A DNA stretch of 34,511 nt from a virus: the IMG/VR virus record IMGVR_UViG_3300045740_000135, positions 1-34,511 of that record. One strand, written 5' to 3'. Every line of letters begins with the position of its first letter. The first letter of the stretch is position 1. The position numbers were made by a program, and so were the translations under genes. The notes beneath the pieces were generated by a model. That model made no database searches and was not told the origin of the DNA. It was given only the letters and a program-made list of their open reading frames with translations. Positions 1 through 34,511 of the stretch are shown piece after piece.

Positions 1-21
1 CTCGATGTCATCGTGTTTCAT
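1..21 (-). CDS. 5' end of a further gene, cut by the window edge
   Basis: Only seven codons are present (MKHDDIE), starting with ATG at 21 and running off the left edge. An AGGGAAA sequence directly upstream can serve as ribosome binding site. The start lies 19 bases after the stop of the membrane protein gene, so it probably continues the same operon. No function can be assigned from seven residues; lysis or tail-assembly genes are common at this position, but that is only a positional guess. Confidence 0.5.
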
Positions 22-40
22 TTTCCCTGTTCCCGTGTTT

Positions 41-487
41 TTATTGACGGTGATGATCCGTTGTTACGAACAGTAGACACGCGGCAAGGGTAACCACAAT
101 TTGCCCCGGCAATAGTGCTGGAAGCGTGGGCCATACGCTCACGCCAACTGCGGCGAGCACATAGATCGATAGCGCAGCCGATATCGCGTTGCCGACAATC
201 TGGCATGTCCCGTATTTGCACGAGCTTGTTGACGCCCAGAATTGGAACGCGCCGATAATCGCAAATAAAAACGCCCACCCATGCGACGATAACCAATAGT
301 GCATGTATACGGTGGTGCGCCGCGTGGCAATCGGATCATCCGGCAGAAAACAAATAGCGGACCACAGAAAATGATGGAGTATCACCACCCATAGCAGCGA
401 CGGCCTGCTGGTTTGTAGAAAGTATGCGCGCAGGTTTTCGCGCGCGATCGTAATCGCATGGTGCGTGTAGTCTAAGATGTTTTGCAT
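41..487 (-). CDS. Small membrane protein with about four transmembrane helices
   Basis: The 148-aa protein has hydrophobic stretches at roughly residues 30-48, 68-85, 100-118 and 122-143, separated by short polar loops, and a polar basic N-terminus. I read it as a four-helix inner-membrane protein. Similar small membrane proteins often follow the fibre genes in phages of Gram-negative hosts. Holin is possible because of the position and topology, but no endolysin is visible in the window, and 148 aa with four helices is not diagnostic. It starts three bases after the stop of the lectin-like gene, so it is probably co-transcribed. Function unknown. Confidence 0.7.
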   Translation of the reverse strand: MQNILDYTHHAITIARENLRAYFLQTSRPSLLWVVILHHFLWSAICFLPDDPIATRRTTVYMHYWLSSHGWAFLFAIIGAFQFWASTSSCKYGTCQIVGNAISAALSIYVLAAVGVSVWPTLPALLPGQIVVTLAACLLFVTTDHHRQ

Positions 488-490
488 TGG

Positions 491-1072
491 CTAACCCACG
501 ATAAAAAACCGGCGCCCGACGCCGCCGATTGATCCAGCTTCGAAATTGTCTATCCCTACGGCCAATCCAGCCCCCCATCCGTTATACGCTCCTATCTGAG
601 CATACTTTCCACTCGTAACCGCTGTGTCTGTTACGCTGATTTTCGTCGTGCCGTCCACCTTCACCGTGATGGTGCTCCCCACCGCGGATATATATAGGTT
701 CCCAGTGGTAGATAATGATGATGTGCTGCTACCGATTTGCGTTGCTGAGCCTGAGACATATTTGTAAAGATAAATGTTCATCGGAGACCCGTATTGAATC
801 TCCGCGAAATAACAATCTCCACCAGGCGTTAGGCGACAGTAGATATAGGCCCGCAGTGCGGTAAAGAGGGAAAAATCAAACGTCGCATAATTATCATCAT
901 AGCCAAGAGATGTGTCTGCGTAGCTCCGATCCGCATCAACAACTTGCCGCCCTTGGCAAGCATTTGACACTACTGCAAACCCGCCGTAACTGTTTGACCA
1001 ACTCCATCCCTCAGATGAACTGCCTAAAGGGTTTTCGTTCGATCTGTTGAAATTGTCATGTATGGTCGTCAT
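491..1072 (-). CDS. Lectin-like (concanavalin/LamG-type) tail appendage protein
   Basis: I chose the ATG at 1072, which is one base after the stop of the upstream fibre gene and gives an N-terminus beginning MTTIHDNFNR, followed by a Gly/Ser/Trp-rich stretch. That opening is typical of concanavalin-A-like jelly-roll domains found in glycan-binding proteins. An in-frame ATG at 1102 would add ten residues but overlaps the upstream gene. The product is about 193 aa, mostly predicted beta strand, with a repeated Gly/Ser/Thr/Val pattern and a C-terminal GIDNFEAGS segment of the kind that closes such sandwiches. As the second gene after the hub it may be a fibre tip or glycan-binding accessory protein. 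This is inferred from fold and position; no catalytic residues are recognised. Confidence 0.6.
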   Translation of the reverse strand: MTTIHDNFNRSNENPLGSSSEGWSWSNSYGGFAVVSNACQGRQVVDADRSYADTSLGYDDNYATFDFSLFTALRAYIYCRLTPGGDCYFAEIQYGSPMNIYLYKYVSGSATQIGSSTSSLSTTGNLYISAVGSTITVKVDGTTKISVTDTAVTSGKYAQIGAYNGWGAGLAVGIDNFEAGSIGGVGRRFFIVG

Positions 1073-1073
1073 G

Positions 1074-2198
1074 TTAATTTCGCAGTAGATGAATTCCGCC
1101 ATACAAATCGGCTAACGTTGAATCCTGCGAACCTGGTGATTCAAACGTCACTCGTGAACCTGCTGAAATGGTTCCCGCTGATACGCTTACGAAACTAGCC
1201 GTAGTGCCAGATGCGGCGAAGCGTATTGTGGCTACAGTCGAGCCGTCATCTTTCAGCAAAAAATCAGTTTGCGCATTCGCAGCAGTCCCGGCTTTAACCG
1301 AACTGCCAGAAAGGCTCGACGGGATCACTAGATCGAATGTGCAGATGAAATCGAATAGCAGTTCACTCGACCCCGGTTTTCCTGCCTTGGACACTGGCAG
1401 CGTAACCGCCTCATCTACCCACGCAGGATTAGCACTCGCGCCGTTAGTTTTAAGCCTTTGTCCAGCAGTGCCCGTCCCTAGCGCGACCCACGCCGACGCA
1501 TTGCGGTAGAGTATCGTTCCCTGTGTGCTGCTGATAGTGTCGAGCATTGCAGCAATAGAATCCCATCCACCATCGCCACGCAATACACGATCACGATCAC
1601 CCAATACTGGCGCAGGAACCAAGCCAGCGCTTCCGCCACCAGGACTACCTGCGTCACCAATAAAGTCTGATGAAGTCGCAACAGCGGCCCACGTTCCGTC
1701 GCCCTTTAGATATTTTGTTCCATCACCACTAACAGGAGCTGGCACCAGTCCTGCGACACCGCCTCCGGGGCTTCCAACATCGCCAACGAAATCCGAATAA
1801 ACAGTTCCGCCCCCTGTTCCACCGAAGATTCCGTAAGCACCAGCGCGGTGATCTTCCGTGGCGATAACAGCACTAGCGCTAGTCTCGATGCGATATACGC
1901 GAGAATAGTTCGTTGTATCGTTCCAATTCGTATCGCTAGTGCTGCACGAGATGACGCCGCTCGCTTTGGCGACAACGATGTGGTTGTAGGTGCTAGGCGA
2001 ACCGCCGCCAGCCGTCAGCGATAGCGTGCCAGCGGCCACAGAAAACCCGCCCCATCTTCCACCGAAATACCCATGCGTTAGTCCGGTGGACGTGGTTGGA
2101 TTTTTGGCGTAAACAAAAAACGCTTCGATTGACCCGAAGTTTTCATTCATCTGCACCTCGGGTGAAGCGCTCGCGTTGATCAACTGATAATTAGCCAT
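1074..2198 (-). CDS. Tail fibre-like protein with tandem AGLVPAP repeats
   Basis: The 374-aa protein starts at an ATG preceded by AGGGTG, 12 bases after the hub gene. Residues 1-130 form a Gly/Thr-rich N-terminal part. Two copies of a 42-residue unit follow (about residues 134-216) with the pattern F-GD-GSPGGG-AGLVPAP--GD---LRGDG-W, a motif common in the shafts of phage fibres and tail-tip proteins. The C-terminal third (about 260-374) resembles a widespread phage beta-sandwich domain beginning KAGKPGSSELLFDF, with repeated Gly-Thr strands and ending QDSTLADLYGGI. I infer a trimeric side or tip fibre; the receptor is unknown. Confidence 0.72.
   Translation of the reverse strand: MANYQLINASASPEVQMNENFGSIEAFFVYAKNPTTSTGLTHGYFGGRWGGFSVAAGTLSLTAGGGSPSTYNHIVVAKASGVISCSTSDTNWNDTTNYSRVYRIETSASAVIATEDHRAGAYGIFGGTGGGTVYSDFVGDVGSPGGGVAGLVPAPVSGDGTKYLKGDGTWAAVATSSDFIGDAGSPGGGSAGLVPAPVLGDRDRVLRGDGGWDSIAAMLDTISSTQGTILYRNASAWVALGTGTAGQRLKTNGASANPAWVDEAVTLPVSKAGKPGSSELLFDFICTFDLVIPSSLSGSSVKAGTAANAQTDFLLKDDGSTVATIRFAASGTTASFVSVSAGTISAGSRVTFESPGSQDSTLADLYGGIHLLRN
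1560..1800 (-). repeat. Two tandem 126-bp units in the fibre gene
   Basis: Two consecutive units of 42 codons encode the F(V/I)GD(V/A)GSPGGG pattern followed by AGLVPAPV and GDG-W. The DNA copies have drifted, but the glycine/proline framework is kept. Such in-frame units let fibres grow or shrink by recombination. Confidence 0.7.
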
Positions 2199-2210
2199 TG
2201 CATTTACACC

Positions 2211-5200
2211 CTATAACGTTGCTTCGTAAACGTAACCGCGTCCGACCACGGCGGATATTTGATATAGCCGCACCGTCACCTGCGCCTGCGTTGAGCCGAA
2301 ATCGGTGGTTTGATCCGTTGCGCTATAGCCAACCGTAACGGTGGATGCGCTAATGGTGCGCACCGCGCCTAGTGGACTGCCGCCAATAATGTCCAGCTCG
2401 TAATCCTCTGACGCCTCGCCTAGCGGTAAATAAATACCGCTCGCACCGATGGCACGTACCGCTAAGCGCGACCGGCGCTGCCACGTGAACGTGATGTTGC
2501 CGCTACCGTCGCGCGTGGCGCGTAGGTCATAGCAGGAAAACGGCTTAAGCCCCACGGCATTGTCCGCAAACAACTCGGCAGTCGCATCGTCCAGCAACGT
2601 GCCGTTCGTCACGCCTTTGTAGTAATACGACACGCCGATGTCAGCCCCGGTCATCATTACGCGCCGTATGCCGCTCGCCTGCAACCTAACCACGCGCTCG
2701 CCAGCCACATGCGTGCCAGTGGCCCACTCGGTGCCGCGAGCGCCGCGCAACAGGTTACTAAGGACATATACGCCGCTGGAAACGAACGTGCCTGTAGCCG
2801 CCTGAATCAGCTCATCGCCGATAAGGAAAGCGTTGACCGATTGATCGTTGAGCAGCGATGCGCGTGGCATGCTGGAAAACGTGCCGCCGTTTAAGTCCAC
2901 CGTCACGGTGTTTACCGTGTCGAATACACGTCCACCTGTCCAGTCACCTAGTTTCGTGCTCGCGGTGCCAACGGTTGCAGGCGACGCCACGTTGGTTTTC
3001 GACGTGTAGCTAACATCGTCCACCGAACTGTAGATTACGCACCCAGGCCACGAGCCATCGCTGTCGGGGCCAGCGGCAACATAGAACCCTGCGTCATCAT
3101 CCGCATCGCGCAAAATTGGGATGTCTAACAGCATCATGATAGTGCCTGCAAGCGCCTTCACCACGGTCTGTGAATTGTAATTTGCCGACGTAATGCCGGA
3201 CGATACTAGCACCGTGGGGTCATCGATCACGGCTTTAAACACCAATGCCGGATGCTCGTCAGTCCGCTCCACCAAGCGCAATCGCCATATCGTTCCGTCT
3301 CCACCCGTCACTAACACAACATCATTTGGTTCCAGGGCCGCGTATTTGGCTTGGAGATTTAGCGTGGTGTTCACGCGGCTTGCGATCATGTCATTTTGCA
3401 CACGGTCAACGAATATCTTCGCCTCGTTTGGCCGCATCGCCTGCTGTAAATTTGTGTTTGCGACAGACTGACTAACAGAGCTGATAAGCCGATCACTCAT
3501 CTGGGTGTCGGTCTGGTAGTCGTTGAGCATGTTTTGGTATGTCACCGAAGCGCGAGCCGGTATTTCAATATCCGATGCGTGCTCCAACAACAGCGGCTCA
3601 ACAAACGTCTCTGTCAACGATGTGCCTAAATCTTCGAATGGGATACTTACCGCTGGCGATCCGCCGCGTGGCGTCGCATACAACTTATCGCTCACCGAAA
3701 AGTTATAAGCGCCGGTGTTCGCCAGCGTTTCGCTTATCACTCGCGCGCTCGCCTCGCTCCAAATTAAACTGCGCACTGGCGTGGCGATCGATGCCAAAGC
3801 AGAAACATCGAATTGAGAATCTTGCAACCCTGCTCTACGAAACACCGACCGCTGCACGTCCTCGTAAGTCAATTCAGGAAGTCCGCATTTACTATTGGCT
3901 TGTTCATAGGTATACATCGCGCCGTCGTTGACGCCATCCAATTCATATCCAGAAATGTAAAACCCCTTAAAGCCCTTGCGATTTTGTATGGTGCCCCACG
4001 TGGAATAAGCGGGGGGTTGCGGTGATCCCGGTTCTGCGTCTATCGGATTCAAAATGGAAACGAGAGCATCAGTATCCGCATCGTATATGCGCACGCTCAT
4101 GTTGTCGGCATCAGTATAGGATGCATAGTTTTGATCCAGCAAAAATCCAGATATTACAATCGCATTTAACTCCTCTATGTAATTAAACGTCGGCGTCATA
4201 CCGAATCCAGCACCATTACTCGACCATAAGTCTGTTGCGAACTCGTATTCACCAGATGAGGAGTTCCAATTCCATTTACGGATAAGACCATAATTCGTGG
4301 GGCTGCCTGTGGAATAAAACAACGCCCACAAATGTCCGTTCGCGGCGACACACTGCCACATGCTGTTCATGCCTTGGGACAAATAAAACTCTTGTTGCGT
4401 TGCTGTAAAGGAAGCTAGATCAATAATTGATAAATATTCACTCCCGACCGTATACCAGCCGTGGGTGACAATGAGACGATTTAAAGATTTGTCTAACGCT
4501 AATCCTCTTATATCCCCTGTTCCGCCTACCATATTAGGTAGCGGCAAATAATCAACAACAACCATATTGTCAGAGTTTATTTTCACTATCCCACGCGATG
4601 TAGGATCACCGAAAATGTTTGATGCATTCGAATAAAGACATTTGCTTTTATCGTCATACACTAGCAATGGCGTTACATTTTGCCCCCTGCGGTAACGCTG
4701 AGAAGTGAACGTATCGGTTCCGATGTTGTACCTTATGTAGTAAACATACCAATAGGTTGGGTCTGATTGTTCACCCACTAAATAAATAGAATTCTTTTCG
4801 GCAACGTAAATGCCCTTATGACGTAGATACGTCATAGATGGGTGTCCGATTGCAGTTCTGCCTTCAACGGAATTAACAACTACATCAGCGGAGGCGGAAA
4901 TGTCGTCCACGGGAAATTTGTGAATCCAAAGAGACCCGCTGGCTCCCCATATTGAGTAAGCATATCCGTCCTCCGTTACCATCGACGATGGATATGACCA
5001 CTCGACCGTGCTCATATTCGACACAACATAATTCCAATCGTGCTGCACCGAAAATTCTTTTGCTGGCGCTTGCCATGTTCCGTCCCACGTGTATTCGAAA
5101 ATTGCTTGCGATGATGACAATAGCAGGTGCAACTTATTGGTTCCTACCCCTGCCTTACGGCTGACTATGCCGTGGTAAGACAGTGCGTTTGCAGTAGCAG

Positions 5201-6857
5201 GAAAATGCACGTAGTGAATAATGCTCCCGTCCTCACCGCACAGCCCCACCATTCGCGTGTCGGTGCCGTGGCCATAAAAATCATCGAACCACAAAATATT
5301 GTGTTGCGGATCGAACCGAAACGATTGGTAAAGATGCCACGCCGAAGCATCAACGGTTAGATCAACTTGTGCCGCGCCTATGTTGTAACGTTTGATGACC
5401 CATTTAATTTGTGAGCGAGTCGATGGATTATTTGATGCATCGGCTATTGCCATCCACATCGCATTATGAATAGCGTCGAACGTGACAAAATAAATTCCGT
5501 CGTAATTATTCGATGCCGTGGCGTTACTTGTATCCGTATACATCACCGCTATACTTCCCGGCGTGGTACGGTCGCATTTAACTAACTTCGATGGCTCCGA
5601 TGGCACCGTCCACCATCTCTCCGTTACAACCCAACAATTGCCAGACTTGTCTATAGCGGCATCGGTAATGGTGTTAAATTTGTTGTTGTTGATTATGTAC
5701 TCATCTTCCAGATGCCCGGTTGTCGGATTTATCTTGTATACGGGCAAGTCGCCGTTGCTATCACTATAGGTGAAAATCCAAGGCACGCCATTCGTTTCGT
5801 CGATAACCAACGAACGCCACCACGCTAAAATATCTCCACCTAAATGGTCACCGCTCACGTCCACACGTAACGTTTCTGTTGCGGTAGCTGCGTCGTACTT
5901 CAATACTAAATCGCCGTAAGTAACGCCCCACACAACATCGTTTGCGGAATCGTAAACAGCGTAAGCCCACAAATCATTTGCGCCGAGATTGATGGTGCCA
6001 TTTAATGCGTAAGTGTCTGCGTCGTATCGGTTGATGTAGTTCGATGGGCTTCCCCAAAAGCCCACCCAAAATTCATTCGTTGATGCAACATATACCAACG
6101 TCTCATAATCAGCATCGGCACCGAGGGACAATTTGCTAGTGAATGTGCTGTTCGTAGCCACGGGCGGGCAAAGTGCCGGGGCCACAGCGCAATCAATCAC
6201 CACCTCGAACGTAAGATTTGGAACCTGTCCCGATTGGCCCAAAAATAAACTTTCGATGAACACCGTGCCGCGTCCGCGATACGCTGGCACCTGTGTCACT
6301 GTCGGGTCATAATCGGTGACGTGCGCTTGATACACCGGATCAGGCAACTGGCTGGCGTCGCCGGTGTATTGCGTGATTCGCGACCATTCCGTGGTGGCAT
6401 CGCTCGCCGCTACGGCAGCGGCAGTAGCGTCATCTGCGTGCGTCCAAATTAGCTTCCCGTTTTTCCAGATGCGGCGTATGCAGCAATACTCGCAATCCGT
6501 CACTCCGTAAAGCGCGTGCATGTAGTAATTGATGGTCTCTGTGATGGTGGTTTGCCCGCTATCACCCTTGCCGCCGCTTTCGCTTGTGGTGTAAGTCGAA
6601 ACCGGAATGCGGTCTGAATTCCACCACAACTGCCCTGCTACATAAATAACTCCGCGCCCCCACGGAATAGGCTGCCCGTATTCAGTGCCAGTCACCGTTA
6701 AATCGGCAAGCTGCTGCTGCGAGTTGTAGACAGTTTGGCGCTTGGTCATCGCAGCAGAGCCAATCGCAAATCCAATTGACCATCCTGCCGCCGCGCCCGA
6801 TGGGCCTCCGTAATAGCCACCGGCAATTGCGCCAATCGTACCTAGAACATAGTTCAT
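2211..6857 (-). CDS. Tail tip hub / central fibre protein with an inserted beta-propeller-like region
   Basis: This is the largest tail gene (1548 aa). The N-terminus (1-40) is a Gly/Ala-rich zipper-like segment. Residues about 50-228 match the conserved N-terminal part of phage hub proteins (GxPIPWGRGVIYVAG, then PAYRGRGTVFIE and NLTFEVVID). The C-terminal part resumes near residue 988 with LPELTYEDVQRSVFRRAGL and a domain pattern typical of hub proteins of phages and gene transfer agents, then a beta-rich tail to residue 1548. Between them lie about 750 residues resembling NHL/WD-type propeller blades, which the family normally lacks. The ATG overlaps the peptidase stop as ATGA, so the genes are translationally coupled. 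Role: baseplate hub and host-recognition platform. Confidence 0.85.
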   Translation of the reverse strand: MNYVLGTIGAIAGGYYGGPSGAAAGWSIGFAIGSAAMTKRQTVYNSQQQLADLTVTGTEYGQPIPWGRGVIYVAGQLWWNSDRIPVSTYTTSESGGKGDSGQTTITETINYYMHALYGVTDCEYCCIRRIWKNGKLIWTHADDATAAAVAASDATTEWSRITQYTGDASQLPDPVYQAHVTDYDPTVTQVPAYRGRGTVFIESLFLGQSGQVPNLTFEVVIDCAVAPALCPPVATNSTFTSKLSLGADADYETLVYVASTNEFWVGFWGSPSNYINRYDADTYALNGTINLGANDLWAYAVYDSANDVVWGVTYGDLVLKYDAATATETLRVDVSGDHLGGDILAWWRSLVIDETNGVPWIFTYSDSNGDLPVYKINPTTGHLEDEYIINNNKFNTITDAAIDKSGNCWVVTERWWTVPSEPSKLVKCDRTTPGSIAVMYTDTSNATASNNYDGIYFVTFDAIHNAMWMAIADASNNPSTRSQIKWVIKRYNIGAAQVDLTVDASAWHLYQSFRFDPQHNILWFDDFYGHGTDTRMVGLCGEDGSIIHYVHFPATANALSYHGIVSRKAGVGTNKLHLLLSSSQAIFEYTWDGTWQAPAKEFSVQHDWNYVVSNMSTVEWSYPSSMVTEDGYAYSIWGASGSLWIHKFPVDDISASADVVVNSVEGRTAIGHPSMTYLRHKGIYVAEKNSIYLVGEQSDPTYWYVYYIRYNIGTDTFTSQRYRRGQNVTPLLVYDDKSKCLYSNASNIFGDPTSRGIVKINSDNMVVVDYLPLPNMVGGTGDIRGLALDKSLNRLIVTHGWYTVGSEYLSIIDLASFTATQQEFYLSQGMNSMWQCVAANGHLWALFYSTGSPTNYGLIRKWNWNSSSGEYEFATDLWSSNGAGFGMTPTFNYIEELNAIVISGFLLDQNYASYTDADNMSVRIYDADTDALVSILNPIDAEPGSPQPPAYSTWGTIQNRKGFKGFYISGYELDGVNDGAMYTYEQANSKCGLPELTYEDVQRSVFRRAGLQDSQFDVSALASIATPVRSLIWSEASARVISETLANTGAYNFSVSDKLYATPRGGSPAVSIPFEDLGTSLTETFVEPLLLEHASDIEIPARASVTYQNMLNDYQTDTQMSDRLISSVSQSVANTNLQQAMRPNEAKIFVDRVQNDMIASRVNTTLNLQAKYAALEPNDVVLVTGGDGTIWRLRLVERTDEHPALVFKAVIDDPTVLVSSGITSANYNSQTVVKALAGTIMMLLDIPILRDADDDAGFYVAAGPDSDGSWPGCVIYSSVDDVSYTSKTNVASPATVGTASTKLGDWTGGRVFDTVNTVTVDLNGGTFSSMPRASLLNDQSVNAFLIGDELIQAATGTFVSSGVYVLSNLLRGARGTEWATGTHVAGERVVRLQASGIRRVMMTGADIGVSYYYKGVTNGTLLDDATAELFADNAVGLKPFSCYDLRATRDGSGNITFTWQRRSRLAVRAIGASGIYLPLGEASEDYELDIIGGSPLGAVRTISASTVTVGYSATDQTTDFGSTQAQVTVRLYQISAVVGRGYVYEATL
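3900..6160 (-). other. Beta-propeller-like insertion inside the tail hub gene
   Basis: Hub residues about 232-985 consist of repeated strands with recurring phrases such as INRYDADTYALN, VYKINPTTGHLEDE, KCDRTTPGSI and RIYDADTDALV. These are alternating aromatic/hydrophobic strands followed by D-T/A/N-G/A turns, as in NHL, kelch or YVTN-type propellers. The flanks are canonical hub sequence, so this reads as an insertion into a loop. Its DNA is visibly more A+T-rich than the flanks, which suggests separate origin. I did not model the blade number; 750 residues would fit two propellers. Likely exposed at the tail tip and involved in receptor binding (inference). Confidence 0.65.
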
Positions 6858-7309
6858 GATTCGACACCCACGAAACGATATGCCCCAACAAATATCAGCA
6901 CGCGATTAAACACGAGCAATTGTTCCGCTACTTTGCGCTGCGTTGCGCTCGCGTGCACGATAGACGGCTTTTTATAAATGGGATGCGTGGCCACGATCCC
7001 GATATGCGTGGGGCGCATGTGCGTTGCAATCAACACCACGTCGCCCTCTACCATTTCGGATTGCCGAATCGGCACGCCTAGTCGATCACAAATTTCTTTT
7101 AACGTTTTCCCATCGGGCAAAGGCGAATACGGCTGGACGCCGTAATCAGGCCCAACAGAACCATCCGCACCTCGCAAGTTAAACTGTCGCATGATGCAAA
7201 TGGGGAGTCCTGCGCAATCTAATGCTATTCCGGGTTGCCGTTCCATGTGATGGTACGGGGTGCCGATATAGCTGCGCGCAGTGGCAACGATTTCTGAGCG
7301 TTTGATCAT
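6854..7309 (-). CDS. NlpC/P60-family cell-wall peptidase of the tail tip
   Basis: The 151-aa protein has the NlpC/P60 layout: YIGTPYHH near residues 14-21, the nucleophile Cys32 in LDCAGLP, a conserved EGDVVL at 88-93, His102 in PTHIGIV, and a possible third polar residue around His119 in IVHAS. These enzymes cleave peptidoglycan stem peptides, and in tail tips they open the wall locally for DNA entry. The gene sits between DUF2163 and the hub gene, the usual order in phages and gene transfer agents of Pseudomonadota. Both ends overlap the neighbours by ATGA, indicating coupled translation. Confidence 0.9.
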   Translation of the reverse strand: MIKRSEIVATARSYIGTPYHHMERQPGIALDCAGLPICIMRQFNLRGADGSVGPDYGVQPYSPLPDGKTLKEICDRLGVPIRQSEMVEGDVVLIATHMRPTHIGIVATHPIYKKPSIVHASATQRKVAEQLLVFNRVLIFVGAYRFVGVES

Positions 7310-8184
7310 GTGCCGGGACGGCGAAAGCCGGTGATGTTATTCAATCCGCGTCTATGCGGCTCGCCTACAAAGTTCAACCAGTTGTTAAATTTTGCTACGC
7401 AATCCTCCTCGAAACGCCCACGGCACCCGGCAATCGCCGTGACGGTATCGCCTGGGCTGATCTGCCCAAAGACCGGCAACGCCAAGTTCGTTAGTCCTGA
7501 GGAGTTGAACGTTTTTATTTTCGCGCTGACACCCGAATTCTGCCCACTCGTAAATTGCAATTGCCCCTCGCCAAAATAATCGTCCACCATCGCAGCGGAT
7601 GGCGAGCCAAACGTGAGCACAAATTCCGATTGACTTGTCACGCTCACCACAGAACCGTTGTGCGTGTATGGCGCGAGATCGAGTGCGCAGCTTCCGCCGT
7701 TGTATCGCACTTCGCCCAAACGTGAACGACACGTTGGGCTGCTGTAATCCACAATTCCTTGTTGCAAGTATTGGCGCAGGTCGCGCAATTCGCACACCAC
7801 CGCGCCCTGTTTAACTTGCACTTGCCCCACTATGCCGACGCTCAACCACTCCACGCCGTCCGCTGGCGACGCATAGTTGACACGCATCAACCAGTAGTTT
7901 GCGTTCGACCACACGCGATTCATGATGTCCAGCGTAGTGAAAAATGATCCGTCATCGAGCGCTGTCAACTCCATCGCGCCAACGTTAAGCCCCGCGCTGG
8001 AAACTAAACTCGTAACGCTCAACCCGTTCGTGGTGTCGTATAGGATGCCACTGACGGTCAACGGCGAATGATGCGATGACAAAGTAAACTGCTGCCCGTC
8101 CTGCCGCACGATGCGCAGCAAATACGCTTCCGTGAGCGAGCCACCCGCCTTGTGCGCAGCTAAGCCGAGGGAAAACGTTTTCAT
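7306..8184 (-). CDS. DUF2163-family tail tip protein
   Basis: The 292-aa protein shows the family pattern: an N-terminal region on moving from substrate text to strand-rich segments, a middle cysteine-containing stretch (SPTCRSRLG and GGSCALDLAPY), and a C-terminal zinc-site-like motif with CRGRFEEDC followed by KFNNWLNFVGEPHRRG and a terminal GFRRPGT. These are typical of DUF2163/phage BR0599-type proteins that form part of the distal tail ring next to DUF2460. The start overlaps the DUF2460 stop and the end overlaps the peptidase start, both as ATGA. Role: baseplate hub component; the exact placement is inferred from homologous gene transfer agent tails. Confidence 0.88.
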   Translation of the reverse strand: MKTFSLGLAAHKAGGSLTEAYLLRIVRQDGQQFTLSSHHSPLTVSGILYDTTNGLSVTSLVSSAGLNVGAMELTALDDGSFFTTLDIMNRVWSNANYWLMRVNYASPADGVEWLSVGIVGQVQVKQGAVVCELRDLRQYLQQGIVDYSSPTCRSRLGEVRYNGGSCALDLAPYTHNGSVVSVTSQSEFVLTFGSPSAAMVDDYFGEGQLQFTSGQNSGVSAKIKTFNSSGLTNLALPVFGQISPGDTVTAIAGCRGRFEEDCVAKFNNWLNFVGEPHRRGLNNITGFRRPGT

Positions 8185-8783
8185 ACCAGCGACCGTTCCT
8201 CAATAATCGTCACGGCGTTGGCAAAATATAAATCTTCATCCTCGATGTTCAATGGCAATTCGTCTTTCTCCAATCGCGCATGAATATCGTATTCGCCGCT
8301 CCACGATGTCGGCGTGCTCGTGGGTGAGCCTAGCATGGTAACCACGCCGCTCGGCACCGTGTAATCGATGCTGTAATGCACGCCAGCCGTAAGCCCCGTA
8401 ATGGTGATGGTGTTTAGCACCGGCAAATAAATCGGCAAGTCCTTGGTGTAACTACCCGTGGTGTAGCGCTTGCACATCTGAAACGTGTTCGATGTGATCG
8501 CTGTGAATACGCCTTCCGATGCCGACACCGTATAGTCGCCGGGATCGCGCATACGGAAGGTGTCGCCCGCGCCATTCATGTTATGGAAAAACGATAGGAA
8601 CTCCGCGCGCAACGTGGTATCGCGCAGCGCTCTGTCAACCTGCCAGCGGCGCAGAGGAAAAATCCAATTCTTTTGCCGCTGCGTGCTGCCGCTGATTGAT
8701 CGAGCGATTTGCGTGCTGTATGACGGCCCCGCTGTGGAGCCGTAGCGAATGCCTGTAACAAAGCGCACGTTTCGAAACGTCAT
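8181..8783 (-). CDS. DUF2460-family distal tail protein
   Basis: The 200-aa protein fits DUF2460 in length and motifs: GIRYGSTAGPSYSTQI near the N-terminus, the Arg/Trp-rich NWIFPLRRWQVDRAL, and FLSFFHNMNGAGDTFRMRDPGDY in the middle. In related phages and gene transfer agents this protein forms the distal tail ring that joins the tube to the hub. Its ATG shares one base with the tape measure stop (TAATG), and its stop overlaps DUF2163 by ATGA, so translation is coupled on both sides. Confidence 0.9.
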   Translation of the reverse strand: MTFRNVRFVTGIRYGSTAGPSYSTQIARSISGSTQRQKNWIFPLRRWQVDRALRDTTLRAEFLSFFHNMNGAGDTFRMRDPGDYTVSASEGVFTAITSNTFQMCKRYTTGSYTKDLPIYLPVLNTITITGLTAGVHYSIDYTVPSGVVTMLGSPTSTPTSWSGEYDIHARLEKDELPLNIEDEDLYFANAVTIIEERSLV

Positions 8784-11700
8784 TATTTGTTCCTCCGAAT
8801 CGCGCGTTGTGCGCCCACCATAGCCGCAGCGGCGATTTCCTGCTGGCTGCGTCGATCAACGTTGCCCTGGATGGTGAAATTATTTGTAACCACCAACGCA
8901 TGTTCGCGCTGATCGCCGCTATGCTCGACCACGGGGCGCGACGCCAGCGCCTTATCGATGCGCTCTACGCTGGCTAAGCTGCTCATCTGGCCGCGTGTCA
9001 ACACCGATTCGCTGTCGCGGATGATCGCGGTGCGCTCCCCCGGCCCCACGCCAGTGTGAAACTTAGGCAACGGCAAAACCTTTGCTAACGCATCGCGTTG
9101 TTTCGGCAGCAATTCGGAATGACCAATTGGCGCAGCGCCACGCATCTTTTTGGCGTAATCAGCGAGCACAGTCACAGGGGCCAGCTCGCGCATCTGCGGC
9201 TCGGTCAACACCGCTTCCGATTTCAGAATCACCGCCAAGCGCTCATCGTCTCGCAGCCCATCAAATGCTTTCGACTGCGCCATGTCGAACGGGGCTTTTC
9301 CGGTGTGCCACGTTTGCACCGGGATCACTCGTGCGGTATCAGACGGCCACGTTTGCACTGGCGAGGAATTTGGAATGGACGAAACGTCCGGCAGCGGCAC
9401 CGCTGTCGGCGGCACCTCGAACGTTGCCGGATACGGAATAGCAGGAGGCGCACCAGCTCCAGCAACCGATGTCGGCACCGATTTAGCCGCCGAAGCCCCA
9501 CCGCCAAACATGCCGATGGCAGCGCCTATGATTGAACCGCCAAGCGCCAGCAACCCGCTTTGCCCGCCGCCTCCAGTCACGTATCGGTTATAGCTTGGGG
9601 TTCCGGCAATCTTCGCCAATGACTCGGACGCCTTAATGGATGACGCATCGAGTTTCGCTAACGCGGCAGAGGTTTTTTCCGAGTCCACCGCCGATAGCTG
9701 ATCCGCTGCGCGCGTGGCGGTAAACGACAAGCTGGCCAACGTAGAGGGTAACGCGCGAGCACTTAACGTCACCTCATTAAACACCTGCGGCGTGCTGCTA
9801 AATACGGATGCTTGTGGTTGAGAGGATTGCGGAATTGATGCCAACGGCGCAAACGCAACAGGCGACGCCGCCGCATAATCGTCCGGCCCCGTGCCGCTAT
9901 GGAATCTCGGCAACGCATCCACGTGCAACGAATCTGGCGCTGCGAGCTGCGCTACCTGCCCGCGCGTAAGCGAGCCTGATTGATAAGCAGGAACGTCGAT
10001 ACTTTTCTTGCCGCTCGCAATCTGCTGCACCATTGCGCGCGCAACCGATACCGGCACCAACTCCCGCATCTGCTCCTGCGTAAGCACGCTTTCCGATTTG
10101 AGGATAATGGCCGCGCGCTCGTGCGGTTTAATTGCAGCACTGTACGGCCCTGTGCCGGTGTGGAAACGCGGAACATGCGTCAACGCGGTGAGCTTGTCTC
10201 CTGGCCCATATCCCCCGTGCATAATCCCAGATGCCGCTAACGCTGCAAAATTTTCAAACCCAGACAAGGACACATCAGCCGCCAGCGACGCATTGCCTAC
10301 TGCGCCAGCAGCGCCACCGCCGCCGCTGTTAGAAAATAGATTAAACAGCCCGCCGATAATCCCGCCACCAGCGCCGCCGCCCCCTGCACCTGCTGCGCTG
10401 GACGATCCTGCGGATGATGCAAGCGCCAGCAATGCGCTAGTCGCATCCGCCGCTGCCGACGCCAGCGCGCGCAACGCGATTTGCGTCACCGTTTGGGTGG
10501 CGATGCCGCCGAGTGTTTTGACCGCATCGCCCGCGATGGGCGCCACAGTTCCCAAACCAGACGCCGCTTCGTTCGCGGCCTGCCCTGCGGCGGTGAACGA
10601 TGTAAAGAGTGCGTCCGACGCCTGCGCCGCTTTGGCGAAATCGATACCGCCAGACGGCGCAGTGGTAAGCAGTGATGTCGCCGCCTCGCCTGTCGGTATC
10701 GCCCCTTTAAACGACTTGCTGAAATCTAATTGCCCAAGTGCGCCTAACGCACCAGCAATCGCGTTTTCAGGCGTGGTCGTGCCCTTGTTTCCGCCAAATC
10801 CACTAACCACAAATTGCGCTAGTTGCTTAGCTAAACCGCCCTCGCCTTTAAGACCAATCGCATTCGCGAGACTGTTCGCGATCTCACGCGACGCAATCTT
10901 GTTGAGTTCGTTCCCAACGGATGTGGCGAACGCCTTGAACGCGTTGCCCAACGATTTAATGATGCCTTCGCCACGTTGCAGGCTTGCGTAGAATTCATCC
11001 AGCCCTGACGTAACGCCTTCGGAAAAGATGCTCCCGAATTTTTCCGCCAGTACATCCGCCTCTGCGCTGAGTTTCTGCAACGCCACGGCCATTTCATCGA
11101 CCTGTAGCTGCATTTTCGCGCGCACCGATGGATCGCTTACCGCATCGACCACGCGTTGAAACGCCGCGAGCTGTTCCTGATACTGTGTGACCGCCTGCTT
11201 GCGCACCTCCGATGTGCGCATCATCGCGTCAAGTTCGCTTATCGCCCCGGTCTTGAGCGTGTTTTGGATGCGCTGTTCGTCGATGTTTTGACGCGTGGTG
11301 ATATCCGAGTATTTTTCTTTTAAGTCGTTAAAATCTGCTTGCGCTACGCTTGCGTTTTTTATGCCATTCAAAAGGCGAATGGTATCTGTGTCGCCCTTCA
11401 ATTCTGCTTGTGTTCGCAGCGGACGTTGTTGCTTTTCCAAGTCAATCGCTACCGCTGCGCCAGACCGTCCTTGCAATCGCAAAAGCTGCGACTGCAAATC
11501 TGCAACGCTATCTTTATAGTCCCGTGCCGCTTTCGCAGAGTTTTCCCATATCTGCGTTTCCTTCAACTGCAAATCACTTGCAGAATCCGCCAGCTTCGCA
11601 CGCAGTTGTTCCAGCTTGTTTAGTTCGTTGTAATACTCTGCGGAATTAGGCGCAGCTTTCTTGAAGGACGCCTCTTGGCGTTTAATTTCCTCGGATAGGA

Positions 11701-13216
11701 AATCCTGTTCCGCTTTCGTTTGCCTGCGCGCAATGTCTAGCTTTTGCGTCCAGTAGGATTGTTCCTCGATCAAACCGTTGCCGTGATACAAATCGAGCAA
11801 CGATTCTTCCTGCGTGATCGATGTTTTTATCAGCTCGTAACGGCGCTTGCTCTGATCCTCAATTAATTTTTCAAGAGCCTTTGCCGCTGCCTCCGCTGCT
11901 GCTTTCTGCTGCGCTAGGTCTACACCACGCGGCGCTTGTGTTTTTGGTTCCTCTTTTTCTGCGCGTGGTTCATTCGGCGGTATGAGATTCGGAATTAAAG
12001 TGGACAGCGCTTCCTCGCGAGCAAATAAACTCTCGCGCTCTTTTTCCAAATCCGCAATACGCTTTGCATTCGCTGTGGCATTTAGTGTGCGCTTCCCGGT
12101 AGCGCGAAACGTGGCTGCGCCGCCGCCAGTGCTGCCGAAATCAGCAGGACTCGCAGATAGCGTTTCTATCTCTTTATTTATTTCCCTGATGCGCGTCGCG
12201 GTTTGTTCCAACGCGCTATTAGGATCGGCGCTTATGGCGTCTTTAGCCGATTTTGGCAACGCCAATAAAAGTGGATTCAGAACCACCAGACTTGCGTTCG
12301 CACGGATCAACGCAAAAAGATTGCTGAGCTTTTGGAATAGCGTGTCACTCGCGCTGGCGATTATGGTGAACTGCTCAGCCGCGCGGACAAACGACGTGAT
12401 GAGGGACTCCAACACGCTGCCGGTTGTTTTACCAAACGCCTCCCAAAACTTGGTGGACTCTTTAAACTCCACCATCTTATCTACAATGCTTTGTAGCGAA
12501 GGCAATAAGCCAGCGGTAAACGCACGTGCGGAATTGTCGGTGAGCGCTTTTAGATCAACCAACGTGTCGTTGAACTGATCCGCCCTCGACATGAAATCCG
12601 AACTGATCGTGATGCCTAAGCGCTCGAATCGCTTGCGCGCCTCCTCGATCCCTTCAACCACAGGGATTAGTTTGTCACCACCTTTGCCAAATGCTGCCGT
12701 GGCAAGCGATGCCTTGTTTGCGCCGTCCTCGTAACCTCTAAATTTCTTGCCTATTTCCTCAAGCAACTGCCCTGTGCCCTTCAACGAGCCGTCGGCATTC
12801 AGCGCTGATAGACCCATCGCTTGCAACGCCCCGGCCATCTCGCCCTGCCCGCGCGCTGCTTCCTCGGTGCGCTTGCTAAGTTTGCTTGTTACATCGCTGA
12901 TTGATTCGAGTGAGCCGCCGCCTTTTTGTGCCGCTGCTTCCAACGCCAACAGTTCATTGCCGCTGAGGCCGGTGCGTGTCGCCAAGTCTTTGAGTCTATC
13001 GCCAGCGTCGATAGAACTTTTCGCCATCTCGGTGAAAAAGTTTTTGATCTCATTGACGCCAAGCCCGATACCTATTGCAGAGCCGACTTTTAAAAACGCG
13101 CTCTTGATCCCTGCCGCAGTATTATTCGCATCGCTGATGGCCTTCTGAAACCCGGACTTGAGTTCAGCAGTATCGGTAGCGAGTTTGATTAATAGTGTGG
13201 CTAGTGGGGCGGCCAT
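8783..13216 (-). CDS. Tail tape measure protein
   Basis: This 1477-aa protein is the longest helical protein of the module and follows the tail chaperone genes, as tape measures do. Residues 1-250 resemble lambda-type tape measures (SGFQKAISDANNTAAGIKSAF, RTGLSGNELLALEAAAQKGG, FGKGGDKLIPVVEGIEEAR). Long alpha-helical coiled-coil-like stretches rich in Glu/Lys/Gln follow (about 330-750), then Ala/Gly-rich hydrophobic segments (about 760-1000), then a C-terminal region with three to four copies of an HTG-GP...ERAAIILKSESVLT motif. The start has an AAGGA site about ten bases upstream. If tail length scales as in other siphoviruses (about 0.15 nm per residue), the tail could reach about 200 nm; this is an estimate because the C-terminal repeats may not span the tube. 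Confidence 0.92.
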   Translation of the reverse strand: MAAPLATLLIKLATDTAELKSGFQKAISDANNTAAGIKSAFLKVGSAIGIGLGVNEIKNFFTEMAKSSIDAGDRLKDLATRTGLSGNELLALEAAAQKGGGSLESISDVTSKLSKRTEEAARGQGEMAGALQAMGLSALNADGSLKGTGQLLEEIGKKFRGYEDGANKASLATAAFGKGGDKLIPVVEGIEEARKRFERLGITISSDFMSRADQFNDTLVDLKALTDNSARAFTAGLLPSLQSIVDKMVEFKESTKFWEAFGKTTGSVLESLITSFVRAAEQFTIIASASDTLFQKLSNLFALIRANASLVVLNPLLLALPKSAKDAISADPNSALEQTATRIREINKEIETLSASPADFGSTGGGAATFRATGKRTLNATANAKRIADLEKERESLFAREEALSTLIPNLIPPNEPRAEKEEPKTQAPRGVDLAQQKAAAEAAAKALEKLIEDQSKRRYELIKTSITQEESLLDLYHGNGLIEEQSYWTQKLDIARRQTKAEQDFLSEEIKRQEASFKKAAPNSAEYYNELNKLEQLRAKLADSASDLQLKETQIWENSAKAARDYKDSVADLQSQLLRLQGRSGAAVAIDLEKQQRPLRTQAELKGDTDTIRLLNGIKNASVAQADFNDLKEKYSDITTRQNIDEQRIQNTLKTGAISELDAMMRTSEVRKQAVTQYQEQLAAFQRVVDAVSDPSVRAKMQLQVDEMAVALQKLSAEADVLAEKFGSIFSEGVTSGLDEFYASLQRGEGIIKSLGNAFKAFATSVGNELNKIASREIANSLANAIGLKGEGGLAKQLAQFVVSGFGGNKGTTTPENAIAGALGALGQLDFSKSFKGAIPTGEAATSLLTTAPSGGIDFAKAAQASDALFTSFTAAGQAANEAASGLGTVAPIAGDAVKTLGGIATQTVTQIALRALASAAADATSALLALASSAGSSSAAGAGGGGAGGGIIGGLFNLFSNSGGGGAAGAVGNASLAADVSLSGFENFAALAASGIMHGGYGPGDKLTALTHVPRFHTGTGPYSAAIKPHERAAIILKSESVLTQEQMRELVPVSVARAMVQQIASGKKSIDVPAYQSGSLTRGQVAQLAAPDSLHVDALPRFHSGTGPDDYAAASPVAFAPLASIPQSSQPQASVFSSTPQVFNEVTLSARALPSTLASLSFTATRAADQLSAVDSEKTSAALAKLDASSIKASESLAKIAGTPSYNRYVTGGGGQSGLLALGGSIIGAAIGMFGGGASAAKSVPTSVAGAGAPPAIPYPATFEVPPTAVPLPDVSSIPNSSPVQTWPSDTARVIPVQTWHTGKAPFDMAQSKAFDGLRDDERLAVILKSEAVLTEPQMRELAPVTVLADYAKKMRGAAPIGHSELLPKQRDALAKVLPLPKFHTGVGPGERTAIIRDSESVLTRGQMSSLASVERIDKALASRPVVEHSGDQREHALVVTNNFTIQGNVDRRSQQEIAAAAMVGAQRAIRRNK
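8980..10175 (-). repeat. Dispersed C-terminal motif copies in the tape measure gene
   Basis: The motif FHTGTGP...ERAAIILKSESVLT-EQM-EL appears near residues 1015-1055, 1302-1345 and 1385-1410, with a partial copy (RFHSGTGPDD) near 1102. Single copies of this motif are common at the C-termini of phage tape measures. Three full copies plus a partial one in the same protein point to internal duplication. Confidence 0.75.
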
Positions 13217-13222
13217 CTTGCG

Positions 13223-13552
13223 TTATCCTTTTTTAGGTTTCACGCGTGCGCCAAATTGCGCAAACAGTTTTTCCTTGTCCGACAATTCTTTTGGCTTGCG
13301 TCGATACGGCAGAAAATCATTGATGCTCCACTCGCCGCCAAACGCCGCCTTTTTCAGCCACGACCGAGAGACTTGCAACGTGGTCAAGCCAGCGCGCAAA
13401 TCCGCGCGCTGCTCGTCCCACGGTTCTGCCCGCCACAACGCCAGCCACATGCCCAATTCGCTCGGTCGCATTTCGCGCAGCATGCGAGACGGTGAAGCGT
13501 AACCCAACCGCAACGCTAGTTGATAGATGGCGTAGACGGTTGGGCGGAGGAC
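13223..13552 (-). CDS. Tail assembly chaperone, frameshifted C-terminal extension (lambda T-like)
   Basis: This reading frame lies in -1 relative to the upstream chaperone gene. It is open only from just after a TGA in AAT-GAG (near 13561) to TAA at 13223. It encodes about 109 aa starting VLRPTVYAIYQLALRLGY, a pattern seen in the frameshifted part of siphovirus chaperones, with PSELGMWLALWRAEPW later. Part of it could alternatively be started at TTG 13513, directly after the upstream TAG, but the conserved residues before that TTG argue for frameshifting. The fusion would be about 214 aa and would help load the tape measure into tube monomers. Confidence 0.75.
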   Translation of the reverse strand, partial: VLRPTVYAIYQLALRLGYASPSRMLREMRPSELGMWLALWRAEPWDEQRADLRAGLTTLQVSRSWLKKAAFGGEWSINDFLPYRRKPKELSDKEKLFAQFGARVKPKKG

Positions 13553-13866
13553 TTTTCCTCATTGGCTTTCCCATCATATCCATTCACTTCGAGCGCTGCG
13601 TTGATTAGCTTCACCATCTGCGTGCGTGAAAATTTCCGCATGGCCGGGATATCATCCTTGCCCCAGACTTGTGTGCCATCTGGCTTGCGCACACACTCCG
13701 CGAGCATGAATAACATCCCGTCCTCTTGATCGCGCAGCTCCTCTACACGCGCTGCGTATTCCAGCTCGTGCACAACATAGGTTCTGCCGCGAATCACGAT
13801 TTCCTTCCATGCGGGTGCAAAAATTTCCGAATCCGTTACCTTCTCGGTGTTCACTTCCGTATTCAT
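13516..13866 (-). CDS. Tail assembly chaperone (lambda G-like)
   Basis: The 116-aa protein lies between the tail tube gene and the tape measure, the invariant site of siphovirus chaperones. It starts at ATG after AGAGGA. The N-terminal 100 residues are mixed alpha/beta with a central EYAARVEELRDQEDG segment; the last 15 residues (KANEEKSSAQPSTPSIN) are a disordered tail that overlaps the -1 frame. It is expected to bind tube protein and, as the frameshifted form, the tape measure during tail assembly. The assignment rests on position, size and the overlapping second frame rather than on strong motifs. Confidence 0.82.
   Translation of the reverse strand: MNTEVNTEKVTDSEIFAPAWKEIVIRGRTYVVHELEYAARVEELRDQEDGMLFMLAECVRKPDGTQVWGKDDIPAMRKFSRTQMVKLINAALEVNGYDGKANEEKSSAQPSTPSIN
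13549..13560 (-). other. Candidate -1 ribosomal frameshift site of the tail chaperone pair
   Basis: The zero-frame codons GAG-GAA-AAG give the heptamer G-GAA-AAG at 13558-13552. After a -1 slip the Lys tRNA re-pairs perfectly on AAA and the Glu tRNA on GGA with one mismatch. The -1 frame has a TGA immediately upstream and the zero frame stops at 13516, so any -1 shift must occur in this short interval. It is less ideal than lambda's G-GGA-AAG, so the exact slip position is uncertain. Confidence 0.5.
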
Positions 13867-13894
13867 AAAATCCTCTTGTCAGAAATTACGGTGA

Positions 13895-14320
13895 TTAAGC
13901 CTCGGTGATGTCGCCAGACGGCACGATGGTCAGCGTGGCTTTCACGTCGGAATCAACGTCGAAGTTCTGCGACCAGCCGGTGACCTCGCCCTGGAAGCGC
14001 CAAGTGCTGCCATCGGTGAATTCCAGTTCCCATTGCTGCTGCCGCAAGGCGGCAACGTTCTGGTTGAACGCGTTGCGAAGGCGGATGTGCACGCTGTCGG
14101 ATGGAACGTAGAAAATTTCCAACGTCATTTCGCCCGAATCGCGCAACCCGCCTTTGAATTCGCGGCGCGTCGAATCAAGATCGGTCACATCTCGACGCGG
14201 GCGCGTTTCGTTCGGGCCGCCGATTTTCACGCGCTCGGTAATCAGCGCGCGATCGGTGGGGCTGCCCAAATCCTCGATGTAAAGTTTTGTTCCTTGGGTG
14301 TCCAGTGCGTTAGTGCTCAT
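13895..14320 (-). CDS. Major tail tube protein
   Basis: The 141-aa protein starts at ATG after AAGGAA, opens with MSTNALDTQGTKLYIED, and shows the alternating strands of siphovirus tube proteins: VTDLDSTRREFKGGLRDSGEMTLEIFY, then QQWELEFTDGSTWRFQGEVTGWSQNFDVDSDVKATLTI. That last segment, ending in a conserved hydrophobic strand, is a hallmark of these proteins. It polymerises into hexameric rings around the tape measure. Position between the tail terminator and the chaperones agrees. Confidence 0.88.
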   Translation of the reverse strand: MSTNALDTQGTKLYIEDLGSPTDRALITERVKIGGPNETRPRRDVTDLDSTRREFKGGLRDSGEMTLEIFYVPSDSVHIRLRNAFNQNVAALRQQQWELEFTDGSTWRFQGEVTGWSQNFDVDSDVKATLTIVPSGDITEA

Positions 14321-14351
14321 GGTCTAAGTTCCTTTAAGTTAGCCGTGCTCG

Positions 14352-14741
14352 TTAAATGTTTTCTTGATGCCAGCAGCTAAGGTTGACCATGCGGCGATAA
14401 CGCTTCGTGTCCGGTTCAAACTCATCCTCGCCGGGGTATTCGGCGATGACGGAACTGAAATGGGCGTGACGCGTGTTCGCTCGGTTTCGCACCAGCAAGG
14501 CTAACCTGCGCGCTGTTTCAAACGTCCGTGCCCAACAATCCACTTGCACCTGATAATTCACCAGCCCACTCGTAAACCCATCGAGGGAATTGCGCGGCTG
14601 GCCAATGATGATTCGATACGTGATGGCGGGAATCGCGCCCTGCTGCGGTATGGTTTCGGGGAATAAACGCGTGCCAACTACCGCGACAATGCTTGCGTCA
14701 CCAAGCAAGTGCGCTACGAAATCATCATTGAAATCGTTCAT
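14352..14741 (-). CDS. Tail terminator / completion protein (DUF3168 family)
   Basis: The 129-aa protein has the DUF3168 pattern: FVAHLLGDASIVAVVGTRLFPETIPQQGAIPAITY in the first half, then a strand-helix unit QVDCWARTFETARRLALLVR. Family members cap the end of the tail tube and connect it to the head. The ATG overlaps the gp10-like stop as ATGA. The 30-base gap that follows precedes the tube gene, which has its own strong ribosome binding site, fitting the need for many tube copies. Confidence 0.87.
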   Translation of the reverse strand: MNDFNDDFVAHLLGDASIVAVVGTRLFPETIPQQGAIPAITYRIIIGQPRNSLDGFTSGLVNYQVQVDCWARTFETARRLALLVRNRANTRHAHFSSVIAEYPGEDEFEPDTKRYRRMVNLSCWHQENI

Positions 14742-15397
14742 AGCGCACCCGGATAACGTTTCTTTATTTCAGCGCGCACGGTATCGCCAAACGCAGCAAG
14801 TGCGGCCATCTTTTGCGCTTCGAATGCGGGGCGCATAAACGGGCGCGCACGAAACCGCGACGTTCCAAACTCCACCCACCACCAATAGCCGGGGCTGTAG
14901 CCGGGGTTACGAAAACGGATGCTGCTCTTACCGTTCAATCGAGCGCGAAAGCTGTTATACCCTCTGTCGTAACCCTTATTGCTAACACGCACCACCACAG
15001 TCGGCTCGTCCGCCTTTACCGGATAGCTAACGATATTCTGCTTGATGAGTGCTAATTGCTTTTTCGATACGCGTTGCGCTCGCGCAAGCCGCCTCTGCTC
15101 TGCCTTTTGGAATCGAAGCAACTGGCGATAACTCATCTTGCCAACTGCTTTTCTAAGCTGCTTGTTTTGCAACGCCTCAAGCCGCGCCTTGACCATGCCG
15201 GATGGATCGGACAACGGCGCGCGTGCCTTAGCATCATCCCTGATTAGTTTTGCGCCAGCCATCAAGCCACGGATAACGATGCCGCCCGTTTTCGCTTTCG
15301 CATCGAACTCCTCACGCACACGTTTTAAGGCGCGCTCGATTTCCTGCAAGCCTTCAATTTTCGTGGTGACATTAATGCGAGCGCCGAGGTCAGCCAT
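14738..15397 (-). CDS. HK97 gp10-like tail component
   Basis: I placed the start at ATG 15397 (MADLGARINVTTKIEGLQEIERALK), which overlaps the adaptor stop by eight bases. A longer open frame exists upstream but lies over the adaptor gene. The product is about 219 aa, larger than the usual 120-150 aa, because of a basic helical segment (about residues 65-115, with KMSYRQLLRFQKAEQRRLARAQRVSKK). The C-terminal half has the family signature YWWWVEFGTSRFRARPFMRPAFE. Members take part in head-tail joining. The basic insertion is unusual, and its role is unknown. Confidence 0.85.
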   Translation of the reverse strand: MADLGARINVTTKIEGLQEIERALKRVREEFDAKAKTGGIVIRGLMAGAKLIRDDAKARAPLSDPSGMVKARLEALQNKQLRKAVGKMSYRQLLRFQKAEQRRLARAQRVSKKQLALIKQNIVSYPVKADEPTVVVRVSNKGYDRGYNSFRARLNGKSSIRFRNPGYSPGYWWWVEFGTSRFRARPFMRPAFEAQKMAALAAFGDTVRAEIKKRYPGAL

Positions 15398-15743
15398 CGT
15401 TCGCCCCTTCGGTGCAATACAGTTCCAAGAATTCCTGCTCCTCGCTAGGATCAATGATGTCAGCGATGTTGTATTTCTTGTCGCGGAATAACACGCGCAT
15501 CGTGCGGTCAACGCCATCCATGTAACGAATCGTGATCATGGTTTGCGTGTCGCCCTGTATCTGATCGGCGGCCACAAATTCCTTGTTGCGCGCAACCCCC
15601 GGCTCCACAATCGCGTATAAATTCGCAACGTTTTCCCACGCCACATCGGGTTCACCGCTACCGTATTGCGGCGGGCTAACCGCTGCGATGCGTTGCAGCG
15701 TAACACGCTTGTTAAATTTGCCGAGGCGTAAGCGCTGCGCCAT
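15390..15743 (-). CDS. Head-tail adaptor (SPP1 gp16 / HK97 gp7-type joining protein)
   Basis: The 117-aa protein matches the Phage_H_T_join family: N-terminal RLRLGKFNKRVTLQRI, central WENVANLYAIVEP, QTMITIRYMDGVDRTMRVLFRDKKYNIADIIDPSEEQEFLELYC towards the end. Members form the stopper ring below the connector. It starts one base after the connector stop and overlaps the gp10-like start, in the order normally seen. Confidence 0.9.
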   Translation of the reverse strand: MAQRLRLGKFNKRVTLQRIAAVSPPQYGSGEPDVAWENVANLYAIVEPGVARNKEFVAADQIQGDTQTMITIRYMDGVDRTMRVLFRDKKYNIADIIDPSEEQEFLELYCTEGANDG

Positions 15744-15744
15744 C

Positions 15745-16362
15745 TCAAAACAACCTCACCACGATTGAGTCCAGCAACGCATCGTGGAACGTGCGATCTA
15801 GCTTGCTGCTGATCGTTCCGGTGATGATGTCGGTGGGGTTCATGTGGTAATTGGCGAGCTGGATTTTCATCCACTGCTTAACCACTTCTGGCACGCCAGC
15901 GCGTAACGCCGCATCGTCCACAGGCGAACCCACTGGCGCATACCCCGCCACGTAACGCACACGCACCGCGTTGTAGTCGCTGCTGCGCACTAACGCAGGC
16001 CAGCTCTGCAAGTAAGCTGGCTTCACACGCGCGGGTGCACGCGCCGCATCGACTTGATAAAGCGATGCGTCAACCGTCTGCAACGTTCCATCGAGATCAA
16101 CATATTTGATGGACTCCAACGACAGCAGATTAGGACGCGGCAGTTCCAACTCATAGCTGAAACAATCGGTCGAATACTCAAGCGTTTGCTGAATGAAAGC
16201 GCGGCGCGTGTAGTTTTCCGCGTATTCGCGGCATGTCGTAATTAGTGCGCCGATTAGCGCATCTTGATAACTGCCCAGCGAATCATCCAGGCGTAAATGC
16301 TCTTTTGCCTCTGCTAGGCTAAGCGGCTCGCACGCTGGCGGCGTTATCACGCGGACGGTCAT
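15745..16362 (-). CDS. Head-tail connector (HK97 gp6-like)
   Basis: The 205-aa protein fits the gp6-like/Phage_connect family: PLSLAEAKEHLRLDD near the N-terminus, a helical stretch LIGALITTCREYAENYTRRAFI, the strand-rich segment with LLSLESIKYVDLDG, and the VRVRYVAGYA motif, then a final helix PEVVKQWMKIQLANYHMNP. Members form a ring that extends the portal. It is the first gene of the head-tail joining group and follows a gap of about 90 bases that contains a possible -10 element. Confidence 0.9.
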   Translation of the reverse strand: MTVRVITPPACEPLSLAEAKEHLRLDDSLGSYQDALIGALITTCREYAENYTRRAFIQQTLEYSTDCFSYELELPRPNLLSLESIKYVDLDGTLQTVDASLYQVDAARAPARVKPAYLQSWPALVRSSDYNAVRVRYVAGYAPVGSPVDDAALRAGVPEVVKQWMKIQLANYHMNPTDIITGTISSKLDRTFHDALLDSIVVRLF

Positions 16363-16436
16363 AGCGGCATCCCACTGGCATTAGGTCACACATTACCGCC
16401 CTCCGCGCACTGCTAACCAAATTGCCGCCCGCAAAT

Positions 16437-16442
16437 ATTATA
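16437..16442 (-). promoter_or_regulatory. Possible promoter -10 element ahead of the connector gene
   Basis: The minus strand reads TATAAT exactly, in the short gap between the FkbM-like gene and the connector gene. No convincing -35 hexamer lies 16-18 bases upstream (closest TTAGTT), and there is no extended -10 TG. A promoter here would let the tail genes be transcribed independently of the terminator after the capsid gene. It could also be a chance match. Confidence 0.3.
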
Positions 16443-16451
16443 ACGCAAAAC

Positions 16452-17102
16452 CTAATCCCAACTAAGGCAATAATCCCCGCTTTTTTCGAAGCGCAATTTG
16501 GCCCCAAGGCCGCGCAGGTAATCCACCGCGCCCGTTTCTGGCAGCCCATACTTTTGCGCGCGTCCCGGTTTTTGCTCGACAAGCACGCATGGGTGATGAC
16601 GAATCAATAATTGCTCGCCGCCGCGCAGCGCAAACAACTCATACCCTTCGCAATCGAGTTTGATGAAATCAATCGGGCCATCAAAATGCAAACTGTCCAA
16701 TGTGCGCATGGGAATATCCCCGTCACCATCCACCCAACTATCGCCGCTACTCGTGTGCGATGTGTGAATTTTTACGCTCCCTGGCTTTTCGCCAAGCGCA
16801 CACCCTATCAACTGATAAGGAAGCGCAACGTTTTTACGAAAACACAAGCGGTGCAACGCCACAGGCTCAAACGCCCACAACTCTTTGAAGCGCTCTACCA
16901 AGTGCATCGACCACAGCCCGCAATGCGCGCCCACATCTATCGCGCCGCGAAACTGTTTTACGTGTTTCATTGCCGCTTCAAATTTCGAGTACTGATAAGT
17001 CAATTTGCCATCGACGCGATGATTGACCTTACGCATCCATTCGATCAAATGCGTCTCGTGTGCCGGAAGGAACACGCCGCTGAACTCCTGTATTTGTTCC
17101 AT
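16452..17102 (-). CDS. FkbM-family methyltransferase
   Basis: The 216-aa protein has a Rossmann-type SAM-dependent methyltransferase core: motif I IDVGAHCGLWS at residues 55-65, the acidic end of strand beta2 in FEP (78-80), and the FkbM signature DFIKLDCEGYE around 140-151. FkbM enzymes methylate hydroxyl groups, commonly on sugars. It is the last gene of the sugar-modification block, starting eight bases after the GT9-like gene. A cap on transferred sugars is the likely role (inference). Confidence 0.85.
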   Translation of the reverse strand: MEQIQEFSGVFLPAHETHLIEWMRKVNHRVDGKLTYQYSKFEAAMKHVKQFRGAIDVGAHCGLWSMHLVERFKELWAFEPVALHRLCFRKNVALPYQLIGCALGEKPGSVKIHTSHTSSGDSWVDGDGDIPMRTLDSLHFDGPIDFIKLDCEGYELFALRGGEQLLIRHHPCVLVEQKPGRAQKYGLPETGAVDYLRGLGAKLRFEKSGDYCLSWD

Positions 17103-17110
17103 GATGATCC

Positions 17111-17914
17111 TTACGTTTTCGCGTTCAACAACGCCATGAGTTGTACAAGCACGTTCCCCACTGTGATTTCAGACATGGCGCGCGCGCAATGATCACACGG
17201 CATGCGCGACCCGCACGCCACGCCTCCAGTGAAAATGTTATGGTGCATTTCGTATCCGGTTATGTCTGGTGAAATATATCCGCCGAAGATCACCACCGCT
17301 GGAATATTAAATGCTGCCGCGAGGTGATGCAGCGCCCCTTCCGTTAACACCGCAGCACGCGCCATCGACATTAGCGCCGCAGCCTGCCGAATACCCGCTG
17401 TTTGAATGAACTCTGCACGCGGCAATCTTCTCACATGCGAGGGGCCAATCTGCGTAACCTTAACGCCTGCTTTTTGCGCCTCGTGCGCAAACGCTATCCA
17501 TCGTAACCATCCCCAGTCTTTGTTCGGCGACGCATTGATTTTAATGTTAGGCTCAATGATGATGCGGTTCGGGTATTTCCTCGCCCATCGTTTTTCTTGC
17601 TCAGTCAGGTGCACCTCACCGGGGCGAATGTCCCATTGCTTCCATGTCCATCTCTCAGACGTTTTCCCTGCGATGTAAGGGCGCGCACCGGGGCCGTTCA
17701 CCAATACTTGGATATTAGATTGTGATCCGGGCCGCGCCATTATCGGGTTGTGCTCCCACAACTCGTTCCACCGCGCACGTCCGTTTATGTCGTGCACTTG
17801 CACGCGTTGTTGCCGCCTGTTCCACAGCACGCGCGCCTGCGCCGTAGCCATTATTTCGTCGCCGTATCCGATGTTAGCCTCCGGCGCGTTTCCAATGTTG
17901 CACCCATTCCCCAC
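17111..17914 (-). CDS. GT9-like (heptosyltransferase-type) glycosyltransferase
   Basis: The protein carries NIGYGDEIMATAQARVL near its N-terminus, RIIIEPNIKINASPNKDWGW in the middle and AAVLTEGALHHLAAAFNIP followed by VVIFGG near the end. This resembles the C-terminal nucleotide-sugar binding half of ADP-heptose:LPS heptosyltransferases and a related phage family. A cysteine pair-rich tail (CGSRMPCDHC) is typical of the phage variants. The start is uncertain: GTG 17914 gives 267 aa and a 41-base overlap with the methyltransferase gene, ATG 17851 would cut into the conserved GYGDEIM, and a rare ATC at 17872 sits just after GGAGGCTAAC. Confidence 0.78.
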   Translation of the reverse strand: MGNGCNIGNAPEANIGYGDEIMATAQARVLWNRRQQRVQVHDINGRARWNELWEHNPIMARPGSQSNIQVLVNGPGARPYIAGKTSERWTWKQWDIRPGEVHLTEQEKRWARKYPNRIIIEPNIKINASPNKDWGWLRWIAFAHEAQKAGVKVTQIGPSHVRRLPRAEFIQTAGIRQAAALMSMARAAVLTEGALHHLAAAFNIPAVVIFGGYISPDITGYEMHHNIFTGGVACGSRMPCDHCARAMSEITVGNVLVQLMALLNAKT

Positions 17915-18455
17915 GCGGCCCGCGTATCAATTCGATCAACGAAAATCCCAACGCCTCCATCTCGTGATTGACATTCGTTATTTTGAAACCTCGCGTCTCA
18001 GGGTGCTTAGGACGAATGTTGCCCGTTGAGTTTATTGGCAGTCTGATCACCACGTAATTTGTGCGTTGAGCGTATTCGCGCAAAATGCTTTTCGCGTTAT
18101 GCAGCTTATGCAAAATTGCCAGCATCAACACCATGTCATACTGCGGCAACACCCAATCCGGCGCTGGCGTTTCCAATTCACCATCGAAAAACACGCAAGG
18201 GGCCGCAACATTCTCGCGCGCAAACTTGATGAACGCAGCGTTATAGTCCTGCCCATGCACAAGCGTTGCGCCAGCGTTAGCGAACGCCTGCGCTATGAGT
18301 CCCTCGGCACAACCCAAATCCAGAACCGTTCGCCCGTTGGCGTAAGCTAACGCTGGCTCAAGTCCTTTGAGTTGTTCGCCAAGCGTGCGATCACCTAACT
18401 GCACGCCGGGAATGGCGAACCAGCCTTTAGGCCACTTGGATTTTTTATTTGCCAC
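17874..18455 (-). CDS. Class I SAM-dependent methyltransferase
   Basis: I chose GTG 18455, five bases after the upstream stop, giving about 193 aa. An ATG at 18518 would overlap the upstream gene by 58 bases. Motif I is TVLDLGCAEGLIAQAF (about residues 43-58), followed by an acidic loop with GQDYNAAFIKFAREN and the later YDMVLMLAILHKLHN segment. The first 30 residues (KWPKGWFAIPGVQLGDRTLGEQ) are also seen in phage-encoded relatives. The substrate is not predictable; company of glycosyltransferases suggests a sugar or a virion protein. Confidence 0.75.
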   Translation of the reverse strand: MANKKSKWPKGWFAIPGVQLGDRTLGEQLKGLEPALAYANGRTVLDLGCAEGLIAQAFANAGATLVHGQDYNAAFIKFARENVAAPCVFFDGELETPAPDWVLPQYDMVLMLAILHKLHNAKSILREYAQRTNYVVIRLPINSTGNIRPKHPETRGFKITNVNHEMEALGFSLIELIRGPRGEWVQHWKRAGG

Positions 18456-18460
18456 GCCGA

Positions 18461-19132
18461 TTAGGTATATAAATTTTGTGGAACAGGACGGCACGCCAGC
18501 GCGAATTCGTGCCGCCATTCTTTCGCGCGATCACTTCGGTAATAGTCGGGGAAGCACGGCGTGCCTAACGTGTAATGGTAAACGTGCATGCCGGAGCGGT
18601 CTGGATACTCACCCACCAAATAATTCCATTCCATCGGCAACGCCTCGATGTCCTCATCCTTGCACCACTCGAATCGGTGCAGATGCTTTCCGGAACTGCA
18701 ATCGATATATTCCGGCGTGAGTTTTTTGCACGCTTCGTGCTCGCAGTTAAACAGCATAAGGCTCGACCAATTCTTGCGCGGATAATCCGAATTGTTGTTG
18801 TTCAAATATTTACGCGTCGCCTTTGTGGCGTAGGAGTGCTGCACGCACGAAACGGCCCCTTTGGGAACGTGCTCCCACAATTGCGCGATGTCTGTCGTGC
18901 AGATCATATCGCCATCGGCGAAGATCGCATGGCCCGTATAGCGCATCAGATAAGGAACCAAAAACCGCGAGTAAGTAAACGTGTTGCTACCGTCGCGTTG
19001 CTGTATCCCGAAAAGCCCCGGTGTCAACGGCGTAAACGAAACAGGCACGCTAGACCGGCGCAACACTGAGTCGCAAAATGTGTGATACGCGCTCGCCTCG
19101 CGCGGATCATACCCAACAAACAGATTAATCAC
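18461..19132 (-). CDS. GT-A fold glycosyltransferase (GT8-like)
   Basis: The 223-aa protein opens with INLFVGYDPREASAYHTF, has SNTFTYSRFLVPYLM and the metal-binding DxD as DGD at residues 73-75 (AIFADGDMICTTDIAQLW), then YPRKNWSSLMLFNC and a C-terminal WNYLVGEYP with a late YHYTLGTPCF. This is a consistent family of phage and bacterial GT8-like transferases that use nucleotide-activated sugars. GTG 19132 is preceded by a strong GGGAGGTGG ribosome binding site and overlaps the stop of the small ORF upstream. Confidence 0.83.
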   Translation of the reverse strand: MINLFVGYDPREASAYHTFCDSVLRRSSVPVSFTPLTPGLFGIQQRDGSNTFTYSRFLVPYLMRYTGHAIFADGDMICTTDIAQLWEHVPKGAVSCVQHSYATKATRKYLNNNNSDYPRKNWSSLMLFNCEHEACKKLTPEYIDCSSGKHLHRFEWCKDEDIEALPMEWNYLVGEYPDRSGMHVYHYTLGTPCFPDYYRSDRAKEWRHEFALACRPVPQNLYT

Positions 19133-19244
19133 GCCTCCACCTCCCTGTCAGTAAATACCTGATTGTCACAAACCAAAATACAGGGTGCCACAAAAGCACC
19201 ACAATCTCAGTTCCGCGATACCGCATATAGCAAGGCAACTTCAT
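19125..19244 (-). CDS. 39-aa single-pass membrane ORF
   Basis: A short ORF starts at ATG 19244, which overlaps the stop of the capsule-type gene as ATGA, and ends with TAA at 19127-19125, overlapping the GTG start of the next gene. It therefore has the same coupling as the real genes around it. The product begins MKLPCYMRYRG, has a hydrophobic core (residues 13-32, EIVVLLWHPVFWFVTIRYLL), and ends in basic GRWRRD. I infer a small membrane protein, possibly an anchor or simply a coupling leader. No family is recognised. Confidence 0.55.
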   Translation of the reverse strand: MKLPCYMRYRGTEIVVLLWHPVFWFVTIRYLLTGRWRRD

Positions 19245-20005
19245 AGCTGCAAATCCCGCCAGCACCGACCGCTGTTAAACTCATCCACCGACCATTGATT
19301 GGCTACGAGTCCCGCCGCCCACTCCTCGCGATTATCTGGTCGCCACGGGCGTTCAATCTGCGACAGATCATCCAGCGCCAACGGCGAAGCGGCACAAGTG
19401 CCGGTTACGAATACGGGCACCCCGCTGATTAGCGCCTCGTTCGCCGCGCTACTCATGTGCGTTACAAGGGCGTGCGCATCTTTTAAGTCGTCGCGCAACG
19501 TGGCAGCGAGTTTCGCCTTATCGCGATGCCAGCGGCGAATCAACAACGGGCGATCCGTGTGCTTTTTTATCGCGGCCACCGTGTTGTCCAGCCAGTTTGC
19601 GCCGTATCCGCAAAGCCGCATAAACTCCCTGCTCTGCTCGCACACCACCACATGCCTGCCGGAGGAAACCCAAGGGCGCACCACCACGCCCAACGTATCC
19701 AGCTTTTTGTAGTTAGGTGGGCGAATAGTGGAAATTTGAAAGGCGTTTTTGGTGACCCGAAACTGTGCTTGCCGCCCTCGGTCAAAATACGCGTTGTCCG
19801 CATAATACCAATCGCGCCCCTCTGCCACTGCGCGTTGCCACAGCGCAAGCGTGTCATCCACCACGCCGTAAAACATCGCTGGCCCCGCGTTGAGACCATG
19901 GCGCGAATCCATGATCATGCCGCCAGCGCCGCGCGCGAACGCCTCGCAAATCATGTATGCCTTTGCCTTACCCGGTGATGGGTAACAAGTAACCGTTACC
20001 GTCAT
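19241..20005 (-). CDS. Capsule-type glycosyltransferase-like protein (copy 1)
   Basis: I chose ATG 20005, which overlaps the methyltransferase stop as ATGA and gives about 254 aa; a longer frame exists to 20068. The protein has an N-terminal Rossmann-like half and a C-terminal half with DAHALVTHMSSAANEALISGVP and VFVTGTCAASPLALDD, then PWRPDNREEWAAGLVANQWS. That pattern fits the GT-B-like fold of capsular polysaccharide (KpsC/KpsS-type) enzymes and a family found in phages. It resembles the gene at 20484-21326. Expected to transfer a sugar from an activated donor; acceptor unknown. Confidence 0.7.
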   Translation of the reverse strand: MTVTVTCYPSPGKAKAYMICEAFARGAGGMIMDSRHGLNAGPAMFYGVVDDTLALWQRAVAEGRDWYYADNAYFDRGRQAQFRVTKNAFQISTIRPPNYKKLDTLGVVVRPWVSSGRHVVVCEQSREFMRLCGYGANWLDNTVAAIKKHTDRPLLIRRWHRDKAKLAATLRDDLKDAHALVTHMSSAANEALISGVPVFVTGTCAASPLALDDLSQIERPWRPDNREEWAAGLVANQWSVDEFNSGRCWRDLQL

Positions 20006-20487
20006 TTTGTCTCGCGCACCTCTACGTGAACATCGGTCAAAAACTCCCCAAGTAAACGCTGCCACCAATCAAGCGGTCGCAACGTGACGTGCGCATTCAC
20101 GCCAGAGGGCAAGGTCTTTTTAGCCGCGCGGCAGCACACGGTAAAAAATGCCCATCGCGGTCGCAACGAATTCATCGCTTCAAGTGCAAGCCCCAACTCC
20201 TCGGTCGGAATGTGTTCCAAGACATCGGTGCATATCACGCCATCAACCTTCCCTGGCGCATCGTTAAAGCCTGCTGGCGGATCATAAAGAAAAACTTTTG
20301 CGCCATTCAACGCAGCGGCGAGTGATGGATTTAAATACTGCAACCCGTCACCGCAACCGTAATCGAGTACGCTTTTCGTTTCGAATCGTTGCGTCAACTC
20401 GTTGATTGCCGGGATGTGCTCAAGCAGCACGGTGCCGGGGAATTTTCCCGCCGCGTGCATTTGTCGATTGTCCTCAAAGTATCTCAT
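20002..20487 (-). CDS. Short class I SAM-dependent methyltransferase
   Basis: The 161-aa protein has motif I VLDYGCGDGLQYL (residues 40-52), an acidic residue after strand two in LYDPP, and VICTDVLEHIP (84-94), a typical methyltransferase motif. It is shorter than most class I enzymes (about 200-250 aa) and lacks a recognisable C-terminal substrate lid. Its start overlaps the preceding gene by ATGA and its stop overlaps the next, so it is translated as part of the block. Confidence 0.8.
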   Translation of the reverse strand: MRYFEDNRQMHAAGKFPGTVLLEHIPAINELTQRFETKSVLDYGCGDGLQYLNPSLAAALNGAKVFLYDPPAGFNDAPGKVDGVICTDVLEHIPTEELGLALEAMNSLRPRWAFFTVCCRAAKKTLPSGVNAHVTLRPLDWWQRLLGEFLTDVHVEVRETK

Positions 20488-21326
20488 GCCAGCCCCTCAA
20501 ACATTACCTTGAACGGCAACCCGCTCGCGATTTCCTCGCACGTCCACTGCCCCCACGCCATTCGCTCTAGCGCGATGCTTCGAGTAATAGTCGGATCGCA
20601 TAGTCGCTCGTGACGGCCTGCGATGACCTCCTCAAACGTCAACGCGGCGCTCTTGCAAATCCAATACGGCGCGCAGCACACGACCGGCACACCTTGCACC
20701 AGCGCGTGAACGCCCACGCTCGACGACCAAATCACCACAACGTTAGCGCCCTCCAAGTCCTCTTGCAGCGAACGCTTCGGTGCATTATTGCCGGGGTGCA
20801 TTCGAATGCGTATGGGCACGCTCGTGCCTGCGCGTAATTGCATCGCCGCGCGTGTAGCCCAATCAGGATGCATCATGCGCTCAGGAACGCCGAAGCTGCG
20901 ATTTGGACACAGCAAAATATATCCGTCCTGACTAAAACGCCATGGCTTGACCTCGATGTTCAACTGCGCGAATCGTGAAGGTTGATTTTCCGGCAGCACG
21001 ATAACGTCATCGGAGTTGTGGTAACCGAATGAGATTGCATAGTAACTATCCGCCTTCGGCCCGTCTGGATATACATCGAATTTGGGCGACACCCCATTTT
21101 TTCCTATGTATCCATTTTCAGCCACGATCACCATTCCGCCAGCGCTCTCAACCCGTTTGGCCAGTGTGTGATGTTCGGCGTAGCGATTCCAAATCAGCAA
21201 CAGCGTATTCGCATCGGGCGCTGGCGGCTGCCCGCGATGCACCTTGTGCCCTGCTGCGCGCAACCCGCTTTCAAACACGTCACGCCGATAATAAGGCTGC
21301 TCGCGCAATAATGAATACGCTTTCAT
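20484..21326 (-). CDS. Capsule-type glycosyltransferase-like protein (copy 2)
   Basis: I chose ATG 21326 (MKAYSLLREQPYYRRDVFE), overlapping the stop of the MptE-like gene as ATGA, giving about 280 aa. The N-terminal half carries LLLIWNRYAEHH and MVIVAENGYIGK. The C-terminal half has ILLCPNRSFGVPERMMHPDW, VPIRIRMHPGNN and VVIWSSSVGVHALVQGVPVV, ending MAWGQWTCEEIASG. The last part aligns by eye with NQWSVDEFNSG of the gene at 19241-20005, so the two look paralogous. GT-B-like capsule biosynthesis family; donor and acceptor unknown. Confidence 0.74.
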   Translation of the reverse strand: MKAYSLLREQPYYRRDVFESGLRAAGHKVHRGQPPAPDANTLLLIWNRYAEHHTLAKRVESAGGMVIVAENGYIGKNGVSPKFDVYPDGPKADSYYAISFGYHNSDDVIVLPENQPSRFAQLNIEVKPWRFSQDGYILLCPNRSFGVPERMMHPDWATRAAMQLRAGTSVPIRIRMHPGNNAPKRSLQEDLEGANVVVIWSSSVGVHALVQGVPVVCCAPYWICKSAALTFEEVIAGRHERLCDPTITRSIALERMAWGQWTCEEIASGLPFKVMFEGLA

Positions 21327-21988
21327 GCGCGCACCGCTTCGAGCAACGGCACGCGCGGAAAACAATCCAATGCGGTGTCGATGGTTGCATTAAACACCTC
21401 AACTCCCATTCCCCTGAGTATCGGCGCGGCCCGTTTAAAATACATCAGCATTTGCGAGTATGGTGCGCTTGTCTTATCGGGATGATCACCGAAAAAATGT
21501 TTGCGTCCGTCTTTGCCCTGCTTGGCGTCGTAGCCCACCAAAACTATGCGTCGCGCGCCAGCAAGCACCGCTATATTCACCGCTTGGTAGCCGCTGTTTT
21601 GTCCAGTGCAAATCGCTTCCGGGTCAGTTGATATTCCCTCGTGTCCGGCGTTTTGCAGCATGTGCACCTCTGGATTGTCGATCAAATTCCCCGTATTATA
21701 AATCGTGCAACGCTCCGCTCGATGCGCGCAAAACGCCTCCTTGTGTTTATGCCATTCCCACCATTTCGTGTCAGCAAAATAAATTACATCTGCCGATGGC
21801 AGTATGCGGTAGGCATCATTTACGGCTATGACCCGCGCCGTTTTTTCGGTAGCGCAAGCGTTGACCTGTACGGCTTGCTCAGCGCTGAAACTTGGGCCGC
21901 TTGCTGCGCAGATAACAACGGCCCCGTCCCATGATCGCTCGACGCGGCTGAATCGGTTTGTTGGCCAGCCGACTCTTCTGGCAAAGAC
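21323..21988 (-). CDS. MptE/DUF115-like Rossmann protein, reached by candidate -1 frameshift
   Basis: This frame encodes about 221 residues after the slippery site: SWDGAVVICAASGPSFSAEQ (a nucleotide-binding-like loop), ARVIAVNDAYRILPSADVIY, FADTKWWEWH, GQNSGYQAVNIAVLAGARRI, VLVGYDAKQGKDGRKHFFGDHP and a C-terminal FPRVPLLEA. These match phage members of the 6-hydroxymethylpterin pyrophosphokinase-like/DUF115 group, some of which act in surface glycan pathways. The frame is open from 22060, but no ATG, GTG or TTG occurs in it until TTG 21685, which would delete the conserved N-terminal half. The frame is in -1 phase to the upstream small gene at A_AAA_AAG. Confidence 0.72.
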   Translation of the reverse strand, partial: VFARRVGWPTNRFSRVERSWDGAVVICAASGPSFSAEQAVQVNACATEKTARVIAVNDAYRILPSADVIYFADTKWWEWHKHKEAFCAHRAERCTIYNTGNLIDNPEVHMLQNAGHEGISTDPEAICTGQNSGYQAVNIAVLAGARRIVLVGYDAKQGKDGRKHFFGDHPDKTSAPYSQMLMYFKRAAPILRGMGVEVFNATIDTALDCFPRVPLLEAVRA

Positions 21989-22185
21989 TTTTTTACTTCT
22001 GACGGCCCCGCCATCGGCATCTCCTGCGGTTGAACCGGGGGCGCTATCAACTCTGCAATTCTATGCGCGATGTAGTGCTGCGCGTGTTCGCGCGAACACC
22101 AAAACACCTGCCGAGGGCGCAGCGCACCGTCCATCGTTTCCGCGCGCACCAATGCGCGCATTTGCACTCGTTCATTTATATCCAT
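21826..22185 (-). CDS. Small protein heading the glycan block; frameshift donor
   Basis: The zero-frame product is 119 aa, starting at ATG after AAAAGGA. The first 55 residues look like real coding sequence (MDINERVQMRALVRAETMDG, RQVFWCSREHAQHYIAHRIA), a basic alpha-rich small phage protein often found next to head genes. After residue 66 the zero frame turns into low-complexity Ser/Ala/Gln sequence overlapping the MptE-like frame. I infer two products: a 119-aa protein and, after a -1 shift at 21994-21988, a 287-aa fusion. The function of the N-terminal part is not known. Confidence 0.65.
   Translation of the reverse strand: MDINERVQMRALVRAETMDGALRPRQVFWCSREHAQHYIAHRIAELIAPPVQPQEMPMAGPSEVKKSLPEESAGQQTDSAASSDHGTGPLLSAQQAAQVSALSKPYRSTLALPKKRRGS
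21988..21994 (-). other. Slippery heptamer A_AAA_AAG, candidate -1 frameshift site
   Basis: In the small gene the codons are GTA-AAA-AAG, so the heptamer A-AAA-AAG is in the phase required for tandem -1 slippage. Re-pairing on AAA-AAA is perfect for both Lys tRNAs, and the next codon (GTC) continues into the MptE-like frame. A 6-bp GC-rich stem (CGGCTG with CAGCCG, 21966-21971 and 21945-21950, 15-base loop) begins 16 bases downstream, further than usual. A sequencing error in the six-A run would look the same. Confidence 0.6.
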
Positions 22186-22205
22186 TTCGTAACGTCCTTT
22201 TCACG

Positions 22206-22246
22206 CTTAAAAATGACGGGCGACTACGGGGAGAAGATAGCCGCCC
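22206..22246 (-). terminator. Likely intrinsic terminator after the capsid gene
   Basis: On the minus strand GGGCGGCTA pairs with TAGTCGCCC (9 bp, one G-T pair, 11-base loop, 22246-22218), followed by GTCATTTTTAAG. A GC-rich stem followed by a short U run is the intrinsic terminator pattern. It lies between the capsid gene and the glycan block, so it could lower transcription of the block relative to the capsid. Confidence 0.6.
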
Positions 22247-22255
22247 GCCGAAAAC

Positions 22256-22287
22256 GCACCGCGTGGGGAGGAGGATTCACGCGGTGC
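22256..22287 (-). terminator. Perfect 10-bp hairpin after the capsid gene
   Basis: GCACCGCGTG and CACGCGGTGC form a perfect 10-bp stem with a 12-base loop, followed by GTTTTC. The U run is short, so it may be a weak terminator, a transcript-end protector or an RNA-stability element in tandem with the hairpin downstream. Confidence 0.55.
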
Positions 22288-22308
22288 GAACCGCAGCTTT
22301 AAGTCATT

Positions 22309-23577
22309 TTATCCGGCGTGGCTCACATCACCGTAAACCAATGCCGCTGCACGGTAAACCGTCAGCGCAAGCCGTTCCTCAGCGAGGATCGCGACCATGT
22401 TACGAATAAAATGATCGTTCACGTTTTCGCTGATTCGCACCGTGGCATCCTCGCGATCCCAAATCTGCGCGGCCAAATTGAACGCGCCGGTCAGGAACTT
22501 GCCCTGCGTCATGCTTTGCGTGGCAACCACTGGCTTCGCCCAAATGCGAGCATCCACCATGTTCTGCGGATCGGCGAACAGATAGCGCCCCGTCGTATCC
22601 TTCGCCAGGATAATGTTCATCCAGTCGGTAGGATGCAGCACGATTGCGCTCGCCTCGTAATTCGACAACGAGACTTGCGTGAGTGCTTTCAGCAAGCAAT
22701 CGATAGCTGTCAAGTTGGTAGACCCCGCATTAAACGCCGTGGCCTGATTCACCAAACCGTTAAGCGTGCCCGCTGCGCCGGTGCCGTTCAGCAGCTCATC
22801 TTCCTCCTCAAGTTTCAGCCCGTAAATAAGGCGCGAGCTGATGTGCCCTTGGAGCATCGATGCATCCGCCAGCACTTGCCGCGACGCTGGAATCCAATGC
22901 GCCACGGTAATGACGGGAGAATTGGCCAGCGTAAACGTCATGCTCGCTTCCGCCTTCAATTGCCCTTCCGTCTCTGCCGGGGAACTACCGCTGCCTTGCG
23001 GTGCGGCCGCGCTGGTGAACGATGCCTCGCTTGCGAACTCGATCAAGTTGCTGGTCGTGGTCGCCTGCGGAATAAGATCACGGATGGTTAGCCGCTGCTG
23101 CGCGGGCACGATGATGCCGCCCACGCGTTGCGAATCCACCAGCACGTTTTCCGAAATGCTCTGCGTAGTGTTCAACACGGCTGCCTTGTGGAAGCTGCCC
23201 ACCGTGACCGGATGCATCGACCGCGCACCCATGCCCATTGCCTGCGTCGCCTTGTATTCTTCCGACTCGGCGACGATTTGCGCGATGGATTTGCGCGATT
23301 GATCGTCCTTTTGCGGCGCATTGCGCGCGGCAAGTTTCTGCTCGACTTCGGTCAAACGATCAGTTGCCGCTTTGAGCGCGAGTTGCAGTTTGTTGCCTTC
23401 CTCGCCCATCTGCTTCAACTTTTCGTTTTGCTCGCCGTGAATCGTGCCGTATTCCTTAGCAGTTTTCATGGCTTCCGATGCCGTCTCAACCGCCTTCTCG
23501 CAATGCTCTTTGAGCGTTGCCATGGCGTCCTTCACGGCCTGCTGTAGCGCCTTCATTTCACTTGCATTGGTTTCCAT
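22309..23577 (-). CDS. Major capsid protein, HK97 fold
   Basis: I chose ATG 23577, which has AAGGA six to seven bases upstream; a longer open frame reaches 23634 into the protease gene. The protein is about 422 aa. Residues 1-100 are a Glu/Lys/Ala-rich helical coiled-coil region that corresponds to the delta (scaffold-like) domain. The mature part contains LTIRDLIPQATTTSNLIEF, a TFTLANSPVITVAHWIPASRQVLADA stretch, RLIYGLKLEEEDELLNGTGAAGTLNGL and a C-terminal NMVAILAEERLALTVYR, all typical of HK97 gp5-like proteins. The delta domain would be removed by the adjacent protease; the cleavage site is not identified. Confidence 0.93.
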   Translation of the reverse strand: METNASEMKALQQAVKDAMATLKEHCEKAVETASEAMKTAKEYGTIHGEQNEKLKQMGEEGNKLQLALKAATDRLTEVEQKLAARNAPQKDDQSRKSIAQIVAESEEYKATQAMGMGARSMHPVTVGSFHKAAVLNTTQSISENVLVDSQRVGGIIVPAQQRLTIRDLIPQATTTSNLIEFASEASFTSAAAPQGSGSSPAETEGQLKAEASMTFTLANSPVITVAHWIPASRQVLADASMLQGHISSRLIYGLKLEEEDELLNGTGAAGTLNGLVNQATAFNAGSTNLTAIDCLLKALTQVSLSNYEASAIVLHPTDWMNIILAKDTTGRYLFADPQNMVDARIWAKPVVATQSMTQGKFLTGAFNLAAQIWDREDATVRISENVNDHFIRNMVAILAEERLALTVYRAAALVYGDVSHAG

Positions 23578-23609
23578 CGTATTTCCTTTGTAAGAGGTAA
23601 AAGTTAAAA

Positions 23610-24254
23610 CTACTTGCTGGTGATTGCCATGCACAAGCTGAGCAAGTCCGCGTCCACCGTCACGTCGTTGTCTGCCTCACCATCAGCGTCTCGCTGACCG
23701 GGAAGGTCTCTGTAGGATTTGGCCAAAATTTTGGCCTGTTCCTTGCTGAAGCCTCCTACCTCTCGCAGGAATGCTTCGTACTCGCGTACATTAGTGATCT
23801 GTTCCTGTTGCTTCACTCCGGCGACTTGTGCCAAGGGGTTCATCCCGAATGTCACAAGCGAAATTTCCCACAGCTTAAGCGCTTTCAGCATGCGTACGCC
23901 GCTGCTTGCAATCGTGTAGTCGAGCACGTCATAACCGATGCTCATGCCGCGCACTGTGTTTGCTTTCATGTGCGCCTGCGCGCGCCTCGCGTTCGGGTCT
24001 TCTAGCACGAGACGGCCCTTGAACTTAAGGCCAATATCATCCTGCGTGACCTCCGCTGCCGCAATCGGGGTGTCGGTGCGATGCTGCCACAGCACGACGA
24101 CTTGCCCTTCTTTGTTCTTTTCGATTTCCTTGAACGCACCGCGCTCGATTACATCACCGCCGTGGTCTACGTTTCCGAATATCGCAGCGTAACCGTCAAA
24201 GGTGCCGCTTTCGTCTAGCGCTTTTATCTCAAGCGGAAAGTTTCTCTGTTCCAT
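23610..24254 (-). CDS. Prohead maturation protease, HK97 family (peptidase U35/S78)
   Basis: ATG 24254 is preceded by AAAAGG at a suitable distance; a GTG nine bases earlier is too close to that site. The 214-aa protein begins with FDGYAAIFGNVDHGGDVIERGAF (19-41) and carries the catalytic pair His58 in LWQHRTD and Ser105 in VRGMSIGY, with KALKLWEISLVTFGMNPLAQV later. The C-terminal 70 residues form a helical FSKEQAKILAKSY region and an acidic tail. It removes the capsid delta domain during head maturation. It lies directly upstream of the capsid gene, in the standard order. Confidence 0.93.
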   Translation of the reverse strand: MEQRNFPLEIKALDESGTFDGYAAIFGNVDHGGDVIERGAFKEIEKNKEGQVVVLWQHRTDTPIAAAEVTQDDIGLKFKGRLVLEDPNARRAQAHMKANTVRGMSIGYDVLDYTIASSGVRMLKALKLWEISLVTFGMNPLAQVAGVKQQEQITNVREYEAFLREVGGFSKEQAKILAKSYRDLPGQRDADGEADNDVTVDADLLSLCMAITSK

Positions 24255-24269
24255 TGTAATCACCTTTTC

Positions 24270-26285
24270 TCAAGACGTTAAAAGAATGACGCGCAGATGC
24301 TGCGCTTTTCGCAGCGCAAGTAACTGTTGCGGCGACTGTCTCACATCGCCAATTGCGTCGAAGCCGTCCGTTCCGTGTTCCTTCGCTACAATTTTACCGC
24401 TGATGGTTTCCGGCTCCGGCTGCTGCACCTCACGCACCGGTTTCCTTCGCCATGTTCCTTCTATTCTAACGTGCGCCGCCGTGCCGCTAATGATTGCAGC
24501 AAGCACACCGTTCGCGACTGCGTTTGCAGGCGTCGCGTGAATCGTTTCAGTCCCTGCAATCGATGCCGTGACGCCGTTAGCTGTAGCGTTTGCAGGCGTT
24601 GCTACAATGTGCGCTAGCGAGTTGACGGTTGCGTAAACGCCATCTGCTGTTGCATTAGCAGTCGACGCAGATATGATGCGTTCAACCGCAGACGTTACGC
24701 CGTCCGCGATTGCTGCGGCAACTGACGCTGCAATAACTTGAGCTATCGCTGCCGTTGTGCCGTCTGCTGTAGCGTTGCCCGGTGCGCATGCTATGCGTAC
24801 ATGCACTGCGCAGGTTACGCCGTCAGCCGTCGCGTCACCTACTGTTGCAGGCACTATTCGAACAATAGACGCAAGCACGCCGTCTGCCGTCGCTGTGCTC
24901 GGCGTTGTTGGTATGCTTTCTACAATCGACGCCGTGATGCCGTTTGCGGCTGCGTCGCCCGGCGTTGCGTCTATTGCAAAAGAGTTGTCGATTGTCGCCG
25001 TGACGCCATCTGCGACCGCGTTGCCCGGCGATGCAGGCGTATAGCCCTCTGCGTCGATTGTCGCCGTGACGCCATCCGCGACGGCATTGGCAACCGCCGC
25101 GTAGATGTGCGCCTCTGCATCGAGCGTCGCTGTGATACCGTTCGCCGTAGCGTTCGCAGGCGTTGCAGCGATCAATCGCGTTACTGACGCGAGTGCACCA
25201 TCTGCGTCTGCATTCGCAGGCGTTGCTATAAGCGTGAGCGTTAGTGTCGCAAGCGCGCCCTCAGCCACCGCGTTCGCCGGTGTAGCAGATATTGTTTTTA
25301 CAATCGCTGCAAGCGTGCCATCTGCTGTCGCATTCGCAGGAGTCGAGCCGATACTTTCGACAATCGCCGCAAGTGCGCCATCTGCCACGGCGTTTGCGGG
25401 TGTGGCGCTAATCAACGACGGGAGCGTTGCTCTGATGCCATCTGCTACTGCGTCAGCAGGCCCGGCGTAAATGTGCGTTTCTGCATTGATGCTCGCACCG
25501 ACACCGTTTGCCGTTGCGTTGCCCGGTGTCGCTGCTATCGTTTCCAGCACTGACGCGAGCACGCCGTCGGCGCTCGCGTTTGCAGGCGTCGCTGAAACGG
25601 TCTTGATTAGCGTCGCAAGCGTGCCGTCTGCCGCTGCGTTCGCAGGCGTGCATGATACGGTAACATCGACGCTGACAACAGCCGTTACGCCGTCTGCTGC
25701 TGCGTTACCCGGCGTTGCTGGTATCGTCGAAATTAGCGACGCTGATGTGCCGTCTGCTGTCGCGTTTCCGGGCGTTGCTGCAATCGTTTTTATTAAAGCG
25801 GCAAGTACGCCATCTGCGACCGCATTTCCGGGCGTTGCTGCAATAGTCTTTATTACAGCGGCAAGTATCCCATCTGCAACTGCGTTGCCCGGAGTAGCTG
25901 AAATCGTTTTTACAACTGCCGCGAGCACACCGTCTGCAAAAGAATTTGCGGGCGTGCACAATACTGTGACATTAATCCCTGCTGAAACGCCGTTTGCTAC
26001 TGCATTTCCCGGCGTTGCGCTGATGACGGTTGCACCGCTCGAAAGCGCGGCAAAATTTCTGCTTACATCGACATTTGAACTTAACGGAAATCCGCGCTTA
26101 TCTTGGGGCGCAAATATCAGCGGCTCGCGCTGCTCTATATGTTGTTCGAATAGCGCTTTATTCCTCGGCGTATCTGTGTCATTGATAGGCCGACTGTGCT
26201 GCGTGAGCGTTACGCTTACGTCATTACTAAATGGACGTGCACGCGTGACAACGCCTGCCGGTAACGGTTGCCACGCCCAAGTCAC
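24270..26285 (-). CDS. 671-aa protein of about 25 tandem 20-22-residue repeats
   Basis: GTG 26285 follows AAGGA by 11 bases; a stop lies just upstream in frame. Residues 1-85 are non-repetitive, with WAWQPLPAGVVTRARPFSN and an acidic/basic stretch. Residues about 86-610 consist of roughly 25 repeats of consensus ATPGNAVADGVLA(A/S)(I/V), most 20 residues long and several 22. The last 55 residues are basic and unrelated. The regular hydrophobic-NA-DG pattern suggests a beta-solenoid or an elongated stalk. Lying between the small head genes and the protease, it may be an outer head or fibre-like component. No family is recognised. Confidence 0.8.
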   Translation of the reverse strand: MTWAWQPLPAGVVTRARPFSNDVSVTLTQHSRPINDTDTPRNKALFEQHIEQREPLIFAPQDKRGFPLSSNVDVSRNFAALSSGATVISATPGNAVANGVSAGINVTVLCTPANSFADGVLAAVVKTISATPGNAVADGILAAVIKTIAATPGNAVADGVLAALIKTIAATPGNATADGTSASLISTIPATPGNAAADGVTAVVSVDVTVSCTPANAAADGTLATLIKTVSATPANASADGVLASVLETIAATPGNATANGVGASINAETHIYAGPADAVADGIRATLPSLISATPANAVADGALAAIVESIGSTPANATADGTLAAIVKTISATPANAVAEGALATLTLTLIATPANADADGALASVTRLIAATPANATANGITATLDAEAHIYAAVANAVADGVTATIDAEGYTPASPGNAVADGVTATIDNSFAIDATPGDAAANGITASIVESIPTTPSTATADGVLASIVRIVPATVGDATADGVTCAVHVRIACAPGNATADGTTAAIAQVIAASVAAAIADGVTSAVERIISASTANATADGVYATVNSLAHIVATPANATANGVTASIAGTETIHATPANAVANGVLAAIISGTAAHVRIEGTWRRKPVREVQQPEPETISGKIVAKEHGTDGFDAIGDVRQSPQQLLALRKAQHLRVILLTS
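24450..26040 (-). repeat. Tandem 60-66-bp coding repeats
   Basis: About 25 in-frame units of 60 bp, with some of 66 bp, encode the TPGNA-ADG repeats. Nucleotide copies are diverged, mostly at third positions and in the last third of each unit, while the NA-ADG core is kept. That argues for selection on the protein rather than recent expansion. Confidence 0.8.
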
Positions 26286-26319
26286 AGATCCAAATCCTTA
26301 TTCGCGCGCAGTCTTTGCA

Positions 26320-26826
26320 CTAGACCACTTCATAAATGCAATGGCCTGATGTAGCGCCCGTCGTGCCACCTGTAAACGCGGACAAGCTAACCTCGCCAAG
26401 CGAAGCGGTATTGCCGACTGTCGAAATTTCTTCGCCAAATCGCGCTTGCCATTTCGTCACTCCGCCATACGCATTGAACGACAGACCGAGTAGGTGCAAC
26501 GTCGACGAGCGTTGCGGCTTCGTGGTCGCCGCATGCCCGGTGACTGCCGTCGTGCCCGGTGCCGTGCCTGTTGCTTCTAGCAGTGCGTTACGCGTCGTGC
26601 TCGATCCCGGCGTGACGGCAATCGTAGAATCACGCGCCAGCACCATAATCGTCGGGCTCGATGTCGATGCCGCTTCGCCTCCGATGTAGACCTCGCTGAT
26701 TCGAAGCTGTTGTGTTGATCCTCCGCCTTGCAGAAAAAAGCAGTAAGTGCTGTCTACCAAATTAGTAGTATCAGCGGTCGCGGTCGGAGTGATCGATTTC
26801 CAAGTCAAGCTGTAGCGTGCGCCCAT
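26320..26826 (-). CDS. Small phage structural-type protein (168 aa)
   Basis: Starts at ATG after AGAGGA. The protein begins MGARYSLTWKSITPTATADT, is beta-strand-rich with many Thr/Ser/Gly, and has QLRISEVYIGGEAASTSSP in the middle and KWQARFGEEISTVGN towards the end. Proteins of this shape accompany the small head/appendage genes of many phages of Gram-negative bacteria; their job is not established. Probably a virion component (inference from position and composition). Confidence 0.6.
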   Translation of the reverse strand: MGARYSLTWKSITPTATADTTNLVDSTYCFFLQGGGSTQQLRISEVYIGGEAASTSSPTIMVLARDSTIAVTPGSSTTRNALLEATGTAPGTTAVTGHAATTKPQRSSTLHLLGLSFNAYGGVTKWQARFGEEISTVGNTASLGEVSLSAFTGGTTGATSGHCIYEVV

Positions 26827-26841
26827 GATTAGTCCTCTTTA

Positions 26842-27168
26842 TCAAATTGTGATCGATTGTCGAATACGTTCCAGTTCTTCGTCTACGCGCTGCGCCCACG
26901 TCTTGCATCGCATTCTCAGCGCACGTTCAATGCCGCATGCGTCGCATATGTAGTGATCGCACCCTCGGCAGTAGGCACGCTCGCGCTGTCTGTTAGGATT
27001 TAGTATGACAACAGCGTTGCAATGCGAGCAAGTGTAGGTCGGTGCTTCAAATACACCACGTCCGCTCCCCGGAGGTAGTCCTTGCCGCACCATCATTTCG
27101 TCAGGAATGCCGGGGCCGTTGCGATTGTCCAACAGCAAATAACCCTCATTACTACGCTTTGATTTCAT
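26842..27168 (-). CDS. Cysteine-rich zinc-ribbon-like phage protein
   Basis: I chose ATG 27168, which overlaps the LamG gene stop as ATGA; a GTG six bases upstream is the alternative. The 108-aa protein contains CSHC (residues 47-50), CRGC (67-70) and CDAC (75-78) with an aromatic/basic spacer (NPNRQRERAY), a double CxxC arrangement that should bind zinc. Relatives sit among phage head-associated genes. No DNA-binding domain is obvious; a structural or protein-binding zinc module is the best guess. Confidence 0.68.
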   Translation of the reverse strand: MKSKRSNEGYLLLDNRNGPGIPDEMMVRQGLPPGSGRGVFEAPTYTCSHCNAVVILNPNRQRERAYCRGCDHYICDACGIERALRMRCKTWAQRVDEELERIRQSITI

Positions 27169-27956
27169 ACGCACACCTGCCCCATGATAGGAATGAATCG
27201 CGAAACTCCTGCTTGTGGAGCAAACGAATAAAAACCACGACGCGGAGACATTACACCGGCATACGGGTCGATATACAACCTTGCCGCTTCTTCCGCGCTA
27301 ATGACGCGATCCCAAGTCCTGCTTTCTAGCATGACAAAACCCGCTGATACGCATTCGCCGTTGTTCGTGTAGCCGTAATACACGCGACCATTAAACGAAT
27401 ATGCTCGCGCAATGTCAGTGGTTGTTGCTTCTAAAACGCCGTTTAAATAAATGTTGACCGTTACCCCATCGTAAGTCACAACAAAACTTTCCGCTCGCGA
27501 TGCTGCCGTAAGCGTCTTGCTGGTTGTTAGAACACTTGCAACGCTTTCTGCAAGGAGTTCAACGGTTCCGCTGCCATTGATTCTAATTTCGATTCCATTT
27601 CCGATGCCACCATAAACAGCCTGCGTAAACGTCAGAAACCCTATAACAAATCGCGCTTGAATCGACCACGGATAACTAGCACTTGGATCGGCGGAAATTC
27701 CGCCGCCTCCGATTTCGATTCGCGACAGTGATCCACTTCCGTCGAACTTTACGCCAGGCCCGCCCGGTGACATGCTCCATGTGTTACCGCCCGATAGCAC
27801 AGGGTCAATGCCACGTATCGAACCTTTCGATGTCGCCCCGCCACCTTCATTAAACAGATTCATCAATCGCAATTTTGCGTTGATCGGGTCTGCGTAGTTT
27901 ACCTGCGCCCCGAACGGCGGTTTAACCCGCCACGACGAATTGCGAAACGCGTGCAT
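27165..27956 (-). CDS. LamG/concanavalin-A-like lectin domain protein
   Basis: The 263-aa protein starts one base after the upstream stop (TAA-C-ATG). After a 30-residue basic N-terminus it shows RLMNLFNEGGGATSKGSIRG, GPGVKFDGSGSLSRI, and then alternating strands including SFVVTYDGVTVNIYLNGVLE, GRVYYGYTNNGEC and RVISAEEAARLYIDPYAG. The NEGGG--KG opening and the YDG-V-IYLNG strand are typical of LamG/concanavalin-like sandwiches in phage proteins. It probably binds glycans on the virion surface or in a fibre (inference). Confidence 0.72.
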   Translation of the reverse strand: MHAFRNSSWRVKPPFGAQVNYADPINAKLRLMNLFNEGGGATSKGSIRGIDPVLSGGNTWSMSPGGPGVKFDGSGSLSRIEIGGGGISADPSASYPWSIQARFVIGFLTFTQAVYGGIGNGIEIRINGSGTVELLAESVASVLTTSKTLTAASRAESFVVTYDGVTVNIYLNGVLEATTTDIARAYSFNGRVYYGYTNNGECVSAGFVMLESRTWDRVISAEEAARLYIDPYAGVMSPRRGFYSFAPQAGVSRFIPIMGQVCV

Positions 27957-27957
27957 G

Positions 27958-28461
27958 TTACGTCACCGTGTAGCTTATGCCGGTCGCTTTCCACACATGG
28001 TTACCGGCTGTTGTGTTGCTGTTGACGCCGGTATTGTGGGTCACGAAAAGAACAAATTTCGGAGGGACAGTTCCTCCAAACAATTGCGCAACTGAAAACG
28101 TGCAGTTATAAACGCGATTCGATGTCGTTGTGTCTACCTGCATAATCGCAGCGAGCTTTGCAAATGAAGCGAGCACGCCTGCGCTCGTTGCTGTTTCCGC
28201 GCTGCTTGTGCCGTCAAATACGTCGGGATAATTTGGCGTGTCATCCAGCGCCGCAATAACGTAAACGAGCACCTGCGTATTTACTGTCGGTGTTGTGCCG
28301 CACGTCCACGTGCCGTTTATTAGAATGTCGTCGTCTTTGTTTGATGTGTTATCGATGACGTTCGACTCTACGCCCGCAACGAATGTTGAAGACGATGCCA
28401 CATTTTCCGGCGCAATCGTGATGGTCGACGATGCCCTATACGAAATATTTACTACAGCCAT
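27958..28461 (-). CDS. Beta-rich phage structural-type protein (167 aa)
   Basis: Starts at ATG after an AGGGA site. The composition is Thr/Val/Ser-rich, with NVIDNTSNKDDDILINGTW, a VLVYVIAALDDTPNYPDVFDG segment and a C-terminal HNTGVNSNTTAGNHVWKATG. The NTSN-DDA, VLVYV--LDD and NHVW pattern occurs in a widespread but uncharacterised phage family encoded with head genes. A decoration or appendage role is likely but unproven. Confidence 0.62.
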   Translation of the reverse strand: MAVVNISYRASSTITIAPENVASSSTFVAGVESNVIDNTSNKDDDILINGTWTCGTTPTVNTQVLVYVIAALDDTPNYPDVFDGTSSAETATSAGVLASFAKLAAIMQVDTTTSNRVYNCTFSVAQLFGGTVPPKFVLFVTHNTGVNSNTTAGNHVWKATGISYTVT

Positions 28462-28470
28462 AGCGAGTCC

Positions 28471-29037
28471 CTAAGAGTTGCGAGCGTCCATCACGTCGTA
28501 TGCGCTAATCGCGCCTTCATACCCCATAACGTCAGCAGTAACTGCTCCCGTTGTTGCTGGCCCCGTTGTCAATATTTTCTCAATCAATCGCGCATCACGC
28601 GTGCAAGCGCTCAAAACATTTGTGCCGCTGACGCCGCCGGGATTCACCATAGCGCCATTCACTCCCGCCGGGATTAGAATAACTGCATCACGCAATCCTG
28701 CGCGCATGTTTGCTTTTGCTGCGTTCACCTCTGTTTTGCCGATGAGCATGTTTTGCAAGTTCATCTGCTTTGTCTGAATATTCAATACTCGATTGCCATA
28801 GGTCGTCGAGTTATCAGGGGTGTCAACAGGAGTGTAGATACTCCAATTTATCGCATCGAAAATATCGTCGACCGGCGCTTTCGTGTTCCACACCTTAAAC
28901 AACGGCACAGCAATTAGGTTGAGTTGTTGCGCCGCCATATCGTATGCACCGTCCATAGTGTTCGGGTACGCATTCAAGACAGGCGTACTAATGATTGCGT
29001 TTTTCAGCGCCATTTTTTGTGTTAGCGTCAATGCCAT
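28471..29037 (-). CDS. Uncharacterised phage protein (188 aa), common in head modules
   Basis: Strong ribosome binding site (GAGGTG). N-terminus MALTLTQKMALKNAIISTP, then VWNTKAPVDDIFDAINWSIYTPVD, MQLN-type helices (NIQTKQMNLQNMLIG), a helical segment ANMRAGLRDAVILIP, and a C-terminal RDARLIEKILTTGPATTG with GYEGAISAYDV. This order matches a family seen in many phages beside their structural genes. Mostly alpha-helical. Virion or assembly function is inferred from position; no motif gives an activity. Confidence 0.65.
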   Translation of the reverse strand: MALTLTQKMALKNAIISTPVLNAYPNTMDGAYDMAAQQLNLIAVPLFKVWNTKAPVDDIFDAINWSIYTPVDTPDNSTTYGNRVLNIQTKQMNLQNMLIGKTEVNAAKANMRAGLRDAVILIPAGVNGAMVNPGGVSGTNVLSACTRDARLIEKILTTGPATTGAVTADVMGYEGAISAYDVMDARNS

Positions 29038-29052
29038 ATTTCACCTCGATTG

Positions 29053-29394
29053 TTAGTTAACCGACCGTACTGAAAAGCCGATTGATCGATCTGTTCCCGC
29101 AAGTTTCTTTACTCCGATTTCCCACCCATCGCCGACTACAAGCGCGGGTGTCACAAAGCCTGCCATAGCTTGCGCCCCGCTCACGAACCAGCGCTGGATA
29201 GTGCGTGCAGTAGAACCGTTTATTTTTTCATACGCCGTGATCTGATACTGGTCGCCTGCTGCCATATTTGTCAGGTCGATGAATGCCTGCATCACGGCGT
29301 CGGCTGTTTGATACGTTGCGCTAGTTGACTTTGATGCTAAAAAATATTCAGTTGCACCGATGGTCGCCGAGCCGTCTGAAAAAGTTATAGCCAT
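29053..29394 (-). CDS. Small phage structural-type protein (113 aa)
   Basis: Starts at ATG with GGAGG upstream. The sequence (MAITFSDGSATIGATEYFLA start, VMQAFIDLTNMAAGDQYQITAYEKI middle, FVTPALVVGDGWEIGVKKL late) is beta-rich and short. It resembles small proteins encoded next to the preceding family in phage head modules. Function unknown; a minor capsid or decoration protein is plausible. Confidence 0.55.
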   Translation of the reverse strand: MAITFSDGSATIGATEYFLASKSTSATYQTADAVMQAFIDLTNMAAGDQYQITAYEKINGSTARTIQRWFVSGAQAMAGFVTPALVVGDGWEIGVKKLAGTDRSIGFSVRSVN

Positions 29395-29400
29395 GTCTCG

Positions 29401-30258
29401 TTAGCCTCCAATGCCTATCGCGACTGCGTTGTAACCCGTGTCCGGCGCATTGTTCGTTCTGCCGCGCACATAGATATTTGTCCCTCCTAGCACCGGGCAA
29501 TACGCGGAACACATCAGCATTTGCGTCTGCCCTAGCAGGCCGCACGTTTCGCCTGTTGTTCCTGCGTGCATCATTTTTAAAATCGTTTGCTTGTTGCTCG
29601 CGTCGCCGTAGGCTAACTCGATGAAGGTGTATTCTGCCGTGATCGTTCCGTTGTCGATTTGGTATCCTAGCTGCCACCACCAAAGATTATTTGTAGTCGT
29701 GCCAAGACTAGCCCATGCGCCGTCTGCTGCATTGCCAGGAGTGAAACTCACGCCGCTCGAATTCGTAATTGTGCCTATCGTCTCTGAAAATTGCCCGACA
29801 GGAACGACTTCAGGTCGCGACGGGTATCCGAAAAATCGGCACATCACGAAGACTGTTCCAGCTGAAGCATTCGCTCCTTGAATACGAACTGCAACGCTAC
29901 TGCCTGCGGCAATGAAAATCGGGAACAACCACTCCCGCACGCCTGCTGCCGCCGTCACCGCGGGCGCTTCCCCCATCACAAGATTCGAGAAAAACGCCGT
30001 GTAGCTTGTGCCTCCAGCAGGGTCGATTCCGAAATCCAGTATCTGCGATTTCTGCGAACCGGATGTCGCGCCCCCATGCACTTGCAGGTGCACCCAGTAA
30101 ATGTCGTTCGCAATATTTGAGCTAGATGCTACTTGCGTCCACGCTCCTTCGACGTTACTCGCACCGGGCGTCACTGACGTGCCCGGTGTCGCCGAGGGAT
30201 TTGTGCCCCAATTGTCATAGGTAAAACTAAACGCACTGAGTCCCGGTACGAGTAACAC
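29401..30258 (-). CDS. Internally duplicated beta-sandwich phage protein (285 aa)
   Basis: GTG 30258 has AGGAG ten bases upstream. The two halves share the same plan: TPGASNVEGAWTQVASSSN then a WVHLQV strand, against TPGNAADGAWASLGTTTNN then WWWQLGY; each ends in a segment like SVAVRIQGAN or NIYVRGRTNN, followed by a hydrophobic strand. A tandem duplicated domain is therefore likely. The short phrase TPGNAADGAW also recalls the repeat unit of the 671-aa protein nearby. Probably a virion surface protein; no family function is known. Confidence 0.65.
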   Translation of the reverse strand: MLLVPGLSAFSFTYDNWGTNPSATPGTSVTPGASNVEGAWTQVASSSNIANDIYWVHLQVHGGATSGSQKSQILDFGIDPAGGTSYTAFFSNLVMGEAPAVTAAAGVREWLFPIFIAAGSSVAVRIQGANASAGTVFVMCRFFGYPSRPEVVPVGQFSETIGTITNSSGVSFTPGNAADGAWASLGTTTNNLWWWQLGYQIDNGTITAEYTFIELAYGDASNKQTILKMMHAGTTGETCGLLGQTQMLMCSAYCPVLGGTNIYVRGRTNNAPDTGYNAVAIGIGG

Positions 30259-30270
30259 TACCGCGCGCTC

Positions 30271-30741
30271 CTATGATTGCGTGATTGTGAACAAGTCTGT
30301 TCCTGCGCCGCCCCAGTCAATCGTGATCGCGCCAGCCTGCAACGACAACGTGCCCGCCGCCGACAGCTCAACGAAACCAAGCGCGCGCTTGTTCGCGTCG
30401 GTGTCGTTGTAGATGATTCCGTATGCGCCGTTGGTAAATCCGCTCGCGTCGATAGTCATGCTGATGTCCGTCGCGCGCAGCGTCGCCACGTTACTCACCA
30501 GCGTCCACGTTACGCTCGCCAACGTTTTCGGCCCCGTGTATTGCGTGCCTCCGGTGCTCACCTGATTCGTCGCGAAATTCGTGGTGCCTGTGCCGCCCCA
30601 ATGCGGGGCAGCAGTCGATAGCGATGGCACCGTGGCCGTGGTGACGATGCCTAGCTTCAACGTGTCGCTCGACAAGTTGTGAATTTTGTTTCCAAGATCG
30701 AGCAGACCTTGCGCAAACCATTTCATGGTGCCTGTAGCCAT
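30271..30741 (-). CDS. Phage structural-type protein with DTD-IK opening (156 aa)
   Basis: The start MATGTMKWFAQGLLDLGNKI is followed by SSDTLKLGIVTTATVPSLS, TGGTQYTGPKTLASVTWTLV, ISMTIDASGFTNGAYGIIYND and a C-terminal ALGFVELSAAGTLSLQAG. This -DTLK-ALLT-, YT-GG-TLA, and YGIIYND--ANKALGFV pattern is recurrent in phage proteins encoded near the head genes. It is beta-rich and about the usual length. It may be a head decoration or fibre-associated protein, but I know of no demonstrated activity. Confidence 0.65.
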   Translation of the reverse strand: MATGTMKWFAQGLLDLGNKIHNLSSDTLKLGIVTTATVPSLSTAAPHWGGTGTTNFATNQVSTGGTQYTGPKTLASVTWTLVSNVATLRATDISMTIDASGFTNGAYGIIYNDTDANKRALGFVELSAAGTLSLQAGAITIDWGGAGTDLFTITQS

Positions 30742-30770
30742 TGCGTTTACTCCTGTATGTAATTAAAAAT

Positions 30771-31127
30771 TCAAGCGTGCCTAATTTCCGCAGAAATGAT
30801 TCGAACGAGGTTGCCTTTTTTGACAGACACAGTTTCCATCACCACATCAGCAGCATCAGGTGCTTGCGCCACGCTCATGTTTTTGCAGGCCAACAACCCG
30901 TCGCTGCGCACGATGCGCGCCGAAGTCAACACCCCGTCCGCTTCCGCTGCGCTAATTTTGGGGAACCCCGCAAATACGAGCAAACCGCCAAGCACCACCC
31001 CGCTCACATCGTCTAGCCTGTGCCGCGACACCACGCCTATGTCGCTCAGCAATTCGAGCGTGCCACCGTTCAATTGGTCGCGTGTCGCCACTAGCCGCGC
31101 GTCCTTGATGGGCAACGTGTATTCCAC
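30771..31127 (-). CDS. Small phage structural-type protein (118 aa)
   Basis: GTG 31127 follows directly after the portal stop (TAA-GTG). It reads EYTLPIKDARLVATRDQLNG, GTLELLSDIGV, VLGGLLVFAGFPKISAAEADG, VLTSARIVRSDGLLACKNM, with a C-terminal VRIISAEIRHA. The GGTLELL, ADGVLT and SA-I elements recur in a widespread phage family encoded near heads. Function unproven; the coupling to the portal makes a virion role likely. Confidence 0.6.
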   Translation of the reverse strand: MEYTLPIKDARLVATRDQLNGGTLELLSDIGVVSRHRLDDVSGVVLGGLLVFAGFPKISAAEADGVLTSARIVRSDGLLACKNMSVAQAPDAADVVMETVSVKKGNLVRIISAEIRHA

Positions 31128-33932
31128 TTACGTGGTCTCCATCTTTTTCCGCAACACCACGCGCGTGCCTTTCGCTACACCGTTTTCGTCCTCATACACT
31201 TCGCGGTCAGCGGTCATCAACTCGCGCGTTTCGTTCATATTCTTTTCGATATTCACCACCACGTTTTTCAACTGCGACACTATCGCAGTGGTGTTGTTTG
31301 CGGCTTGATCGGAGGTCTTTTTCAAACCGAGCGCCACCAGCTTCATCGAGTTTGTGAGCGCTGCGGTGTTTTCTTTCATCGCCTCGGTAAGCTCATCGAG
31401 GCCGGTGAACTCAATACGCTGCGCAAGTTCCTGCTTCATCGTCTCAGGCATCACTAAGTTAAAGTGCTGCGTTGAAGGCGCAACGGGCACGTCATGCGAT
31501 TTGATGGGTTCTGGTTTCGGCACGTCTGTCGGTTCAGGCATCTCGCCTAGTTTGTCGATGGTCGTCATGTTGACTTGCACGGTGTAATCATCCATGCCTT
31601 CTGCGTCGCTACGGTTAAGGTTTTCTTTCGCGCGCACTTCGTTTCGGCTGATCCACCCGTTTTGCAATCCCTGCGAGTAAAACGCCGCGCGCCCCGCGCT
31701 GTCGGCACGCAACAGCCCCTCGTAATTAAATCGCAGGTATAAACTGTCGCGATCCGTAGCGGGCAATAGCCAGCGCTTTAACGCGGCTTCAATGCGCGTG
31801 AAATAAGGCATCAGCGTGAATGTCACAAACTCTTGCGACATATGTTCGATGTTGCTGTTGTGAACTATCACGCCATCAGCGACGAAGTTATGCGTATTTT
31901 CAACTTCAATATCGTAAACAGGCTCAATCGGTTCATGCTCAATTGAATTTATCCTGCTTAGTTCTACCCCGTTTCCTTCAAAGTCCCTGCCTCCGAATCG
32001 AGGATACTTGCGCGCCTTCCTGTAAAACGGTTTTGCCGACAGTAATCGCTCCATGTATCTAGGATCATTACTTCCAATTCGCACATTAGCTCCAGCGTCA
32101 GAGCAAGTGAAACTCCACTGAGAAACGCGCGCTTGCTTGCCATTTGGCAATGTCGTAACGCCGATCTGTTGGCGCAGATTTGTTACGGGTATTCCACACC
32201 CTATAACTAGATGCCTGACTTGAGAAAGCAGATTTTCGTTAACAGATGAAAATGATATGCGTCCAAGTTTGTCTACGCTTCCATCTGCATCCAAATAGCC
32301 CCGCAAGAAAGCCAGGCGACGATCTTCGTCAAGAGTGAAAACCCATTGCGGTATGGTTTTTGTTTTCGCCGTTCCACAAAAACCTAATCGTTGTAATTCT
32401 CTTGCCGCAATAACTGACTTGAATCTTGTTTGTCGCCCGCCCTCTGTTAAGACCACCGGCTTGAGTGCAACTAATGTTTGATCTCCCCGTCCATTGCCTC
32501 CGTCGTAACTCCTGAATTCACTAACCATAACAGCACGATAGTGATCCATGTATTCTGCGGTTTCACTTCTAGCAATCTGAACGCTGCCAGTGTCTGGAAA
32601 TACATTCCCATCACCAATTAAAAGTCCGCAAAACTCCATGAACCCAATACTTGCTTGGCGTGTAGGAGTTTGTTTCAAACCTTCAACTGGTAGGCGTCCA
32701 GCAGTGACGATGGTATCGCCGATCCGTAACTCTCCAGCAGCAACATACTCTGTGCGCCATTCGATTTTCGGACTACGCTTCCCATTCCGCACTGCTGAAT
32801 ATTTGCGCCTAACCATCACTCTATGTCTGGCATTTGCGCGCAGCGTCCTGTTAGTCGTTCGTATGTTCAATATTTCATCTTCACCTGAACATATCGCATT
32901 GCTGACCTTTGCCTTTACCCATGATCCGTTATCGCGAGACCACACGATATCGCCAGCTTTAATGGTCTCAACGGGAAGTGGCCCACGATCTGTTAAAACC
33001 TCAGTTCCCGCCGGCAAGCAAAACGTAGCCCTCTCAAGGTCGGCCACCATGTGTGGCGGTATACGGTAGAAACGGCATATCTCGCGGATACTGTGCACGC
33101 GGGACACTAGGAACTGCATGTCCTCGAGCGGCATCGCCTTGAACGGTTCCGGCTTCATGCCGCCTTCCATCAGCGCCCACTTGTGCGCGTTGCCAAGACC
33201 GCCGAGCAACTGCTGCAAATTATCTCGGGCAATTAAACGTTGATCCTGATTTAAAAACTTTTCAATGGTGACGGTGCCAGCGGGCACGCCGCCCTCGGCA
33301 AAGAATTTCGCGCCGAAGTCCTCTTGCGCTTTTGCCGCGCCCAGTGCGTCGCGCGCCGCGCCTAGCGGTGAAAGCCCCTTTAGCCCATCGCGGCCAAAAC
33401 CTTTGATGTGCCATATCTTCTCGCGTGGAAGCGTTTCCCATTTTCCGCGATCATTTACGGCGAACTCGACCAGCCCCGTCGCTTTGTTTAGCGCAGGCTT
33501 AACTTCGGTGGACTCCAGCGGAGTGAGCGTAATAGGCTCGCCACTCTGATTGTTTTCGCGGTAACTGTAAGCGTTGCCGTCGGCGCAAAGCCAGAAAAGT
33601 TGTTGTTCGAAAAACTCCACACTCGTCATGTTCGAGTTTGGCGCGGAGGAAATGATGTTGTGCAACGGGTGATCGGTGGCTTTCCGTAGCACACCATTAC
33701 CCATGTCACGATAGAGAGCGCGCGGCAGCGCCGCAATCGTCTCGCTCAAAATGCGCACGCATCCCCACCACGCGCTGAGCTTTTGCGCGATTTCGATGTT
33801 GACGGTGATGCCCGCTGCGCTGCTGCTGTCGGACAGCGCTCTGCCTAGCGCCACGTCCGCTAGACTGTAGGATTCGCCAGGGTAGGCTTTAAGGCCAGCT
33901 AGTCGTAATAAGGCTTTTTGGATTACGTTCAT
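31128..33932 (-). CDS. Portal protein, HK97 family, with an in-frame intein
   Basis: The ORF is 934 aa; without the intein (residues 305-692) the mature portal is 546 aa. The N-extein has WWGCVRILSETIAALPRALYRD, a domain including LPREKIWHIKGFGRDGLKGLSPLG and RVHSIREICRFYRIPPHMVADLERATF. The C-extein resumes with SNIEHMSQEFVTFTL, restoring ERATFSNIE, a strongly conserved portal motif. The last 130 residues are an acidic helical extension not needed by most portals (DELTEAMKENTAALTNSM). The ring of 12 subunits forms the DNA channel. The ATG follows GAGGG, about 100 bases after the terminase gene. Confidence 0.94.
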   Translation of the reverse strand: MNVIQKALLRLAGLKAYPGESYSLADVALGRALSDSSSAAGITVNIEIAQKLSAWWGCVRILSETIAALPRALYRDMGNGVLRKATDHPLHNIISSAPNSNMTSVEFFEQQLFWLCADGNAYSYRENNQSGEPITLTPLESTEVKPALNKATGLVEFAVNDRGKWETLPREKIWHIKGFGRDGLKGLSPLGAARDALGAAKAQEDFGAKFFAEGGVPAGTVTIEKFLNQDQRLIARDNLQQLLGGLGNAHKWALMEGGMKPEPFKAMPLEDMQFLVSRVHSIREICRFYRIPPHMVADLERATFCLPAGTEVLTDRGPLPVETIKAGDIVWSRDNGSWVKAKVSNAICSGEDEILNIRTTNRTLRANARHRVMVRRKYSAVRNGKRSPKIEWRTEYVAAGELRIGDTIVTAGRLPVEGLKQTPTRQASIGFMEFCGLLIGDGNVFPDTGSVQIARSETAEYMDHYRAVMVSEFRSYDGGNGRGDQTLVALKPVVLTEGGRQTRFKSVIAARELQRLGFCGTAKTKTIPQWVFTLDEDRRLAFLRGYLDADGSVDKLGRISFSSVNENLLSQVRHLVIGCGIPVTNLRQQIGVTTLPNGKQARVSQWSFTCSDAGANVRIGSNDPRYMERLLSAKPFYRKARKYPRFGGRDFEGNGVELSRINSIEHEPIEPVYDIEVENTHNFVADGVIVHNSNIEHMSQEFVTFTLMPYFTRIEAALKRWLLPATDRDSLYLRFNYEGLLRADSAGRAAFYSQGLQNGWISRNEVRAKENLNRSDAEGMDDYTVQVNMTTIDKLGEMPEPTDVPKPEPIKSHDVPVAPSTQHFNLVMPETMKQELAQRIEFTGLDELTEAMKENTAALTNSMKLVALGLKKTSDQAANNTTAIVSQLKNVVVNIEKNMNETRELMTADREVYEDENGVAKGTRVVLRKKMETT
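31857..33020 (-). mobile_element. Intein with LAGLIDADG homing endonuclease in the portal gene
   Basis: The insert is 388 aa, from Cys1 (CLPAGTEVLTDRG, block A) to the terminal His-Asn, followed by Ser as the +1 extein residue. Block B is LRANARHRVMV with His67; the TxxH threonine is replaced (NARH). The endonuclease motifs are FCGLLIGDG (130-138) and LRGYLDADG (239-247), with acidic residues at 137 and 246. Block F is PVYDIEVENTHNFV (367-380) and block G DGVIVHN (382-388). All splicing residues except the block B Thr look intact, so splicing is expected. The endonuclease can spread the element to intein-free alleles. Confidence 0.95.
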
Positions 33933-34033
33933 TAAGCGCCCTCGACGGTGAGGATATGACCTCCGCGCGAACCACTATGCGTCCTCACTGCCGGGCACTA
34001 AACTCCGTATACCATACAAGTATGCCACAAAAT
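33933..34033 (-). other. Intergenic gap between terminase and portal genes
   Basis: These about 100 bases hold no ORF of note. The portal ribosome binding site GAGGG lies a few bases before its ATG. GTGAGGA and TCCTCAC (33948-33954 and 33982-33988) could pair over a 27-base loop, and CATAC/GTATG forms a small hairpin near 34015. No convincing promoter is seen. Confidence 0.3.
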
Positions 34034-34511
34034 TCAAGCAGTCACTAAACCGCCCGAAAGCCAGCCGTTGATGCCGTTATCATCCTCAGTTTGCATGCGA
34101 CTCATAGCCATAATCAGAGCCACCGCACCGTCAATCTTTTGTTCTGGCTTTTCCTTCATCGGTGAAAACAGTCCTTTGCGCGCCGGTCTCACCGCCGTAT
34201 TAGCAATCATCCATGTAAACATCTCGTTATTATCGTGGTGCAGGCGCGAATCCTTGACCATCGTCAGCACTTCGTCCATCGGCACTGCGAAATTTTGCGG
34301 CCTTTGCAAAAATTCCACCATTGTCACACCTTGATCTGCGAGCATTTGTGCAAAGTGTGTGGCATTCCACGGATCGTAAATAATTTCTCGCGGATTATAT
34401 TTTCTGACATCCGCAAGAATGTCATCAATGATTACCTGATAATCTATCGTTGCTCCGTGCGTCAAAGTGAGCAGCCCGCGCCTAGCCCATTTTGCATACG
34501 CGCCGGCGTTC
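34034..34511 (-). CDS. Terminase large subunit, C-terminal part
   Basis: The frame is open to the window edge, so only the last about 158 residues are present. They include IIYDPWNATHFAQMLADQG, PMDEVLTMVKDSRLHHDN and, near the end, MKEKPEQKIDGAVALIMAMSRM. These match the C-terminal nuclease domain of the large terminase of HK97-like phages, in which an Asp in KIDGAVALIMA is part of the metal site. The ATPase half lies outside the window. It cuts and pumps DNA into the prohead through the portal encoded next. Confidence 0.92.
   Translation of the reverse strand, partial: NAGAYAKWARRGLLTLTHGATIDYQVIIDDILADVRKYNPREIIYDPWNATHFAQMLADQGVTMVEFLQRPQNFAVPMDEVLTMVKDSRLHHDNNEMFTWMIANTAVRPARKGLFSPMKEKPEQKIDGAVALIMAMSRMQTEDDNGINGWLSGGLVTA

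Follow-up and report, generated by a model that had tools for sequence, protein, structure and literature searches.

In phage lambda, a conserved -1 slip joins two overlapping ORFs of the morphogenesis region to make the tail assembly chaperone G/GT, and this frameshift sits between the major tail protein and the tape measure. Other phage proteins gain a C-terminal domain when a minority of ribosomes change frame, including T7/T3 gene 10, the head protein of Lactobacillus phage A2, and proteins of the Listeria phages A118, A500, and PSA; the shift is -1 in these phages but +1 in PSA (PMC5009743). In those cases a major coat or tail protein is extended, often by an Ig-like domain. Similarly, IS3-family elements make a small upstream protein alone (OrfA), and a -1 slip during its synthesis gives a version that carries a catalytic domain (OrfAB) (PMC5009743).

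We describe a related arrangement in a 34,511-nucleotide viral sequence, hereafter the window (the whole stretch of DNA that was analysed; positions 1 to 34,511 of IMG/VR record IMGVR_UViG_3300045740_000135). All features given below in window coordinates are on the minus strand. An HK97-type major capsid gene (22309-23634; PF05065, E = 4e-46; phrog_10, 2.6e-65) lies directly upstream of a small gene that encodes 119 aa (21826-22185, stop included). An initial annotation called the latter a head gene, a label that holds by position directly behind the capsid gene and has no other basis. A second frame, which encodes an MptE/DUF115-like domain, is open from 22060 to 21323 (stop to stop) and overlaps the small gene. 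A frame scan agrees with the earlier statement that no ATG, GTG, or TTG occurs in this frame above its sole standard start, the TTG at 21683-21685. Within the overlap, the small gene carries the slippery heptamer A_AAA_AAG in exact -1 phase (21994-21988), its 0-frame codons being GTA AAA AAG. The -1 frame continues for 221 codons past the slip (21323-21988, stop included), and the predicted fusion (21323-22185) would thus have the 66 + 221 = 287 aa originally calculated.

From comparison with relatives, we propose that a conserved -1 programmed ribosomal frameshift very probably joins the small post-capsid protein to the MptE/DUF115-like domain. The window alone makes a weaker argument. The sequence AAAAAAG occurs six times in it against 6.1 expected, and the chance of an in-phase copy inside the overlap, as we estimate it from that density, is about 0.005. 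The GC-rich downstream stem of the initial annotation is rejected, its stability being no better than that of shuffled sequence (60-nt window, z = +0.41). Because the heptamer is unremarkable within the window and the stem no better than shuffled, the case rests on the relatives. Across the group, downstream folding gives a mean z of -0.86, a modest signal beside the -1.39 to +0.11 obtained at other offsets. Some known -1 frameshift sites have no stimulatory structure.

The predicted system shares with the T7/T3, A2, and Listeria proteins a minority slip by which a head- or tail-region protein acquires a C-terminal domain, but in the window the base is a small post-capsid protein and the extension an enzyme-like, Rossmann-type domain. 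It shares with lambda G/GT a conserved -1 slip between overlapping morphogenesis ORFs, but its site lies between capsid and connector genes, adjoining the PF05065 capsid gene rather than the interval between major tail protein and tape measure, and the partner is MptE-like. Like IS3 OrfA/OrfAB, it would yield a small upstream protein both alone and extended, but it involves no transposase and belongs to a phage head module.

The domain belongs to the same family as phrog_4603, labelled “alpha-2,3-sialyltransferase” (E = 6.3e-37, profile positions 2-173 of 178), which includes Pseudomonas phage D3 orf7, PAJU2 ORF010, and P1 pmgO. These members are annotated as separate genes, with no frameshift noted in the records examined. 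The match to Pfam MptE-like (PF01973) has an E-value of 7e-4 and, at 19.8 bits, falls below the gathering cut-off of 34.6. An AlphaFold2 model of the domain from the heptamer lysines onward is confidently predicted (mean pLDDT 96.6, pTM 0.93) as an alternating alpha/beta rather than an Ig-like fold, and the stretch just past the heptamer is modelled as strands (residues 4-6 and 15-18). Viral models named MptE-like align to it with TM scores of 0.5-0.7. The best match among solved structures is 8sd5, an archaeal pterin pyrophosphokinase (the MptE/DUF115 6-hydroxymethylpterin diphosphokinase of Methanocaldococcus jannaschii; Foldseek probability 1.00, TM 0.45, E = 2.5e-3), and chains of the GT42 sialyltransferase CstII (1ro7) give a weak profile match (E = 0.26-0.41); both are remote, and an enzymatic activity is not assignable from them. 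Because of these remote fold and profile matches together with the neighbouring glycan genes, the domain is probably a glycosyltransferase. That neighbouring cassette, recognized by Pfam matches, follows the fusion at 16452-21365 and comprises a 293-aa gene, class I methyltransferases, GT8, GT9, and DUF6716 glycosyltransferase-like genes (the GT9 and DUF6716 matches fall below their curated cut-offs), and an FkbM methyltransferase. The 293-aa gene has no family match and is not recognizably related to the neighbours in PAJU2 or Psp6.

The closest relatives, here the window clade, were recovered by a scan with a window-clade alignment. Nine other loci have an A-run shift site at the corresponding position, and seven of these keep the heptamer A_AAA_AAG itself (L098, L100 (=L194), L101, L185, L191, L205, and L206); the variants are A_AAA_AAA in L189 and A_AAA_C in L188. 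The sites sit 29 to 33 codons before a conserved GPS motif of the domain. Since a stop in the domain frame directly precedes the heptamer of L098, entry into that frame must occur there at or after the heptamer. Conservation of the -1-frame protein begins at the heptamer itself (KKVxxRRxGWPxDRF, with eight of the first 24 residues invariant in five aligned loci), in agreement with the original reading that the shifted frame runs into a conserved domain. Ordinary-start relatives, which the initial annotation regarded as evidence against a shift, do exist: L183, L187, and L192 carry an ATG (M-SILRRRxGWP). It falls exactly at the slip position and behind a different gene, so these loci mark the boundary of the domain and do not refute the shift. 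With conservation and ordinary ATGs both starting at the slip site, we take that site as the N-terminal boundary of the domain.

No convincing slip site was found at the expected place in L099 (=L186), L162, or L172. L099/L186 (3034-3684 in L099) is a close relative with the same two-frame layout and has GAGGCGAAGCGG where the slippery site is expected. In L202 and L204, a small gene of the post-capsid type ends before the GPS motif and the same domain follows with an ordinary start; these two loci are the natural unfused counterpart of the fusion. A separate candidate in the window, the loss of one base (G) close to the out-of-frame ATG at 21932-21930, was discarded because relatives lack this ATG (L098, GCCTGGGACGG).

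The same architecture appears in cultured phages. Pseudomonas phage D3 has the order capsid (orf6), orf6.5, orf7. An in-phase C_CCA_AAG lies within orf6.5, and immediately past it, in the -1 frame and still inside orf6.5, the conserved domain of orf7 begins, about 90 nt ahead of the annotated orf7 start. On this sequence evidence, orf6.5 and orf7 look like a single gene read with a frameshift. The layout of PMG1 and other D3-like phages agrees with this. Phage Psp6 shares the gene order, its in-phase site being T_TTT_TTG; in Tetraselmis viridis virus S20 the domain frame contains stops, and C_CCT_TTG follows them directly. PAJU2, P1 (pmgO), and Caulobacter and Brevundimonas phages carry the domain with an ordinary start of its own. 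As annotated, the start of D3 orf7 falls inside its conserved domain (L002 1634-2352, NC_002484). Stand-alone copies in PAJU2 (L007 1795-2364) and Klebsiella phage vB_KvM-Eowyn (LR881104) are annotated “structural protein”; a basis for this label was looked for and not found.

The D3 branch comprises D3 and 35 further non-redundant loci, and an in-phase C_CC tetramer is present in all 36, ten of which were found after the pattern had been predicted. With a search range of 20 codons, C_CC stands in phase 13-16 codons before the GPS motif in 26 of 26 loci and in the other two phases in 8/26 and 7/26. CCT serves as the shift codon in 19 of 27 loci, although of the proline codons it is the one used least in the domain (22/158) and CCG the one used most. 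Many of these sites are only C_CCN, with no full heptamer. The prospective set came from a scan run after the C_CC pattern was noted, and each of its ten loci has less than 85% identity to any earlier locus. All ten have an in-phase C_CC at -14 and a -1 ORF, nine lack a start codon, and out-of-phase C_CC occurs in five and two of the ten.

Treated as a single oddity in the initial annotation, the feature proves to be a widespread family. Two alignment-based scans of viral contigs returned 160 loci, which together with the window and the named phages reduce to 98 non-redundant representatives at 85% identity. Thirty-three loci have no start codon before the GPS motif; an ORF of at least 60 aa spans the motif in the -1 relation in 31 of them and in the +1 relation in 13 of the 33. 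Five more loci have a GTG somewhere upstream and the same architecture, for a total of 36. A full X_XXY_YYZ (Y = A or T) lies in phase in 12/31 and in the other two phases in 1/31 and 3/31. Related sequences are not independent, so these survey figures are counts and not probabilities. Where a small gene overlaps the domain, the relation is -1 in 39 of 39 loci and never in-frame or +1, as counted with an HMM built from the members themselves. A search for the small gene and the domain fused in frame found no case. On sequence comparison, the frame relation, the lack of an ordinary start, the in-phase slip site, and a domain boundary at that site recur across relatives, and independent relatives keep the architecture and slip site in place as the initial -1 frameshift reading implies.

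A tree of the 98 domains requires at least seven changes between frameshift and ordinary forms, compared with 29 in shuffles, and its well-supported branches force only two; the trait is clustered, yet on that tree it has changed more than once. One locus with a 550-codon open domain frame (L314) was dropped as a GC-rich chance frame with a capsid gene in another frame. Single-protein searches of viral contigs gave no matches, either with the full open frame of the window or with the S20 domain as query.

In the proposed mechanism, most ribosomes would complete the 119-aa post-capsid protein as the major product, and some would step back by a single base on the pair of lysine codons in A_AAA_AAG and read on into the MptE/DUF115-like domain to yield the 287-aa fusion as a minor product. 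Both A_AAA_AAG and C_CCA_AAG are reported to be highly shift-prone in Escherichia coli, with Z_ZZN as the minimal -1 motif (PMC5009743). Ribosomal slippage is our inference, as are the efficiency and the purpose of the slip. The most likely purpose, which we would still rate somewhat short of even, is that a glycosyltransferase-like enzyme is anchored, as a small and fixed share, on a head-region protein; in concert with the downstream glycan genes, it would then act on the virion or where the virion is assembled. We suggest more tentatively that this widespread frameshift family of tailed phages builds a head-associated glycosyltransferase, in which a fixed minority of a capsid-neighbour protein bears an MptE/GT42-like enzyme that would modify a virion or host glycan, and in which most of one branch slips at a proline C_CC(U/C) tetramer and not at a full heptamer.

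A real slip may instead only keep the enzyme at low dosage, its small N-terminal part having no targeting role, and we give this reading a similarly tentative standing. Because stand-alone forms with an ordinary start exist behind unrelated genes, the domain can work without the small protein. On the other hand, the partner recurs: the small gene is directly behind a PF05065 capsid gene in 10/10 loci tested, which suggests that the partner matters. The 119-aa protein of the window has no family match of its own and no phage match by tblastn. Small genes of several relatives have matches, ranging from weak to strong, to phrog_7993, phrog_2616, or DUF7210, and these families are given no function in the libraries searched.

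If the slip occurred in transcription, RNA polymerase would add or drop an A within an A6-A8 run and the edited mRNA would yield the fusion by ordinary translation. Several window-clade sites are indeed A7 or A8 runs, but the window run is only A6, the D3 branch has the same architecture at C_CCN without a long homopolymer, and what the sites have in common is a codon-phase-specific Z_ZZN. We therefore regard this explanation as improbable; it fits the A-runs and not the C_CCN branch, which leaves ribosomal slippage as the simplest common explanation. Separate production of the domain by internal initiation, from a weak or non-standard start (TTG 21685, a GTG/TTG at -22 in D3, or a non-AUG codon), is less probable still. 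Public records do annotate such starts (D3 orf7, PMG1_0008, S20 TVGG_00049), and true stand-alone ATG copies exist (PAJU2, P1 pmgO, Caulobacter phages), but nearly all members of the overlapping group lack ATG, GTG, and TTG before the GPS motif, the D3 GTG/TTG is missing in the close relatives L052 and L053 that keep C_CCA_AAG, and several loci have a domain frame that is open only from the slip codon onward. A start at TTG 21685 would leave out the N-terminal ~103 of the 223 modelled residues, the GPS motif among them; with about half of a confidently predicted fold lost, we judge it unused. Least probable is a sequencing or assembly error or a decayed gene, in which the loss or gain of a single base disrupts an ordinary gene: single-base errors do occur and the window is a single metagenomic record, but both frames stay open, the domain is conserved, and the same out-of-frame layout and site are shared by relatives in dozens of independent assemblies and in the isolates D3, PMG1, Psp6, and S20, by which we consider chance and sequencing error excluded.

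Frameshift-extended phage proteins are known, and the ribosomal frameshift that we propose into an MptE-like domain after the capsid gene is apparently an undescribed instance. A published report of a capsid-adjacent -1 frameshift to an MptE-like domain was not found in the open-access literature, nor was one in open-access work on capsid glycosylation by phage glycosyltransferases. In the parts of GeneTack (PMC3711429) reached by term search, the sole phage case is the tail chaperone, and the passages of PRFect (PMC10885494) under the terms searched do not mention this family. With this family, the phage head module would gain a conserved recoding event, beyond the familiar case of the tail chaperone. 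The family also points to misannotation in much-used genomes such as that of D3, where the orf7 start lies inside the domain. It raises the testable idea that phages might achieve sub-stoichiometric attachment of an enzyme to a head protein in this way. Finally, sites that consist solely of C_CC(U/C) bear on the minimal requirements for -1 slippage in bacteria.

The window has further features of its own. Its portal protein (PF04860; 31128-33932) contains an intein with splicing, Hint, and LAGLIDADG endonuclease domains. A protein with a Concanavalin A-like lectin domain (PF13385; 27165-27956) is encoded in the small-gene block of the portal-protease interval. Between a block of small genes and the prohead protease lies a gene for a 671-aa protein (24270-26285) with no Pfam match that consists mostly of repeats like ATPGNAVADGVLAAI.
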